Under the pieces are notes generated by a model, which had not been told where the DNA came from, searched no databases, and was given only the letters and a program-made list of their open reading frames with translations. The position numbers were made by a program, and so were the translations under genes. From contig JAKRSH010000043.1 in assembly GCA_022402465.1 (NCBI GenBank), forward strand, positions 310,001-374,000: a stretch of 64,000 bases of DNA, given 5' to 3'. The DNA is from Leptospiraceae bacterium (GTDB lineage: Bacteria > Spirochaetota > Leptospiria > Leptospirales > Leptospiraceae). Positions 1-64,000 of this stretch are shown piece by piece (position 1 is the stretch's first letter; the number at the start of each line of letters is the position of its first letter).

Positions 1-884
1 TTAAAGATTTTCATTCAGAAAACTTTTATCTAGGTATGCGCCAACTTTCTTGGGGTTTCTTTAAGAAAACTATCCTGGCTGACCCAGTGGCAAATGTTGT
101 TGATATTATTTATGGCAATCCAGGTCAATATGATTGGACTATGATGTGGCTTGCTGCCTTTCTTCATGCGATTCAATTGTATTGTGATTTTTCAGGATAC
201 AGTGATATTGCAATTGGACTTGGTAGAATCTTAGGCTTTCATATTCCGAAAAACTTCAACAGACCATTCTTTGCAATCAATCTTTCTGATCTTTGGGCAA
301 GATGGCATATTTCATTATCGAGTTGGCTACGTGATTACGTTTATATATCGCTAGGTGGTAATAGAGTAAACCCTGCTCGTGGTTATTTCAATGTTTTCAT
401 CACTTTCTTTCTAAGTGGTTTGTGGCATGGAGCAGATTGGGCAGTTCTCGCTTGGGGAACCTTTCATTCAGTCTTGATAGTGATTGAAAGATATCTTTTC
501 TCCTTTAAGAAAATTAAGAAATTCATGGAATCCATACCTCAGTATATCATATGGATCTATCCATTCTTTATATTTACCTTTGCCTTATTTTTCTTTCGAG
601 CTAAGCCAACACAAGGTATGACGGGAATGGAAGTTGCCTTATTTATGATAGAAAGAGCGTTCTCATTCAACCAAGGTTTAACAATTAATCTAACACTACC
701 AATTTGGATTCTTTTGGGAGTTTTATTCTTGGTTGATCTTTTCCAAGAGAGAAAAGAAGATTTCTTTGAAAAATTCCATTCACATAGATTGTATTCTTGG
801 TTGCTCAGTGGATTCGTCTTAGGAATATGTTTTTTGATTTATTCCGTTTCCATATCCCAACCATTTGTATATTTTCAATTTTAA
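1..884 (+). CDS. MBOAT-family membrane O-acyltransferase (AlgI-like), 5' end outside window
   Basis: Multipass membrane enzyme of the MBOAT/AlgI family, which moves acyl groups (often acetyl) onto extracytoplasmic polysaccharides. The frame is open from base 3, upstream of the first ATG at 36, and the text before that ATG (KDFHSENFYLG) already fits the family, so the gene starts outside the window. Visible motifs are QLYCDFSGYSDIAIG, RWHISLSSWLRDYVYI and GLWHGAD, whose His (near codon 137 of the visible part) is the conserved catalytic residue. Hydrophobic segments continue to the C-terminus, which ends in an aromatic FQF like the second MBOAT protein at 34933-36345. The SGNH gene on the opposite strand at 954 may be a partner. 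The acceptor polymer is unknown. Confidence 0.9.
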   Translation, partial: KDFHSENFYLGMRQLSWGFFKKTILADPVANVVDIIYGNPGQYDWTMMWLAAFLHAIQLYCDFSGYSDIAIGLGRILGFHIPKNFNRPFFAINLSDLWARWHISLSSWLRDYVYISLGGNRVNPARGYFNVFITFFLSGLWHGADWAVLAWGTFHSVLIVIERYLFSFKKIKKFMESIPQYIIWIYPFFIFTFALFFFRAKPTQGMTGMEVALFMIERAFSFNQGLTINLTLPIWILLGVLFLVDLFQERKEDFFEKFHSHRLYSWLLSGFVLGICFLIYSVSISQPFVYFQF

Positions 885-953
885 CCTTTTTAGTTAAGTC
901 TAGAGTTATAATAAATATTAAGAAAATACCAAATATTTCTATAAATTAGATTT

Positions 954-1952
954 TCATTTTCTTAAAGTAATAATTATCTGATCAGCAATCAAGGAATGTG
1001 CTCTTGCATTCGGATGCCCGTCATCTAAAAGATAAAAATCCTGAGTGGAATCTTCTTTATACTTAGCAGTAAGATTCAAAACTTGAAAATCCAAGCTTCG
1101 AAAATATTGATCCATGTAATTTAAATAAACAGAACTATAATTAGGTGGTCCATTGGGATATTTCCAATCAGGAGTAAGAACAATTAGAATTGGAATTTTG
1201 TATTTTTTACTAAGTAAACTTATTTCTTGTAAGGCAATTAGCGTAGGATGCCTACTATCTGGCTCTTGAAAATTTTCTAATAAAGCATCTTTGTAATCAT
1301 TCCTATCTTTGGTATATTTGTTTGCTTCAAGTATTGATCGTAAAGCTATCAAAGAATAAATATTTTTACCTAACCAAAATTTGAACTTGTTAGATTTTTG
1401 AGAAGCATCATCAACAAAATCGGAACGAGAGAACATCCATACAATTTTAGAGGGCAAATTTAAATCATAGCTTTTAGATAATTTAATTTTATATTGGAGT
1501 ATATTTTTAATGTCTCTAGATCCTAACGAATCTGATGCTAGATTACGAACTATCCAATCATCTTTAGAAAGCAAATAGGGAAAGCTTTCCTTGTCACTTA
1601 TTCCCCAACCCATAGTTAATGAGTCACCGATAGCCCAAATGGATTTCTGTTTCAGCATATCTTCTTTCGATTTATCCGCAGTAATTCTCTCGCCATAGGA
1701 GTTGGTTGATAGTTTAAAATGAAAGCCTTGAGGATGGCGAATAACTGTATTTACATAGGGACATAGTAGAATAGCATTCAAAATCTCATCAAAGCAGTGG
1801 ACTTTTTTTTCTTGCACTTTATATTGGTAGATTGGAAACTTTTGCCAGAAGTATGGTATCCTTAGAGTCACTTCTATCAGAAAGAAGAAGGCTATAATTC
1901 CCCAAAAGACTGTTAGTATTCTCGGTATGTTTGATTTAGTTAATCTATTCAA
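954..1952 (-). CDS. Membrane-anchored SGNH/GDSL-type hydrolase
   Basis: Predicted SGNH-fold esterase or acyltransferase anchored by one N-terminal membrane helix (residues about 10-28), with the enzyme domain outside the membrane. Block I is GDSLTMGWG near residue 110 with the nucleophile Ser, and the C-terminal block V is DDGHPNARAHS with the Asp-x-x-His pair. The start is TTG: no in-frame ATG occurs before residue 99, and only this start includes the anchor; an AGG lies about 8 bases upstream. It converges on the MBOAT gene, and SGNH and MBOAT proteins commonly act together in polysaccharide O-acetylation. The substrate is not predictable here. Confidence 0.75.
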   Translation of the reverse strand: MNRLTKSNIPRILTVFWGIIAFFFLIEVTLRIPYFWQKFPIYQYKVQEKKVHCFDEILNAILLCPYVNTVIRHPQGFHFKLSTNSYGERITADKSKEDMLKQKSIWAIGDSLTMGWGISDKESFPYLLSKDDWIVRNLASDSLGSRDIKNILQYKIKLSKSYDLNLPSKIVWMFSRSDFVDDASQKSNKFKFWLGKNIYSLIALRSILEANKYTKDRNDYKDALLENFQEPDSRHPTLIALQEISLLSKKYKIPILIVLTPDWKYPNGPPNYSSVYLNYMDQYFRSLDFQVLNLTAKYKEDSTQDFYLLDDGHPNARAHSLIADQIIITLRK

Positions 1953-2142
1953 AATGTACGCCTAATTTTTAACAATACCTAAGGATTCTTTCTTGGAATG
2001 CATCCTAGTGTCTACCTCCAATCATACTTTTAGATTCTAAATTAAGTCAACAATATGTTTTTTTATCGAATTCTATGGAATAAATATTTATATAAATTAA
2101 TATTTGACCCTTGTTATTCATTAGAAACAATAAGCAAAAATC

Positions 2143-5100
2143 ATGAATGGTACATGCAAAAAAGCTTTAACTTCTACTTTATTACTTTTCTTTTTATTCG
2201 TGTTATACAATTGCGAATCCAAGGCTGATCCTGCTCCTCTTGCGAAAAATGGAGTTTTAGATCTACGCATTACTCCTTTCGAAACCCAAGATTTAATTCC
2301 TTTAAATGGAAAATGGGAATTCTATTGGAATAAATTTATCCCTGTTGACAATCCTAATCAAGAGGAAATCACCTCCTTTCAAAATATACCTAGCTCTTGG
2401 AATTCATACAAAGATAATAACAATCAATATTATACTCGTCATGGCTTTGCTTCCTATAGATTAAAACTACTATTACCACCTAATACTATACAAAAGAATT
2501 TGAATATTAAGATTCCTGAAATCGCTTCTGCGTACAAAATGTATATAAATGGGGAATTAGTCATTGAACAAGGTGAAATTTCAGAAATCTATAGAAATAC
2601 CCGTGCAAGAATAAAACCAAGAATCCTTGGAATTATTGGAAAAGAAAGTCAAGAAATTATCTTCCATATTTCCAATTATGCTTATAATGATGGTGGCTTT
2701 TGGAGTCCTATAGAAATAGGATTTGAAGAGCAGGTTCAAAGAGAGCAGTTTCTCTCTAGTAGCAAAGAAGTTTTTCTTTTTGGATCAATTATGATAATGT
2801 GTTTATATCATATTGGATTCTATTTCTTCCGAAGATCTGAAAAATCAATTCTCTATTTTAGTATATTTTGTTTTTTAATTGCAGTTCGTACAATTGTAAC
2901 TGGCAATCGTGTATTTTTGGAATTCTTTCCATATATTTCCTGGGAGAATTTTTATCGTCTAGAATATCTTTCATTTTATGCAGCTCCTGCTCCTTTCTTT
3001 ATGTTTGTTAGAAGTTTATATAAAGAAATAATGAATCGCCATATTAGCAGGTTCTATGTATTGATTTCTTTAGCCTTTGTTCCTACTGTTTTCTTCCCAG
3101 TTAATTTTTTTACTAAGACTGTTCGATATTTTCAGATCATAACTCTTTTTGGAGTTTTATATATTCTCTGGATTATAATTAAGGCAACCTATAAGAAATA
3201 CCATGGAGCAAGAATGTTTTTGTTTGGTTGGATTATTCTTGCAGCTTCTGTGAGTTATGATATTACTATAGATATATTAAATATTCGCTCCGTATATATT
3301 TCGGCTTATGGATTTATAGCTTTTATCTTTTCGCAATCTTTGATCTTATCAAGCAAGTTTTCTAAAGCATTTAAAGCATCAGAGGATCTCTCAGATGAAC
3401 TTTCCAATTATAAAACAAATCTTGAGAAAATCATTAGTGAACGTATCAAAGATATTTCATTTCTCAATTCCTTAAATAAAGAAGTAAACTCAGCCTTTGA
3501 TTTAAATTCAATATTGAAAAATGTTTATAATTATGTGAGAGAAGAATTTGGTATCGAATCTGTATGGATGCTATCTGTAGAAAAGAATGAAAATCTTCTT
3601 AGGACTACGCAATGGGTTGGTTTTGAATTTTTAACCGCAGAGCAAAAGAAAGTTTTCCATGAATTAACCATTCCTTTAATTCCAGAAAGTGGAACTTTGT
3701 TTAGAACATTCAACAAAAAGAAAATTTTTTATTTACCTAGAATCAATAGAGAAAATACCCAAGGTCTAGATAAAGTAATCATTGAACTCTTGAATTTAGA
3801 TTCCTTACTTCAGATTCCTCTTGTCTTGCAAGGGGAAGTTGTAGCAGTTCTTTGTGCAACTTCCTACGATGATGCACTTCGCCTAACTAAACAAGAAATA
3901 TCGATTCTTTCATCCATTGCAGATCAGATTGCAGGAGCTGTTAATAATTCCTTACTGCTACAGAAAACTTTAGAAGCGAAGAAAGAAGCAGAGATTGCGA
4001 GTCGAGAAGCTGAGAAACTCGCAGAAATCTCAAAAGAAATTTCCTCAGATACCAATCTAGAAAAGGTTTTTGATAAGATTGCCGATTATTTAAAATCTGA
4101 ATTCAATTTAAACTATCACTGGTTGCTCTTGGTGGATAGTAAATCAAATGAATTGTATACTAGAATTTTTAATGATAATGGTTTTACCGCAAATAATATA
4201 AGGGAGAAGTATTTGAAAATACGTATCCCTATTGTAAGTGAATCAGGATCTCTCTTTGCGACCTTCACAAGAAAGAAACCATTCTTTCTGCCTAAAATAC
4301 CAACTAAAGGAATTACAGGTTATGATAAAACAATCATTGAAGATATGGCACTGAAATCTCTTCTGCAAATACCAATTATCATAAAGGATAAGGTTGAAGG
4401 AATCTTAACAATGACTAACTTCAATGATAATGTAAAATTATCTGGTAAGGAATTGAAGCGCGTGTTACGTTTTGCATCCCAGATTGGTGGTGCAATTTAT
4501 GGTTCCGATCTACTAAATGTTGCGGAAAGTGAAAGAAAAAAATCTAACGAACTTCTAATGAACATACTTCCAAAAGATGTTGCTGATGAACTTAAAGAGA
4601 CTGGTCAAGTGAATCCAGTTCAATATGAGTCAGCTACAATCTTGTTTACCGACTTTAAAGGTTTCACTCAAATTGCGGAGCAAATGACTCCCAATGAATT
4701 GATAGCACAACTTGATGGAGCATTTCTTCAATTTGATGAAATTTCTGAAAGATTCAACCTAGAGAAATTAAAAACAATAGGTGATTCTTATATGTGTGCT
4801 GGCGGAATTCCTATTTCGAATACGTCTCATCCGTTTGATGTATGTTTGGCGGCATTGGAGATTCGTTCTTTCATGGACCAAGTCAAATTTATGCGTAATA
4901 AATTAGGCTTACCTACTTGGGAATTACGAATTGGGATTCATACAGGTTCGGTTATAGCGGGCGTTATAGGAAAGAAAAAATTTGCATATGATATCTGGGG
5001 CGATACTGTAAATATTGCTTCGCGAATGGAAACTGCTGGAGAAGTTGGTAGGATCAATATTTCTGAGGCTACTTATAATTTAGTTAATGAGGTCTTTGAA

Positions 5101-5238
5101 TGCATTCCTAGGGGAAGTGTGAAGGTAAAGAATAAGGGTGAAATGGGAATGTATTTCCTAGAGGGATTGAAACCCAAATATTCTGTGAAAGGCGAAGGTA
5201 GAATTCCAAATAAAGAATTCTACCTTAACATAATATAG
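2143..5238 (+). CDS. 7TM-DISM / GAF-GAF / class III adenylate cyclase
   Basis: Sensor cyclase predicted to make cAMP at the inner membrane. Order of parts: signal peptide ending LYNC (Cys24, spirochaetal lipobox), extracytoplasmic DISM jelly-roll-like domain (about 40-195), seven membrane helices (about 205-405), a short coiled coil, two GAF domains (about 450-600 and 640-790), and a class III cyclase domain (about 825-1010). The metal-binding Asp residues lie in LFTDFKGFT and KTIGDSYM. The Lys of EKLKTIGD and the Asp of YDIWGDTVN are the adenine-selecting pair, and VNIASRME gives the transition-state Asn and Arg, so adenylate rather than guanylate cyclase is inferred. The two GAF domains are similar to each other, which suggests duplication. 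No clear ribosome site precedes the ATG. Confidence 0.9.
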   Translation: MNGTCKKALTSTLLLFFLFVLYNCESKADPAPLAKNGVLDLRITPFETQDLIPLNGKWEFYWNKFIPVDNPNQEEITSFQNIPSSWNSYKDNNNQYYTRHGFASYRLKLLLPPNTIQKNLNIKIPEIASAYKMYINGELVIEQGEISEIYRNTRARIKPRILGIIGKESQEIIFHISNYAYNDGGFWSPIEIGFEEQVQREQFLSSSKEVFLFGSIMIMCLYHIGFYFFRRSEKSILYFSIFCFLIAVRTIVTGNRVFLEFFPYISWENFYRLEYLSFYAAPAPFFMFVRSLYKEIMNRHISRFYVLISLAFVPTVFFPVNFFTKTVRYFQIITLFGVLYILWIIIKATYKKYHGARMFLFGWIILAASVSYDITIDILNIRSVYISAYGFIAFIFSQSLILSSKFSKAFKASEDLSDELSNYKTNLEKIISERIKDISFLNSLNKEVNSAFDLNSILKNVYNYVREEFGIESVWMLSVEKNENLLRTTQWVGFEFLTAEQKKVFHELTIPLIPESGTLFRTFNKKKIFYLPRINRENTQGLDKVIIELLNLDSLLQIPLVLQGEVVAVLCATSYDDALRLTKQEISILSSIADQIAGAVNNSLLLQKTLEAKKEAEIASREAEKLAEISKEISSDTNLEKVFDKIADYLKSEFNLNYHWLLLVDSKSNELYTRIFNDNGFTANNIREKYLKIRIPIVSESGSLFATFTRKKPFFLPKIPTKGITGYDKTIIEDMALKSLLQIPIIIKDKVEGILTMTNFNDNVKLSGKELKRVLRFASQIGGAIYGSDLLNVAESERKKSNELLMNILPKDVADELKETGQVNPVQYESATILFTDFKGFTQIAEQMTPNELIAQLDGAFLQFDEISERFNLEKLKTIGDSYMCAGGIPISNTSHPFDVCLAALEIRSFMDQVKFMRNKLGLPTWELRIGIHTGSVIAGVIGKKKFAYDIWGDTVNIASRMETAGEVGRINISEATYNLVNEVFECIPRGSVKVKNKGEMGMYFLEGLKPKYSVKGEGRIPNKEFYLNII

Positions 5239-5246
5239 AAAAAGTA

Positions 5247-5837
5247 TTACTCGAAGTTTACCTTAGGCGCTGTCTTAATTTCACTTTCATTTTCGACAGT
5301 AAAGCTTGGTTTAGTTTGATATCCAAACATTTTTGCTGTAAGCACTTCTGGGAATTGTCGTATCATAGTATTAAAAGCTTGGACGGCTTGTATATGCCTA
5401 TTTCTTGCAACTGTGATTCGATTTTCAGTACCTTCCAATTGAGCTTGAAGATCGGCAAATCTTGCGTCTGATTTTAAGTTTGGATAGTTCTCTTGGACAA
5501 CCATCAATCTTGACAAGAATCCACCCAGCTCACCTTGTGCCTTTTGGAATTTACCTAAGGCTTCTGGATTGTTCATCATTTCAGGTGTCATCTGCATAGA
5601 GCCAACTCTAGATCTTGCTTCTGTTACCTTCACAAGTATGTCTTCTTCTTTGTTGGCATAGCCTTTCACTACTTGAACAAGATTCGGGATCAAATCTGCT
5701 CTTCTTTGGTATTGGTTCAAAACTTCAGCAGCAGATGCGTTCACCTGCTCATCTAGAACTTGAATCTGATTGTACCCACAATTCATTAGGAAGCTTAAGG
5801 CAATGAGGAAAGGTAGATGATAAAATTTTTGATTCAT
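5247..5837 (-). CDS. LemA family lipoprotein
   Basis: LemA-family protein: a short N-terminal membrane region followed by a helical bundle facing the cytoplasm or periplasm. Family motifs are YQRRADLIPNLVQVVKGY and the FNTMIRQFPE segment near the C-terminus. The frame is open further upstream to a TTG, but the ATG at 5837 gives a clean signal sequence ending LMNC (Cys20), a spirochaetal lipobox, so I prefer a 196-residue product. It lies 58 bases downstream of the porin gene on the same strand and may be read from that operon. The exact role of LemA proteins is not established. Confidence 0.85.
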   Translation of the reverse strand: MNQKFYHLPFLIALSFLMNCGYNQIQVLDEQVNASAAEVLNQYQRRADLIPNLVQVVKGYANKEEDILVKVTEARSRVGSMQMTPEMMNNPEALGKFQKAQGELGGFLSRLMVVQENYPNLKSDARFADLQAQLEGTENRITVARNRHIQAVQAFNTMIRQFPEVLTAKMFGYQTKPSFTVENESEIKTAPKVNFE

Positions 5838-5895
5838 ACACACTATAGACTTTTTTAAAAAGCAAGATTCAAGCAAAATTTCCAAATTTTTGGAA

Positions 5896-7785
5896 CTACA
5901 TTGCTACATTCACCATGAAATAACTCATATAGGCATCTGGCTTAAAAGTATATCGGTTGGAAGGATTGGGGTTGTTGATATCTGTCCTTACATTTCGAAT
6001 AGAATCTCCAGCTTTTAGATACCCAGCACCTAACCAAACTGAGACACCTTCCACCCAATGGTAAACCCATGCCAAATTAACCTCATTGTAAATTCCAGAC
6101 CCCAAATAGGTATTGTTCGAAAAAGAATTTCCACTGCAATTTTCGGTGGAAGTAGAAGCAGCATTCCCATTCACACTGCAACTTCCGAGAGCACCAGTCT
6201 TTGGATCTCCTGAGATACTATACCAAGCATCTTGTCTAATTGCTTTTCGATGAATGAATCCGCTTAAAATAAAACTTCCCCATGCATCCGATTTATAAGA
6301 AATATTTAGATTATAAGATTTTAAATTTTTCAAGCCAATGTTTTCAGAAAGTCCAGCTACTGAATCAAAGTATGGAAAAATTCCAAACCTAGGATTGGGA
6401 AGAAGCTGAAAAGTTGAAACAGACCCATCTCTTCGGTTGGGATCGCCAGTAGAGTAGCTATACTGAACACCTATCCTAGTCTTTTCTTCAAAAGTATATC
6501 CTGTTTGAAATACATGAAGTTGACCTGTATATTTATTTCTCTCTGAATAATTACTCTTACCTGTGATTGGGTCTCTCGCTTGGTCCCAAGATGCATACAA
6601 TCTTTCACCTGTGAATCCAGCTTGAAAAGCAGACTCTATAGTCCAATCCCAACTCTTGTTGGTAGGCAAAAAATTTCCAGCCGTACGATTTGTAATTCTA
6701 GTACCAGCAGTAATTACTTGATCATTTTGTCTAGATCTGTTAGGTGAGAAAAAATCTTGATCTCTGACTATTTCACCTGGAAATCCTGGAGTTTTTGGAA
6801 TCCACTTTTTCAATACACCGAAAGCATAAAGATCAATTAAAAAATCAGTAAATTTAAAAGTATTATAATTACCTACTAAATATGAATCATCAATGCTCCC
6901 ATTTTGACGTCCATTTGCTGTTAGAACACCATTAGGTCCGTTAGCCGAGGCTGTCATTTTTGCACCAAATAGATGGCTATCAAAAGATTTTGATTCATAA
7001 GCAATTCGCATGCCATCGAATGAAAGACCATTTGTATTCCAATTCGCTCCTCCTATCATTCTCTGATCACCAAAAGCAAACACCTGTCTTCCGATAATCG
7101 CTTTTACAGGAAAATTTGGATACTTCAATATAAAAAATGCCTCTCTTATATCAGTTGCATTCGGAATTGTTTGTGGATTAACTTGGGTAGGACTAACTTC
7201 ATTTCCTGAATTTGTAAAAAAGAATCTTCTGTCACCAGAACCTGCTGGAGTAGACCCTCCCCAAACTCGTGCATCTTGGATTGTGAACTTCATACTAAGA
7301 TAGGGATTGGGATCTAATATGAAGAACAATTGAGATGCTTGCAAGGCACGGTTTTGGTAATCATCTGTTCTAGAGTTAAAATCTAAATTACTTCTACCTT
7401 CTAATCTTGGTCTCAGCCAAAATCCTACTCTAAGAATATCATTTACCCAAAGTTTTTTACTTTCTCTCAATTCCTTGGCATGCTCAGGATCTAAAAACAT
7501 AGAACGCGTGAAGTCTGCTGATAAGCCATTCTCTTTCATAGGAGAAACATAAGACTCCTGATGTTGATCTGCATCAGAAGTTTTAATATTATTTTCTTTC
7601 TTCAAACGAGCCAGAGACTTCTCTGTATCATCGATCTTTTTCTTTTCATTCTTAAGATCCTCTTCAATACTTCTAATTCTGTTCTCCAAGTCCTTATCTT
7701 CCTTCTTAGATACAGGATCATTGCCTTGAGCAAATAAGAAATAACTAGAGTATAGTATACAGAAAATAATAGTAAGTTTTTTCAT
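5896..7785 (-). CDS. Outer-membrane porin, alginate-export-like beta-barrel
   Basis: Predicted outer-membrane beta-barrel of 629 residues. It has a signal peptide ending near FAQG, a charged coiled coil at about 30-70 (RIRSIEEDLKNEKKKI region), then a long stretch of alternating hydrophobic strands. The central part (for example DIREAFFILKYPNFPVKAIIGRQ and GGANWNTNGLSFDGMRI) resembles the alginate_exp porin family. The coiled coil could anchor the barrel to peptidoglycan or form a trimer stalk. It starts 9 bases after sbtB with an AAGG ribosome site, so it looks like the outer-membrane member of the bicarbonate operon. The substrate is inferred from context only. Confidence 0.75.
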   Translation of the reverse strand: MKKLTIIFCILYSSYFLFAQGNDPVSKKEDKDLENRIRSIEEDLKNEKKKIDDTEKSLARLKKENNIKTSDADQHQESYVSPMKENGLSADFTRSMFLDPEHAKELRESKKLWVNDILRVGFWLRPRLEGRSNLDFNSRTDDYQNRALQASQLFFILDPNPYLSMKFTIQDARVWGGSTPAGSGDRRFFFTNSGNEVSPTQVNPQTIPNATDIREAFFILKYPNFPVKAIIGRQVFAFGDQRMIGGANWNTNGLSFDGMRIAYESKSFDSHLFGAKMTASANGPNGVLTANGRQNGSIDDSYLVGNYNTFKFTDFLIDLYAFGVLKKWIPKTPGFPGEIVRDQDFFSPNRSRQNDQVITAGTRITNRTAGNFLPTNKSWDWTIESAFQAGFTGERLYASWDQARDPITGKSNYSERNKYTGQLHVFQTGYTFEEKTRIGVQYSYSTGDPNRRDGSVSTFQLLPNPRFGIFPYFDSVAGLSENIGLKNLKSYNLNISYKSDAWGSFILSGFIHRKAIRQDAWYSISGDPKTGALGSCSVNGNAASTSTENCSGNSFSNNTYLGSGIYNEVNLAWVYHWVEGVSVWLGAGYLKAGDSIRNVRTDINNPNPSNRYTFKPDAYMSYFMVNVAM

Positions 7786-7794
7786 TTTACGACC

Positions 7795-8094
7795 TTATAA
7801 ACTTGCTTTGTCCCAAGCTTCAATATCCTGAAGGAAATACGTTCCTCCAAATGATTCAAGAATAGGTTCCATAGTTTCAATTATTTCATGAATCTTTTTT
7901 TCATTGCTTACTACAATAATAAAAGTATTAGAAAGTATGGTTAAGACATTTTCTGCTGATTTCGATCCTAGAATGCCTTTACCCATAATATCCTTGAACA
8001 CAGTGTAATTAGCATCTAGTTTATCAAGAATTTCTAATGTTTTTTCCAAAACCACATTTGCCACTATAAGATCTAATTTTTTTGCTTTTAACAT
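7795..8094 (-). CDS. sbtB: PII-like regulator of SbtA (SbtB-like)
   Basis: Small protein of 99 residues with a ferredoxin-like beta-alpha-beta pattern expected for PII-like proteins: KLDLIVANVVLEKTLEILDKL, then a loop rich in Gly and Lys (DIMGKGILGSK), then NTFIIVVSNEKKIHEIIETM. It follows sbtA by 10 bases with a good AAGGAG site. In cyanobacteria SbtB binds adenine nucleotides and gates SbtA. The C-terminal Cys-containing loop of many cyanobacterial SbtB proteins is absent here. The assignment depends mainly on fold pattern and position beside sbtA. Confidence 0.75.
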   Translation of the reverse strand: MLKAKKLDLIVANVVLEKTLEILDKLDANYTVFKDIMGKGILGSKSAENVLTILSNTFIIVVSNEKKIHEIIETMEPILESFGGTYFLQDIEAWDKASL

Positions 8095-8104
8095 ATAATA
8101 CTCC

Positions 8105-9082
8105 TTATACGATATATGATAAGATATAATAATATAGAGGTATCCCTACTATAATATTGAACGGAAATACAATCGAGAGAGCCACGGTTAGATAGATACT
8201 CGGATTTGCTTGGGGGATAGACATTCTCATTGCAGCAGGAACTGCTATATAGGAAGCTGAGGCACATAAAACTGTAAACATCAAACCATCACCTAAAGGC
8301 ATTTGCAATACTTTAACTAATATTATAGCAATGATAGCATTTATAGTTATTAAGAAGAAACTGATGAATACAAGAAAAATTCCTACATTTTTAATCTCTT
8401 TGAAACGCTTGGCTGCAGATATTCCCATATCTAAAAGAAAGAAAGTTAGAAATCCCTTAAATAGCTCTTCGGTAAAAGGTTTCTCCGCCTTCCAGCCTGC
8501 TTCACCAGTAATATATCCGACTACTAGTGCACCCAGAATTAAGAAAACTGACTCTCCAAGAAACGCTTCATGCAAGAGTTCTCTCCATGAAAATGTATCA
8601 GGTCTATCTGTATCCTTGTGACGCCTCTTCAGGCGATCTAAGAATACTGCTACTACAATAGCTGGTGACTCCATTAAAGCCATACCTGCTACTATAAAAC
8701 CACCATAGGTAATTCCAATATTGTGAAGGAAAGAACCAGCAGTTACAAAAGTTACGGCAGATATAGACCCAAAGGATCCAGCTAGGGCTGCTGAATTGTG
8801 TACATCTAATTTCATTCTAAAGAAATAAAATGAATAAAAGGGCACAATTACTGCCATGACCATACAGGCAAGTAGAGTTATTAAACTATTTTGTGTGAAT
8901 CCTGTAATGTTTAGTTCATGACCTCCTTTAAAGCCGATCGAGAATAAAAGATACATGGAAAAGAATTTAGAAAGTTGATCTGGAATGTGCAGATTCGATT
9001 TAACAAATATGGCAAGCATCCCAAGAAAAAAAAACAGAACTGGTGGATTTAGAAAATTTTCTAAAATCACTTTAATATCCAT
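8105..9082 (-). CDS. sbtA: Sodium-dependent bicarbonate transporter SbtA
   Basis: Inner-membrane transporter of 325 residues with about ten hydrophobic helices, matching the SbtA family (formerly DUF897), which takes up bicarbonate with sodium. Recognisable stretches are NPPVLFFFLGMLA, the YLLFSIGFKGGHEL segment after helix 2, and its inverted-repeat counterpart FLLDMGISAAKRFKE. A central hydrophilic loop (LKRRHKDTDRPD) separates the two halves. A strong AGGAGG site precedes the ATG. It is the first gene of sbtA-sbtB-porin, with a consensus-like promoter at 9107-9135 and a divergent AraC-type sensor gene next door. In a heterotroph it probably feeds carboxylases. Confidence 0.88.
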   Translation of the reverse strand: MDIKVILENFLNPPVLFFFLGMLAIFVKSNLHIPDQLSKFFSMYLLFSIGFKGGHELNITGFTQNSLITLLACMVMAVIVPFYSFYFFRMKLDVHNSAALAGSFGSISAVTFVTAGSFLHNIGITYGGFIVAGMALMESPAIVVAVFLDRLKRRHKDTDRPDTFSWRELLHEAFLGESVFLILGALVVGYITGEAGWKAEKPFTEELFKGFLTFFLLDMGISAAKRFKEIKNVGIFLVFISFFLITINAIIAIILVKVLQMPLGDGLMFTVLCASASYIAVPAAMRMSIPQANPSIYLTVALSIVFPFNIIVGIPLYYYILSYIV

Positions 9083-9106
9083 ATTTTCCTCCTATGGTAT
9101 CTATGA

Positions 9107-9135
9107 ATTATACTCAACATATCGATTTGAGTCGA
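9107..9135 (-). promoter_or_regulatory. Sigma-70 type promoter of the sbtA operon with overlapping inverted repeat
   Basis: On the minus strand a perfect TATAAT (9107-9112) is separated by 17 bases from TCGACT (9130-9135), a 4/6 match to the -35 consensus. The 5-bp inverted repeat CTCAA/TTGAG (9113-9117 and 9127-9131) fills the spacer, so a bound regulator would cover the promoter. The divergently encoded AraC-type protein is the obvious candidate, which is inference. Confidence 0.55.
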
Positions 9136-9202
9136 CCTGACTTAGAAACCTGCACCTTTTTTTTACTACCTAAATAGCTAAATCAAAGAAACCTGGAGAA
9201 GT

Positions 9203-10816
9203 ATGCGATTGAAATTATGGCTGGTAGCTTTTCTTTCTTTGATAATAAGTATAAGCTTGCTTTCAGAAGAAATTACTATCCAAGCTTCTACAATCCAGCT
9301 ATCCAAATCATTAGAACTTTATACAGGAGACTCCCATAAAATCACTTCGTGCTCAGAAATAAATGAACAATATGCACTTAAGGATCACTGGACAAGAAAC
9401 CAGAAGTCATTTTTAGAGACTGATTCCCATACGAAAGAGATTTGGATCTCTTTTCAAATTACGAATGATTTAGATAAGGAATTAATTTATTTCTTACCAT
9501 TCTTTATAGGAAAATATTCTGAAATCCTTTTATGCACAGAAATAAACGATGAATGGACAGAATCTCTCAGTGGAGAGCTCATTCCTTCAGAAAGCAAGAT
9601 TATAGATTCAAATTATCCAGACTTCCAAATATTCATACCTCCAAGGTCTACTCATAGATTCTACTTAAAATTATTCTCTGAATATTCAATAAATACCCAA
9701 ATTACTATTTATCCTCTCAATACTTTTCTGAATCTTTCTAACCTTCAGAATACTTTAGGGATTATAACTTTTTTATTTTATAGCTCGTCACTTTTTGTGA
9801 TTGTTTTGCGGTTTTATAATAATTTCCAAATATCTTATGTCATTCTATTTTCATTCTGTTTATGTATGATGTTGTTTAGCTTATCAGAAATAAATTTTTA
9901 TTCAGTTTCAAATGTATTTCATCATACTAGAAGTCCAGTTTCAAATTACATTTATTTTTTTGTATTGATCATCTTCCACCAAGCTTATACAATTGTTGTC
10001 TTCAATAATGACGACTATCCATCTCGAATGACTTTAATTCTAAAAATATTCTTAGCTTTAACCGTTTGTATCTTTGCTGGTTATAGTATAGATATAGTAC
10101 CTATCGATATCAGAATATTAATCTGTACAATTGCATTTCTCCTATATTGCTTTTATATCTATCTTTGTATTCGATTTATAAAAGAAGATTATCCTCCAGC
10201 TGATCTTTTCTTTTATTCACTTGTAATTCTACTCTTACCAGGATTTCTATATATCTTATATGCTTTTCAAATTATTCCAAGTGGTTTTCCTTCTTACTTA
10301 CTGATTTTAGTTTTAGCTATACATTTTGCAATTATAGCTTACCCTCTAATAAAGAAAGTTGAAGTTGTAAGAAATGCTATGGAACCAAGCAGTAATAATG
10401 ATATTAAAAGTTTAGCTCTTAGTTCTAAGCCTGTTTATAAAAAATCTCACATTCTTGGAATCAATATTGAGAAAAAAATTTTGGAACTAAATAAACTTAT
10501 GGAGCATGAAAAAGTTTTCTTAAATGAAGATCTTCATTCTGGTGATTTGGCTGCCATGTTAGCTCTAACACCACATCAACTTTCTCAATTGCTAAGTCAA
10601 GTATTAGATACTCATTACCATAAGATGATACAAGAATATAGAATTCAAGAAGCTATTGAAAGAATTAAATTGAACGAAGATAAAAATTTACTAACTATAG
10701 GTTTTGAAGTTGGTTTTCAATCTAAATCTGCGTTTAATACAGCTTTCAAAAAGATTACGGGCAAAACTCCTATGGAATTGAAGAAATCATTTTTTTCCGA
10801 AAAACAATCTAGCTAA
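9203..10816 (+). CDS. Membrane-bound AraC-type regulator with 7TM-DISM sensor
   Basis: One-component membrane regulator of 537 residues. It has a signal peptide, an extracytoplasmic DISM-like beta domain (about 25-170), about seven membrane helices (about 185-390), and a C-terminal AraC-type DNA-binding domain (about 435-530) with both helix-turn-helix units: AAMLALTPHQLSQLLSQ and LLTIGFEVGFQSKSAFNTAF, ending in the family's FKKITGKTPMELK. A GGAG site lies 4 bases before the ATG. It is divergent from sbtA with 120 bases between them, so it may control bicarbonate uptake. The ligand is unknown. The gene ends 3 bases from the convergent namZ-like gene. Confidence 0.87.
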   Translation: MRLKLWLVAFLSLIISISLLSEEITIQASTIQLSKSLELYTGDSHKITSCSEINEQYALKDHWTRNQKSFLETDSHTKEIWISFQITNDLDKELIYFLPFFIGKYSEILLCTEINDEWTESLSGELIPSESKIIDSNYPDFQIFIPPRSTHRFYLKLFSEYSINTQITIYPLNTFLNLSNLQNTLGIITFLFYSSSLFVIVLRFYNNFQISYVILFSFCLCMMLFSLSEINFYSVSNVFHHTRSPVSNYIYFFVLIIFHQAYTIVVFNNDDYPSRMTLILKIFLALTVCIFAGYSIDIVPIDIRILICTIAFLLYCFYIYLCIRFIKEDYPPADLFFYSLVILLLPGFLYILYAFQIIPSGFPSYLLILVLAIHFAIIAYPLIKKVEVVRNAMEPSSNNDIKSLALSSKPVYKKSHILGINIEKKILELNKLMEHEKVFLNEDLHSGDLAAMLALTPHQLSQLLSQVLDTHYHKMIQEYRIQEAIERIKLNEDKNLLTIGFEVGFQSKSAFNTAFKKITGKTPMELKKSFFSEKQSS

Positions 10817-10819
10817 AAC

Positions 10820-11974
10820 TTATTCATATAGAAATTTAGAAATTTTAGTAAGCCACATCTTCTCTTCAGATAGTAAATAATCTTTTGTATTTTGATAGGA
10901 TTCTTTTCCCTGAATATAATCTAAAAGTTTAGAATCACCAACTAAAAGTTCAATAGCAGGTCTATCTGAGCGAAATTCATACACACCATCAAGAAACTGA
11001 AATTCTTTGGGATAAAATTGCGAAACTGCCCTAAGAAAACTAAGCGTGAATAGTAAACTATGAAAATGAGCCGCATCTAAAACCATGAGGTGGTATCCAT
11101 TACAAATTAAATCTTTGTGCTTATGGAATGTAGGAACAAAACGAAGGGGGCGCAGATGAAAGCTTCCTTTATTTATAGCTTCTAGTTCTTTCAAAATCCT
11201 AGAGTCGTCTAACTTCAAAAATGGTGCACCAAATATTTCAAACGGGCGAGTTGTCCCTCTTCCTTCCGAAAGATTTGTACCTTCCAATAGACATTGACCA
11301 GGATAAACAAGACAAGATGTTAGAGATGGAATATTTGGAGAAGGAGGAATCCATGTTAGATGATAATACTCTTGGGGATGATACTTGCCAGGCTTAATAA
11401 TATTTAATTCTAAAGAAAGTTTCATTTCTTCATTATAATACAACATCAATCCAGCTGGAGATAAGCCGTGCCTATGAAGAACTGACTCTACACCTACAAA
11501 GGAAGTGTAATCTTTCAGTAAGGGACTACCTTCCACTTTTCTACCTATGGGATTCATAGAATCAAAGATAATTATTTGAGGAATGATTTTTGTTTTCTTA
11601 AGTTTAGAGAGCTTTTCTAAAATGTAATAAGCAGTAGTTAAAAAGGTATAATACCTAGAACCAACATCGCGAATATCAATGATGAAAAGTTCAAGGTCAA
11701 GTAATTTTTCATCAGGCGGAACTAGGCTAGTTTCATTGTCTCCATACAAATTGCAAAAATCTAAATCCTTTCCGAAATACTTTAAATCAGATCCAGATAC
11801 TTGATCTTGAAGTTCTGCAAACAATCCGTGTTCGGGTATGAATACTCTAACAATATTTAGCTGTTTGGCTAGACTGACAAAATGGTAACCCTCCTTGAGA
11901 TCATAACCTGTGTGGTTGGTGAGAATTCCAGTTTTTGCATGATGAAAGTTTTCTAAATTCGATATGAATTTCAT
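10820..11974 (-). CDS. DUF1343 family, exo-beta-N-acetylmuramidase (NamZ-like)
   Basis: Member of the DUF1343 family, whose characterised member NamZ removes terminal N-acetylmuramic acid from peptidoglycan fragments. Matching motifs are RVFIPEHGLFAE, LFIIDIRDVGSRYYTF, and the signature EGTNLSEGRGTTRPFEIFGAP near residue 230. No signal peptide is visible, so a cytoplasmic or non-classical location is likely. It is the last gene of the pheA-tyrA run and starts 3 bases after the tyrA stop codon. Wall recycling is the probable role, from family knowledge. Confidence 0.82.
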   Translation of the reverse strand: MKFISNLENFHHAKTGILTNHTGYDLKEGYHFVSLAKQLNIVRVFIPEHGLFAELQDQVSGSDLKYFGKDLDFCNLYGDNETSLVPPDEKLLDLELFIIDIRDVGSRYYTFLTTAYYILEKLSKLKKTKIIPQIIIFDSMNPIGRKVEGSPLLKDYTSFVGVESVLHRHGLSPAGLMLYYNEEMKLSLELNIIKPGKYHPQEYYHLTWIPPSPNIPSLTSCLVYPGQCLLEGTNLSEGRGTTRPFEIFGAPFLKLDDSRILKELEAINKGSFHLRPLRFVPTFHKHKDLICNGYHLMVLDAAHFHSLLFTLSFLRAVSQFYPKEFQFLDGVYEFRSDRPAIELLVGDSKLLDYIQGKESYQNTKDYLLSEEKMWLTKISKFLYE

Positions 11975-11977
11975 AAG

Positions 11978-12859
11978 TTAATTTTTTAGTAAAGATTTCT
12001 TTTTAATAGCTGCTAATTCGAAAAATTTCTGAAAGTCTTTCTGCTCTCCAGATTTCAAAAGCTCAATAGCCAAATTTAATTCATTTTGAAATTCAATTAA
12101 GGAGTTGAGTATAGGCTTGCGATTTTCAGAAAGTATTGCCTTCCACATTTCTGGATTGGATCCTGCTATACGTGCCATATCTCGAAATCCTCCTCCCATA
12201 ATAGGCATAGGGGATTGTATATTCACTTCTCCTGCCATTCGCTCTGCCCAAATTACCATTAAGGAAGAGAGGATATGAGGAGAATGTGAGAGATAAGAAA
12301 GAGTTTCATCATGTGTTTTTGAATCCATCTGGTAACATAGCATGCCTATGGATTTCCAGAAATTTTCAATTTTAAGTAAGGATTCTTCATCCGATCCCTC
12401 TATTGGAGTTAAGATACAAAGCTTATTGCTATATAAATTCTCTATGGCATTCTCAGGTCCAGAGAGTTCCGAACCGCACATGGGGTGGGAAGAAATATAT
12501 TTGTGCTTACTGCCCAATAATTTTTTGACAGAAACATCTATTGCGTATTTAGTCGAACCCATATCAGTTAAAACTGCATTCAGATCATGTGGCAGATTGG
12601 AGATTAAAGCTTCAATAGTATCAACGGGAGTTCCAAAAATGATTAGATCTAGATCACTCCAATTTGGTTTAGATAGAAATTCATTTTCAATATAAACAGA
12701 ATGAAAGATTCCCATTCGGGCAATAACATCTTTAGATTTAGTAGATCTGACAACACCATATAATTGAGCATTTTTATCTAACTTCCGTAAAGCGAGAGCT
12801 AAGGATGATCCCATTAGACCAACGCCATAGATTAAAATCTTTGAAAATGCTTGACTCAT
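11978..12859 (-). CDS. tyrA: Prephenate dehydrogenase
   Basis: Converts prephenate to 4-hydroxyphenylpyruvate with NAD(P) in tyrosine synthesis. The N-terminal Rossmann motif is GVGLMGSSLALAL (residues about 12-24), followed by FGTPVDT and the substrate-site signature SHPMCGSELSGPENA near residue 130; SHSPHILSSLM starts the helical dimerisation domain. At 293 residues there is no fused chorismate mutase or ACT domain. Its ATG overlaps the pheA stop in an ATGA junction, so the two are translationally coupled and send prephenate to Tyr and Phe from one transcript. Confidence 0.93.
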   Translation of the reverse strand: MSQAFSKILIYGVGLMGSSLALALRKLDKNAQLYGVVRSTKSKDVIARMGIFHSVYIENEFLSKPNWSDLDLIIFGTPVDTIEALISNLPHDLNAVLTDMGSTKYAIDVSVKKLLGSKHKYISSHPMCGSELSGPENAIENLYSNKLCILTPIEGSDEESLLKIENFWKSIGMLCYQMDSKTHDETLSYLSHSPHILSSLMVIWAERMAGEVNIQSPMPIMGGGFRDMARIAGSNPEMWKAILSENRKPILNSLIEFQNELNLAIELLKSGEQKDFQKFFELAAIKKKSLLKN

Positions 12860-13944
12860 ACCTTCTCAGTAGATGCTGGATATGAGCCTAAAACTTTTAG
12901 ATGTAAACAAATCTTTTTTAATTTTGAAAGAAGTTCTTGGATTTTAGGATCTGAACTATGTCCAGAAAAATCTGTAAAAAAATTATAATCCCATAAATTA
13001 CGACGTGATGGCCTAGATTCTAATTTAGAAAGATTTAATCCAAAGTCTTCGAAGTTCTTTAAGACTTCTATTAAAGAACCAGGCTTATCAGGAATAGAAA
13101 AAACGATAGAAGTCTTATCATTTCCAGAAGGGGGACATACATCTTTTCCTATAACAAAAAACCTTGTAGTGTTACCACTTAAATCTTCTATTCCTGAGTG
13201 CAAAATGTCCAAACCATAGTATTCCCCAGCAGACTTAGAGGCTATAGCAACTCCATCTTTTGTTTCAGATACTATCTTGGCTGCTTGGGCTGTAGAGGAA
13301 GTTTCTATTATTTCAACATTCGGTAAATTAGCATGCACCCAATTCCTACACTGCTCATTCCCAATTCGAATCCCATAAATTCGCTTAACTTTGGAAAGAT
13401 CCCTTTCATAACCTAATAGATGAAAAGAAATCTGCATATACAATTCAGAATAAATTTTAATATCACTTGAGATGAGAGCATCCAAGGTTGTTCCAACTGA
13501 GCCTTCTGTGGAGTTTTCAACAGGAACTAAACCATAATCCATTTTTCCTGATTCAACTTCTTTAAAAACATCTGTAATAGTTGGAAAGGGATGAGACTCA
13601 ACTATAGAGCCAAATTTTTTGCGAACAGCTTCATAGGAAAAAGATCCCAGTGGCCCTAAGAAACCAACTTGTACGGATTTTTCTAAGGCTATTGTTCCTG
13701 ACATGATTTCTCTATAAATAGCTATCATTACTGAGTCTGGAAGTGGACCAGGGTTTCTTTCTTTAACCTTTCTATATACTTCTCGCTCTCGGTCTGGACG
13801 ATAAATTGGATCACCTGAGCTGCGTTTGATTTCACCTATTTCAGAACCAACCTTTGCTCTGTCTTGTATCATCTGAATAATAGATGAATCCAAGGAGTCT
13901 ATTTTATTACGCAGTTCTTTTAACTTTGCCTCAGTATCAGTCAT
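12856..13944 (-). CDS. pheA: Bifunctional chorismate mutase / prephenate dehydratase
   Basis: P-protein of phenylalanine synthesis with three parts: an AroQ chorismate mutase (about 1-90, with LRNKIDSLDSSIIQMI and RPDREREVYRKV), a prephenate dehydratase domain beginning VGFLGPLGSFSYEA with VPVENSTEGSVG and the conserved NTTRFFVIG, and a C-terminal ACT domain with the phenylalanine-binding ESRPSRRNLWDY. An intact ACT domain implies feedback inhibition by phenylalanine. The start overlaps the end of scpB by 8 bases and the end overlaps tyrA by 4 bases. Confidence 0.95.
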   Translation of the reverse strand: MTDTEAKLKELRNKIDSLDSSIIQMIQDRAKVGSEIGEIKRSSGDPIYRPDREREVYRKVKERNPGPLPDSVMIAIYREIMSGTIALEKSVQVGFLGPLGSFSYEAVRKKFGSIVESHPFPTITDVFKEVESGKMDYGLVPVENSTEGSVGTTLDALISSDIKIYSELYMQISFHLLGYERDLSKVKRIYGIRIGNEQCRNWVHANLPNVEIIETSSTAQAAKIVSETKDGVAIASKSAGEYYGLDILHSGIEDLSGNTTRFFVIGKDVCPPSGNDKTSIVFSIPDKPGSLIEVLKNFEDFGLNLSKLESRPSRRNLWDYNFFTDFSGHSSDPKIQELLSKLKKICLHLKVLGSYPASTEKV

Positions 13945-14596
13945 TTTCTTTCTCGATATTCAATGCAGGTTCTTCTATATAGTCTTCCTCTAATTCTTCA
14001 GGAAGTTCTAAATCAGCAGGTCTAGTAAATTCTGTCTCATCTTCTAATACTATATTTAATTCATCAAATTGCAATTCTTTAACATCAACAGGCGATGGAA
14101 GGTCAGTTAACTTACTTAGGCCAAAATGAATCAGAAAATCATTTGTTGTTCCATAAAGAGTCGGACGACCAGGAACTTCTTTCTGACCTATAGGTTTAAC
14201 AAGTTTCTTGGAAATAAGATTTGCAACCATGGCACGAGAAGATACACCACGGATTTCATCAATTTCAGCCAGAGTTAATGGTTGTTTGTATGCAATAATT
14301 GCAAGTGTGTCTAAATTGCTTCTAGAAAGAGTCTCTTTCTTTTTTTCTTTGAAGATAACACCGAGTCTCTCATGGTAAACATCTGAGGTTATGAATTGAT
14401 ATTGTCCTGCAATTTCTCTAAGAAGGAAACCGCCTTCCCTCTCTTGGTAGTCAAGAATCATTTCATCCAATAATTCTCTTGCCAAAGTTTTTTCTATATC
14501 AACGGTCTTAGCAAGGCTAGATAGCTTGATTGGTTCCGATGAAAGAAAAACTAAAGCTTCTAATAATCCTTTTAAGTATTTTCTGTCCGCGTCCAA
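13937..14596 (-). CDS. scpB: Segregation and condensation protein B
   Basis: ScpB subunit of the SMC-ScpAB condensin complex, which helps chromosome segregation. Two winged-helix domains are visible: LLEALVFLSSEPIKLSSLAK at the N-terminus and the second with NLDTLAIIAYKQPLTLAEIDEIRG, followed by GRPTLYGTT. A C-terminal acidic tail (LELPEELEEDYIEEP) goes beyond the core family. The start is TTG, since the next Met is at residue 46 and would cut the first wing; it overlaps scpA by 25 bases with a GGTG upstream. Confidence 0.92.
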   Translation of the reverse strand: MDADRKYLKGLLEALVFLSSEPIKLSSLAKTVDIEKTLARELLDEMILDYQEREGGFLLREIAGQYQFITSDVYHERLGVIFKEKKKETLSRSNLDTLAIIAYKQPLTLAEIDEIRGVSSRAMVANLISKKLVKPIGQKEVPGRPTLYGTTNDFLIHFGLSKLTDLPSPVDVKELQFDELNIVLEDETEFTRPADLELPEELEEDYIEEPALNIEKEND

Positions 14597-15345
14597 TCTT
14601 GATTCACCGCAATTAATTTTATAGTATCAAAAATCTCATGTTGAACAACACGAGCAACTTTGATTTTTACAATTTCTAGGACAGCCATGAAAGCTGCAAC
14701 GATCTCCTGTTTCTCAGGATACTTAGATTCAAAAATATCTGGAAAAAATATTTCCCCTTTCTCTTTGAGAATTCCCTCTATGAAAAACATCTTATCTTCA
14801 ATTGAGTAATTTTTAACAACTCCATCGAAATACCTAGGCTCTTCTTCATTTTCAGGTTCTTTGTTGAGAATTGAATTAAAGGCTGCAATGAGATCTACCA
14901 AACTTAGATCCAACCAACGGTCCTCATCAGCAAGGACAACATTTGAATCACGAGTAAACATAGCAGATGTTATCTTTTCAATTTCTCCCAAACGTCCAGC
15001 TGCCATCTGGAATTTCTTATGCTCAAGCAATCTATCGACTAATTCCTTTGGCAAAGGAGGATTGTAATTTTCTTCTTCAAAGCCTGGATCAGGTAAAAGT
15101 GCACGTGACTTAAGATACACTAAATTCGCCGCCATTAAAGCGAACTCTGAGCTTAGCTCAAGTGAGATTGATTCGGCTGTTTTAAGAAACTGGATAAAAT
15201 CGTTAGTAATTCGTGTTAAAGAGACATCAAAAATATCAATTCTGTAACTATCAATCAAACTCCAAAGAACACTCAGTGGCCCTTCTGAAACTCCTCCGTC
15301 CGAATTATTCCACCGGACAACAAAAGCTTCTGGCTGTTCTGCCAT
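14572..15345 (-). CDS. scpA: Segregation and condensation protein A (kleisin)
   Basis: Kleisin subunit that bridges SMC heads and binds ScpB. Typical features are the N-terminal FEGPLDLL-like region, here VSEGPLSVLWSLIDSYRIDIFDVSLTRITNDF, then FALMAANLVYLKSRALLPD, and a C-terminal winged helix with KQEIVAAFMAVLEIVKI. The usual Asp-Leu-Leu is altered to SVLWSL. I chose the ATG at 15345 rather than the in-frame TTG one codon earlier; it shares one base with the cheY stop (TGATG), which indicates translational coupling to the chemotaxis genes. Confidence 0.92.
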   Translation of the reverse strand: MAEQPEAFVVRWNNSDGGVSEGPLSVLWSLIDSYRIDIFDVSLTRITNDFIQFLKTAESISLELSSEFALMAANLVYLKSRALLPDPGFEEENYNPPLPKELVDRLLEHKKFQMAAGRLGEIEKITSAMFTRDSNVVLADEDRWLDLSLVDLIAAFNSILNKEPENEEEPRYFDGVVKNYSIEDKMFFIEGILKEKGEIFFPDIFESKYPEKQEIVAAFMAVLEIVKIKVARVVQHEIFDTIKLIAVNQDWTRTENT

Positions 15346-15707
15346 CAAATACCTAAAGCTTTAGCGGCTGCTTGTTGCAATCTTTCTGGAGGAAAAGGCT
15401 TAACAACAAAGTCTTTAACTCCCATCTTAATTGCCTTAGCTAGTAAATCTTCTTGACCCAATGCAGTTACCATAATAACTCTAGCAGTACTATCGATTTT
15501 CATAATCTCTTTAGTAGCTTCTATTCCATCTTTCTCTCTCATGGTAATATCCATAGTAACAAGGTCAGGTTTAAGAGCCTTAAATTGTTCAACTGCCATA
15601 TTTCCATTCTCTGCTTCACCTACAATTTCATGTCCGGCAGATGTTAATGCATCCTTTACAAGGGTTCGCATAAATTTTGCATCATCAACAACTAATATCC
15701 TTGCCAT
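15345..15707 (-). CDS. cheY: Chemotaxis response regulator CheY
   Basis: Single-domain receiver of 120 residues that carries the signal from CheA to the flagellar switch. Acid pocket residues lie in VVDDAKF, the phospho-acceptor is Asp53 in LVTMDITM, the conserved Thr is in MVTALGQ, and Lys103 is in VVKPF. No output domain is present. It follows cheB by 3 bases with a GAGG site and runs into scpA. Because CheA carries a CheC-like domain, dephosphorylation of this CheY may happen at the kinase itself. Confidence 0.93.
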   Translation of the reverse strand: MARILVVDDAKFMRTLVKDALTSAGHEIVGEAENGNMAVEQFKALKPDLVTMDITMREKDGIEATKEIMKIDSTARVIMVTALGQEDLLAKAIKMGVKDFVVKPFPPERLQQAAAKALGI

Positions 15708-15710
15708 ATT

Positions 15711-16805
15711 CTATCCTCTCTCTTTAACAACATCAATAACTAATTTAGTAATATTCTCTACAGGAGTTATACGTTCAATTCCGCCTAACTCAATCGCGAC
15801 TCTATTCATTCCAAAGATTACAGAAGATTGCTCATCCTGAGCAATTGTAAATCCATTTTCTTCTCGAATCCGCTTAATCGCCTCTGACCCATCCTTTCCC
15901 ATTCCTGTCATAATAACAGCTACTAACTTTGGTGCTGAATACGAGGTTCTAGCACTATCAAATAACACTTCTATGGAAGGACGATGTCCATTCACTGCTT
16001 CCGTCTTTTGCAGTTCTATAAACTTATTTCCGGATTTGGAAGTAATTTTCATTTGGAGGTCGCCTGGAGCAATATACGCATAACCAGGAATAACTTCTTC
16101 ACCATTTTCAGCCTCTTTAACATGCAATTTACTGAAAGTATTCATTCTTTCTGCAAATGCTTTTGTAAATCCAGCAGGCATATGCTGAACTACAAATACT
16201 GGGAGTTTAAATCCTTCGGGAAATCCTTGGAATACAGTTTGTAACGCTTTCGGACCACCTGTTGAAGTTCCAATGCAAATAGCTTCTAAGGGTATTGATT
16301 TTTGAAAACCTTTATTTTTCTCTTTATCAGTAGAAGTATTAGAAATAGTTTTCGCTAATTTTGGAGATTCAAGTTTTGTAGACTTCTGATTGTTACTTTC
16401 CCAAGTTCCTCGTATCTTAGAAATCAGAATTTTTCCAATTTCCTTGGTATCCATTTGCATTTGTGCAGATGGCTTAGGAATAAAATCTATCGCACCTAGT
16501 TCAAGTGCCTTAAAAGTCGCCTCTGCACCATGTTGGGTTAATACAGATAACATGATTACTGGGATATTGATTCTAGACTTTTTTAGTTCAGCTAGAGCAC
16601 TAAGGCCATCCATAATTGGCATCTCTATGTCAAGGACAATAAAATCTGGAGATAGCTTCTTTGCTAATTCTATACAATCAACACCTGTCTTGCCTGTTGC
16701 GACAACCTCTATGTCAGTTTCAGCAGAAAGAATATCCGCTATAATATTCCTCACCAAAAGAGAATCATCGACAATAATAACTTTAATCTTGGGATTTATA
16801 GACAT
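15711..16805 (-). CDS. cheB: Chemotaxis protein-glutamate methylesterase CheB
   Basis: Two-domain adaptation enzyme. The receiver domain (about 1-120) has VDDSLLVR, phospho-acceptor Asp59 in FIVLDIEMP and the KPSA lysine. A Lys/Ser-rich linker (about 130-170) joins the methylesterase domain, whose catalytic Ser is in CIGTSTGGPKAL near residue 180, His in VQHMPAGFTKAF and Asp in MTGMGKDGSEA. It removes methyl groups from chemoreceptors when phosphorylated by CheA. The ATG shares one base with the cheA stop (TAATG), so it is translationally coupled. Confidence 0.95.
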   Translation of the reverse strand: MSINPKIKVIIVDDSLLVRNIIADILSAETDIEVVATGKTGVDCIELAKKLSPDFIVLDIEMPIMDGLSALAELKKSRINIPVIMLSVLTQHGAEATFKALELGAIDFIPKPSAQMQMDTKEIGKILISKIRGTWESNNQKSTKLESPKLAKTISNTSTDKEKNKGFQKSIPLEAICIGTSTGGPKALQTVFQGFPEGFKLPVFVVQHMPAGFTKAFAERMNTFSKLHVKEAENGEEVIPGYAYIAPGDLQMKITSKSGNKFIELQKTEAVNGHRPSIEVLFDSARTSYSAPKLVAVIMTGMGKDGSEAIKRIREENGFTIAQDEQSSVIFGMNRVAIELGGIERITPVENITKLVIDVVKERG

Positions 16806-19800
16806 TATTTAATTTTTGAAATTAATTCCACTAACTCATCAAAGTCTGGTAAAAACAAGAGAAGACCTAATAAATTGTTTCCTTCTTGATTGAATTCAGT
16901 GTGCATTGATAAAAATTTAGTCCTTTCAGGTTTGACGATATCTAATACTTCAATAAAACTTCCGGTAATAAATTCTGGAACGGAAGGAAGAATTTCTGTT
17001 TTGGTTTTATTGGAAAGGGAATTAATTACACCTGCGCATACTATATTAGAAATTTCTCCCAATACAGAAATAGAATCATCTGATAAAATACTATTTGTAT
17101 TCTCATCTTTGGATCTAAGTAATTCTTTTGCTACATTCCTGCCATTTTCTTCAGAGAACATCATCAGAAGATTTCCATTTAAATCACCATTCATTCGAAT
17201 CTTCATACCAAAGAATTTCTCATCAGAGTATCTTATATCTCTTGCAAGACCTTCTTTGTCAGTTAATGAAATATCTGGGACAAATAGTTCCACTTCCTTG
17301 CCTACAAGCTGAGATAATACCATAGCAGCATTCATCATTCCTGTATTCATTATAGACTCTAATTTTCTTAACTGATCTTGGTTCAAAATTGCTGAGACTT
17401 CCGAGGCTTGGCTTGGTTGAACCGCCTTTATGCGCTCATTTTTCTGTTCAATAAAGCCTTTAATAATTTCTGAGGCTTTTCTTTTATGCTCTTCATCTTC
17501 TGAGCTTACCTTAGATTCTAAGTGAGAATACAATTCATCAGGTGGAGATTGGACATCTACTCCAGGTGGAATTTCTCCTAGACTAAATCCTTCTATTGTT
17601 AAAGGGGCAGAAGCAGATTGCGGAGTTTGAAGGGTTTCATTCTTCTGTAATTTGGACTGAGCAGCCTCATCCATAATAAGATAGTCTTGTTCTCTAGATT
17701 CAGCCTTATCAAGAATAGCTTGGTTGGTTTTTTCTAATTGCTTCCTTGCACTAGCCGCTGTTCGTCCATTTTGACTATCATTGCGATTCCTATCACGCTT
17801 ATTCTTGGATTTGTCTTTAGATCGTAAATCATATAACTGCTCATTAAAAATATTAGTTGCATGAGATGTCTTTAGAAGTTTCTCAGAATCACTTGTCTCT
17901 AAACTTCTAACTGAACTAGTTCGAAACATTTCTTTGAAGCCTAGAGTGGAAGTGTCCGTGAGGTCATCAGAAGATGCTAATTCAATAAGACCTGGAATAT
18001 CCAGAACAAGAATAATTGTTCCATCGCCCATTATGGTAGCACCTGTTAAACCTGGGACATTTTTGTAATTCTTAGCTAGTGATTTTATCACTGTTTCATG
18101 TTTGCCAATTAAATCATCTACTATGAATCCTAATTTGCGACTTTTATAATTCACAATAATAACAGGGAGTTCTGTTAAATCATTTCGATTGGCAAGTCCA
18201 ATGATACGATTCAATCTATAAATAGGAAGTACTTCTCCTCTAAGATTGATAATTTCATGACCTTCCAAAGTGGTGATTTGTTCAAGATTTACTTTAATTG
18301 TTTCGGATACTTCAGACAAAGGAAATGCGTATACTTCTTCTTCCATGATGACCAAAATGGAAGGTATAATTGCAAGTGCTTGAGGAAAGCTCAAAGTAAA
18401 AGAAGTTCCAATTCCTTCTTGGGAATTGATAATGATCTTTCCTTTGAATTCTTGAACCAATTTGTTAACGACATTCATTCCCACGCCACGACCAGAAATG
18501 TCTGTAATCTTTTCTGCTGTGGAGAAACCCGCATTAAAGATAAATTGGTATACATCGTTATCAGAAAGTGAACTTGCTTCTTCCTTAGTCACAAGTCCGC
18601 TCGAGATAGCCTTTTCCAAAATCTTGGAACGACTTAGTCCTTTTCCATCATCACGTATCTCTACCATGATATTGGATCCGCCTTGGTAAGCATTTAATTC
18701 TACAGTTCCGTATTCATCCTTGCCACGCTTCATCCTTTCATTTGGAAGTTCAATTCCATGATCTATCGAATTACGGATCAAATGGATCAATGGTTCACCA
18801 ATAGCATCGATTACTTTTTTATCTAGTTCGGTGTTCTCCCCTTTTAAAATGAGGTTCACTTTTTTATTCGTTTCAAGCGAAAGATCTCTGACTAGCCTAG
18901 TAAATCGATTGAAGACAGATCCTATTGGAACCATACGTATGTTCATGATTCCCGTTTGTAGGTCTTTAGAAATTCGATTGATTTGGTCGACCTTGAGTTT
19001 TAGATCATTGAAAAGAGTATCATCACCAAACAAAGCAATCAAATCATCATAAATTTTCTGAAATCCAGAGTTGGTAATAACCAATTCTCCCACATTATTC
19101 ATCAGTTGGTCTAGTTTATCAGAGGAAACCTTTATGCTTTTTAAAACGATTTTAGAATCGCTAATTGCCTTATCTCCCTGCGGTGTGTCATTGTCCTGAG
19201 TAGCAGCATCAACAGCATTTTGGATGATAGTCGATGTCTTATCTTGAGATTCAGTTGAATTTTTCGTTGCTTGAGAGGATCCTTCTTTCTTTTTAGGAAG
19301 TTCTGGAAGCTTAAGACGATTGACATGGATAGTTTCCACCATATCAATATTAGCTGATTCATGAATTTCGGCTTCTCTCTTCTTTGATAAAAAGACAAAA
19401 TACAAGCTAGTTCCAATATATCCTGACTCTAGTTCTTCTTCAGTTGGCTTAGATTTAAAAATAATTCCGTAGGTTTTTAGATTCTGAAGGATGAGAGTGA
19501 ATCTTAATCCTTTCATGGGTGTATCTGCTTTCAGTATGATACGAATTTTATACAGATTTAAACTTGGATCAGCAGAAATTTCTTGGTGCAACTCATGGAC
19601 ATCATCCAGTGAAATTACCAGAGCATCTGAATTTGTCTTAGCTTGTGAAGATTTACTTTTAATTTCTGAACCTTGCTTGGCTTGAGAACCTTGTTTTGAA
19701 TTCATATTAGGATTAGATTTATTGTTTGATGGTTTATTATTATCATTTGAACTATCTGCTACATCAGGATTTTTCTCATAATCATCTAGCAAGGCTATCA

Positions 19801-20152
19801 TATCTGAAAATGGCTCATCTACCTTGATCCCATCCGATACTTTGTTTATAGAATTTTTAATAAGATCAAAGCATTTGAAAAGCAAGGTAACCAAACGAGT
19901 ATTAACTTCTAGAGAACCTTCTCGTATCTTCTGGAGAAGATTTTCCATTTTATGAGAAAGATCTGAAAGATGATAAAGTCCAACAAAGGCTGCAGAACTT
20001 TTTAGTGAATGTGCTGCGCGAAAAATATCATCAATTAGATTTTGATTATGGTGATCATTTTCTAAGAGTAAAAGGTTAGAATTTAATTCTTCAATTTGAT
20101 CTTCCGATTCTTCTAAAAAGAGTTCTGTGTATTCGCCTAATATTCCTGCCAC
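16805..20152 (-). CDS. cheA: Chemotaxis histidine kinase CheA with C-terminal CheC-like domain
   Basis: Chemotaxis kinase of 1115 residues, far longer than the usual 650-700. Order: HPt domain with phospho-acceptor His48 (RAAHSLKS), linker, a second small domain (about 175-270), dimerisation helices (about 340-390, LDQLMNNVGELV), ATPase domain with LIRNSIDHGIEL, RDDGKGLS and GRGVGMNVV, and CheW-like regulatory domain (about 590-720). A disordered linker rich in Ser, Lys, Gln and charged residues (about 750-915) leads to a CheC-like domain (about 918-1115). That domain holds one complete S-x3-E-x2-N-x22-P phosphatase motif (SVLGEISN to the Pro of SVPEF); in the first copy the Glu is replaced (SIMNTGMMNAA). 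The start is GTG behind GGAGAGGG. Confidence 0.94.
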   Translation of the reverse strand: MAGILGEYTELFLEESEDQIEELNSNLLLLENDHHNQNLIDDIFRAAHSLKSSAAFVGLYHLSDLSHKMENLLQKIREGSLEVNTRLVTLLFKCFDLIKNSINKVSDGIKVDEPFSDMIALLDDYEKNPDVADSSNDNNKPSNNKSNPNMNSKQGSQAKQGSEIKSKSSQAKTNSDALVISLDDVHELHQEISADPSLNLYKIRIILKADTPMKGLRFTLILQNLKTYGIIFKSKPTEEELESGYIGTSLYFVFLSKKREAEIHESANIDMVETIHVNRLKLPELPKKKEGSSQATKNSTESQDKTSTIIQNAVDAATQDNDTPQGDKAISDSKIVLKSIKVSSDKLDQLMNNVGELVITNSGFQKIYDDLIALFGDDTLFNDLKLKVDQINRISKDLQTGIMNIRMVPIGSVFNRFTRLVRDLSLETNKKVNLILKGENTELDKKVIDAIGEPLIHLIRNSIDHGIELPNERMKRGKDEYGTVELNAYQGGSNIMVEIRDDGKGLSRSKILEKAISSGLVTKEEASSLSDNDVYQFIFNAGFSTAEKITDISGRGVGMNVVNKLVQEFKGKIIINSQEGIGTSFTLSFPQALAIIPSILVIMEEEVYAFPLSEVSETIKVNLEQITTLEGHEIINLRGEVLPIYRLNRIIGLANRNDLTELPVIIVNYKSRKLGFIVDDLIGKHETVIKSLAKNYKNVPGLTGATIMGDGTIILVLDIPGLIELASSDDLTDTSTLGFKEMFRTSSVRSLETSDSEKLLKTSHATNIFNEQLYDLRSKDKSKNKRDRNRNDSQNGRTAASARKQLEKTNQAILDKAESREQDYLIMDEAAQSKLQKNETLQTPQSASAPLTIEGFSLGEIPPGVDVQSPPDELYSHLESKVSSEDEEHKRKASEIIKGFIEQKNERIKAVQPSQASEVSAILNQDQLRKLESIMNTGMMNAAMVLSQLVGKEVELFVPDISLTDKEGLARDIRYSDEKFFGMKIRMNGDLNGNLLMMFSEENGRNVAKELLRSKDENTNSILSDDSISVLGEISNIVCAGVINSLSNKTKTEILPSVPEFITGSFIEVLDIVKPERTKFLSMHTEFNQEGNNLLGLLLFLPDFDELVELISKIK

Positions 20153-20161
20153 TGCCCTCTC

Positions 20162-20653
20162 CTAGGAAATCTGTAGGAAATCAACCATTTGGTTAACTCC
20201 TAAATTTAGAATCAAATGATCATTTACTCTAGAAACACTATCGATTAACTTTCCATAGCTCAGAGCAAGATCATCGGTTGTATAATTAAGTTGAGAAATT
20301 GGAACTTTGATGACTTGTTTCACTTCATCTACGAAAATTCCAAATCGTTTTTCTTCTTTCATGATTACTATGAATCTTGAACTGGGTTTCAGTTCAGTAA
20401 AATCCATATCAAAGCGTTTTTTTAAATCGATAATAGGGATAATTTCTCCACGTAGATTGATGACTCCCAATACATAATCGTCAACATTTGGAATTCTTGT
20501 GATAGGAACTGGCTTGAGGATTTCATGAACAGTTAAGAGTTCTAATCCAAAAGATTCATGATTCACTAAAAAAGTTAGAAACTGTTCAACTTCTTCAGCA
20601 AGATATTCTTCTTCGTTTTCTTGGTTATCTTCTCTTAAATCTATCGCAGACAC
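20162..20653 (-). CDS. cheW: Chemotaxis coupling protein CheW
   Basis: Adaptor that links chemoreceptors to CheA. The 163-residue protein has an acidic leader (REDNQENEEEYLAEE) and then the SH3-like CheW fold: FLTFLVNHESFGLELLTVHEIL, PVTRIPNVDDYVLGVINLRGEI-type receptor and kinase binding region (here PITRIPNVDDYVLGVI) and IIDLKKRF. The start is GTG, with AAGGG nine bases upstream. It begins the cheW-cheA-cheB-cheY group and lies 45 bases after the cyclo-ligase gene on the same strand, so a promoter may lie in that gap or further upstream. Confidence 0.95.
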   Translation of the reverse strand: MSAIDLREDNQENEEEYLAEEVEQFLTFLVNHESFGLELLTVHEILKPVPITRIPNVDDYVLGVINLRGEIIPIIDLKKRFDMDFTELKPSSRFIVIMKEEKRFGIFVDEVKQVIKVPISQLNYTTDDLALSYGKLIDSVSRVNDHLILNLGVNQMVDFLQIS

Positions 20654-20698
20654 AATATTTTCCCTTATTTCTATATAGTAATATCGACAAATTATCCA

Positions 20699-21286
20699 TC
20701 AATCTAAAAAACCATTCAGTCCATTTTCAGAAATAGTAAACCCAGCTCTAATATCATGAGCTTCATAAGGAAATGGCATTCCATTGCATACTTCCCAAAT
20801 CACTGCATAGATAGATTTTCTAGCTACCTCTTGAAGATTCTGGTCGTAGTATCCAATTCCTCTACCTAAACGATATCCTTTCTCATGAAAAGCCAATCCT
20901 GGTAAAAAGATTAAATCAGCAATGCTTGGATGAATTTCTTTTGTTGCAGAATTTTCCTTGGGTTCCCAAATTCCAAAATTTCCTCTTTCCCAACCGGAGT
21001 CTGTAGATAGAAATTTTAACGTCGGTCTTTTATTAGATGTATTTATTCTAGGAAAATAAAACGCAATCTCTGGAAATTCATCCACCAATGGAAAAATATC
21101 TATCTCCCATCTATCACTCCGATAGGAAATGACTTTTTTAGGAGCTTTTGCGTACAAAATTTTTCGAATCTCATCTTGAACTATTAAAGCAATTTGGTCT
21201 TTGAGTTTTGGATCAAGATCTGAAATGATCTTCTTTGCATAGGATCGAAACTCTGATTTCGTATTAAGTTCAGGGGTAAATGTCAC
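20699..21286 (-). CDS. 5-formyltetrahydrofolate cyclo-ligase
   Basis: Folate enzyme that converts 5-formyl-THF to 5,10-methenyl-THF with ATP. The family signature is LIFLPGLAFHEKGYRLGRGIGYYDQ, with the nucleotide-binding GRGxGYYD. The N-terminal ATP-contact pattern is degenerate but present (FRSYAKKIISDLDP). The start is GTG inside the 3' end of zapA, a 17-base overlap, with GAGGGA upstream. The zapA-ygfA order is well known from proteobacteria, where the 6S RNA gene lies between them; here there is no room for that RNA. Confidence 0.88.
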   Translation of the reverse strand: MTFTPELNTKSEFRSYAKKIISDLDPKLKDQIALIVQDEIRKILYAKAPKKVISYRSDRWEIDIFPLVDEFPEIAFYFPRINTSNKRPTLKFLSTDSGWERGNFGIWEPKENSATKEIHPSIADLIFLPGLAFHEKGYRLGRGIGYYDQNLQEVARKSIYAVIWEVCNGMPFPYEAHDIRAGFTISENGLNGFLD

Positions 21287-21584
21287 CGATGATTCCCTCT
21301 TCTAGAAGAGAGATAATCTTCTTCGTCTTTTCTTCTATTAAAGGATTACTTGGTTCAGAACCCTCATTGAGATTTTTTGCTTGGTGCAATTCGTCCGCTA
21401 TATTTAGAGCACAGAGGATTGCAATTCGAGTCTTAGAAGCAGATGGGAGAGAGGCTTGCAACTCTTTGCATCTCTCATCAACCATTCTTGCAATTTCAAC
21501 TATAGTGGTTTGGTCTGTCTCGCCTAAGATCGTATAGTCTTCTTCGAGTATCCGAACTTTTACACGAGATGGAGAAGTCTCCAT
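21270..21584 (-). CDS. zapA: Cell division protein ZapA
   Basis: Small FtsZ-ring stabiliser of 104 residues. It shows the ZapA N-terminal beta segment (RVKVRILEEDYTILGE), the helix with MVDERCKEL, and the central helix RIAILCALNIADELHQAK that forms the dimer and tetramer. It follows the coiled-coil gene by 6 bases and overlaps the cyclo-ligase gene by 17. The upstream coiled-coil protein could be a division partner, which is inference from position only. Confidence 0.85.
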   Translation of the reverse strand: METSPSRVKVRILEEDYTILGETDQTTIVEIARMVDERCKELQASLPSASKTRIAILCALNIADELHQAKNLNEGSEPSNPLIEEKTKKIISLLEEGIIGDIYP

Positions 21585-21590
21585 AGGGAT

Positions 21591-22262
21591 TTAGGTAGGC
21601 TCTTCCTCTATGATAAGGAAATCGTCATCATCATCCGCATCAAAGACATTGATGGTATCGTCATCATCTTCGATTATAATATCATCTTCGTCATCCAATT
21701 CTATCATTTCTGGAGGTGCTGATTGGGTCTGGGCTGGAACACTGACCTTCTCAGAAGCAAAACCTGGAGATGGAGCAGATGAAATTTCCTCTTCCGAAAG
21801 AATTTCGTCCTCGTCATCATCTAGTAAGATAATCTCGTCGTCGTCTTCTAGATCGCTTGGGCTCAAAGTTGCAGGAGCAGCTGAAGAACTGCCAGCGGCT
21901 TGGGTAAAAGATGAAGAACTTTCTTGTGCGGAAGGAGCTGGCTTGGAAGCTAGATTGCTTGAGCTAGAACCTGAACTTGGAATTCCATCCAATCGACCCA
22001 TGAGTCGATTGATCTTTGTTTCCAAAAGTTCTTCTCGTGATTTGAGGTCGGCAAGTTCCTTTTCAGAAACTTCTAATTGCTTACGAAGAGAATTTAGCTC
22101 TCTTTCTTTCTCTTCCATAGCCAGTTTCATCTGGTCATTCTCTGCTCTGAGAGTTTCGTTTTCTGATTCTAGTCTACTATTCTCAGAACGTAAATCTCCT
22201 ATGAGTTCTAGAGCTTTGATTACCTTAGACTCAAGGTCTTCTATGGTTTGAACTGTAAGCAT
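21591..22262 (-). CDS. Coiled-coil protein with acidic C-terminal tail, possible division factor
   Basis: Not assigned to a family. The first half (about 5-95) is an uninterrupted coiled coil with heptads of Leu and charged residues (IEDLESKVIKALELIGDL, then repeated ENETLRAEN-type segments). This is followed by a Ser/Ala/Pro-rich linker and an extremely acidic tail containing runs such as LEDDDEIILLDDDED and IIIEDDDDTINVFDADDDD. Its position directly upstream of zapA, with a 6-base gap, suggests a ZapB-like or DivIVA-like role. The acidic tail makes the opposite strand look open; I do not regard that as coding. Confidence 0.75.
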   Translation of the reverse strand: MLTVQTIEDLESKVIKALELIGDLRSENSRLESENETLRAENDQMKLAMEEKERELNSLRKQLEVSEKELADLKSREELLETKINRLMGRLDGIPSSGSSSSNLASKPAPSAQESSSSFTQAAGSSSAAPATLSPSDLEDDDEIILLDDDEDEILSEEEISSAPSPGFASEKVSVPAQTQSAPPEMIELDDEDDIIIEDDDDTINVFDADDDDDFLIIEEEPT

Positions 22263-22311
22263 TCTCTATCCGCCTTCTATAACAACATTTTACAAAGAAG
22301 TCTATCTTAAA

Positions 22312-22334
22312 TCAAGACTAATTTGCTGTCTTGA
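22312..22334 (-). terminator. Candidate hairpin overlapping the end of rplT
   Basis: A 7-bp inverted repeat TCAAGAC/GTCTTGA (22312-22318 and 22328-22334) with a 9-base loop lies across the rplT stop codon. On the minus strand it is followed by TTTAAG only, so the U-tract is weak. It may end or attenuate the infC-rpmI-rplT transcript. Confidence 0.3.
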
Positions 22335-22671
22335 CTTTTTCTACGATTGCAGTAAAAACTTCTTTGTTTCTAAAAGCAAGTTCCGCTAGAGCTTTGCGAT
22401 CCAATTCGATTCCAAGCTTCTTCAAACCATTCATAAATCTAGAATAGCTCATCCCATTTTCACGAGAAGCTGCATTGATACGAATAATCCAAAGCTTGCG
22501 AAATTCAGATTTTTTCTTTCTTCTGTCTCGGTATGCCCATTGACCCGCTTTCATTACTGCAGACTTTGCAGTTCTAAAAAGCTTGGATCTACCACCTCTA
22601 AAGCCTCTTGCAGCTCTTAGGATTTTCTTTCTTCTATTCTTATGTATTGTTCCGTTGATTGCTCGTGCCAT
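22318..22671 (-). CDS. rplT: 50S ribosomal protein L20
   Basis: Large-subunit assembly protein of 117 residues, the normal family length. It shows the very basic N-terminal extension ([20 protein letters not shown]), the [23 protein letters not shown] core and the C-terminal [15 protein letters not shown]. It starts 3 bases after rpmI in the conserved infC-rpmI-rplT order. In many bacteria L20 represses this operon by binding its mRNA; I see no clear copy of that RNA site here. Confidence 0.97.
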
Positions 22672-22674
22672 TTC

Positions 22675-22881
22675 TTATTCTCCGTAGGGAAGTAGTTTTC
22701 TAATGTGACCTGCATCACATTCTTTCACTACATGGGTTCCACCCAATCTTCTCTTCGCTTTTGGGGATTTCTTTTCCAAGATGTGTCTAGTTTTAGCTCC
22801 ACCTCTTAGAAATTTACCATTTTTAGTAGCGCGAAATCTTTTCTTAGCTGCACGATTCGTCTTTAATTTATAACCAGCCAT
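22675..22881 (-). CDS. rpmI: 50S ribosomal protein L35
   Basis: Large-subunit protein of 68 residues. The sequence KLKTNRAAKKRFRATKNGKFLR followed by RHILEKKSPKAKRRLGGTHVV is characteristic of L35. It lies between infC (44 bases away) and rplT (3 bases away), the standard order. The ATG is preceded by GGAG. Confidence 0.96.
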   Translation of the reverse strand: MAGYKLKTNRAAKKRFRATKNGKFLRGGAKTRHILEKKSPKAKRRLGGTHVVKECDAGHIRKLLPYGE

Positions 22882-22925
22882 TCTCCAACGTCCTTTTCTT
22901 TCTCAAAATTAATAAGTATTGTTTG

Positions 22926-23471
22926 TTAGCCTTTAGGGTTCAGAACTACTACTATAGTTCTTCCATCTTGGGCAGGTTGCTTCTCTGGATTGGCATGATC
23001 TTTTAAATCTTCCAACATCCTGTTCACAACATTCATTCCTAAATCTGCATGAAGCATCTCTCTTCCCCGAAAACGTAGAGTAAGTTTAACCTTATCTCCT
23101 TTCTGAAGAAACTCAATTGCATGTTTCTTCTTGATTTCATAGTCGTTGCTTTCAATACGAGGTCGGATTTTAATTTCCTTAATCGTAACAACATGCTGCT
23201 TCTTCTTCGCTTCTTTTGTCTTCTTGAGCTGTTCGAATCGGTACTTACCGTAATCAATCAGTTTACAAACGTGTAAATCCTGGTCAGCTGAAACCTCTAC
23301 GAGATCCAGTTCTGCCTCACGAGCTTTTGCAAGTGCTTCTTCAATCGTTACAATGAGTGGACCCTCATCCGTAACCAATCGAACCTTTTCAACGCCCTTG
23401 ATCTGTTCATTGATTCTTGTATTCGAAAATCTATCGTTTGCCTGTTTTTGATTCGTTGACCTCTTCTGCAT
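22926..23471 (-). CDS. infC: Translation initiation factor IF-3
   Basis: Initiation factor that binds the 30S subunit and checks start-codon pairing. The N-domain carries [15 protein letters not shown] and [17 protein letters not shown]; the linker and C-domain carry [32 protein letters not shown] and [14 protein letters not shown]. At 181 residues it is full length. The start used is an ordinary ATG with GGAG five bases upstream, unlike the rare AUU used for autoregulation in E. coli. It follows thrS by 59 bases. Confidence 0.96.
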
Positions 23472-23530
23472 TCATTCTCCAGCTATAAATTTCCATAATT
23501 TTAGAGGAAATCCCCAAGACAATCGATTTT

Positions 23531-25462
23531 TCATAAATCACTGGAAAGTAATTGGAAAAATGCATTTTTATCCATACTTTCTGTTGTCTCTTCCCCTCTT
23601 TTTCGGATTGATACTGTATTTCCAGCAACTTCCTTGTCTCCAATGATCACTAAATAATTCACCTTGCGTAAGATTGCCTCACGAATCTTGGCTCCAATTT
23701 TCTCATTGCGAAGATCTGTCTCTATCCTGTAACCTTGGGAAATTAATTCTGAAGCCAAGTTAGACGCATAATCAGAATGGGGCTCTGCAACAGTAAGAAT
23801 TCGCATTTGAACGGGAGAAAGCCAAAGAGGAAATTTACCTTCAAAATGCTCTATCAATATTCCTATAAATCTTTCTAAAGATCCATAAATCGCTCTATGA
23901 AGCATAACAGGGCGATGCTTCTTGCCATCATTAGCTGTGTATTCCAACTCAAAACGATTCGGCATGGAAAAGTCTACCTGAATCGTTCCACATTGCCACA
24001 AACGTCCTAGGCTATCTTTGATGTTGAATTCAATCTTTGGTCCATAAAAAGCGCCCTCGCCTTCTTTGATTCCAAATTCCAAACCATTATCCTGGAGAGA
24101 GGTCTTAAGAGAGTTAGTTGCAAGCTCCCAATCCTCATCGGAGCCTTGGCTCTTCTCAGGTCTAGTAGCAACAAAGGTCAAAAATTCAGTAAAACCAAAC
24201 TTACGATAAACATCAAAAGTAAAATCTATGATTGCCTTCACTTCTGCTTGCAAGGTTTCTTGGGAACAAAAGATATGAGCATCATCTTGTGTAAATGCTC
24301 TAACGCGGAATAAACCATGAAGGACACCTGAAAGCTCATGCCTGTGAACCGTTCCAAGCTCCATATAACGAATTGGTAATTCTCGATAGGAGTGCATATG
24401 GTGCTTGAAGACTAGAGAGCAGCCAGGACAGTTCATAGGCTTCACTGCAAAATCCTCTTCGTCAATTTGTGTGAAGTACATATTCTCGTGAAAATTATCC
24501 CAGTGCCCAGATCTCTTCCATAGAGTAGAATTTAAAATTGCGGGAGTTTTAATTTCTTGATAACCTCTCTGGAAGCACTCAGATCGTATGTACTCCGCTA
24601 AAGTATTCCAAAGTATAGTTCCCTTAGGATGCCAAAAGGGAAATCCAGGTGCCTCATCTTGGAAAGAAAATAAATCCATTTCCTTTCCTAACTTTCTGTG
24701 ATCCCTTTTCTTTGCTTCTTCAACTTGGAAGATATAATCATCCAGTTCTTTCTTAGAAGGAAAAGAGACACCGTAGATGCGAGTTAACATCTTATTGTCT
24801 TTGTTTGCCTTCCAATAAGCTCCACTAATAGCAGTTAATTTAAATGCTTTCAGTAAGGACGTGTTAGGGACATGAGGACCACGACAAAGATCATACCATT
24901 CACCCTGCCCATAGAGAGAAACAGTATCATCAGTGAATCCAGCTATTAGTTCCGCCTTATAGATCTCACCTTCCTTTTCAAATTTTGCGATAGCGTCTTT
25001 TCTAGTGAGAACAGATCTATGAACATCAAGACCTTCCTTCACTATCTTAGCCATTTCTGCTTCTATCTTGGGGAGATCTTCGGTTGTAATCACTGCCTCA
25101 GCAAAATCAATATCATAATAAAAAAATCCAGGTCCAGTTTCTATGACTGGGCCCACAGTTAGCTTTGCATCTTTCCAAAGTCTTTGGACAGCTTGCCCGA
25201 GTAAATGGGCCGTAGAATGGTGGAAGATTTCTTTGCCATCTTTGTCTTGAAAGGTGAGAAATTTAACCTTACAAGTCCTTTGTGGTTTATAACTTAAATC
25301 AACTAATGTGTCACCATCCAACTCAACTCCCAAGGCCTTGGACTTTAAGAAGGGAAGGAATTCTAAAATGAATTCCTGGAAGGATTGGTCCGTACTCCAT
25401 GGTTTGGAAGAACCATCGGGAAGTTGGATTTCTATAGTTTTTATAGGATTGCTAACTGACAT
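23531..25462 (-). CDS. thrS: Threonyl-tRNA synthetase
   Basis: Class II synthetase of 643 residues. Order: TGS domain (about 8-65), editing domain with [16 protein letters not shown] (HxxxH), then the catalytic core with the zinc-binding Cys in [13 protein letters not shown], motif 2 [14 protein letters not shown], motif 3 near [16 protein letters not shown], and a C-terminal anticodon-binding domain ([14 protein letters not shown] onwards). It heads thrS-infC-rpmI-rplT, a conserved order. The 174 bases upstream contain several hairpins that could be the glnB terminator or a leader. No T-box was seen. Confidence 0.97.
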
Positions 25463-25512
25463 GATATCTATAGCTAGACTGTGAAAAGCTAGAGAATTTT
25501 CCAGTAGAAAAC

Positions 25513-25558
25513 AAAAAAGACAGCCTAAGCTCTAGATTTACCTAGGATTAAGCTGTCT
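25513..25558 (-). terminator. Rho-independent terminator after glnB
   Basis: The arms at 25518-25528 and 25548-25558 pair over 11 positions with one mismatch (AGACAGC is the perfect outer part), enclosing a 19-base loop. On the minus strand the hairpin is followed at once by six T (25513-25518). It lies 79 bases beyond the glnB stop and about 50 bases before the thrS ATG, so it should end amtB-glnB transcription. It could instead be an attenuator of thrS. Confidence 0.65.
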
Positions 25559-25563
25559 GCCTT

Positions 25564-25620
25564 GGGCGAATGCCCTCAAAGCGGAAAGATTCACAACCAG
25601 TGCAGAATAATTTCTACACT
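25564..25620. other. Two further hairpins between glnB and thrS
   Basis: GGGC-GAAT-GCCC at 25564-25575 is a compact 4-bp hairpin. AGTG-AGAA pairs with TTCT-CACT at 25599-25620, nine pairs with one mismatch and a TAAT loop, 16 bases after the glnB stop. Neither has a T-run. Together with the terminator at 25513-25558 they make this short gap unusually structured. Confidence 0.45.
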
Positions 25621-25636
25621 GAATGCAAAGTACGGA

Positions 25637-25981
25637 TTAAACCGCTGCCTTACCTCTTTCTCCAGTTCTGATTCGAATGACTTCTTCTAGAGGCATAATC
25701 ATGATTTTACCATCACCAACTGCTCCATCACCATTCTTTGCAGATTTGAGAATTGCATCCACTGTAGGCTTAACAAATTCATCATTCACTGCAATTTCTA
25801 GACGAACTTTTCTTAGAAGGTTCACAGTGTATTCATGTCCTCTAAAAACTTCAGTCTTCCCTTTTTGTTGGCCATAACCTTGCACATCACTTACAGTTAA
25901 TCTGTAAATTTCGGATTTAGTTAATTCTGCTTTTACTTCTTCCAGCTTATGTGGCTGGATGATTGCTACGATTAATTTCAT
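25637..25981 (-). CDS. glnB: Nitrogen regulatory protein PII
   Basis: PII signal protein of 114 residues (GlnB or GlnK type), which senses 2-oxoglutarate and ATP/ADP and blocks or frees AmtB. It has the N-terminal MKLIVAIIQPHKLEEV, a T-loop GQQKGKTEVFRGHEYTVN with Tyr51 at the uridylylation position, and a B-loop close to GDGAVGDGKIMI. The usual signature is complete. It starts 21 bases after amtB with an AGGAG site, so the pair is one operon. Linkage to amtB favours the GlnK role. Confidence 0.95.
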   Translation of the reverse strand: MKLIVAIIQPHKLEEVKAELTKSEIYRLTVSDVQGYGQQKGKTEVFRGHEYTVNLLRKVRLEIAVNDEFVKPTVDAILKSAKNGDGAVGDGKIMIMPLEEVIRIRTGERGKAAV

Positions 25982-26002
25982 ATTATTCTCCTATTAAAAT
26001 AA

Positions 26003-27322
26003 TTAAATGCTGTATCCACTCTCACCATGGATCTCTGAGTCTAGACCTGCAATTTCTTTTTCTTCTGAAATTCTTAGACCTATGGTTTTTTCTATCACAA
26101 ATGCGATAATGTAGGAAACACCAAAAGAATAAGCCCCAGTTGCAAGTACGGAAACTGTTTGAACCCAAACCTGTGCTCCACGAGATGTGATGCCTTCTGC
26201 TAATTCTACAGCAAAAACACCAGTGAGGATAGCGCCAAGAGCTCCACCCACACCATGGATACCGAAAGCATCCAGTGAATCATCGTAACCCAATTTATTT
26301 TTCATTAAGATTGCTCCATAACAAATAGGGGATACAATCAATCCCATGATGATAGCGCCCATTGGTTCTGTAGTTCCAGCTGCTGGAGTAATAACAACCA
26401 AACCTGCAACTATACCAGAGGCAGCACCAAGTGCTGTTGCTTTCTTTGTATGCAACCACTCTAAAAGCATCCAAGCTGAACCGGCTGCTGCAGGAGCAAT
26501 CAAGGTCACTGCAAGTGCTCTACCTGCTGTTCCATCAGAGGCTAGTCCAGATCCTGCGTTGAACCCAAACCAACCAAACCAAAGTAGACCAGAACCTATC
26601 AAAGTATATGTTAGGTTATTTGGTTTCATAATAGTGCTTGCATCACCTTTTCGTTTACCTATAACCAGTACAGCTGCTAGTCCTGCAATACCAGAAATTA
26701 AGTGAACCACAGTTCCACCAGCGAAGTCGATAGCGCCATCAGCAGCTAACCAACCACCACCCCAAACCCAATGCCAGACTGGATCGTATACCAAAGTGGA
26801 CCATAGCAAAATGAACACTATGTATCCTGAAAGCTTTACTCTTTCTGCAACTGCTCCTGAAATAAGAGCTGGAGTAATCAATGCAAAAGTACCTTGGAAG
26901 ACAAAGAAAACAAATTCAGGAATGCTTCCCTGCATTGAATCTATTGTTACACCATTTAAGAATAGTTTGTCGAACCCACCAAAGAAAGGATTATCACCTG
27001 TTGTAGCAAAACTATAGCCAATGATAGTCCACTGAAGTGTGAGCACTAGAATAGCAACAAAACTATGCATCATTGTAGAAAGAACGTTCTTAGAGCGAAC
27101 GATTCCACCATAAAACAAAGCAAGACCAGGGATCATAAAGAATACAAAACTGGATGCAACTATCATCCAAGCAGTATCAGCTTTATCTAAAACATCCCCA
27201 GCTTCTGCTGGAGCTGCTGCATCTTGAGCAAACAAGAATCCAGGAGCCATTAGTATTAGGAGCAGGAAGATTCTTGACGAAATCTTAGCAATGCCCACTT
27301 TTTTCAAAAATTTTTCAATCAT
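26003..27322 (-). CDS. amtB: Ammonium transporter
   Basis: Inner-membrane ammonium channel of the Amt/MEP/Rh family, 439 residues, with a cleavable N-terminal signal-like segment (about 1-33, ending LFAQDAAA) and eleven membrane helices. Family motifs include FFMIPGLALFYGG, the pore region DFAGGTVVHLISG with the first conserved His, WFGWFGFNAGS, and DAFGIHGVGGALGAILTG with the second His. It is first in amtB-glnB. A sigma-54 promoter lies at 27363-27378 and inverted repeats lie further upstream, so expression should respond to nitrogen status. Confidence 0.96.
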   Translation of the reverse strand: MIEKFLKKVGIAKISSRIFLLLILMAPGFLFAQDAAAPAEAGDVLDKADTAWMIVASSFVFFMIPGLALFYGGIVRSKNVLSTMMHSFVAILVLTLQWTIIGYSFATTGDNPFFGGFDKLFLNGVTIDSMQGSIPEFVFFVFQGTFALITPALISGAVAERVKLSGYIVFILLWSTLVYDPVWHWVWGGGWLAADGAIDFAGGTVVHLISGIAGLAAVLVIGKRKGDASTIMKPNNLTYTLIGSGLLWFGWFGFNAGSGLASDGTAGRALAVTLIAPAAAGSAWMLLEWLHTKKATALGAASGIVAGLVVITPAAGTTEPMGAIIMGLIVSPICYGAILMKNKLGYDDSLDAFGIHGVGGALGAILTGVFAVELAEGITSRGAQVWVQTVSVLATGAYSFGVSYIIAFVIEKTIGLRISEEKEIAGLDSEIHGESGYSI

Positions 27323-27362
27323 ATTTTTCTACCTATCCATTGAGGAAACTTAGTCTTTTTTG

Positions 27363-27378
27363 TGCAACTTACGTACCA
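27363..27378 (-). promoter_or_regulatory. Sigma-54 (RpoN) promoter of amtB-glnB
   Basis: Minus-strand TGGTACGTAAGTTGCA matches the -24/-12 consensus TGGCACG-N4-TTGCW with a single mismatch and the exact GG-N10-GC spacing. Transcription would begin near 27352, giving a leader of about 30 bases that holds an AGG ribosome site. Sigma-54 control of ammonium transporters is well known in many bacteria. Confidence 0.8.
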
Positions 27379-27421
27379 AATAGAATATTTGTTTATTTTT
27401 ACTAAGATAATGCTTTAATTT

Positions 27422-27470
27422 TAAGCAAATTGACAAGTAAGGGAATCCTTTAGCAACAACCATTTGCTTA
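27422..27470. repeat. 9-bp inverted repeat upstream of amtB
   Basis: TAAGCAAAT (27422-27430) and ATTTGCTTA (27462-27470) are perfect reverse complements separated by 31 bases. They lie about 70-118 bases upstream of the inferred amtB start site, the usual range for an enhancer-binding activator. The right arm touches the larger palindrome at 27469-27497. Confidence 0.5.
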
Positions 27471-27497
27471 TAATTTAAACATTACGTTTAAATTATA
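27469..27497. promoter_or_regulatory. 12-bp perfect palindrome, candidate operator or enhancer site
   Basis: TATAATTTAAAC and GTTTAAATTATA are perfect reverse complements around a 5-base spacer. The site lies between divergent genes, about 130 bases upstream of the inferred amtB start site and 73 bases before the hypothetical gene at 27570. A dimeric regulator site is more likely than a terminator, since no transcript is expected to end here. Confidence 0.6.
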
Positions 27498-27569
27498 GAT
27501 AAATTGCCCAAGTATGAAAATGGAAAGATAGTTCCTTGATTCTATATTTTTATTTCCGATACTGATTCT

Positions 27570-28172
27570 ATGAGTCGAATTTTTTTTCTCATATTTACTT
27601 TGTTAAGCTCTCCTATTTTCATTTTCTCTATTGAGCCTAAGATGACCTGGCTTTCGGGCGAACTTTTGGAGACAGGACAGACCCAAGGAAGGTATTTTCT
27701 TTCTTTACGCAACGAAACCTCTGGAAAAATCCAACATGTTATCTGTGACAGAGATACAATCCAAGAAGTAGCATCCCAAAGAAAAAATGGCATTCATATT
27801 CATCTCAAGGCTAAAAATTATGCCTTGGGAAGCCCTTTAATGGAATGTGTGAATAAGCCTATGTTAAGAGGAGGTTCTGATAAAGCCCAAGAACCAATCA
27901 ACCATTTGACTAAGGATCATACTTATTCACCAAGGCATTCTACACCCATGAATTCTAGAAGGGTAATTGGGCAAATATTAGAGGCAGATCCAAGCTCTGG
28001 ACTTCTAACCATTCAAACAGCGCAAAGAAAGACCTACTTAAAAGTTTCTCCCCAAGCAGCTGAATCAATTCATGGTAAGCTCTCGCAGATGGAAATGCAA
28101 AATATAGATGATACTTTTGTCTTCGATAGAAACAAGGGGTATTTTGTAGGAACAAGCTCATCTTTCCGTTGA
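27570..28172 (+). CDS. Secreted hypothetical protein
   Basis: Not recognised. The 200-residue product begins with a clear signal peptide (about 1-20, MSRIFFLIFTLLSSPIFIFS), so it is probably periplasmic or exported. Two similar beta-rich parts seem present: GELLETGQTQGRYFLSLRN early and IGQILEADPSSGLLTIQTAQ late, as if a small fold were repeated. The first part ends with Cys-containing VICDRDT and LMECVN. It is divergent from amtB and followed 33 bases later by carA. No clear ribosome site precedes the ATG. Confidence 0.7.
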   Translation: MSRIFFLIFTLLSSPIFIFSIEPKMTWLSGELLETGQTQGRYFLSLRNETSGKIQHVICDRDTIQEVASQRKNGIHIHLKAKNYALGSPLMECVNKPMLRGGSDKAQEPINHLTKDHTYSPRHSTPMNSRRVIGQILEADPSSGLLTIQTAQRKTYLKVSPQAAESIHGKLSQMEMQNIDDTFVFDRNKGYFVGTSSSFR

Positions 28173-28205
28173 CCCTAAAGGCCTAAAGAAAAATATTGAG
28201 GAAGT

Positions 28206-29291
28206 ATGAAAGCATTCCTAGTTCTTGAATCAGGTGAAGTGTTCGAAGGCGAATCTTTTGGAAGCGAGACAAGTCGAACCGGAGAAGTTGTATTCAATAC
28301 TTCTATGTCTGGTTACCAAGAAATCCTAACTGACCCATCCTACCGAGACCAAATTGTAACACTCACCTATCCCATGATTGGGAATTATGGAATTAGCCCT
28401 GAAGATATGGAAAGTGGTAAGATCCAAGTATCAGGTTTAATCGTAAAAGAGTATGTTGATTTTCCTTCAAATTTTCGCAGTAAGGAATCCTTAGGAGATT
28501 TTCTCAAAAGATTTAATATTCCAGCCATACAAGGACTTGACACAAGAAAGTTAACACGTATATTGCGAGATAAAGGTGCAACGAATGGTGGTATCTTTGT
28601 TGCAGAAAATTTTGAACCAAGGTTCCTGGAAGAAATCAAAAAATTCCCTGGACTAGTAGGTGCTGACTTAGCTAAAGAAGTAACTACGGACAAAATGTAT
28701 ACATTTGGGAATCATACCAAAGATAAATTCAATCTTGCAGTCTATGATTATGGAGTGAAGCAAAACATTTTGAATCTTCTAGATTCTCATGGCTTTAATG
28801 TTACAGTATTTCCCGCTACAACTAATTCCAAAGATTTACTAAAAGAAGGTTACGATGCATTCTTCATGTCCAATGGTCCTGGTGATCCTGAACCATTGAA
28901 ATACGCAATTGATTCGGCTAAGAACATTATTGATGCAGGTGTTCCCTTGTTTGGAATTTGCCTTGGTCACCAGATCATTGGCCAAGCACTGGGGAAGAAG
29001 ACAACTAAATTAAAATTTGGTCATAGAGGTGGGAATCATCCTGTGCTCAACAAAGATACTGGAAAAGTTGAGATCACAGCACAAAACCATGGTTTTGTTG
29101 TAATTGGAGACGATTCTAAAGATGCGAAAATTTCTCACATGAATTTATTTGATAACACGATTGCAGGTATCCGCTCAACCGATAAACCTGTAATGGCAAT
29201 TCAATACCATCCAGAGAGTTCACCTGGTCCTCATGATTCAGGATACTTATTTCAAGAATTCTATGATATGGTGAAAAAATCTAAGGCATAA
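28206..29291 (+). CDS. carA: Carbamoyl-phosphate synthase small subunit
   Basis: Glutamine amidotransferase subunit that supplies ammonia to CarB for carbamoyl phosphate (arginine and pyrimidines). The N-terminal domain has [11 protein letters not shown] and [21 protein letters not shown]; the class I amidotransferase domain has the nucleophile Cys in [11 protein letters not shown] and the His/Glu pair in [12 protein letters not shown]. It is full length at 361 residues, with GAGG before the ATG. carB is not adjacent, so the two subunits are encoded apart. Confidence 0.96.
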
Positions 29292-29302
29292 AGGAGTTAA
29301 CT

Positions 29303-29485
29303 ATGCAAAGAGATGATGACAAAAACTTTTGGGGTATTCCTTACGGAACCGATGTAACTTTAGAAGCATTTATACACGATTCTTGGGATCCAACAACGAA
29401 TGAAATCTTTGTTCCCAAGAAATTCTTTGGCTTAGGCTATGGGATCAACCTTCATGCAATTGCTAAGAAAATAGGTCTATTTTAA
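29303..29485 (+). CDS. Small DUF5808-like protein
   Basis: Sixty-residue protein, 11 bases after carA with an AGGAG site. The pattern FWGIPYGTDV, then EIFVPKKFFGLGYGINLHAIA resembles the DUF5808 domain, in which a short peptide containing 'xVPKxxGxGxxxN' is typical. The function of that domain is unknown. Coupling to carA suggests co-expression with carbamoyl phosphate synthesis but says nothing about mechanism. Confidence 0.7.
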   Translation: MQRDDDKNFWGIPYGTDVTLEAFIHDSWDPTTNEIFVPKKFFGLGYGINLHAIAKKIGLF

Positions 29486-29499
29486 GCTAAAGCCAAGCA

Positions 29500-29525
29500 A
29501 TCCTAGGGCTTGTAAGTCCTAGGAT
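29500..29525 (+). terminator. Candidate terminator hairpin after carA operon
   Basis: ATCCTAGG (29500-29507) and CCTAGGAT (29518-29525) are perfect arms around a 10-base loop, 15 bases after the stop codon of the small gene. The following bases are not a strong T-run, so termination may be inefficient. The rest of the gap up to 29731 shows only AT-rich sequence. Confidence 0.45.
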
Positions 29526-29731
29526 AGACAAATTCATTTTCCTTTACCCTATCCTTCTTTACTTTAATACAAATCATCCCTTTGTTTTTTTTAACATTCC
29601 TCTAATCATTTCATCTTATCTATTCTTCCTAAAATCATGAATCGTAGACTTAAGTATAGTTTCTTAGATTAAATATAGATCGCTTCGATTTGTGGAGAAA
29701 TAAATATTAGCTCGGAAAGGTATTTTGCATT

Positions 29732-32700
29732 ATGAAATCTTTAATACGTTACTTCGTATACAACCCTCTCACATCTAATTTACTATTGATCTTTTTGCTT
29801 CTTGTAGGCATCATAGGTGTATTTTCCATGAAACAAGAAGCCTTTCCAAGGGTTAATCTGCGACAACTGAAAATACTAACTGTATTTCCTGGTGCAAGCC
29901 CTATAGATGTTGAGAAGAAAATTACAATTCCAATTGAAGAAAAGCTGAGAGAGGTTGAGGGCTTATCTTCCGTCCGTTCTATATCAAGAAATTCAGAATC
30001 TGATATCAGTATCAAAATTGATTTAGAACACCCTAATCCTGATCAAGTAGTAAATGATGTGCGAAGATCAATAGATAGAGTAACAAATCTCCCAACCCAG
30101 GTTAGAGACCGTCCAGTTGTTACTGAGCTTAAGAGTTCTAGCTTTCCCGTAATTGAGATCGCATTAACAGGAGACCTAACAGAACGAGAATTACAAGACA
30201 CTGCTCGGTTTTTAGATGATGAGCTTAGAAAAGTTTCTGGAGTATCAAGAGTAGATCTTTTTGGAAAGCGAAAAGAAGAATGGCGAATCTTGGTTAATCC
30301 AAATCTCAAATCTCAATATGTGATTAATTTTCTTGATATCTTTGATGCAATCAATAAAAGAATTGTAAGTATTCCTGGAGGTTCCTTTCTTTCCTCTTTA
30401 ACCAAAGACATCAGAATTACCGGTGAAGTGGATACTATCGAAGAACTGAAATACTTGCCCATTCGATCGAATGAAAGTGGACGTTCAGTGGTTCTTTCTC
30501 AGGTTGCTGATTTAGAGGCTACTTATGAGAGACCTAGAGCTTATGCTTATAGCAATGGCAAGGATGCTGTAACTCTTCAAATTATTAAAAAAGACAGTGG
30601 TGATATCATTGATACAGTTAAGCAAGTAAAGATGCGAATTGAAGAACTCAAACCTCAATTTCCACCTAACTTAGTTCTTGTAGATTTGAATGATGAAGGT
30701 CTTAGAGCAAGTAAGAGAATTGATGTAGTAATAAACAATTCCATCCAAGGTTTGGTTTTGGTATTCTTTACTCTTATAGTCTTTTTTTCTTTTCGAGATG
30801 CAGTCATTACTTCTATGTCTCTCCCTCTCACCTTACTTGGAACTATTACAGCATTTCCTCTCTTTGATATTTCGTTTAATTTAATATCTATGCTAGGAAT
30901 TATTATTTCACTTGGAATGCTTGTTGATAATAGTATTATCATCTCTGAAAATATTTTCAAATACATCCAAGCTGGATTAGATAAGAAGGAAGCAGCAGTA
31001 AATGGTGCTAGCGAACTTTTTGTACCTATTATAGGGTCATATCTAACCACTGTAGCTGCATTTCTTCCTTTAGCGTTAATGAGCGGAATCATGGGCAAAT
31101 TTATTTGGCAAATTCCATTTATGGTAATTGTTGCTTTGACCATTAGTCTGTTCGAGTCTTTCTTTTTATTACCTGGTAGATATGCACGCTATAGTAAAGA
31201 ATTACAAGCTAAGAAGAATAAGTCTAAGCTTAGATCTGGATTTAGACGAAACTTAGAAACCTTCTTCGAAGTATTAAAAAATAAATTTCAATCGTTAATT
31301 CAACTTATAGTGTTCAATCCGATTAAGACCTTATTCATAATTTTTTCAATACTGATTAGCTCTGTCTTGGTTCTGACTATTATGAATTTCAATTTATTTC
31401 CCAAAGAAGGTATAGATTATATCTTGATTCGAGCAGATTTTGCACCAAATTATAGCGCTCAAGAAACGGCAAAGAAACTCTCTTACCTAGAGCCAATCAT
31501 AGCTAAAATTCCTAAGGATGAGATTCAATCTTCCATTTTAAAAATTGGAATTCAACAAACTGATCCAACTGATCCACTCACTAGAATTGGTGAGAATATT
31601 GGTATGATGCAGATTATTTTAACTCCTGAAACAGAGCGTGAGAGAACAGCTCAAGAAATTTTTAATGACTTAGACGCAGAAATAAAAAAAATACCCGAGG
31701 CAAATTCAGTCTTTGTTGATTTAGTTGTGAATGGTCCACCTGTAGGAGCTGCAGTTACAGTTGCTATCGAAGGTAAAAATTATAAGACAATACAGGTCAT
31801 TGCTGAGGAATTAAAATCTCTGCTTAAAAAGACAGAGGGAGTAATTAACGTTAACGACGATTACAATCTCGGTAGAGAAGAAATTCAAATTCGAGTAAAG
31901 GATAGTAATTCCTCCTTAACAGGCATTGATACCTCAACAGTTGCGAATTATGTTAGAACCGCTATAGAAGGTGTAGAGGCTGCAAATATTCGAAAAGGAA
32001 AAGATGAAGTAAAAATTGTTTTATTAAATCAAGATATCTATAGAAATGATATAACAGATCTGGATAATATAAAAATTGTAAATAGATATGGATTATTAAC
32101 TCCTATTCAAGCTATATCTGACAGAACAGTTTACCAAGGTATAGAAGCTTATTTTCATAATGACTTTGAGAAAGCAATAACAGTAACAGCCGATATCCGA
32201 GAAGATATTACTAGTGCAGGAGATGTGAACGGAAAAATTTCTGAGGTATTTAAGGATGTTGGTCTTCGTTATCCAGGATATTCAATAAAATTCAGAGGAG
32301 AGCAGGAAGAAACAAACAAATCCATGGTATCCTTAGGAAAAGCGACAATTTTAGCTATTTTTGGAATTTATGCAATCCTAGCTATCATTTTCAATTCCGC
32401 ATTGAAGCCTTTGGTGATCTTAGCTTGCATTCCCTTGGGTTTTATAGGAGTCGTCATTGGATTTATTACTTCTGGCAAGACTCTATCTTTCCTTGCTATG
32501 GTAGGAATAATTGGCTTAGCTGGCGTTATAGTAAATGCTTCTATAGTAATTGTTGATACTATCCAGGAATATGAAAAGAAAGGTTTACCATTTTACGATT
32601 GTTTGGTGCAAGCGAGTACAGATCGGTTCCGTCCTATTCTTGTAACCACTTTTACCACTATGGCGGGAATGATACCAACTGCCTATGCAATAGGAGGATC

Positions 32701-32824
32701 TGATCCAATTTTGATTCCTATGACGCTTTCCTTAGCTTGGGGGCTTGGTTTTGGATCATTTGGATCCTTACTTTTCATTCCTGCAGTATTTTCTGTCTAT
32801 GGTCGAGTAACTGGGAAAAAATAG
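29732..32824 (+). CDS. RND-family efflux transporter permease
   Basis: Inner-membrane proton-driven exporter of 1030 residues with the RND two-fold repeat. The first helix (about 12-30) precedes the porter domain, helices 2-6 lie at about 340-480, helix 7 lies near 530, and the second half ends with helices at about 865-1020. The acidic proton-relay region in helix 4 reads GMLVDNSIIISENIF. The start of the porter domain (FPGASPIDVEKKITIPIEE) is typical of the hydrophobe/amphiphile exporters. No adaptor or outer-membrane channel gene is adjacent, which is unusual. The substrate is not predictable. Confidence 0.9.
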   Translation: MKSLIRYFVYNPLTSNLLLIFLLLVGIIGVFSMKQEAFPRVNLRQLKILTVFPGASPIDVEKKITIPIEEKLREVEGLSSVRSISRNSESDISIKIDLEHPNPDQVVNDVRRSIDRVTNLPTQVRDRPVVTELKSSSFPVIEIALTGDLTERELQDTARFLDDELRKVSGVSRVDLFGKRKEEWRILVNPNLKSQYVINFLDIFDAINKRIVSIPGGSFLSSLTKDIRITGEVDTIEELKYLPIRSNESGRSVVLSQVADLEATYERPRAYAYSNGKDAVTLQIIKKDSGDIIDTVKQVKMRIEELKPQFPPNLVLVDLNDEGLRASKRIDVVINNSIQGLVLVFFTLIVFFSFRDAVITSMSLPLTLLGTITAFPLFDISFNLISMLGIIISLGMLVDNSIIISENIFKYIQAGLDKKEAAVNGASELFVPIIGSYLTTVAAFLPLALMSGIMGKFIWQIPFMVIVALTISLFESFFLLPGRYARYSKELQAKKNKSKLRSGFRRNLETFFEVLKNKFQSLIQLIVFNPIKTLFIIFSILISSVLVLTIMNFNLFPKEGIDYILIRADFAPNYSAQETAKKLSYLEPIIAKIPKDEIQSSILKIGIQQTDPTDPLTRIGENIGMMQIILTPETERERTAQEIFNDLDAEIKKIPEANSVFVDLVVNGPPVGAAVTVAIEGKNYKTIQVIAEELKSLLKKTEGVINVNDDYNLGREEIQIRVKDSNSSLTGIDTSTVANYVRTAIEGVEAANIRKGKDEVKIVLLNQDIYRNDITDLDNIKIVNRYGLLTPIQAISDRTVYQGIEAYFHNDFEKAITVTADIREDITSAGDVNGKISEVFKDVGLRYPGYSIKFRGEQEETNKSMVSLGKATILAIFGIYAILAIIFNSALKPLVILACIPLGFIGVVIGFITSGKTLSFLAMVGIIGLAGVIVNASIVIVDTIQEYEKKGLPFYDCLVQASTDRFRPILVTTFTTMAGMIPTAYAIGGSDPILIPMTLSLAWGLGFGSFGSLLFIPAVFSVYGRVTGKK

Positions 32825-32850
32825 TAAATATTCTCAAATTATGATCTATT

Positions 32851-32885
32851 AGTTCAATATTTCAATATTCTTGAAATATTGAACT
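32851..32885. promoter_or_regulatory. 15-bp perfect palindrome, probable ArsR-type operator
   Basis: AGTTCAATATTTCAA and TTGAAATATTGAACT are perfect reverse complements around the spacer TATTC, ending 21 bases before the nitroreductase ATG. Its symmetry suits a dimeric winged-helix repressor, and such a gene (33537) is the second gene of the operon. No T-run follows, so a terminator of the RND gene is less likely. Confidence 0.7.
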
Positions 32886-32906
32886 GTCTAATGCTTAGAG
32901 GTTAAA

Positions 32907-33536
32907 ATGAATTATCTAAATCAATTAAATTGGCGCTATGCTACAAAAAGGATGAACGGACAGCAAGTTCCACAAGATAAGCTTGATAGAATACTAGAAG
33001 CGATTCGTCTTTCGGCTTCTTCCTTTGGTCTACAACCCTTTGAAGTATTTGTCATTAAGAATATGGAAACACGTAAGAAACTGAAACCTGCAGCATTCAA
33101 CCAACCACAATTTGATGAGGCATCAGAGATTTTAATTTTCGCATATTATGATAATCTAAGTTCAACACATGTAAACGAGTATATTGATAATATTGCCTCA
33201 ACTAGAGGTGTAAGTATTGATTCTCTGGAAGCTTTTCGCAAAACTATGCAGACCACTGTTGATACCAAAGGAAAAGAAGCTTTGCATATTTGGACATCAA
33301 GGCAGGCTTACATCGCACTAGGAACAGGCTTGGTGGCTGCGGCCCTGGAAGAAGTTGATGCTACTCCTATGGAAGGTTTTTCACCAGAAAAGGTCGATGG
33401 TATTTTAGGTTTAGCTGAAAAGAATTTGAAATCAGTGGTTATGCTCGCCTTAGGTTACAGAGATGAGGCAAATGATACGCTTGCTAAAGCAAAGAAAGTT
33501 CGTAAACCTAAAGAAAAATTCTACCATTTTATATAG
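32907..33536 (+). CDS. Nitroreductase-family NAD(P)H-dependent FMN oxidoreductase
   Basis: FMN-dependent oxidoreductase of 209 residues in the NfsB-like group. It shows RYATKRMNGQQVPQDKLDRILEAIRLSASSFGLQPF at the N-terminus, with the flavin-phosphate Arg/Lys cluster and the ASSFGLQP loop, and GFSPEKVDGILGL and MLALGYR near the C-terminus, both typical. Substrates in this family include nitro compounds and quinones. GAGG precedes the ATG. The next gene, an ArsR regulator, begins immediately after the TAG stop, and the operator candidate lies just upstream. Confidence 0.9.
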   Translation: MNYLNQLNWRYATKRMNGQQVPQDKLDRILEAIRLSASSFGLQPFEVFVIKNMETRKKLKPAAFNQPQFDEASEILIFAYYDNLSSTHVNEYIDNIASTRGVSIDSLEAFRKTMQTTVDTKGKEALHIWTSRQAYIALGTGLVAAALEEVDATPMEGFSPEKVDGILGLAEKNLKSVVMLALGYRDEANDTLAKAKKVRKPKEKFYHFI

Positions 33537-33845
33537 ATGGTTCGTCCCCTTCAGCATCCGATTTTAGATCATATAACCTTGGATGGGATTCTTCATGCCA
33601 TGAGCGATCCCATACGTAGAGAAATTTTCTTTAATTTGGAAGGCTGCAAAGCTATGTCTTGCAATAAGAGTGGAGAGGGCCTAGCTCCTTCTACTCTCTC
33701 TTTTCATTATAAAATTCTTAGAGAAGCTGGTTTGGTTCACTCTGAAAAAAAAGGCATTGAAGTATTAAATACTATTCGCACCAAGGATCTAAACAAAAAA
33801 TTCCCAGGTCTTATCAACTTAATTAAAAAATTTCACAATCAATAA
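33537..33845 (+). CDS. ArsR-family transcriptional regulator
   Basis: Winged-helix repressor of 102 residues. It has ILHAMSDPIRREIFFNLEG as the first helices, the recognition helix STLSFHYKILREAGLV and the wing VHSEKKGIEVLNTI. Two cysteines occur in GCKAMSCNK just before the recognition helix, close to where metal or redox sensing cysteines lie in some relatives. The ATG follows the nitroreductase TAG with no gap, so expression is coupled. Autoregulation through the palindrome at 32851-32885 is the natural inference. Confidence 0.9.
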   Translation: MVRPLQHPILDHITLDGILHAMSDPIRREIFFNLEGCKAMSCNKSGEGLAPSTLSFHYKILREAGLVHSEKKGIEVLNTIRTKDLNKKFPGLINLIKKFHNQ

Positions 33846-33856
33846 AATTAAATTAC

Positions 33857-34930
33857 CTAGTTATTTATTTTCTTACTTAGTTTATCTGCTAGAATTTCAG
33901 AAAATAAGATGGAACCACATTTATTGAAGTGAGTGTAATCATTGTAATGTCTAAGGTCAAATCTATCAGCAGGAATTTCAAGCATTCTATAAAATGTATT
34001 TGATTGAGCTAAATTATTCCAAACGATTGGAAAGACTGATTCTATTTCTCTCATCTGTTTGGTGAAAGGAATATTTACCAAGATAAAACTATCATGGTGA
34101 GTGTTGTATACTTTTGCAATTCTTGCCAATGAATCTTGCGCTTCCTTCCTTTCTTTAGCAAATGCAAGCTTTAGATTGGGATCTAAATTTGGTAAATCTA
34201 TTTCTTTATCGCAATTTACATTTGAATCAGCTTCAGAATAATTCTTCCACTCCCATAAACCATGCTTGTGGATTTTTGATTCCATGATTCTATTTTTATT
34301 CTTTGCAGATGCCAAAAGTTCGAAGAGAGGTGGACCGATACGATTGTTTAAGTCTTGGCTAGAAATAAAATCAGCATCAACGGAAGGTAAAATTTTCAGA
34401 AAGGAAGTGCTGTTTCCATTGTATTTTAAAGGAATAAATATTTCTGATAGAAAATGATATAAATAAGAACCTATATCTTTATAAAAAATATTCCAAAACT
34501 TGGGACTCATTAAAATCATCCAAGAATCTATACCAAATGAAAGTTGAAGAGATTTGAATGTGAAGAAAACTTTATTTATCGTTGTTGAGGTTGAGGATAA
34601 ATTGATTAAATAATATTCTGCAGAAATTCCTTTGGATTGAAGATACTTCAAATCTAACTCAATTCCTTCTAATTGTTGGCTAGGCTTAGCGTAAATAAGT
34701 ACATTTTCTTCCGAGATATTTAATGCTTTGGAAAATGTAGGCAAATGAATTCCACTGATCCATTGGCTATCGCCTAATATAATATATTTGTATTTCTTTG
34801 GCTTAAGATTCCTGGAAGAAGTCGAATACCAAAAATAAGATGATTCTTCTAGATAAGGAGAAATAAAAGGTGCAAGATAGTGAGCTAAAACACCAAAAAT
34901 TACAATTGAAATGAAGATTACTCGTTTCAT
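33857..34930 (-). CDS. DUF1574-like membrane-anchored SGNH-type protein
   Basis: Protein of 357 residues with one N-terminal membrane helix (about 4-22) and an extracytoplasmic domain resembling the leptospiral DUF1574 group. The block-I-like motif is YIILGDSQW near residue 50, where the catalytic Ser of GDSL enzymes is followed by Gln, and the C-terminal DYTHFNKCGS gives an Asp-x-x-His pair. It starts 2 bases after the MBOAT stop, so the two likely act together in acyl transfer to an exported polymer. The substrate is unknown. It converges on the ArsR gene. Confidence 0.75.
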   Translation of the reverse strand: MKRVIFISIVIFGVLAHYLAPFISPYLEESSYFWYSTSSRNLKPKKYKYIILGDSQWISGIHLPTFSKALNISEENVLIYAKPSQQLEGIELDLKYLQSKGISAEYYLINLSSTSTTINKVFFTFKSLQLSFGIDSWMILMSPKFWNIFYKDIGSYLYHFLSEIFIPLKYNGNSTSFLKILPSVDADFISSQDLNNRIGPPLFELLASAKNKNRIMESKIHKHGLWEWKNYSEADSNVNCDKEIDLPNLDPNLKLAFAKERKEAQDSLARIAKVYNTHHDSFILVNIPFTKQMREIESVFPIVWNNLAQSNTFYRMLEIPADRFDLRHYNDYTHFNKCGSILFSEILADKLSKKINN

Positions 34931-34932
34931 AA

Positions 34933-36345
34933 TTAAAATTGAAAGTAAAAGAACTCCATTTTCTCATATATACCTAAGAAAGAAAAAAAGAACATCCCTA
35001 TAATCATCGTTAATCCAAGCAAGATAGGATGATCCTTATACCAAAGAAAAGCTTCCTCTTTTTTATTCCAGAACTGTTCTGCTTCTATAATAATTAGCGG
35101 AATCAATAAAATTAGAATTTTAAGAAATAAATTTGAATGATAATAAAGTCCAAGTGATCCACTTGCCAAATTCAATAGATGGTCAAAATCTTTTACACTA
35201 AATAGCAATAAACCAAAAGCAAAACTCCAAAAAGTAAAGAAAACTCCTAAAAATTTCAAGATATTAGAAAATAAATAGGAAAAGGAATTTAAATTAGATA
35301 ATAAATATCGATTAAAAATATTATACAACACAATACAGAATCCGCAATACAAGCCCCAAATAAAATATCCATAGGTTGCACCATGCCAAAGTCCACCCAG
35401 GGTCCAAACAATTAGTATATTTATATTTTGACGAAAGAAGCCATGCTTATTTCCACCTAACGGAATATAAACATAATCTCTTAACCAGGATGATAAAGAA
35501 ATATGCCACCTTTTCCAAAAGTCGGATACAGAACTTGCAATGAAAGGTAAATTAAAATTCAACATTAATTTGAAACCCATCATCTTCGCCATACCTCTTG
35601 CCGCATCAGAATAACCACTAAAATCTGCGTAAACTTGAAAGGCAAAACAAAATGCTACCCAGGAAATCATACCAGGTTCTAGACTTGATCGAAAAGCGTA
35701 ATCAACAAAGCCACTTAAATTATCAGCTATAACAACTTTTTTAAATAGTCCCCATAGAAATAATAAAATACCATGATTGAATTCATCTTTATTTATAATT
35801 CGTTTGTTGCTTATTTGAGGTAGAAGTGATTTAGGCCTTTCTATGGGACCAGCTAGAAGCAATGGAAAGAATAAATCATACACAGAAAATTCTAATAAGG
35901 ATTTAGAAGGCTCTATAAGCTTTCTCTTTATATCAGTTATATAACTTATGTTATGAAAAGTATAAAATGAGATACCAACCGGCAATAGAATCTTCGGCAA
36001 TGGAATTGAAAAATCTATATCTAAATAATAAAAAATATCATTTGATGATGTTAAGAAAAATATTGTATATTTAAAATATGCTAATAAAAGTAAATTCCCT
36101 ACTAGACCAAGTTTAAAATAATTTGAACCTATCTTAGTATCTCTATTTAAATAAATTAATTTTCCTAACTGAAAATTTAAAAATATTACAAAGAGTAATA
36201 AGAAGCCCATACTAAGATTCCAAAATGAATAAAAAAAGAAACCAGCAAGCAGGAGAAGTATATTTTGTTGTTTAGTATTTAATCTAAAATATATGATTAG
36301 GACAATTGAATAAAAAACAATGAAAGCTAATGAATTAAAAAGCAA
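34933..36345 (-). CDS. MBOAT-family membrane O-acyltransferase (AlgI-like)
   Basis: Full-length relative (470 residues) of the partial gene at 1-884. The N-terminus MLFNSLAFIVFYS is the canonical opening of AlgI-like proteins, which supports the TTG start directly after the TAA of the preceding gene. Motifs: YADFSGYSDAARGMAKMMGF, RWHISLSSWLRDYVYIPLGG and GGLWHGATYGY with the catalytic His. About ten membrane helices are visible. It is embedded in a five-gene set with sensor-like and acidic repeat proteins and is followed by a DUF1574 protein, its likely partner. Confidence 0.92.
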   Translation of the reverse strand: MLFNSLAFIVFYSIVLIIYFRLNTKQQNILLLLAGFFFYSFWNLSMGFLLLFVIFLNFQLGKLIYLNRDTKIGSNYFKLGLVGNLLLLAYFKYTIFFLTSSNDIFYYLDIDFSIPLPKILLPVGISFYTFHNISYITDIKRKLIEPSKSLLEFSVYDLFFPLLLAGPIERPKSLLPQISNKRIINKDEFNHGILLFLWGLFKKVVIADNLSGFVDYAFRSSLEPGMISWVAFCFAFQVYADFSGYSDAARGMAKMMGFKLMLNFNLPFIASSVSDFWKRWHISLSSWLRDYVYIPLGGNKHGFFRQNINILIVWTLGGLWHGATYGYFIWGLYCGFCIVLYNIFNRYLLSNLNSFSYLFSNILKFLGVFFTFWSFAFGLLLFSVKDFDHLLNLASGSLGLYYHSNLFLKILILLIPLIIIEAEQFWNKKEEAFLWYKDHPILLGLTMIIGMFFFSFLGIYEKMEFFYFQF

Positions 36346-38190
36346 TTAAGCCTCTTCAATCATTTCAATAATCTGTTCTTTAATTTTTGTATCTTTAGGA
36401 TATTCTAAACTAAGTATTCGATAACTTGGTTTAAATGAACCCTTTATAGAATCAACTGTCGGTTGGAAGTGATTCTTGATTTTCCTAATAACAATTTCCG
36501 ATTCTTCTTTATCTTTGGAATGAAGAATAGCTGTAAATTTGCCTTGACCAGCTCTCACGTAATGATCATTCTCTCCAAGGTGCTCTTGGATACTTTTACG
36601 TAAATTGTCGCAATATTCTGAGAATACATTCTGACCGAGCATTTGTATCATTCTTGGAATATTCTGCACCTTAAATACAATCACAGTAAAAGATATATTC
36701 AAAGATTTCGATTTTGAAATTTCAGAATCAATTCTATCCTCAATAGGGCTAAATGGATTGCTAAAAGAATTTTCTTTCTCCTCAAGAATAAGTATATTTG
36801 CAAAAACTGGTGAAGCTAATTCAAATAAACTTACTAATGATATCTTATAATCTTCTGTGAGTTTTTCTTTAGATTTATGGATGATAAATAAACCAACAAG
36901 CCAATTTAGATTTATCATAGGAATAATTGTAAACTCTTCAATTATTCCTAATTCATCATTGGAAATCAATGATTGCAATTCCATATTAGATTTAAAATCT
37001 TCAAGTTTATAAATGCCCATTACATTGGATACCATACCAACGATGTCAGAATTTCTTCCCATAATCAATTTAGCTGAAGTTTCTGGAGAAAATTGATTAG
37101 ATGTAAAAACTTTATAAGTATCCTTTTCTTTAGGGTCGAATAACATAAAAGTAAATCGTTCGATTTGATAATTTGTTTTAAGAACTTGGATTAAGATGTC
37201 ATAAGCTTGGTCAATTTTTCTAACACTAGCAAATTCTCTTGAAACATTTAATATACCATCGTTGAGGGATATAATCTTATTAAGATATTTTATTTCTTTG
37301 CTTCGTGCTTCGTAATCGCTTACTCTTTCAAAAACAGAGGCAGCAATATCAGCCATTACCTTTACAAATTCGAGATCATCAGAAATATATTCTTCTTCCG
37401 ATATCAACTTACCTAATATTATAATTCCATAAAATTGAGTTAAAGTTTTTATTGGCACAATCACTTCCGCTTGCATAGCTTGGAGAATTGCCTTCTCATT
37501 AGATCCTAGTCCCATTCCCATCAATTCTTGGGCATAAATAACTGATTCTTGTTGTTTAAGAATAGAGTAGATAGGATCTTCATTCGATATAAGCCAATCT
37601 TCAGTAGGTTCAAAACCTTGTGATTCAATTAAAAAGAATTTTGAATAATCATTCTTCGTGGTTGAAAAAATGGCTAGAGTTTCAGCGCCAATTTGCCCCA
37701 TTATCGAATAATTCAAGTTAGAAAAGAAATCATCAAAATTTGAAGAGGCACCTATTTCTTTGGTTATTTCAAAAATAGATTGGTAATTTTCAATTTTTTT
37801 CTTAGATGCTAAATGATATTCTATAGGTGCTGTTGTGAAATCAGATTCATCGTCAAATAGATATTCTTGTTTATCAAGATGTTCCTCTGTAGAATCTTCC
37901 TTAATAGGTGTTTTTATAGAAGATTCACGTGCTTCATCTTCCCAAACTTCAAATTCATCAAGTACGGGTGGTTCATTAAGGTATTCATCCTTAAGCTGTT
38001 CATCCGATTCAATTAATTTTTCAGCCTTTGCAAGTAAGCCTTTTCTTTGAATGGGTTCTATCTTAGTGGATAAATTTTCATCGATAAAAGATTCTGCTTT
38101 TGCAAGTAAACTACTTCCAGAGGACGTAGAAGATTGTACATTCTGTCCTTTGGAGCTTGTGCTATCACTTGCCTTCTCTAAGAGGCCCAT
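36346..38190 (-). CDS. GAF-domain protein with degenerate GGDEF domain and LLxKA repeats
   Basis: Cytoplasmic protein of 614 residues, function unknown. The N-terminus has three related short motifs: GLLEKAS (2-8), SLLAKAESFI (about 27-36) and GLLAKAEKLI (about 51-60), separated by Ser-rich linker. An acidic region follows, then a GAF domain (about 145-295), a second GAF-like domain (about 310-470) and a C-terminal domain shaped like GGDEF (about 490-610), in which the catalytic signature is replaced by RAGQGKFTAIL, so cyclase activity is unlikely. It sits 2 bases after the acidic repeat gene and directly before the MBOAT gene. Confidence 0.8.
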   Translation of the reverse strand: MGLLEKASDSTSSKGQNVQSSTSSGSSLLAKAESFIDENLSTKIEPIQRKGLLAKAEKLIESDEQLKDEYLNEPPVLDEFEVWEDEARESSIKTPIKEDSTEEHLDKQEYLFDDESDFTTAPIEYHLASKKKIENYQSIFEITKEIGASSNFDDFFSNLNYSIMGQIGAETLAIFSTTKNDYSKFFLIESQGFEPTEDWLISNEDPIYSILKQQESVIYAQELMGMGLGSNEKAILQAMQAEVIVPIKTLTQFYGIIILGKLISEEEYISDDLEFVKVMADIAASVFERVSDYEARSKEIKYLNKIISLNDGILNVSREFASVRKIDQAYDILIQVLKTNYQIERFTFMLFDPKEKDTYKVFTSNQFSPETSAKLIMGRNSDIVGMVSNVMGIYKLEDFKSNMELQSLISNDELGIIEEFTIIPMINLNWLVGLFIIHKSKEKLTEDYKISLVSLFELASPVFANILILEEKENSFSNPFSPIEDRIDSEISKSKSLNISFTVIVFKVQNIPRMIQMLGQNVFSEYCDNLRKSIQEHLGENDHYVRAGQGKFTAILHSKDKEESEIVIRKIKNHFQPTVDSIKGSFKPSYRILSLEYPKDTKIKEQIIEMIEEA

Positions 38191-38192
38191 TA

Positions 38193-40913
38193 TTAAAGAC
38201 CAATTTCTTTCATCAATTTTTTATAAAGATCGAAATAATTTGATTTTGAAAACTCTCGAATCATATCATCAGGGAGATTTCCAAGTAAATTATCTAAGTA
38301 AGTAAGAACTTTTTTCTTATCCTCATTGGAAAGTTCATTCCCTTGAGAATCTTTGAATGATTCAGACTGCTCATCTTTACTGAGATCAGAAGTATCCAAT
38401 TCTTCCGCACTTTCTGATGGAGTAGATCTCATTTCTTCTAGAGGGGATAAACCTCCATCTACGGAATACTCATCAAGATCTATCATACTCTCATCTTCCA
38501 AATCATTAGGATCTAAGGAAGCTTTGAGATTGGATTCTAGAACAGGCTCACGATTATCATCAAAGGAAAGAGAATCTATATCTTCTAGATCTTCTCCAGG
38601 TGGAAGATCACCAATAATATCTGTTAGTTCTTCAGAGGTAAGTGCTATTGGCTCATCTTCATTTTCATCAATACCGAAATTTGGTGCTTCTTCTTCATCT
38701 GAAGAAATAGCTTCCGCAAAATCTGAATCTAGCTCATCAACCTCTTCATTGCTTTCATCGGTAAGATCAACTGATTCACCAAAATCTGCAATAGCAGGAA
38801 GTTCGTCCTCACCACCAAGAATATTTCCAAGCTCATCATCAGAAAGTGTAATACTTTCATCTTCTTCATCTGATGATTCATCGAAACCAAAATCAGAATT
38901 TTCTTCTTCACTAGGTTCAGATAATTTATCTACATCCTCAGATGAGACGTCACCGTCTTCTAAAGTAAACTCATCGAAATCAACTGAATCATCAGGTTCA
39001 GGTAGAGTGCTGAAATCATCTAAATCAGCACCTGACTCAACTTTAGATTCTTCTTTAAGCTCAGCAGAGCTGCTATCTTCCTCATCGAAGGCTGAAGAAA
39101 AATCTTCATCAAATCCAAAATCATCTTGTTTTTTGTCTGATTGAGCAAGTGAAGAGTGATCCTCTAAATCTTCAGCACTAAAGATATCAGCAGAATCCTC
39201 AGGTTCTGAAGTAATTGCAGATAATTCATCTATCGAAAGAGTTATAGGTTCATCGGCAGAAGCTTCATCATCTGTTAGATCGATACCACTTGCCAAATCA
39301 GAAAATTCATCATCTAACTCTGGTTCGGATTTATCCTCATCAGACCAAGCAATTTCTGAGTCATCTAAACTTGTATCAGGAAGTGTATCATCAAAGGCAG
39401 AACCAAGGACTTCTTCATCTCCGGTAATGTTAGAGAGTTCATCCATGGAAAGAGTAATTGGTTCATCTTCAGCATCATCATCAACTGTAAATACACTTTC
39501 TTCCTCTGATAAATCTTGATATTCAGAAGAATCTTCGTTAGGACTAGCATCATCAAAAGTAGCAATATTTTCCAGTTCGTCCATGGAAAGTGTGATGGGT
39601 TCGTCGGCTAATTCCTCTTCAGAAAAAATCGAACCTTCAACTTCTTCAAGGTCTTCACCTTCGACCTCAGTATTTATTTCAGCGTTTTCTTCAAAATCCG
39701 TAAAATCTATATCATCTGCAACATTAGTGGGTGGAGTCTCAAGATCCAAATCTAATGCTAAGTTCTCACTCTCGCTACCGACTTCACCCTCAGCCATAAT
39801 ATTTTGTAGCTCATCCATAGATAGGGCAATTGGTTCGTCGGACATATCTTCTTCATCTAATAGAGACGAATCAGAGGATTCTAATTCTTTCGAGGAGCTC
39901 AGTGGATCTATTGTTTCATCAAAAGCAATATCTAGATCTGTGGAGCCTAAATCAAGAAGACCTGCTTCCTTTTCATCTTCCTCATAGATATCCGTTCCAA
40001 GTATTTGATCCAATTCATCATCAGTATAATTCTTATCAGTTGAGTTTGAGTCTTCTGTTAATGAAGAAAATTCAGTATCGATTTCAGGGGAAGAATCAAG
40101 AGATTCCTCATCGATTTTAGTCATAGGAGCATTTACAATATTTTCAAGCTCATCCAAGGAGAGAGTAATAGGTTCATCTTCTGCATCTAAATCATCAAAA
40201 TTAAATTCAGAGTGAGATTCTTTGGATTCGAATTTAATGGGTGAGGAATCATCTTCCTCATTCACAATTTGATCGATTTTTTCATCTATCAAAGGATCAT
40301 CATCATCAATTTCTAAATCAAGGCTAAATTCACTTTCTATATTTTCTGATTCAGATGAAATGTTTGGAATTGATTTAGAGGATTTTTGGGGTTCTTCGAT
40401 ATCATTAAAAAGATCAGGAGCATCAAGTAAAATTTCTTCTTCCTCATCAGTAAAATCATTATTAGATTTTTTAACTTCTTTAGAACTCAACTGTTCTTCT
40501 TCAGGAAGCTCTTCATCAATTAAATCCAAGCCACTATCTAAATCCAAATCGAGGCTAGATGTATCATCAGGGTATTCATCTCCAGCACTAGATACCATAG
40601 AATCGAGTCCGATATCGTCGCTATTCATATTGAATTCAGAGTCATCACCATCTTCGGAAGAATTTGAATCACCTAAATCCAGGGAATCAGTTCCGAAGTC
40701 AAAATCATCGTTATTTTCACTTGTATCTAAAGTATTTATTTCATCAAGATCGGGAGGTTCCATACCAGGATCTAAACCAAAATCAAGTTCATCATTATTA
40801 CTTGCTGATAATGAATCATCATCTTCGAAATCAAACGCGAAAGAATCATCATCTAACACGGGTTCGAGATCCGAAAATTCATCTGGATTTAATTTGCCAG
40901 CTTTGTCAGCCAT
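38193..40913 (-). CDS. Large acidic repeat protein with (D/E)EPI(T/A)LSxDEL motifs
   Basis: Unrecognised 906-residue protein, very rich in Asp, Glu and Ser with few basic residues, with no signal peptide or membrane helix. Seven copies of a motif such as DEPITLSMDELENI are spread irregularly, encoded near 40146, 39808, 39571, 39433, 39221, 38830 and 38624; the last two vary (DESITLSDDELGNI, EPIALTSEELTDI). The acidic spacers between them differ in length and look disordered. The last 45 residues (from LSNEDKKKVLTYLDNLL to KLMKEIGL) form a compact, more balanced helical domain. The motifs may be docking peptides. Its codon and base pattern matches its neighbours. Confidence 0.85.
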   Translation of the reverse strand: MADKAGKLNPDEFSDLEPVLDDDSFAFDFEDDDSLSASNNDELDFGLDPGMEPPDLDEINTLDTSENNDDFDFGTDSLDLGDSNSSEDGDDSEFNMNSDDIGLDSMVSSAGDEYPDDTSSLDLDLDSGLDLIDEELPEEEQLSSKEVKKSNNDFTDEEEEILLDAPDLFNDIEEPQKSSKSIPNISSESENIESEFSLDLEIDDDDPLIDEKIDQIVNEEDDSSPIKFESKESHSEFNFDDLDAEDEPITLSLDELENIVNAPMTKIDEESLDSSPEIDTEFSSLTEDSNSTDKNYTDDELDQILGTDIYEEDEKEAGLLDLGSTDLDIAFDETIDPLSSSKELESSDSSLLDEEDMSDEPIALSMDELQNIMAEGEVGSESENLALDLDLETPPTNVADDIDFTDFEENAEINTEVEGEDLEEVEGSIFSEEELADEPITLSMDELENIATFDDASPNEDSSEYQDLSEEESVFTVDDDAEDEPITLSMDELSNITGDEEVLGSAFDDTLPDTSLDDSEIAWSDEDKSEPELDDEFSDLASGIDLTDDEASADEPITLSIDELSAITSEPEDSADIFSAEDLEDHSSLAQSDKKQDDFGFDEDFSSAFDEEDSSSAELKEESKVESGADLDDFSTLPEPDDSVDFDEFTLEDGDVSSEDVDKLSEPSEEENSDFGFDESSDEEDESITLSDDELGNILGGEDELPAIADFGESVDLTDESNEEVDELDSDFAEAISSDEEEAPNFGIDENEDEPIALTSEELTDIIGDLPPGEDLEDIDSLSFDDNREPVLESNLKASLDPNDLEDESMIDLDEYSVDGGLSPLEEMRSTPSESAEELDTSDLSKDEQSESFKDSQGNELSNEDKKKVLTYLDNLLGNLPDDMIREFSKSNYFDLYKKLMKEIGL

Positions 40914-40922
40914 TTTAAATTA

Positions 40923-41222
40923 TTACCTATCTCCCAAAATAATGACCTGACCATCAAAGATCTCGCCATTCAAATCATATTCTAAACTATGGGATTCCTT
41001 GTCAAAACCACCGGCCTTTTCGATTAGATATTTAAGTGTATCACCTTTTCTCATTTCGTAAATTCCAGGACGATTGACTCCATTCTTAATTTGTACATAA
41101 ATAAGTTCATTCTTACTAAGCTTATCTAATATGGGACGGTTTTCTTTTAAGAAAAATCCACCCACCACTAAAACTAGTAAAACTAGAACGAAATACAACC
41201 AAGATTTTGGAATAGAATGCAC
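40923..41222 (-). CDS. Membrane-anchored SLBB-domain protein
   Basis: Small protein of 99 residues with one N-terminal membrane helix (about 8-26) and one SLBB domain (about 40-98): VQIKNGVNRPGIYEMRKGDTLKYLIEKAGGF resembles the domain found in ComEA and polysaccharide export proteins. No helix-hairpin-helix DNA-binding part follows, so competence is less likely than an envelope or polymer-related role. The start is GTG with AAGGAG close upstream. It begins the five-gene set and lies 38 bases after atpC. Confidence 0.75.
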   Translation of the reverse strand: MHSIPKSWLYFVLVLLVLVVGGFFLKENRPILDKLSKNELIYVQIKNGVNRPGIYEMRKGDTLKYLIEKAGGFDKESHSLEYDLNGEIFDGQVIILGDR

Positions 41223-41260
41223 CTCTCCTTAGTATTTTCGGAAAGATGTAGGTAAAAAAA

Positions 41261-41659
41261 TTAATTTTGTTTTAGTAAAATGCGCGTTTTGGCTTTTTTT
41301 ATTTCTTTTACTTTAGAAGAGGACGCTGGTTCTTTTGAAATCTCAGCTAATTTTGCTTCCACTGCTTTTGAATCGATAGTATCAAGGGTATCAGCACTAT
41401 CCGCTAAAATGTTCACATACCCGTTCTTCACTTCCACAAATCCGCCATCCACAACCATTTTCATGGTCTCTCCATCCAAAAGGCGAATTTGTATGATACC
41501 AACATCCATAGAGGCAATCAAAGCAGCGTGGTTAGGATAAATGCCAAAAGAACCAACCTCTCCAGGAACAATCACGGAAGTAGCCTCTCCCGTGAAAAGG
41601 TTACGCTCTGGAGAAAGAATGGAAAGCTTTAAGGTTTTTGCGTTGCTTGCTTCCGACAT
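41261..41659 (-). CDS. atpC: ATP synthase F1 epsilon subunit
   Basis: Central-stalk subunit of 132 residues. The N-terminal beta-sandwich shows LKLSILSPERNLFTGEATSVIVPGEVG, GSFGIYPNHAALIA and VDGGFVEVKNGYVNILAD; a short C-terminal helical part (AVEAKLAEISKE) follows. It is the last gene of the atp operon, 7 bases after atpD. Confidence 0.95.
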   Translation of the reverse strand: MSEASNAKTLKLSILSPERNLFTGEATSVIVPGEVGSFGIYPNHAALIASMDVGIIQIRLLDGETMKMVVDGGFVEVKNGYVNILADSADTLDTIDSKAVEAKLAEISKEPASSSKVKEIKKAKTRILLKQN

Positions 41660-41666
41660 TTTTCGA

Positions 41667-43106
<1,440 letters not shown>

Positions 43107-43985
43107 TTAATTAATGGAATTCGCTCCACTGACGATTTCAGATATTTCTTGGGTAATCTTAGATTGTCTCGCTCTGTTATAACCACGATTCAAGGACTTG
43201 ATCATATCACCTGCTGCATCTGTTGCTGATTTCATTGCAATTCTTCGTGCAATGTGTTCAGAACAAATAGCTTCCAAGATCGCTCTTTGAAAGGAAACTT
43301 TAACAACCATAGGCAGCAAGCTTTCAAGGATGGATTGTGGATTCGGTTCATAAATTACACTAGCATTCACAGCTTTCGCACCATCAGCTTTCTTTGCATC
43401 CGTAGAACGAATAGGAAGCACTGGTGTGATTTCTGGGTATTGGTGAGCCGAAGATTTGTAAACAGTAGAAATGATCTCGACCGCATCCAATTCTTCTTTG
43501 GCAAATTTGCTCATTACCATATCCGCAAATTCAGAGGCTTCTTTGTAACCAGACTTGTCATCAATATGAGTGTATGAGCCAGCCATAGGAACTTTCAGAT
43601 AACGAAAGAAAGCGATTCCCTTCTTTCCTACCATATGAAGATCAACCTCAACTCCTTGGGAATTGAGCTCTCTAACCCTAGCGAGTGTCATACGATTGAT
43701 ATTTCCATTGTAACCACCACACAAACCTCGGTTTGCCGTGATAGCTATGATTGCAACCTTACGGATCTTATCTGGATTTCTTAGATAAGGACTCTCTACT
43801 TGTTGAGACAAAGATGACAAGGAACTAATTAGCTCTTGGATCTTTCTTGCATATGGCTGAGAAGCTGCTACTTTATTACTCGCTTTCTTGGATTTGGCAG
43901 TTGATACCATCTCCATAGTGCGTGTGATCTTTCGCGTATTCTTAACTGATACGATTCTTTTCTTTATTTCTCTGGGAGAAGCCAC
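43107..43985 (-). CDS. atpG: ATP synthase F1 gamma subunit
   Basis: Rotor shaft subunit of 292 residues. The N-terminal helix [24 protein letters not shown] and the C-terminal signature [17 protein letters not shown] are characteristic. The central Rossmann-like part includes [16 protein letters not shown]. The start is GTG, with AAGG seven bases upstream; the product matches the usual N-terminus of the family. It starts 9 bases after atpA. Confidence 0.96.
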
Positions 43986-43994
43986 GAATGAACC

Positions 43995-45515
43995 TTATCC
44001 TTGTTTCCTATTTCTAAGAAATGTTTCACCTAAGTCAGTACAGTATTGTCTAACCTTGTCTTCGCTGATCATTTCTCTCTTCTCACGAATTTCTTTCAAA
44101 ATTTCAGGGTATTGGTCTCTAAAATTATTGATAAGGAAATCTTTGAATGCCTTCACTTCAGGAACTGGAATTTTATCCATAAAACCTTTTGTTACTGCAA
44201 ATATAATAATAACCTGTTCTTCGATAGGATACGGATTGTTGTCATTTTGCTTTAGTACTTCAACAATTCTAAATCCTCTATCCAACTGGGATTGAGTGGT
44301 TGAATCTAGTTCTGTTCCTAATTGAGCAAATGCTTCCAATTCTCTAAACTGAGCTAGTTCAAGCTTCATGGTTCCCGCAACTTTTTTCATAGCTTTGATT
44401 TGCGCTGCTGAACCAACCCTGGATACTGATGTTCCCACATCTACGGCAGGTCGAACACCTGAGGCAAATAGGTTGGACTGCAAATAAATCTGACCATCTG
44501 TAATCGAAATTACGTTTGTAGGAATATATGCGGAGACCTCACCTTCTTGTGTCTCAATAATAGGAAGTGCTGTCATGGAACCTGCACCATATTGATCATC
44601 TAGCTTTGCAGCTCTTTCAAGAAGTCGAGAGTGAAGGTAAAAGACGTCCCCTGGATAGGCTTCACGACCTGGTGGTCTCTTGAGAAGCAAGGACATTTGG
44701 CGGTATGCAACAGCTTGCTTGGATAAGTCATCATAGACAACTAGGGTAGGCTTCTTTTCGTCATACATAAAGTATTCAGCCATACTCGCACCCGCATAAG
44801 GAGCGATAAATTGCAAAGGAGCAGGATCAGAAGCATTGGCAGCTACTACAATGGTATAACTCATAGCGCCTTTAGCTTTAAGCTTTTCAACTAGCCCTGC
44901 AACAGTAGATGCCTTTTGTCCAATCGCAACATACACACAGATTACTCCCGTGTCTTTTTGGTTGATGATGGTATCAATAGCTATCGCTGTCTTTCCTGTT
45001 CCACGGTCACCGATGATGAGTTCTCTTTGGCCACGACCAATTGGAATCATTGCATCTACAGACATAATTCCTGTCTGCATAGGTTCGCTTACTGGTTGTC
45101 TCATGGAAATACCAGGAGCTGGTGATTCAACGGGTCTTGTTTTCTTAGCAAGAATCGGACCCTTCCCATCTAGTGGCTCACCTAAGGGGTTCACTACTCG
45201 ACCTAGAAGTTCAGGACCAACTGGAACAGATACTATCTCTCCAGTTCTCTTTGCAGTGAATCCCTCTTCAATGGAAACATAATCACCCAGGATTACAACC
45301 CCAACGGAAGTTTCTTCCAAGTTAAGAACTTGGCCCTTTACTCCATTTTGGAATTCTATCAATTCACCTGCCATAACATTGGCAAGTCCGTAGATACGAG
45401 CGATCCCATCCCCTACTTCGAGGACAGTTCCAACTTCATCTACATTTAAATTTTTGTTAAAACTTTGGATTTCTTTCTTTAAAACCGACGTAACTTCGTC
45501 TATCTTAATTTTCAT
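43995..45515 (-). CDS. atpA: ATP synthase F1 alpha subunit
   Basis: Non-catalytic nucleotide-binding F1 subunit of 506 residues. It has the Walker A motif [13 protein letters not shown] near residue 170, the Arg-finger region with the signature [17 protein letters not shown], and a normal C-terminal helical domain. The start overlaps the atpH end by 11 bases. All expected motifs are intact. Confidence 0.98.
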
Positions 45516-46074
45516 ATAATACTCCGGCGGTTATTTTCTGAGATAGTAAGGATTCACTAATACTTTTCAATTTATTCTTCATGGTGGCATCTATCAAAAA
45601 ATCCTCTATACGGATTAAAAATCCACCAATCACATCATCCGAAATTGTGTTATGAATGATTGCTTGTGTTTTAAATTTCTTTTCTATAACTTTCTTAATT
45701 CTTTCTAGAGCTGCTTCTGGCAAGGCTTCTTTGGACACAATAGAAACTTTACTTCTGCCTCTTCTCTTCTCAACCAAGCTTGAGAAAACTTCTGTAATTT
45801 CTGGAAAATATTCCAATCTATCTTTCTGGATCAAAATTCCCATGAAAGAAGTGACTTCTTCTCGAGTCTGTCCGTTCAATGCCTTAGCTATAGCATTGCT
45901 TTTTATATCTTTGTTAACTATTGGAGAAATAATAAATTCACGGACCTGTTTATCATCGAACAATGCCTTCTTTATTTCAAAAAGATCTTGCGCAACTTGG
46001 TCTAAATCCGTGTCTTTAACGATGATCTCTAGCAAAGCTGTTGCGTAAGAATGTGCGACGGCGCTTTGGCTCAT
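45505..46074 (-). CDS. atpH: ATP synthase F1 delta subunit
   Basis: Peripheral-stalk subunit of 189 residues linking F1 to subunit b. The N-terminal helical domain begins [14 protein letters not shown], and the C-terminal part has the family pattern [27 protein letters not shown]. It lies between atpF (3-base gap) and atpA (11-base overlap), the standard order. Confidence 0.93.
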
Positions 46075-46077
46075 GTT

Positions 46078-46596
46078 TTAGATCCTCTCCAATTTACTGA
46101 GTTCTTTATCAATGAAGGCAGAATAATCTTCTTTCTTCAATTGTTTCTCAAGAATCTCACCTGCGATTTGCACAGAAAGTTCAGCAATCTTGATCTGCAT
46201 TTCATGAACAGCCTTGGTTTTGGCTAACTCAATTTCTCTCAGCGATTGCTCTCTCATCTTACGAATCTCATCATTTGCATCATCCACCATCTTGTTCTTG
46301 ATGACGGAAGCATCTGATTTAGCTTCATTGATAATTCCAAGTGCTTCATCTTTCGAATGATTAACTTTGTCTTGGTAGTCTTTGAGAACTTTTTCAGCCT
46401 CTGCTCTTAGAGTAGATGCCTTAGTGATCTCACCTTCAATTCCCGCTGTTCTATCATCAATTGCCTTTAGAATCAAATCCCAAGCGAATTTCTTGAGAAT
46501 GAATACAACAACTAGAAATGTAACCAGGGTCCATACAACAAGACCCGGATTTACATTCAGCAGGTTTAAACCTCCGCCACTTCCTAAGAAAAACAA
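46078..46596 (-). CDS. atpF: ATP synthase F0 subunit b
   Basis: Peripheral-stalk subunit of 172 residues with one N-terminal membrane helix (NPGLVVWTLVTFLVVVFILKKF) followed by a long charged helix that dimerises. The start is TTG with AAGGG nine bases upstream; the Gly-rich leader MFFLGSGGG before LNLLNVNPGL fits the family's short periplasmic N-terminus. It follows atpE by 12 bases. Confidence 0.93.
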   Translation of the reverse strand: MFFLGSGGGLNLLNVNPGLVVWTLVTFLVVVFILKKFAWDLILKAIDDRTAGIEGEITKASTLRAEAEKVLKDYQDKVNHSKDEALGIINEAKSDASVIKNKMVDDANDEIRKMREQSLREIELAKTKAVHEMQIKIAELSVQIAGEILEKQLKKEDYSAFIDKELSKLERI

Positions 46597-46608
46597 GGTT
46601 GGAAACCC

Positions 46609-46893
46609 TTATTTCTGCTCTACTTGAGTCGTAGCAGGTTTAGCGTTTGATTTTACTAGTTCGTCGTTGATAACTCCACCAGCAGAGAACATGATTACAA
46701 GAGCGAAAAGTGCAGCACCTTCGATCAAGGCAGCAGCAATAATCATACCTGTTTGAATAGAACCTGCAGCGTCTGGTTGACGGCTAATTCCTTCTACAGC
46801 TGAACCACCGATTCTTCCAATACCTAGTCCAGCACCAAGAATAGCCAAACCAGCTCCGATTCCAATTCCAATATATCCTAAACCAAATTCCAT
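46609..46893 (-). CDS. atpE: ATP synthase F0 subunit c
   Basis: Proteolipid that forms the rotor ring, 94 residues with two membrane helices. The first helix carries the Gly-rich GIGAGLAILGAGLGIG, the polar loop is SRQPDAAG, and the ion-binding Glu lies in ALIEGAALFALV. The Glu is followed by Gly, and the Gln/Ser ligand set of sodium-type rings is absent, so proton coupling is inferred. A C-terminal polar tail (KPATTQVEQK) extends beyond the usual length. AGGAG precedes the ATG. Confidence 0.96.
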   Translation of the reverse strand: MEFGLGYIGIGIGAGLAILGAGLGIGRIGGSAVEGISRQPDAAGSIQTGMIIAAALIEGAALFALVIMFSAGGVINDELVKSNAKPATTQVEQK

Positions 46894-46940
46894 ATTAAGT
46901 TAACTCCTGTTAATATTTTAAACTGATACCATAATTCATT

Positions 46941-47978
46941 TTAGTGCCTATGCATTACTGATCCAACAAAGATCGAAGTAAGCAATACAAAGATGTATGC
47001 CTGCAAGAAAGCTACAAAAATTTCTAAAACATAGATCGCTCCCGCACCGAGTATTGAGATGGGAACTATCCAGTAACTCTGAAATTTAAAAATGAATCCA
47101 AGAAGTGCCAAGATGATTACGTGTCCCGCAGTCATGTTAGCTAGAAGTCGCACTGTAAGCGCAAAGCATTTTGCAAGTGGAGAAATGATAAATTCAAGAG
47201 GCCACATCAAAGGCCAGAGTGCAATGGGTACGCCATTGGGAACGGAATGAGGAATAAATTTAAATCCCTGGTAAGCAAAACCAGTTCCCATAATCAAAAC
47301 GAACGTAAGGATAGCTAAGGATACAGTTACACTTACATCACCAGTTGTAGTGATTCCACTCCAAACCAAGGCAGCCATACTATGATGAGCGTCTGCACCC
47401 GTAATGGTTGAAGATGCAGTTGCAAAAATTTCTCCTATAGGAGGAATGATACCCATTAAATTTCCAGAGAGAATGAAGAAAAATAAAGTCAACATATAGT
47501 GGTAGTAAGCATGTCCATGACCGTGCATAGATGCTTCCACTACATCGTCCTTTACATATCCAACAATAGCTTCCACAGCTGAAGTAAAACGGCTCTGAAC
47601 CTTCATAGGATTGGAGGCTATCATTCTTGCTGCTGGAATAAAAATTAAGAGAAGTATAAGACAACCAATCCACATCATAGTAACACGCTTAGTGATGTGC
47701 AGATCAATTCCGCCCACATAATGGTAGTTAGATCCAGAATGATCGTGAAAAATTGCAGAATGGTCTTTATGAAATTCAGAGTCACCTTCGAAGACTTTCT
47801 TGCCGCCTATGTTCAAAGGAAAAATAGGTGCATCGCTCAAGTGATGAACGATTACTTCATTTAAGTTAAAATCCTCAGTAGTCGATTCTGATGAAAATAC
47901 GGGACTTCCAAAGAAAAGATATAAGGTCAGAGCCCCTAAGGCCAGCCAGCTTGTTCTCATATAGTGTATTAAGTTCAT
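46941..47978 (-). CDS. atpB: ATP synthase F0 subunit a with N-terminal extension
   Basis: Stator channel subunit of 345 residues, longer than the roughly 270 of E. coli. The conserved Arg is in LTVRLLANMTAGHVI, with the later helices ending in FVAFLQAYIFVLLTSIF, both typical. The extra part is a signal-peptide-like N-terminus (about 10-30) and a His-rich periplasmic segment (about 40-95, with HHLSDAPIFPL, HKDHSAIFHDHSG and DLHITKRV) before the first channel helix. A comparable extension is found in subunit a of Bacteroidetes. Confidence 0.95.
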   Translation of the reverse strand: MNLIHYMRTSWLALGALTLYLFFGSPVFSSESTTEDFNLNEVIVHHLSDAPIFPLNIGGKKVFEGDSEFHKDHSAIFHDHSGSNYHYVGGIDLHITKRVTMMWIGCLILLLIFIPAARMIASNPMKVQSRFTSAVEAIVGYVKDDVVEASMHGHGHAYYHYMLTLFFFILSGNLMGIIPPIGEIFATASSTITGADAHHSMAALVWSGITTTGDVSVTVSLAILTFVLIMGTGFAYQGFKFIPHSVPNGVPIALWPLMWPLEFIISPLAKCFALTVRLLANMTAGHVIILALLGFIFKFQSYWIVPISILGAGAIYVLEIFVAFLQAYIFVLLTSIFVGSVMHRH

Positions 47979-48022
47979 AGAAGATTGTTATTTGTCTACG
48001 AAAATAAGAGATCCTTCCATTT

Positions 48023-48400
48023 CTATTTCGGAAGTCTTGAACCTCTTGAATTCAGAGCTACAAAAACAAAGATTGTAAGAAAGCCAAAATACGCAAGAAA
48101 AAATCCCAAAATAAAATTTGATCCAAGCTTTTGCAGTCCAAGTGCAAGAAGAACAGCATTTCCCAATAGAGAAAATATTCCAAGAATCACTGAATCATAG
48201 GCAGATCGCAGGGGATTACGCCAAAATAGAATCAAGCGAAATTCTAGAATGCTCCACTGGAAGAGATAAGAGACTATAAAACCCAAGCGGTATTCTGGAA
48301 AAAACATCCAAAAGCCTAAATTAACTAATAGACTAACGATTGTTAGCAAGAAGTGGAACCTTCTCTTTTGTAAGAGCGAAAGATCTATAGCTTGCTTCAT
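48023..48400 (-). CDS. AtpI-like membrane protein of the ATP synthase operon
   Basis: Small membrane protein of 125 residues with about four helices (for example FHFLLTIVSLLVNLGFW and FILGFFLAYFGFLTIFVF). Its position between atpZ and atpB is that of subunit I, which helps assemble the c ring and may handle Mg ions; sequence similarity is weak by eye. Its ATG overlaps the atpZ stop as ATGA, so translation is coupled. Confidence 0.65.
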   Translation of the reverse strand: MKQAIDLSLLQKRRFHFLLTIVSLLVNLGFWMFFPEYRLGFIVSYLFQWSILEFRLILFWRNPLRSAYDSVILGIFSLLGNAVLLALGLQKLGSNFILGFFLAYFGFLTIFVFVALNSRGSRLPK

Positions 48401-48615
48401 TTGTTCATGGATTTGGTTCTCTTAATAAGATGATAGATTCCAGTAATAAAACCCAAAACCATCCCAAAGAGCAAGAACCAAGGTTTCGTCTCAAGCTTTT
48501 CGTCTAGCCAAGAAAAGAGAAACAGATGAAAGAGGATGATTCCTGCAAATTCAGCACCTAAACCGGCAAGATTCCAAATGGAACTTATTGTAGAATCCTT
48601 CCGATTCGATCCCAT
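48397..48615 (-). CDS. atpZ: AtpZ-like F0F1 ATPase-associated protein
   Basis: Two-helix membrane protein of 72 residues. SIWNLAGLGAEFAGIILFHLFLF followed by WFLLFGMVLGFITGIYHLIK is the AtpZ/putative F0F1-ATPase subunit pattern. The frame is open upstream to a TTG at 48663, but the ATG at 48615 is preceded by a strong GGAGG and is preferred. The gene begins inside the 3' end of lepB, overlapping it by 31 bases, so the atp operon may be read together with lepB. Confidence 0.75.
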   Translation of the reverse strand: MGSNRKDSTISSIWNLAGLGAEFAGIILFHLFLFSWLDEKLETKPWFLLFGMVLGFITGIYHLIKRTKSMNK

Positions 48616-49607
48616 CGAACCTCCATCCTCCAAAGTCGGTAGAGCAAGGTTCTCTTCAGCCAAGCAAGTCTAGGTTCAGATTCAAAATAATTCGATCCAT
48701 ATTGGTAGTGATCCCATTCGGAAGAATCACAGTGCTGTTGGATCTCATCCATGCTCCAACGCTGGGCATTGTCTGGCCCAAGTTCGGAAAGCTCCAAGCC
48801 ATCTTTGAATTGGCAGGTATTATCCTTCCAATTTATAGAAAAATAAATAACTAAGGCCTTTCCTAAAATATCCTCTCTGGGAACAAAGCCCCATACTCTA
48901 GAGTCCGAAGAATCATCTCGGTTATCTCCCATGACCATGTAGTGAGCCTCTGGTATTTTGCATCCATTTGCAAAATCACAATAGAAACGTGTCGGAGACA
49001 TCCTGTCATCCTCTGGTCCCTCTAAGATAAAATGATCAAATTCCCTTTTGGTCTCTAAGAAAAGTGCTCTAGAGGATGCTCTTGTATTATCAATGTCAGC
49101 AAGCTCTCTATTTTGGTCGACTTCTCTTGGTTCGTAGGAAAGAAATTCTTGACTATCCTTGGGCTTGTATTCAACAACTGCAAAGAAAACTCTGCCCTTC
49201 TTAGTATCCTTGTATTTTCTTGTGATACGAATTGTATCCCCTGGCATACCGATAACTCGTTTTACAAATCGTTTGGAGAAAAGTCCTTCTCTTGTTTCCG
49301 GGTAATCAAATGCCTTTTCGGGTGGAATGAAAGTGACTATGTCTCCGCGTTTTGGGTTATCAATACGAAATAATTCTTTTTCAGAAAAAGGAAGCCGAAA
49401 GGAGTATCTCATCTTATTGACAAAAAGAAAATCTCCTATCTTCAAGGTGGGAATCATAGAACCCGAGGGAATATTATTTGCATCTAAGATGGATGATTTG
49501 AAAGCAAAGACTAAAACAATGATTCCAATAAAGGATGTAACCGAAGAGAAGAAATTTTGCTTTTCTTCTTCCTTGGGCTCAGGCTGATTTTTATTCCAAA
49601 ATGACAT
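48585..49607 (-). CDS. lepB: Signal peptidase I
   Basis: Membrane-bound leader peptidase of 340 residues. One N-terminal helix (about 19-37) is followed by catalytic Ser in NNIPSGSMIPTLKIGD near residue 46, the general-base Lys in FVKRVIGMPGDTIRI near 114 and box E MGDNRDDSSDSRVWGFV. The frame is open further to a TTG at 49727, but that would overlap the divergent gene; the ATG at 49607 (MSFWNKN) is the sensible start. An insertion with charged residues (about 130-210) makes it longer than many homologues. Confidence 0.93.
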   Translation of the reverse strand: MSFWNKNQPEPKEEEKQNFFSSVTSFIGIIVLVFAFKSSILDANNIPSGSMIPTLKIGDFLFVNKMRYSFRLPFSEKELFRIDNPKRGDIVTFIPPEKAFDYPETREGLFSKRFVKRVIGMPGDTIRITRKYKDTKKGRVFFAVVEYKPKDSQEFLSYEPREVDQNRELADIDNTRASSRALFLETKREFDHFILEGPEDDRMSPTRFYCDFANGCKIPEAHYMVMGDNRDDSSDSRVWGFVPREDILGKALVIYFSINWKDNTCQFKDGLELSELGPDNAQRWSMDEIQQHCDSSEWDHYQYGSNYFESEPRLAWLKRTLLYRLWRMEVRWDRIGRILQ

Positions 49608-49718
49608 GTCGAGATAAGGTTGAAAATACTTGTCTTTTCTGTCAAGAAAGGGAAAAAATTTGCAAAAAATGCTTGTACACCTTTGGAAATCTTCCGAAGG
49701 TCTCCCAGAGGGGAAAAC

Positions 49719-50486
49719 ATGTCTCAATTTTCAGATTACATACAGCGTTACCCAATTATTGCAATCAAAACCGGAACTGAAACCGAAGACATGGGCGAGG
49801 AAGAGATAGCTCTTCTTCAGAAAATTTTCCACAATCTACTTCCCGTCTATGTTAAGATAGGTGGTCCTGAGGCGAGAAACGATATGCGAATCTGCCAAAG
49901 AATAGGTGTAGCCGGAATCTCTGCTCCCATGATAGAGTCGGAGTATGCTTTTAAGAATTTCATCACATCCTTAAAAAATGTAGTCTCACCCTTATATTAC
50001 AAAACTCTTCGAAAGGCAATCAACCTAGAAACCATCACAGGTTACAGGAATCTTTTGGAAATTCTTGATACTGCTTTTACCTCTGAATTAGACCAGATAA
50101 CAGCAGCCAGATCAGATCTATCTTCTTCCATGAACTTAAATCCCGATGACAAAGAAGTTACTCGTATAACACGAAATATTGTTTCTCTAGCCAAATCTAA
50201 AAACATCAAGACTGGTGTTGGTGGAACAATTACAAAAATGAATTTTGATATGATTCGAGAAGAGATACAACCTGATTTTATCAACTCCCGCCACATTATG
50301 GTGGATGTATCCAAGATGGGAAAGATTTCAGGTGAAGAAATGGCCGAATCCATGCTCTCTATGGAAATGGAACTTTATGAAATCTTTGCAAAGGCATTTC
50401 CTGAAAAAGCCTTTTATTATAAAAATAGAATCGAAACCAATAGAGAAAGAATTGGAGAAAGGAAAATACTTTATTTCCTGAGATGA
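49719..50486 (+). CDS. Aldolase/citrate lyase (HpcH/HpaI-like) family protein
   Basis: Protein of 255 residues resembling the beta subunit fold of citrate lyase. Visible pieces include YVKIGGPEARNDMRICQRIGV, GISAPMIESEYAFKNF and the later GGTITKMNFDMI, which fit a TIM barrel. The substrate and even the reaction are uncertain. The frame is open from 49620, but the ATG at 49719 has a good GAGGGG site and the earlier residues look non-homologous. It overlaps the next gene by 4 bases (ATGA) and is divergent from lepB. Confidence 0.65.
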   Translation: MSQFSDYIQRYPIIAIKTGTETEDMGEEEIALLQKIFHNLLPVYVKIGGPEARNDMRICQRIGVAGISAPMIESEYAFKNFITSLKNVVSPLYYKTLRKAINLETITGYRNLLEILDTAFTSELDQITAARSDLSSSMNLNPDDKEVTRITRNIVSLAKSKNIKTGVGGTITKMNFDMIREEIQPDFINSRHIMVDVSKMGKISGEEMAESMLSMEMELYEIFAKAFPEKAFYYKNRIETNRERIGERKILYFLR

Positions 50487-52411
50487 AATTTTTTACAAAA
50501 CCGATTTGGTATTATTTTGCACTACCTTCTCGGTTTATTCCCATTGTACTGCTTCTATTAGGTTTTTTACTTGGGCTTCTATTTCTACTTCCTGGCATTA
50601 TTCCAAGCTTTATCCATTCTACTGCTTCAGATTCTTTTAGTGATTCCATCTTGCATGGACTCTTCCTGCAAAACAGCTCAACAAATTTCGACCCAAGAAA
50701 ATTTCAGAGAATTCTCTTTTGGTATTGTTTGATCTTTGGAATAGGATTTTTGCTTAGCTCGATTCGATATGCAAAGAGTAGCACTTCTTTATTCGAAGAA
50801 GCTGATTCTAAGAAATCGAATAGATCGGAAGAATATTCAACTACGAATACCAAGCTTACAAATGTATTTCTAATACTCATAGGAATTTTCATTTTAATCA
50901 GTTATCTAATTCATTATGTTCAAATAAGTTATGCTTTTCGAAATAGTTTCTTTCTTGGCGAAAGAGATTTTACCTCTATGGCGGAAGTGATATTGAACAT
51001 AGGTAGAGGATTGGGCTTTTATACTGCTTTTCACAATGAGCAGACAACTTCGTATTTAGCGCACCACTTCGCACCCCTATTGGTAATCTTCTTGCCTTTC
51101 TCCTATGTAAGTTCAAGTCGCCTCTTCTTAGCTTGGGCTCAGTTATTGTACTTCTGCCTTATCCTAACAGTTATTTGGAATATGATCCGAAGTCGTGAAT
51201 TAAATAGAGAAGAAACATACCTCATCTTTCTTCTTTTTCTTAGCAATATCTATCTTTACAGATTGCTTACTTCTTATCATTTTGAAATACTTTTTGTTTT
51301 ATTTTTCTTGCTTTTAATTCGTTCTATTGAAAATGATAAGTCTTTAGCTAAGATATTTTTTTGGACAATTTGTACATCTCTTGTGAAAGAGGATGCGGCA
51401 ATCTACCTAAGCATCTACTTTCTAGGAAATATATTCTGGATGTCCGCAAAGAATACTCTTGGAATATCTGCTATTCTTGGAAGAATCAAATCCATTTTTG
51501 CCACCAAACTTAGTTTAGAAAAATCAGAAGCTTTTGAATTTAAGCAAAGTTTCTTGCAATTCAATGTTATTTTATTTTTTCTCTCAGTCTTTCTCTTTCT
51601 AATTGGAATTCCCAGTTTGAGGAAATTTCTTCAAGTAAGCCCAGAAGAAAACTGGTGGCAGATCTGGTCCAATTGGGGGAATAGTGGGCTTGGAATTCTA
51701 AAAGGGATAATTTCTGATCTTCCTAGAGTTCTCAAGGAAATCAGTCTAAGTTCGAACACTGTTGTGGAAATTGCACTGAGCACAGGTTTCTTGGTAATCT
51801 TTGCGCCACGCTATTGGTTCTATCTTCTTTGTTTGTTTGGAATTCATTTTCTTTCTTCTAGAATTTGGCACAATAGTTTCTACAATTACTATATCTATCC
51901 TATACTACCTGTACTAATTGTATCTATGCTCAGAGGCTTGGACTTTTTGAAACAGAGCAGTACTCGCCAGTTTATTATACCACTTCTTTTACTTACATTG
52001 GCTCTTAACTTTTATAGAAATTCTTGGGATACTAATTTTCCTTTTGCACTACCAAAAGTAGATCCTTCAAGACTAGAACTAGCAGAAACTATTGCGACTA
52101 AAATACCAGTTCAGTCCTCTGTAGCCGTTCAATTTGACTTGGGAGTTTTTCTTTCGAATGAAGTTGCCATCTTTCCCTTAGAGGCTGTGAATAAAGAGAT
52201 AGTATCAAATCAATCACCAAATATAGATTATATATGGATCGATACGAATCGAGGCTTCTCTCCCTATGTTTCCCTCAGCCAAATTGAAGGCTGGGAACGA
52301 AATTGGCTTAGAAGTGGCTATAAGGTTATGTATGAAAAAGATGGAATGAAGTTACTTAAAAAACTCGATTCAATCCATTCAAGGCCGCAACACGGTACGC
52401 CTCAGCCATAG
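50483..52411 (+). CDS. DUF2079 membrane protein, GT-C glycosyltransferase-like
   Basis: Polytopic membrane protein of 642 residues. The segment [21 protein letters not shown], followed by [17 protein letters not shown], is the DUF2079 signature: an acidic residue after helix 1 and the conserved HHFAP. The fold is related to GT-C type glycosyltransferases that use lipid-linked sugars. About twelve helices and a C-terminal soluble part (about 545-642) are visible. It is translationally coupled to the gene before it. Its 3' end overlaps sthA on the other strand by 56 bases. Confidence 0.8.
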
Positions 52412-53756
52412 TTGGGTAGTTAAATGTTGCTTCGACAAAATATTTAATCGAATTAGCCTTCCCTTCTTGCACCATGATTGCCTGACCAATATGTATGATT
52501 TCGGAAGCTTGGTATCCAAAACAGTGGATTCCTAAGATAGCAAAAGTCTCTCTATGAAAGAGTAACTTCAACATACCTGTCGTATTGCCAGTAATTTGTG
52601 CACGAGCAAGACTTTTGAAAAAGGCATGACCTACTTCGTAAGGTACTTTTTGTTCGGTTAATTCTTTTTCTGTAAAACCGAGGGAGCTAATTTCTGGGCT
52701 AGTATAAATACCCGTCGGAATGTTTTGTGTTAGGCTAGTTTCATTCTTTCCTTCACAGATAAAAGCCCCTGCATAACGTCCCTGGTCGTAAGATGCACTC
52801 GCAAGCCCCGGTGGACCGATCACATCTCCTACAGCAAAAACATTTGGAATATTTGTTTGGAAGGATTCATTTACAGATATATTTCCTCGACTGTCAGTGG
52901 CTATACCTATAGAGTCTAATCCCAGTTTGTCGGTATTTCCAGTTCGTCCATTCGCCCAAAGTAAATACTCCGTCTTAAGCTTTTTGCCACTTTTGAGATG
53001 CAGAATAACTCCATCATCTGTTGTCTCTATACTTTCCATTTCTTCATTGTGACGAATGATAGTGCCCTGCTCTCTAAGGTGGTAAGCAAGAGCATCAATG
53101 ATCTCATCATCAAGAAATGAAAGTAATTTATCTCTTGTATTGATTAGATTCACCTTGCAACCAAGCCCACGAAAGATAGATGCATACTCACAACCAATCA
53201 CCCCAGCACCATAAATTGTAATGGAATGGGGCGTAACGGGAAGTTGTAAAACAGTATCAGAATCAACAACTCTTGGATGATTGAAATCTACTTCGGGAGG
53301 ATGGTAGGGCCTAGAACCTGTTGCAATGACAATAGAGTCAGCGGAATAAATTTTTTGTGAGCCATTGCTAGGATCTTCCACCATTACTTCGTTAGCATTT
53401 ATTATTTTGGCATCTCCATTCAGAACAATTACATCATTCCGCCTATAGAATTGATCCTTCATGCTTACTTGGCTACGAATCACAGACTCTGCGTTCTTCA
53501 AAAGATGTGGTAGGTGTAAATGAACATTAGCAAGCTCATCTCTTAGCAGTGAGTTGTGTTTGAGTTCTACGAAATTCTGTATGGGTTGGCGCATCGCCTT
53601 ACTTGGTATAGTTCCTCTGTGAGTGCAATTTCCTCCAATCAAACGATAGGATTCTACAATTGCTACTTTTTTGCCGAATTTAGAACATTTCATTGCAGCG
53701 CCTTCACCTGCTGGGCCAGAACCAATTACAATTACATCAAACATTCTTGAGGACAT
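52356..53756 (-). CDS. sthA: Soluble pyridine nucleotide transhydrogenase
   Basis: FAD-containing enzyme that exchanges reducing power between NADPH and NAD+. The FAD motif is [14 protein letters not shown] at the N-terminus, followed by [14 protein letters not shown], where a single Cys replaces the redox pair of lipoamide dehydrogenase; this is the distinguishing feature of SthA. The NAD(P) motif is [14 protein letters not shown], and the FAD site is completed by [15 protein letters not shown] prefer the ATG at 53756; a start at 53804 is also open and adds 16 residues. No strong ribosome site helps decide. Confidence 0.9.
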
Positions 53757-53927
53757 AGAGAAAGGAAATCTCTCTAGAAATCGCTGTAAAGTGATTTTTT
53801 GCATCCATTGGCTTGTAGACCCAGGAAGGATCTTTACTTAAGCTTCCTAAGTCTAGTGAGTTTACTTGGAAAAATCCTTTACGAATAGGCTACAATCTGC
53901 AATGTTTAAGCAAGGAAGAAAACAAGT

Positions 53928-54299
53928 ATGAAAACATTCACATTTACAAGCATTTCCATCCTATCTTGGGGTATACTTTATTTCTCAGCCTGTTCCATGG
54001 TCGAAACCACACCTGAAATACAAACAGGTGTCATGGTAGATACAATAATGAAAGATGGCAAAAAATTCTACAGAGTCACATCTACTGCCAAGGCATCCAG
54101 TTCATCCATAGAAAAGAACAACGGACTTATGATGGCAACCTCCTCTTGTGATGCATCCAAACTTCTCGCCAACGAAAAACTCAAAGAGCTAGAACCCAAT
54201 CCAAGAGAACGAGAGATAAACACTAAGCTGATGGGAACATTAACTCCGCAAAACGGTCGCTATTGCACTAAGGAGTTCCATTATCCTTATACAAAATAA
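53928..54299 (+). CDS. Small lipoprotein, hypothetical
   Basis: Protein of 123 residues, not recognised. The signal peptide ends in YFSAC (Cys22), a good lipobox, so it should be a lipoprotein. The mature part has TGVMVDTIMKDGKKFYRV, a Ser/Ala-rich stretch and two more Cys (SSCDAS and RYCTKEF) that could form a disulfide. GGAAG precedes the ATG. It is followed 21 bases later by a predicted barrel protein, so the two may act at the outer membrane together. Confidence 0.7.
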   Translation: MKTFTFTSISILSWGILYFSACSMVETTPEIQTGVMVDTIMKDGKKFYRVTSTAKASSSSIEKNNGLMMATSSCDASKLLANEKLKELEPNPREREINTKLMGTLTPQNGRYCTKEFHYPYTK

Positions 54300-54320
54300 C
54301 AAAGGTAATTTCTATTATTT

Positions 54321-55121
54321 ATGCATTTTTGTCGTTCAGTTAGAATTGTTTTATTTATAAATTTTGTAGCTTCCATTATCTCAGTCTCCTCCTTAGTTGC
54401 GCAAACTAAGAACTACAAACGTGACTATTTTGTTCCAGAGCCCTTGTATTTTGATTTGATACGAAATCTTGGAGCAAGGAAGGGAGAAATTGAAGGGAAC
54501 GTACTCACCAAGTTTGGCAAAGATCATACACCTGTTTATTCGCCAGAAATCGAGTATGCGTTTTTAGACGATCATGCGGTAGAGTTAGAAGTGGCATTTG
54601 AAGAATCCCATATATCAGAAGGCAAATTTGCCTACCAATGGACCATAGGTACGCATGGATTTTATCAGCATGGAATCCAAACCATAGCACAGTATTCTAC
54701 TCGTGGACTCGGGCAAACATATACAGCTTTGTATCTTTCAGGATTCAAATTGAACGATACTATCAGCTTTCTTATGATGAATGGATTTCAAACTTTTTCT
54801 GGTAAAAGCTATCTTAGCTCAGGAGCCTTAGACCAAAGCGATGAAAGTCTTGTGGATTCTAAAATTCCGAAGAGTATAATGTCCAATCGATATTTATGGA
54901 ATGGAAATTTTTTCTATGATATGAGCGAGACTTGGATTTTCGGATTAGAAATTAATTTTAGAACTAATTTCAAAAATGAAAAAGAAATAATCATACTTCC
55001 TAATAGTAAATACCATTTCTCTAAACATAGTAGCTTTCACCTTGGCTTAGGTATGAACCGTGAACTGGATGCGAATGCTTACTTTCCCATCTTGGCTATG
55101 CGTGCTATCTTAGAATTTTAA
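54321..55121 (+). CDS. Predicted outer-membrane beta-barrel protein
   Basis: Protein of 266 residues, family not recognised. It has a signal peptide (cleavage near VAQT), then alternating hydrophobic strands such as AVELEVAFEES, QTYTALYLSGFKL and WIFGLEINFRTNF, and it ends in Phe (MRAILEF), the usual terminal residue of barrel proteins recognised by BamA. That pattern supports an outer-membrane barrel of about ten strands, but this is inferred from composition and strand pattern only. It follows the small lipoprotein gene on the same strand. Confidence 0.7.
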   Translation: MHFCRSVRIVLFINFVASIISVSSLVAQTKNYKRDYFVPEPLYFDLIRNLGARKGEIEGNVLTKFGKDHTPVYSPEIEYAFLDDHAVELEVAFEESHISEGKFAYQWTIGTHGFYQHGIQTIAQYSTRGLGQTYTALYLSGFKLNDTISFLMMNGFQTFSGKSYLSSGALDQSDESLVDSKIPKSIMSNRYLWNGNFFYDMSETWIFGLEINFRTNFKNEKEIIILPNSKYHFSKHSSFHLGLGMNRELDANAYFPILAMRAILEF

Positions 55122-55242
55122 CTTATGAGAAATTCTAGCCACCCCCTTAAGGAGGTATTTCCACTTAAACCAAATCCAAGCATTTTTTCTTAACAGCTTT
55201 TTCTCTGCAAATGTTTTAATCCTAGGAAGCTTCTAATCATTT

Positions 55243-55322
55243 GGGCGCTCGGGCGGGCTCTCACTTTGGTCAATAAATTGCGATGAGGCTGCAATTTATT
55301 GACCCCTTTCGATCCCTAGCGC
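55243..55322. repeat. Structured intergenic element, possible interspersed repeat
   Basis: This GC-richer stretch stands out from its AT-rich surroundings. The ends pair (GCGCT 55245-55249 with AGCGC 55318-55322), enclosing a GGGCGGG segment and a long hairpin with 14 perfect pairs (55268-55281 and 55291-55304; GGTCAATAAATTGC on the left arm) and a 9-base loop. GATCCC lies just inside the right end. The remaining parts of the 55122-55371 gap hold nothing I can identify. It may be a folded RNA or a mobile repeat. Confidence 0.5.
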
Positions 55323-55371
55323 TTTTATGCTAAAGATCACTTTTAGGACAGAAGAGATACTTGAGGGGTAG

Positions 55372-56043
55372 TTAATTTAGATCTCTTTCCAATACAAAGA
55401 AAAAAAATTCTTTCATACCTTTATAATCCATGCAGCCTAACACAGTATTGTCATCAACCTTGCGAAAGACATCATGGATGGGCAGTTGGTCATAGGTCAT
55501 AGTCGCTGAAAGTTTGCCGCGAAATTCAGTCATTCTAAGACGAGCTTTTGATTTAGATGTCTGAAACAAAAATCGTATCATTAGAAAAATATATCCTAAA
55601 AACTTTAAATTGCGGCTAGGAATCAAGGTCGCTAAACGAACGGGCATTATTCCTGGATTGACTTTAAATTTTTTCTTTGTTAAGGACTGAAACACAAGTG
55701 GATGAACATTCTCAGCATCCTCAAAACTTTTTCCATACCAAAAGAAGGTCTCTAAGGCACCATCCATGGTATGACCTGTCAGAAATCCTGAGCCCTTCCA
55801 CGATCCAAACATAAACTCAATTGAGACAGGTTCCAATGCATCATACAATCGAAAGGCTTCTTCTCTTGTATTTCTTTCCTTTGCTCTCATCTCTCGGAAA
55901 ATTTGGACATTTTGTACAGTTTCTTTAGGAGTATTCAACTTTTTAGATCTAATCATTTTATTTGATTGGTTCGATTTCGAGCTAGTGGTAGAGTTAATGA
56001 TTTTATGTTTAGTTATCTTTTTGTTTTTTATTAGGTTTTTCAT
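55372..56043 (-). CDS. GXWXG / DUF4334 domain protein
   Basis: Protein of 223 residues with the GXWXG domain (LYDALEPVSIEFMFGSWKGSG, then TGHTMDGALE and FWYGKSFEDAENVHPL) followed by DUF4334 (ARLRMTEFRGKLSATMTYDQLPIHD, FRKVDDNTVLGCMDYKG and FFVLERD). The biochemical role of these domains is not known. The first 55 residues are very rich in Lys, Asn and Ser and do not belong to the domain; internal Met residues at 30 and 53 offer shorter starts. It stands alone between the structured element and hemB. Confidence 0.82.
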   Translation of the reverse strand: MKNLIKNKKITKHKIINSTTSSKSNQSNKMIRSKKLNTPKETVQNVQIFREMRAKERNTREEAFRLYDALEPVSIEFMFGSWKGSGFLTGHTMDGALETFFWYGKSFEDAENVHPLVFQSLTKKKFKVNPGIMPVRLATLIPSRNLKFLGYIFLMIRFLFQTSKSKARLRMTEFRGKLSATMTYDQLPIHDVFRKVDDNTVLGCMDYKGMKEFFFFVLERDLN

Positions 56044-56117
56044 AGATTTAGATTTATATCTCCTCTTGTTGTATATTCATCATTCTGAATTTCATTTTCC
56101 TGAAATTGCTGATAATT

Positions 56118-57086
56118 TTATTCGAGTAAGTTGCATGCTTCTTTTGCAAAATACGTTGCTATGAGATCGGCCCCAGCCCTCTTAATGGCGAGTAAGCTCT
56201 CTAAAATAGCTTCGTTTTCATTTAACCAACCTCTTGCGGCAGAAGCCTTGATCATAGCATACTCTCCACTGACTTGGTAGGCAGCAAGTGGTATGCTTAC
56301 TGAATTTTTAACCTCTCGAATGATATCCAGGTAGTATCCAGCAGGCTTTACCATGATGATGTCGGCACCTTCTTGTATATCTGCTTGGACTTCTTTGATA
56401 GCCTCTCTGCGATTGGCTGGATTCATTTGGTAAGTTTTCTTATCACCAAAGCCTGGGGCTGAATCTAAGGCATCTCGAAATGGTCCATAGAGACAGGATG
56501 CATATTTTGCAGAGTAAGAAAGAATTCCAGTCTCTGTGAGTTGGTTTTTTTCCAATTCATTTCGTATAGCAATTATTCTTCCATCCATCATATCAGAGGG
56601 TGCTACAAAATCCGCACCAGCTTGGGCATGAACCAGGCTCATTTGTGCTAGAGCAATCACAGTTTCATCATTGATGATTCTCCCATTCTTTACAAGTCCA
56701 TCATGACCATAGGGAGAGTAAGGATCTAATGCAATATCGCTCATTACTACAAGCTCAGGGAATTTTTCTTTGGCGAAACGTATAGCCCTTGGCAATAGAC
56801 CATCTGGATTCAGTGCTTCTCTACAGGTATCTTCCTTTAGATTGTCAGGAACTTTTGCAAATAAAAGGACAGAACGTATTCCTAAATTTAGAATGGACTC
56901 CAGTTCCTTTTCTAATAGATCTAAACTCCATCGGTAGGTTCCAGGCATAGAGGGGATAGCAGTTTTGATTTGAGTTCCTTCTTCTACAAATAAAGGAAGA
57001 ATAAAATTACTAGGCTGTAATCTCGTTTCAGAAACCATTTCTCGAATTGAATTGCTATTTCTTAGTATACGTGGTCTGTGAAACAT
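56118..57086 (-). CDS. hemB: Porphobilinogen synthase (delta-aminolevulinic acid dehydratase)
   Basis: Second common enzyme of tetrapyrrole synthesis, joining two 5-aminolevulinates. The two active-site Lys are in SYSAKYAS near residue 194 and MVKPAGYY near 247. The metal-site loop reads DIALDPYSPYGHDG, with Asp in place of the zinc-binding Cys, so this is the magnesium type rather than the zinc type. The ATG at 57086 is used; an in-frame TTG lies one codon before. GAGG lies seven bases upstream of the ATG. Confidence 0.96.
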   Translation of the reverse strand: MFHRPRILRNSNSIREMVSETRLQPSNFILPLFVEEGTQIKTAIPSMPGTYRWSLDLLEKELESILNLGIRSVLLFAKVPDNLKEDTCREALNPDGLLPRAIRFAKEKFPELVVMSDIALDPYSPYGHDGLVKNGRIINDETVIALAQMSLVHAQAGADFVAPSDMMDGRIIAIRNELEKNQLTETGILSYSAKYASCLYGPFRDALDSAPGFGDKKTYQMNPANRREAIKEVQADIQEGADIIMVKPAGYYLDIIREVKNSVSIPLAAYQVSGEYAMIKASAARGWLNENEAILESLLAIKRAGADLIATYFAKEACNLLE

Positions 57087-57246
57087 CAAAAGCCTCTTTT
57101 CTTCGCATGATTCTAATCATTTAAACGATAGATTAAAATCCATTTGAAAGCAGTTTCTCTTCTAGCAAAGAAAATATTTCTGTTTTATTCTTGAAATAGA
57201 AAGCAATCAGAACTTTAATGAACGAATCTCTCTCATAGGATAGGAT

Positions 57247-57969
57247 ATGAACCCAGTGGAAATGATTGGAGAATTTTTGGGAACCTTTGTATTGATACTT
57301 TTAGGTAACGGGGTTGTTGCTGGAGTGCTTTTGAAGAAATCTAAGGCAGAAGGCTCAGGGTGGATAGTAATCACTACAGCTTGGGCACTCGCTGTTATAA
57401 TGGGAGTCTTCGTAGCAAAGGCATTTGGCTCTCCATCAGCACATTTAAATCCAGCAGTTACACTTGGTTTTGCGATTTTAGACAATGACTATTCCAAGCT
57501 ATTCAGTTTTATTCCAGCTCAGATCTTAGGTGCTGCTTTGGGTGCCTTCTTTGTTTATTTACATTATTTTCCTCATTGGAAAGAAACTAACGAAAAATCA
57601 GCGATACTTGCTATTTTTTCAACAGAGCCAGCCATATCACATAGACCATCTAATTTCTTTAGTGAGTTTCTAGGAACCTTCTTGCTAATACTTGGGATTT
57701 ATTCCATCTTTCATCCATCTATGATAGGACTGACTGTACATATGGGAGCTTTTTTAGTGGGAGTTCTTGTCTGGGCTATAGGATTATCACTGGGGGGTAC
57801 AACTGGTTATGCGATCAATCCAGCAAGAGACCTTGGTCCTAGAATTATGCATTCCATTCTTCCGATTCCAGGTAAAGGTAAATCCAATTGGCAATACGCT
57901 TGGATTCCTGTAGTCGCTCCCCTAACAGGTGCAGTAGTTGCAGCTTTCTTGATTCTTTGGCTCAAGTAA
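57247..57969 (+). CDS. glpF: MIP family channel, glycerol facilitator type
   Basis: Membrane channel of 240 residues with six helices. Both NPA boxes are present: SAHLNPAVTLGFA and GYAINPARDLGPRI. The Asp after the second box (NPARD) is typical of glycerol facilitators rather than water-selective aquaporins. The N-terminus EMIGEFLGTFVLILLGNGVVAG is also GlpF-like. No glycerol kinase gene is adjacent. It is divergent from hemB with 160 bases between, where I see no clear regulatory site. Confidence 0.88.
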   Translation: MNPVEMIGEFLGTFVLILLGNGVVAGVLLKKSKAEGSGWIVITTAWALAVIMGVFVAKAFGSPSAHLNPAVTLGFAILDNDYSKLFSFIPAQILGAALGAFFVYLHYFPHWKETNEKSAILAIFSTEPAISHRPSNFFSEFLGTFLLILGIYSIFHPSMIGLTVHMGAFLVGVLVWAIGLSLGGTTGYAINPARDLGPRIMHSILPIPGKGKSNWQYAWIPVVAPLTGAVVAAFLILWLK

Positions 57970-58044
57970 GTTATTTGCAATCCTTACTCAATCTTATTCC
58001 TGATTCAGATGCTTTGAATTTAAAATAGAATCCTTTTTCCATCT

Positions 58045-59622
58045 TTACGGATGGTTTCTAACACAACGCGCCCTAGCACTTGCTCCACTCTTGGGTGTAC
58101 CTGAGGCAGTTCCATTGGTCATATTGATGCTCCAAGCATTAGCAGTTGTGCCAGGTGCAGTCGTTGAGGTCCAATAAGCAGCAGAAACTGTCGTTGGGAA
58201 AAATGTGGGATCTAGAGCAGGAAGGGAAAACCTATTGTCGATGAGACTACCTAATTCATTGTAATTAGGCAATCTCCATTCGGGACCTATCGCAGAACAA
58301 GCATTCAATGCTGCTCCCCAAGTCAATAGAGTTCCAGTACCTATACTACAAGTTGGACCAGAAAGTCCTACAGTACATTTATCCCATCTTAGGTTGGAAT
58401 TCATGTCTCGAATCGTCCCATCACCTAGATCTTGGTAGTTCTTAGTCACTATCGGAGTTGGTGAAGAGACGCATCGAACAATAAAAGAAGCAGCAGATTT
58501 GAGAGCTGTCGTCATTATGCCAACATTTCCCTGCAACAGATAAACTGATGTAAAGGAGGAAGTTCCTGAAAGCGTTAATACACCATTCGTTGTTGGATTG
58601 GGAAATGCAGTAAGATTCATTGAGGGCCCAAAAGTTACAAAATTCGGAAGACTGTGTGCCTCCCATCTTGTGGGAAGTCTCCAATCTGTTCGATTTGCGT
58701 ATCCAGAACCTGCATTAGCTGAGTTATAGGATGCACATGCATTCATAGCATTTGCCCAACTAAAGAGAGTTGGTGCCCCTGCACAAGTTGGTCCAGTCTG
58801 TCCAACATTACAACTTGTCCATACTAGCCCACTCACAGAATCTGTTGTAATATAATCACTCGCATTCACCAAGGTTGCTGCTGTATAGTTTCGTGCAAGG
58901 GGTGTATTAATCATAATACCATCTTGCCTAGGAAATGTAGCAGTTATTGCTGCACAGGTAGAAAGATTTGTATCGTCGTAACAATTTATTTGTTCTGTAT
59001 CAGAAATTGCATAGGACTGGTTGAGATATCCCGTTGTAAATTCTAGATTTATGTTCGCATTCAAAGTATTTCCTGCAAGATCTTGCCAATGAACCGCATC
59101 ACTCGTAATTCGAATTTGTTGATTTTCAGGAAACCATATCCATGAAAATGACATTGTAAAAGTATCATTAGGGAAAGTTGTGGTCGACCAGACATAACTA
59201 ATTTGGACAGGCGTAGCTTCAAAACTGAGGCTATTCCATGTAAAGAAGTCTCCCATGGGCGTAATGCTTGTATCCATAGATTCGGAAAATTGAAACACAA
59301 CTCTCGCTCTACAGGGTGTTCCCGTACAAATTGGCACATTTATTGCTGCGTTTGTTGGATTGGTAGAAAAAATACTCGGCTGTGTTGTGTCTGGTGTCGT
59401 AGCCGCTGCATCTGTTCCACTATCTGTACCTGTTGCTTGAGAAGATTGAGAATTACAAATTGTATCTGAATTATTTGATGTACAAGCCAATCCCCTAAGG
59501 GTTATTAAATCCTGAAGGAAAAGTTTATCTAAAGTGGGGAATCTACAATTCACTAAAAAAAATAGCAAACTAAGAAATATACGAATCTTATATGAACAAG
59601 GTTCTTTATAATAATTTTTCAT
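58045..59622 (-). CDS. Lipoprotein with Ig-like (Big_5) and two DUF1566 domains
   Basis: Surface or periplasmic lipoprotein of 525 residues. The signal peptide ends LVNC (Cys26). A Ser/Thr/Asp linker leads to a Big_5-type Ig-like domain (about 85-200, beginning PSIFSTNPTNAAINVP), then two DUF1566 repeats (about 250-380 and 390-525) marked by SGLVWTSC with WRLPTRWE, and LRWDKCTVG with WRLPNYNELGSLID. Cysteines are numerous and probably paired. The function is unknown; such proteins are often adhesins or surface-exposed in spirochaetes. I took the ATG at 59622; an earlier one at 59637 is in frame. The sequence upstream is very AT-rich. Confidence 0.8.
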   Translation of the reverse strand: MKNYYKEPCSYKIRIFLSLLFFLVNCRFPTLDKLFLQDLITLRGLACTSNNSDTICNSQSSQATGTDSGTDAAATTPDTTQPSIFSTNPTNAAINVPICTGTPCRARVVFQFSESMDTSITPMGDFFTWNSLSFEATPVQISYVWSTTTFPNDTFTMSFSWIWFPENQQIRITSDAVHWQDLAGNTLNANINLEFTTGYLNQSYAISDTEQINCYDDTNLSTCAAITATFPRQDGIMINTPLARNYTAATLVNASDYITTDSVSGLVWTSCNVGQTGPTCAGAPTLFSWANAMNACASYNSANAGSGYANRTDWRLPTRWEAHSLPNFVTFGPSMNLTAFPNPTTNGVLTLSGTSSFTSVYLLQGNVGIMTTALKSAASFIVRCVSSPTPIVTKNYQDLGDGTIRDMNSNLRWDKCTVGLSGPTCSIGTGTLLTWGAALNACSAIGPEWRLPNYNELGSLIDNRFSLPALDPTFFPTTVSAAYWTSTTAPGTTANAWSINMTNGTASGTPKSGASARARCVRNHP

Positions 59623-59772
59623 TCCACTAAAGAGCATCGACCAATAGTAATTCTTTTTCCTGAAAGAATCAATTCCTTTTTGAAAATTGTAAGAAATTTT
59701 ATATTTTTTTTTAATAAATAAATTATTTTAACAATCTAGTTATGAAATCTTAGAGATTTTAGTTGTTATTCT

Positions 59773-61059
59773 TTATTTGAATCTTCTAATTTTAGAATTG
59801 GAACCCAGTAGTTGAGAAGAATATATACCACTATGCCCAGAAGACAGATAAGCAAAAACGCAGGCAATACTTGCGTACACTCCGACCTGAATACCAAATA
59901 ATTCAATAGCCATAATAGTACAGGCTAAGGGTGTGTTAGCTGCTCCTGCAAATACTGCCACAAAACCCATACTAGCTAGTAAAGGAAGAGGCAAAGGAAG
60001 AAATTGGGAAAATGCATTTCCTAGATGGGAGCCTATGTAGAATAAGGGTGTTACCTCTCCGCCTTTGAATCCAGAGGCTAAGGTGAACGAAGTGTACAGA
60101 GATTTTATCAGAAAAGAAAAAATAGACTGCTGCTTCTCGAAGCTTTCAACTATTTCGGGAATTCCTAATCCTATGTATCTGAAGGTATCCGTTAGACTCA
60201 CAATTGCCGCAAATAGGAAACCACCGACTAAGGGGCGAAAAGGCGGATAGGATATCCACTTAGAAAAAAGTCGACTCATGTAGTGAGTCGAAGCAGAAAA
60301 GAATCTAGCAGCCAGACCAAAACCTATACCGCACAAAATTGAAATGCATAAACCAATAGAATCAAGATTTGGTACAAAAGGTACAAGATACTCTGTGTGT
60401 CCAATAGACCAAAAACTTTGAGTTACCCAATCAGCAATTATTGCTGTTAGCATACTGGGAAGGATAGCCTCAAATTGCAACCTGCCGAGAAGAAAGACTT
60501 CTAATCCGAATATAGCTCCTGCAATGGGAGTTCCAAAAACAGAAGCAAAACCTCCACTTATTCCTGCAATAAGAAGCATCTTTCTATCTATGGGTCGAAT
60601 TCTCCCTAGCATTCTCCTGAAAATCTTTATTCGATTTATATGTGTTAGTTGATCTGAAAGAGAGGCACCCATTTGAACTGCTGTTCCTTCACGACCAGCC
60701 GATCCACCAAATAGATGAGTTAAAATAGTTCCAATTAAAACAAAGGGTGTCATCCTGAGTGGGATTACCTTCCTGGGATTGTGGATTTGCTCAATCAATT
60801 GGTTGTTGCCTTTGACCACAGAGACCCCCCAAGTATGGTAGACAAAACCAATCAAGAGCCCTGCAATGGGAAGAAAGAATATTAAATAAGGATAAGCCAA
60901 TCGAGTATTTGTAGCATACTCAAGTGCAAGTAAAAAGAAAGCAGAGGCTGAGCCAGAAAGAAATCCAATAAATAAGGAAAGTATACTCCATCGAATAACA
61001 AATAACAATGTATATTTGAATTCTAAAAATAAATTATTATGTGCGGAATGTATTTTCAT
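59773..61059 (-). CDS. CLC-family anion antiporter, fluoride-type motifs
   Basis: CLC transporter of 428 residues with about 17 hydrophobic segments in the inverted-repeat CLC arrangement. In place of the chloride signature GSGIP it has GNNQLI (84-89), the gating-Glu motif is GREGT (122-126) instead of GREGP, and the later GxFxP is GGEVTP. As I recall the CLC-F literature, these differences mark the fluoride/proton antiporters. A role in fluoride resistance is therefore inferred. No fluoride riboswitch was found upstream. It starts 6 bases after the EamA gene. Confidence 0.8.
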   Translation of the reverse strand: MKIHSAHNNLFLEFKYTLLFVIRWSILSLFIGFLSGSASAFFLLALEYATNTRLAYPYLIFFLPIAGLLIGFVYHTWGVSVVKGNNQLIEQIHNPRKVIPLRMTPFVLIGTILTHLFGGSAGREGTAVQMGASLSDQLTHINRIKIFRRMLGRIRPIDRKMLLIAGISGGFASVFGTPIAGAIFGLEVFLLGRLQFEAILPSMLTAIIADWVTQSFWSIGHTEYLVPFVPNLDSIGLCISILCGIGFGLAARFFSASTHYMSRLFSKWISYPPFRPLVGGFLFAAIVSLTDTFRYIGLGIPEIVESFEKQQSIFSFLIKSLYTSFTLASGFKGGEVTPLFYIGSHLGNAFSQFLPLPLPLLASMGFVAVFAGAANTPLACTIMAIELFGIQVGVYASIACVFAYLSSGHSGIYSSQLLGSNSKIRRFK

Positions 61060-61065
61060 TTCTCT

Positions 61066-61971
61066 TTATTGATTAAGAACTTCCTTTTTTCGGCTAATGA
61101 TAAAGACACCACCAAGAACCAAAGCTGTTCCAATTATTTGGTAAATTCCTAATTCTTCATCCAAGATGATATTTGCAAGAATAAGAGTAGAAACAGGGCC
61201 TATAGAAGAAAGGATAGATGACTTACTAGAACCAATTCTGTGAATTCCTGCTGAAATTAAATAGCTTGGAACAACTGTTGTAAATATTCCCAAAAGAAAT
61301 CCTAAGAATAAAACGTACGAATTGTATTCTAAAATACGATTCCAATTTGAAGTGATTGAAAATTGGATAAATACCAAAATGCAGGAGGTAATCATTGCAA
61401 TATTTGTAAAAAGCTGAGTCCCAAGCTTAGGAATTAGATGACCTGAGCCAATCAAATACACAGCATAACTGATAGCCGAGATTAAGACGCATAAGACTCC
61501 TATATTTACATTCTCACCACCAACTTGTACATCATGAAGGTAGGCGAATAATATTCCAGAGTAAGTTATTAAAAGAGCTACAAAATCCAACTTATGAAGT
61601 TTTTTCTTAAAGATAAGAAAATTTAAAATTACAACCAAGGTAGGATAGATGAAAAGAACCAAGCGCTCTAATCCCGCTGTAATATATTCTAAACCTATAA
61701 AATCGAATATACTGGCTAAGTAATATCCTAAAAACCCAAAGAAGACAGCAGATGCAAGCTGAGAACCCTTGGTGTCTTTGGGAATCTTCTTTTTAGCAAG
61801 AATCCAAGTAAGGGAGAGTAAGAAAAATGGAAGTGCAAAAATAAGACGTAAGGTTAATGCTTCAATGCTATCTAATCCTTCCTTATAAACGAGTTTAACT
61901 AGAACTGCTTTCGCAGAAAAAAGGATAGAACCTATAAAAACAAAGAGTATTCCTACTAAACTTGGATTCAT
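61066..61971 (-). CDS. EamA-family (drug/metabolite superfamily) transporter
   Basis: Membrane exporter of 301 residues with ten helices in two EamA repeats (about 5-140 and 150-295). The first begins VGILFVFIGSILFSAKAVLVKLVYK, and the second has SAISYAVYLIGSGHL and ends in IYQIIGTALVLGGVFII, both typical. Substrates of this superfamily vary widely and cannot be named. It is read together with the CLC gene. Confidence 0.88.
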   Translation of the reverse strand: MNPSLVGILFVFIGSILFSAKAVLVKLVYKEGLDSIEALTLRLIFALPFFLLSLTWILAKKKIPKDTKGSQLASAVFFGFLGYYLASIFDFIGLEYITAGLERLVLFIYPTLVVILNFLIFKKKLHKLDFVALLITYSGILFAYLHDVQVGGENVNIGVLCVLISAISYAVYLIGSGHLIPKLGTQLFTNIAMITSCILVFIQFSITSNWNRILEYNSYVLFLGFLLGIFTTVVPSYLISAGIHRIGSSKSSILSSIGPVSTLILANIILDEELGIYQIIGTALVLGGVFIISRKKEVLNQ

Positions 61972-62011
61972 ATTTCCAAAATCTAATAGTATTCAGACTT
62001 GGACAGAAATT

Positions 62012-62575
62012 TCAGAGAAGCAATTTAATAATTTCTACGATTTTTTCTGGAGGATCCGAATGCCGAAACAAGTAGCGTGTTTGCATTTGATCATCAACTA
62101 AATAGGTATAGGTGGAATGATCTATTGAATTAGCATTTTTTTGGTAGGAGGCTGCAAATAATTTTACAACCTTATCAATCTCTTCCTTAGTACCAATGAG
62201 TCCTAAACCATTTAGAGTATAGAAATGAACATAAGATTGCAATTTATCAACAGAATCTCTCTCTGAATCAACAGAAATGAAGACAATCTGTAAATCTTTG
62301 TTAGCTGATCCTAGTAATTCATTTACTTTTTTATATTTATCAAGAGTCATAGGGCAGAAATCTGGACAAGATGTATAGCCGAAGAAAATCAGGTTTATTT
62401 TCTTAGAATTTTGCGAGAGCTGCCAAGTTTTATTGCCTGGCCCTTGCAAGCTGAAGTCACCACCTACACCCACAGAATCAAACTTTGGTTTTGAATAGCA
62501 GGATAAAAATTCTAGGCTGCAAACACAGACAAGAAAAGCGAACAAAATTTTCCTTGTCCGATTCTTGATTTTCAT
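62012..62575 (-). CDS. SCO1/SenC-family copper chaperone
   Basis: Thioredoxin-fold protein of 187 residues that delivers copper to the CuA site of cytochrome oxidase or acts as a thiol reductase. The copper ligands are Cys70 and Cys74 (TSCPDFCP) and His153 (SIDHSTYTY). A signal peptide ends FLSC (Cys26), which makes it a lipoprotein. Its ATG overlaps the stop of the PCuAC gene as ATGA, so the two chaperones are made together. Confidence 0.93.
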   Translation of the reverse strand: MKIKNRTRKILFAFLVCVCSLEFLSCYSKPKFDSVGVGGDFSLQGPGNKTWQLSQNSKKINLIFFGYTSCPDFCPMTLDKYKKVNELLGSANKDLQIVFISVDSERDSVDKLQSYVHFYTLNGLGLIGTKEEIDKVVKLFAASYQKNANSIDHSTYTYLVDDQMQTRYLFRHSDPPEKIVEIIKLLL

Positions 62576-63051
62576 GGATTCATTCCAGAAGCTTCCTTGA
62601 CTTCAAAGGTAATTTGTTTTTTTCCTTGCTTCTCAAATTCTAACTCTATTGGAACTTTATCATTAAGTGATAGACTTTTTTGAAGACCTATCAGCATAAG
62701 ATGATTTCCACCAGGTCTAAGAATCGAAATCTCCCCTGCTTGGAGAACAATCCCATTTTCCAACTGCCGCATCATCATCATTCCGTCTTTTTCAAACATA
62801 GAATGAATTTCTACAGATTCAGATATAGATGATTTAGCAGAAATTAACCGATCATCTATATTGGCATTTACAATCTTTACATAGGCTCCTGTTATTTGAG
62901 AAGAGGGTGGAACAAGTCGGATCCAAGCATTCTCAAAAGAAACCTCTTGGGGTATAGTAGAGGCTTTGCATTGATTCAGATTTATGAATAAGCATAAGAT
63001 TAGAAGAGGTAGGTGAAGAGAAAAAATTGACATTCGAGTACTTCTATTCAT
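62572..63051 (-). CDS. Periplasmic copper chaperone PCu(A)C
   Basis: Copper-binding chaperone of 159 residues that works with Sco proteins to load cytochrome oxidase. The Cu(I) ligand set is complete: His83 and Met85 (IHSMFE), a Met cluster at 91-94, and His117 and Met119 (GGNHLMLIG). A signal peptide is present; LNQC at 25-28 could make it a lipoprotein. It is divergent from the TauE/UreH-like gene at 63108 and coupled to the Sco gene. Confidence 0.92.
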   Translation of the reverse strand: MNRSTRMSIFSLHLPLLILCLFINLNQCKASTIPQEVSFENAWIRLVPPSSQITGAYVKIVNANIDDRLISAKSSISESVEIHSMFEKDGMMMMRQLENGIVLQAGEISILRPGGNHLMLIGLQKSLSLNDKVPIELEFEKQGKKQITFEVKEASGMNP

Positions 63052-63107
63052 AATCCTAGTTTTGGAAAAACACTCGCCTTGCCTAGACTTTTTAAGACTA
63101 TGGAGGC

Positions 63108-63800
63108 ATGGGCATTGCGATTTTAGCTACCGCTTTTATGCAGGGATTTTTAGGTTCTACCCATTGCATAGGAATGTGTGGACCTTTTGTAGGCTTGTTA
63201 AATGCAAGACCTGATGCAAAATTTGCAAGCAACTTCCTGTACAACCTAGGGCGCACTCTATCGTATGCTAGTATAGGATGTTTACTGGGAATATTGGGCT
63301 GGGGAGCCAACCGATTTTTATTTGCTGATATTGCCTTGTATCTTGGATCTAGTATCATTCTAATTTATGGATTGAGTATGATTTTTCCCATCTTTCCTAA
63401 GATTTTTCAATCTACAGCTCCTCAGTGGTTGGTAAAATCTTCTGTTCATTTTCTCAAGAATACGACAAGCACCAAGCTACTTGGATTTCTAATGGGGATA
63501 GTTTCGGGGCTTTTGCCTTGTGGATTGCTTTATCCTGCCTATTCCTTAGCCCTTCTAGCCGGAGATCCTCTCCATTCAGCTCTCGTAATGATAGTCTTTA
63601 GCCTGGGAACCTATCCCATGCTCTATACTCTGGGATTGGGTGGACGCAAAATGTTTCAATTCCTCCAAAATCGATCCGTACGAGTAGCAATTGGAATTTT
63701 TCTTGTCATATTTGCCATATTTACAATTTATAATAGATTTCAACTTTCATTGCAAGAAGAAGCAGAATGCGAAATAAAACAGGAAGTCGAAAAGGATTAG
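63108..63800 (+). CDS. TauE/SafE (UreH-like) membrane protein, probable metal handling
   Basis: Membrane protein of 230 residues with six helices. The first helix carries GSTHCIGMCGPFVG, with His and two Cys, the signature of the group often encoded with cytochrome oxidase assembly genes and copper ATPases. The middle has GIVSGLLPCGLLYPAYSLAL with another conserved Cys. Transport of copper or of electrons has been proposed for relatives; context with Sco and PCuAC favours copper. GGAGG precedes the ATG. Confidence 0.82.
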   Translation: MGIAILATAFMQGFLGSTHCIGMCGPFVGLLNARPDAKFASNFLYNLGRTLSYASIGCLLGILGWGANRFLFADIALYLGSSIILIYGLSMIFPIFPKIFQSTAPQWLVKSSVHFLKNTTSTKLLGFLMGIVSGLLPCGLLYPAYSLALLAGDPLHSALVMIVFSLGTYPMLYTLGLGGRKMFQFLQNRSVRVAIGIFLVIFAIFTIYNRFQLSLQEEAECEIKQEVEKD

Positions 63801-63815
63801 ATAGGAGAATCAATC

Positions 63816-64000
63816 ATGAAAAAGTTCGGAAAAATTTTAGGAAGTATTTTTGCTTTAATCATCATTACACTGAGTACTACATATTATATTGATTATCCAT
63901 CCTATAGCTATGAACAAACTGCCCTACCTAAATCCTTTGAGGATTTTTATCAGGGAAAATTAGCAGAATCCAAGGCTAAGGGCGCACCCTCTTACAATGA
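63816..64000 (+). CDS. Membrane-anchored protein, 3' end outside window
   Basis: The first 61 complete codons are visible. It has an AGGAG site 7 bases before the ATG, a signal-anchor helix (about 5-25, GKILGSIFALIIITLS) and then a hydrophilic segment with PKSFEDFYQGKLAESKAKG. The pattern reminds me of spirochaetal alpha/beta hydrolases with an N-terminal anchor, but no catalytic motif is in view. The gene lies 15 bases after the TauE-like gene and is probably in the same operon. Confidence 0.6.
   Translation, partial: MKKFGKILGSIFALIIITLSTTYYIDYPSYSYEQTALPKSFEDFYQGKLAESKAKGAPSYN

Follow-up and report, generated by a model that had tools for sequence, protein, structure and literature searches.

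PopZ-type polar scaffolds combine an acidic disordered linker, a helical C-terminal module and client-binding helices, and ChePep of the Campylobacterota carries a receiver domain. ChePep is a phylum-restricted, repeat-rich protein of chemotaxis and flagella, for which both the restriction and a phenotype have been described (PMC9665402). The HubP/FimV polar landmarks, which are linked to polar flagella, are very acidic in their cytoplasmic part and end in a small helical C-terminal domain, which in HubP binds an inactive GGDEF domain (PMC9061725, PMC12918733). In the flagellum itself, the EIDAL peptide of FliM binds CheY (PMC6946799).

The protein described here is encoded in the window, i.e., the whole stretch of 64,000 nucleotides that was analysed. 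Like HubP/FimV, it is very acidic, ends in a small helical domain and is probably linked to flagella, and the binding of an inactive GGDEF domain by HubP recalls the degenerate-GGDEF partner co-encoded with it. However, LysM had no Pfam match in the window scaffold, no hydrophobic segment (and hence no membrane span) is visible in its sequence, which is acidic along the full length, and a FimV/TPR C-terminal domain was found neither as a Pfam/NCBIfam match nor through a PDB relative by sequence or fold. HubP/FimV would seem, from its architecture, the nearest working analogy for a scaffold that is no member of that family and is probably cytoplasmic. ChePep is comparable in its phylum restriction and repeats, but the scaffold has no receiver (REC) domain, the window protein and its orthologues at loci L048 and L042 being without a REC match, and no sequence relation was seen. 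PopZ-type scaffolds have a similar make-up, but no sequence relation was found and the fold search was without matches. The window protein had no Pfam or NCBIfam match. Full similarity to a scaffold of described function, one of the refuting outcomes named by the first-pass annotation, made from the letters of the DNA, was not observed, as no known scaffold family was matched.

The scaffold protein, its motif and its C-terminal domain

The gene (38193-40913, minus strand), delineated by its open reading frame and its orthologues, encodes an acidic, mostly disordered protein of 906 aa with 319 D/E and 33 K/R by sequence count. Directly upstream lies a gene for a small membrane SLBB protein (40923-41222, minus strand), and at locus L042, too, the scaffold gene is preceded by an SLBB gene. 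The seven motif copies reported by the first-pass annotation were recovered and a degenerate eighth was added. The core I(T/A)L(S/T)x(D/E)EL starts at aa 249, 362, 440, 486, 557, 688 and 756, with an irregular spacing of 46-131 aa, and is preceded by DEP or DES in 7/7 copies. All copies lie on the minus strand, and each of the seven was found by both pattern and profile: motif 1, DEPITLSLDELENIVN (aa 246-261, 40131-40178); motif 2, DEPIALSMDELQNIMA (aa 359-374, 39792-39839); motif 3, DEPITLSMDELENIAT (aa 437-452, 39558-39605); motif 4, DEPITLSMDELSNITG (aa 483-498, 39420-39467); motif 5, DEPITLSIDELSAITS (aa 554-569, 39207-39254); motif 6, DESITLSDDELGNILG (aa 685-700, 38814-38861); and motif 7, DEPIALTSEELTDIIG (aa 753-768, 38610-38657). 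The eighth, YTDDELDQILG (aa 296-306, 39996-40028), is a weak profile match. In an AlphaFold2 model of the last 162 residues, the last motif forms a short helix with a pLDDT of about 81.

In a comparison of four orthologues from a single related genus, invariant positions made up 71% of the motifs, 80% of the C-terminal domain and 20% of the spacers, which bears out the contrast between conserved motif and drifting spacers drawn beforehand. Non-conservation in orthologues had been named in advance as the refuting outcome; instead, the motif was kept in about 140 orthologues whose remaining sequence drifts. When the window scaffold was shuffled, 0/2,000 shuffles held even one core copy. That this is simply an acidic protein of low complexity, whose repeat has no docking function, would suit its extreme composition and its variable length and copy number, but is very improbable in view of these shuffles, the unequal invariance, the phylum-wide conservation and the correlated loss described below; the conservation already contradicts it.

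The motif, counted with patterns and an 18-residue profile, has the consensus (D/E)(D/E)ExI(A/T)L(S/T)xDELxNIL. Among 200 distinct copies, L6 and E10 occurred in all, L11 in 199 and I14 in 176, figures partly imposed by the pattern with which the copies were found. Treponeme-type scaffolds (about 70, mostly 500-1,200 aa) usually have one nearly invariant copy, DDEKIALTGDELDNILNT or EDETIALTGDELDNILNT, and a few have two, with 1-11 copies per scaffold in the window's class. Copy number therefore varies within the phylum, from 1 to 11; most scaffolds have a single copy, and the window's lineage has multiplied the motif. Of the earlier proposal of a scaffold with seven docking sites for one partner, a scaffold with repeated docking peptides fits these observations, but seven sites are not essential, most of the phylum being single-copy.

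Outside the scaffold the motif profile had almost no matches (13 and 67 genomes), the exceptions being a copy within the GAF partner of genome G137 and another in a membrane-anchored GAF protein of family f19. The latter (L219:7885-10416 and L293:1414-3927) has an extracytoplasmic sensor part, a membrane span, an acidic region holding its one motif copy, EDEVIALNMDELSNI, and a GAF-type region, and is adjoined by an ArsR-type regulator. Divergent forms were also observed: Brachyspira-type scaffolds carry the variants ITQSDLDYAI, ISQLDLDFAI and ITQQDLDNAV, and those of f23 and f31 a looser variant, IIFLSEDDLIDGL, missed by the profile. More generally, f12, f13, f23, f31 and other flagellated families had no motif-profile match, and the members whose sequences were inspected showed only diverged look-alikes. 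One Brachyspira-type scaffold (L260; G118, 2205000-2212801, plus strand), whose gene adjoins fliL-fliM-fliY, is built of acidic repeats over a length of at least 2,599 aa. In addition to the motif and the C-terminal domain, treponeme scaffolds contain a short coiled coil and, near the N-terminus, a second conserved short peptide resembling YGVWVKxGP (L048, L047, L045, L237 and L292).

The compact C-terminal domain noted in the first pass comprises 44 residues (aa 863-906; 38196-38327, minus strand), as delimited by profile, alignment and model, and is phylum-wide. In the AlphaFold2 model, computed with 40 orthologous rows, it consists of three helices (fragment residues 119-135, 138-146 and 148-160) in a block with pLDDT of 86-91, and the stretch between it and the last motif is mostly below 60. 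The search across spirochaetes suggested earlier, for which the 55 C-terminal residues served as query at E <= 0.01, recovered the domain, nearly always once, in 288 of 393 genomes, which cover 145 of 168 genera. Many of these genomes are metagenome assemblies, so that absence from a single genome means little, and the patterns given here rest on several genomes. Seven residues (D23, L25, L29, P30, F37, S40 and Y46) were invariant in an alignment of 21 phylum-wide rows. The domain had no PDB relative by sequence and no fold-search match, and weak matches taken as candidate paralogues within its own genome (L007-L009) were dismissed as chance. Named records bearing it are Treponema putidum, an assembly of T. 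denticola, Breznakiella homolactica and Gracilinema caldarium. Because alignment A1 was too diverse, the contig scan was made with A2, and treponemes therefore predominate among the named loci. The domain also occurs in what we take, from gene order, to be a T. pallidum-type genome; the text of the published T. pallidum interactome does not mention TP0179-TP0182, numbers that we guessed from gene order.

Partner gene, flagellar neighbours and losses

A partner of 614 aa with a GAF-type region and a degenerate GGDEF domain starts 2 bp past the scaffold gene (36346-38190). It has an N-terminal motif, GLLEKA (38170-38187), further copies of it, SLLAKA (38095-38112) and GLLAKA (38023-38040), a GAF-type region (aa 127-286, 37333-37812), where an NCBIfam DgcA match fell well short of the model's cut-off, and a GGDEF-like domain (aa 483-608, 36367-36744), all on the minus strand. 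The signature of this last domain reads RAGQGKF in the window, and GG(D/E)EF was found in 0/138 of the downstream ORFs examined. The AlphaFold2 model of the partner, with distant rows only, had a pLDDT of 43 and was of too low a quality to be interpreted. One partner, in G133 (L040:9972-12899), has about nine GLMHRAEQ-type motif copies, several of them in a regular 19-aa tandem array. In 16 treponeme-group genomes (L046, L057, L067-L078, L109 and L112), the MGLLxKA start and the GAF part lie in different frames, joined within the first 40-150 nt of the gene at a run of 9-10 A, e.g., CAA AAA AAA AAG, a site of the A AAA AAG type, with a -1 shift in 14 and an A9 run with another shift in two. 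From its sequence, this A9-A10 run looks like a site of programmed frameshifting or transcriptional slippage, which would yield a short and a long product.

A partner start of the MGL(L)xKA type lies within 120 bases of the scaffold stop in 126/141 readable loci, often with an overlap of 1-2 bases. This adjacency, the joint loss of partner and motif in three genomes without normal flagellar genes, and the motif copies inside the G137 partner and the f19 GAF protein would suit a two-part sensor scaffold in which the motif docks the co-encoded partner. However, G245, G037 and G002 retain the motif although their adjacent partner is missing or cut to 43 aa (a partner absent from this position may lie elsewhere in the genome), about ten treponemes keep it with Maf directly after the scaffold gene, and the copy numbers of scaffold motifs and partner GLLxKA motifs are uncorrelated (Spearman -0.08, n = 25), on which count a pairing of the two was rejected. 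We consider this arrangement improbable.

The flagellar genes nearby, like the partner and the FliM resemblance, were missing from the first-pass annotation, whose interpretation is supported in part. In families f3-f6, which belong to the window's class, the scaffold gene is followed by the GAF partner gene, a gene for an uncharacterised protein and then fliM; in ten loci/genomes, the distance to this downstream fliM, which has the same orientation, is 2.5-2.9 kb. An apparently exported protein of about 350 aa is uncharacterised and without a Pfam match (L218:6251-7303, minus strand; L041:11699-12763, plus strand); in the window's genome its gene immediately precedes fliM, and in related families it separates fliM from the GAF partner. 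In f19, f29 and f36 (3 genomes), fliS lies directly upstream of the scaffold gene, and f19 and f36 have a FapA-type gene after the partner. The scaffold gene of a Brachyspira-type genome sits beside fliL-fliM-fliY, with one opposite-strand gene between, and that of one Treponema about 7-9 kb from a motA-motB-fliL-fliM-fliY cluster. In treponemes, two MptE-like/Maf genes, which encode flagellin glycosyltransferases, lie downstream of the scaffold gene; in the window's class, the Maf genes are on contigs other than the scaffold's.

FliM was present in 337/393 genomes. The 36 genomes of family f49, presumably Sphaerochaeta-like as named from their missing flagella, had neither FliM nor a credible C-terminal domain. 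Moreover, G362 and G371 are without FliM, FliG and Maf, and G237 is without FliM and Maf and has a divergent FliG; in these three, the scaffold has shrunk to 206-212 aa, with the coiled coil and C-terminal domain kept, no motif genome-wide by profile search and no GAF partner in the scaffold neighbourhood. Flagellated relatives (G308, G244 and G297) have long scaffolds with GFFDEEEDETIALTGDELDNILNTADFTEE-type motifs and also keep the GAF partner. Conversely, the flagellated, Maf-positive G245 keeps the motif, the YGVW peptide and the Maf genes but has no typical C-terminal domain and no adjacent GAF gene. Thus, the motif tracks flagella (and Maf), whereas the C-terminal domain does not, and the two were lost independently of each other. 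As side observations, the short protein of G237 still has YGVWIKSGP despite the loss of its motif, and the genus to which it belongs (G149, G265, G317 and G237) has only very divergent FliM/FliG matches and no Maf where tested, so that its flagella are possibly degenerate or unusual.

Since the motif is gone when flagella are lost, this protein of nearly all flagellated spirochaetes outside the Borrelia group has the look of a hub of their flagellum that has so far gone undescribed, and we hold with considerable confidence that it is a flagellum-linked scaffold. It is also conceivable that motif and C-terminal domain of the scaffold bind each other, the repeats driving self-assembly into a condensate or meshwork: these are its most conserved parts, and multivalent repeats with a small domain would be, by analogy, typical of self-assembling scaffolds. 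This is nevertheless quite unlikely, because the domain exists without the motif (G362, G371 and G237) and the motif without the typical domain (G245), and the model of the last 162 residues has no docking of the last motif on the domain (pTM 0.32).

The association with Maf admits another explanation, the chief rival to our preferred reading, namely that the motif docks Maf-type flagellin glycosyltransferases (or flagellin with FliS) on a scaffold for glycosylation of flagellin before export, without any mimicry of FliM. The two Maf genes follow the treponeme scaffold gene directly, in several cases with no GAF gene between, all flagellated motif-bearing genomes tested have Maf, G245 keeps its motif and two Maf genes in spite of its other losses, and fliS adjoins the scaffold gene in the three genomes above. 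Furthermore, Borrelia-like genomes (f38) have FliM and FliG but no Maf, no C-terminal domain and no motif, which points to glycosylation rather than the switch. On the other hand, Borrelia is one reductive lineage and counts as one evolutionary event, Maf lies on other contigs in the window's class although fliM adjoins the scaffold gene in related families, and the FliM-like sequence is left unexplained. On balance, we regard docking of Maf as rather unlikely.

Resemblance of the motif to the FliM/FliN N-terminus

The N-terminal peptide of FliM/FliN/FliY (LSQDEIDALL, with EIDAL) has the same residue order as the motif, i.e., hydrophobic, S/T cap, x, D/E, D/E, I/L, D, x, hydrophobic, L, and is likewise a short helix in a flagellar context, encoded next door in several lineages. 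The spirochaete FliM N-terminus reads MTEILSQDEIDALLSAIS and FliN-type peptides LSQDDIDALL; the motif fits the core L-S/T-x-D/E-D/E-I/L-D-x-L/I-L, position 7 being D in 91/200 copies and otherwise often G, N, E or S. The Q that follows S/T in FliM is not usual in the motif, which has G, D, E, P, A or M instead; only Brachyspira-type copies and rare others have it. In addition, the peptide is a free N-terminus in FliM but is internal, often repeated and preceded by (D/E)(D/E)ExI in the scaffold, which has no FliM or SPOA domain.

When sites were scored by a FliM/FliN matrix, the motif was the best site in 121/140 scaffolds and scored just below real FliM/FliN peptides. Only six sites in a background of 366 proteins (129,804 residues) scored as high as 26, and four of these were FliM/FliN. 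Helix-cap sites other than those of FliM (692 proteins, 240,635 residues) had a mean of 10.2 (s.d. 7.5), compared with a motif median of 24.4, a difference whose p-value of 2e-30 ignores shared ancestry and is not usable as such; the top-scoring background helix-cap site was FliY itself. A likeness to the motif of this degree was thus, in the background, essentially confined to the N-termini of FliM, FliN and FliY. Permutations of the treponeme motif LTGDELDNIL reached its own score in 6/20,000 cases. Shuffled whole scaffolds (20 shuffles per protein) reached the FliM score in 55/140, because D, E, L, I and S abound in the scaffolds. Composition is therefore a partial explanation of the likeness, and the permutation and helix-cap controls argue for residue order rather than composition. 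The best PDB match to the motif was XPF, LSxxE-capped helices all being somewhat alike.

Whether the motif mimics the FliM peptide is, on this sequence likeness, a finely balanced question, to which we give a little less than even weight. If the motif imitates the FliM/FliN N-terminal peptide, it would therefore probably dock phospho-CheY, the MinD-like ATPase FlhG, or both; Shewanella FlhG reportedly also reads the FliM EIDAL peptide. Our preferred reading, in which we place just under even confidence, is a flagellum-linked scaffold whose repeats may act as FliM-N-like docking helices for CheY and/or FlhG.

Proposed working and significance

In our preferred reading, the conserved working part would be a short amphipathic helix imitating the FliM/FliN N-terminus, carried on acidic spacers that would serve as flexible, soluble linkers. 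One copy would be enough in most spirochaetes, and up to 11 in the window's class could act together as a multivalent buffer or hub. The three helices of the C-terminal domain, with which the treponeme coiled coil and the N-terminal YGVWVKxGP peptide may be grouped, would be a separate module, probably for self-association, oligomerisation or anchoring, and with a role beyond flagella. The GAF/degenerate-GGDEF protein would be a regulator that binds the scaffold at some site other than the motif. A bolder version, in which an undescribed flagellar hub of nearly all flagellated non-Borrelia spirochaetes uses 1-11 internal FliM-like peptides to capture CheY-P and/or FlhG away from the motor, is more doubtful, and we put it forward tentatively.

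How spirochaetes coordinate motors at two opposite ends, and how they set the placement and count of their flagella, is an open question, on which this conserved protein without annotation, with its ties to fliM, fliS and Maf and its FliM-like peptides that are lost together with flagella, offers a direct handle. Orthologues occur in genomes of T. denticola and of the T. pallidum type, none of those scanned has a family assignment, and the motif is a clean, separable module for biochemistry. If the bolder version is true, the window's lineage would possess a multivalent buffer that tunes switching, or flagellar number, at both cell ends.
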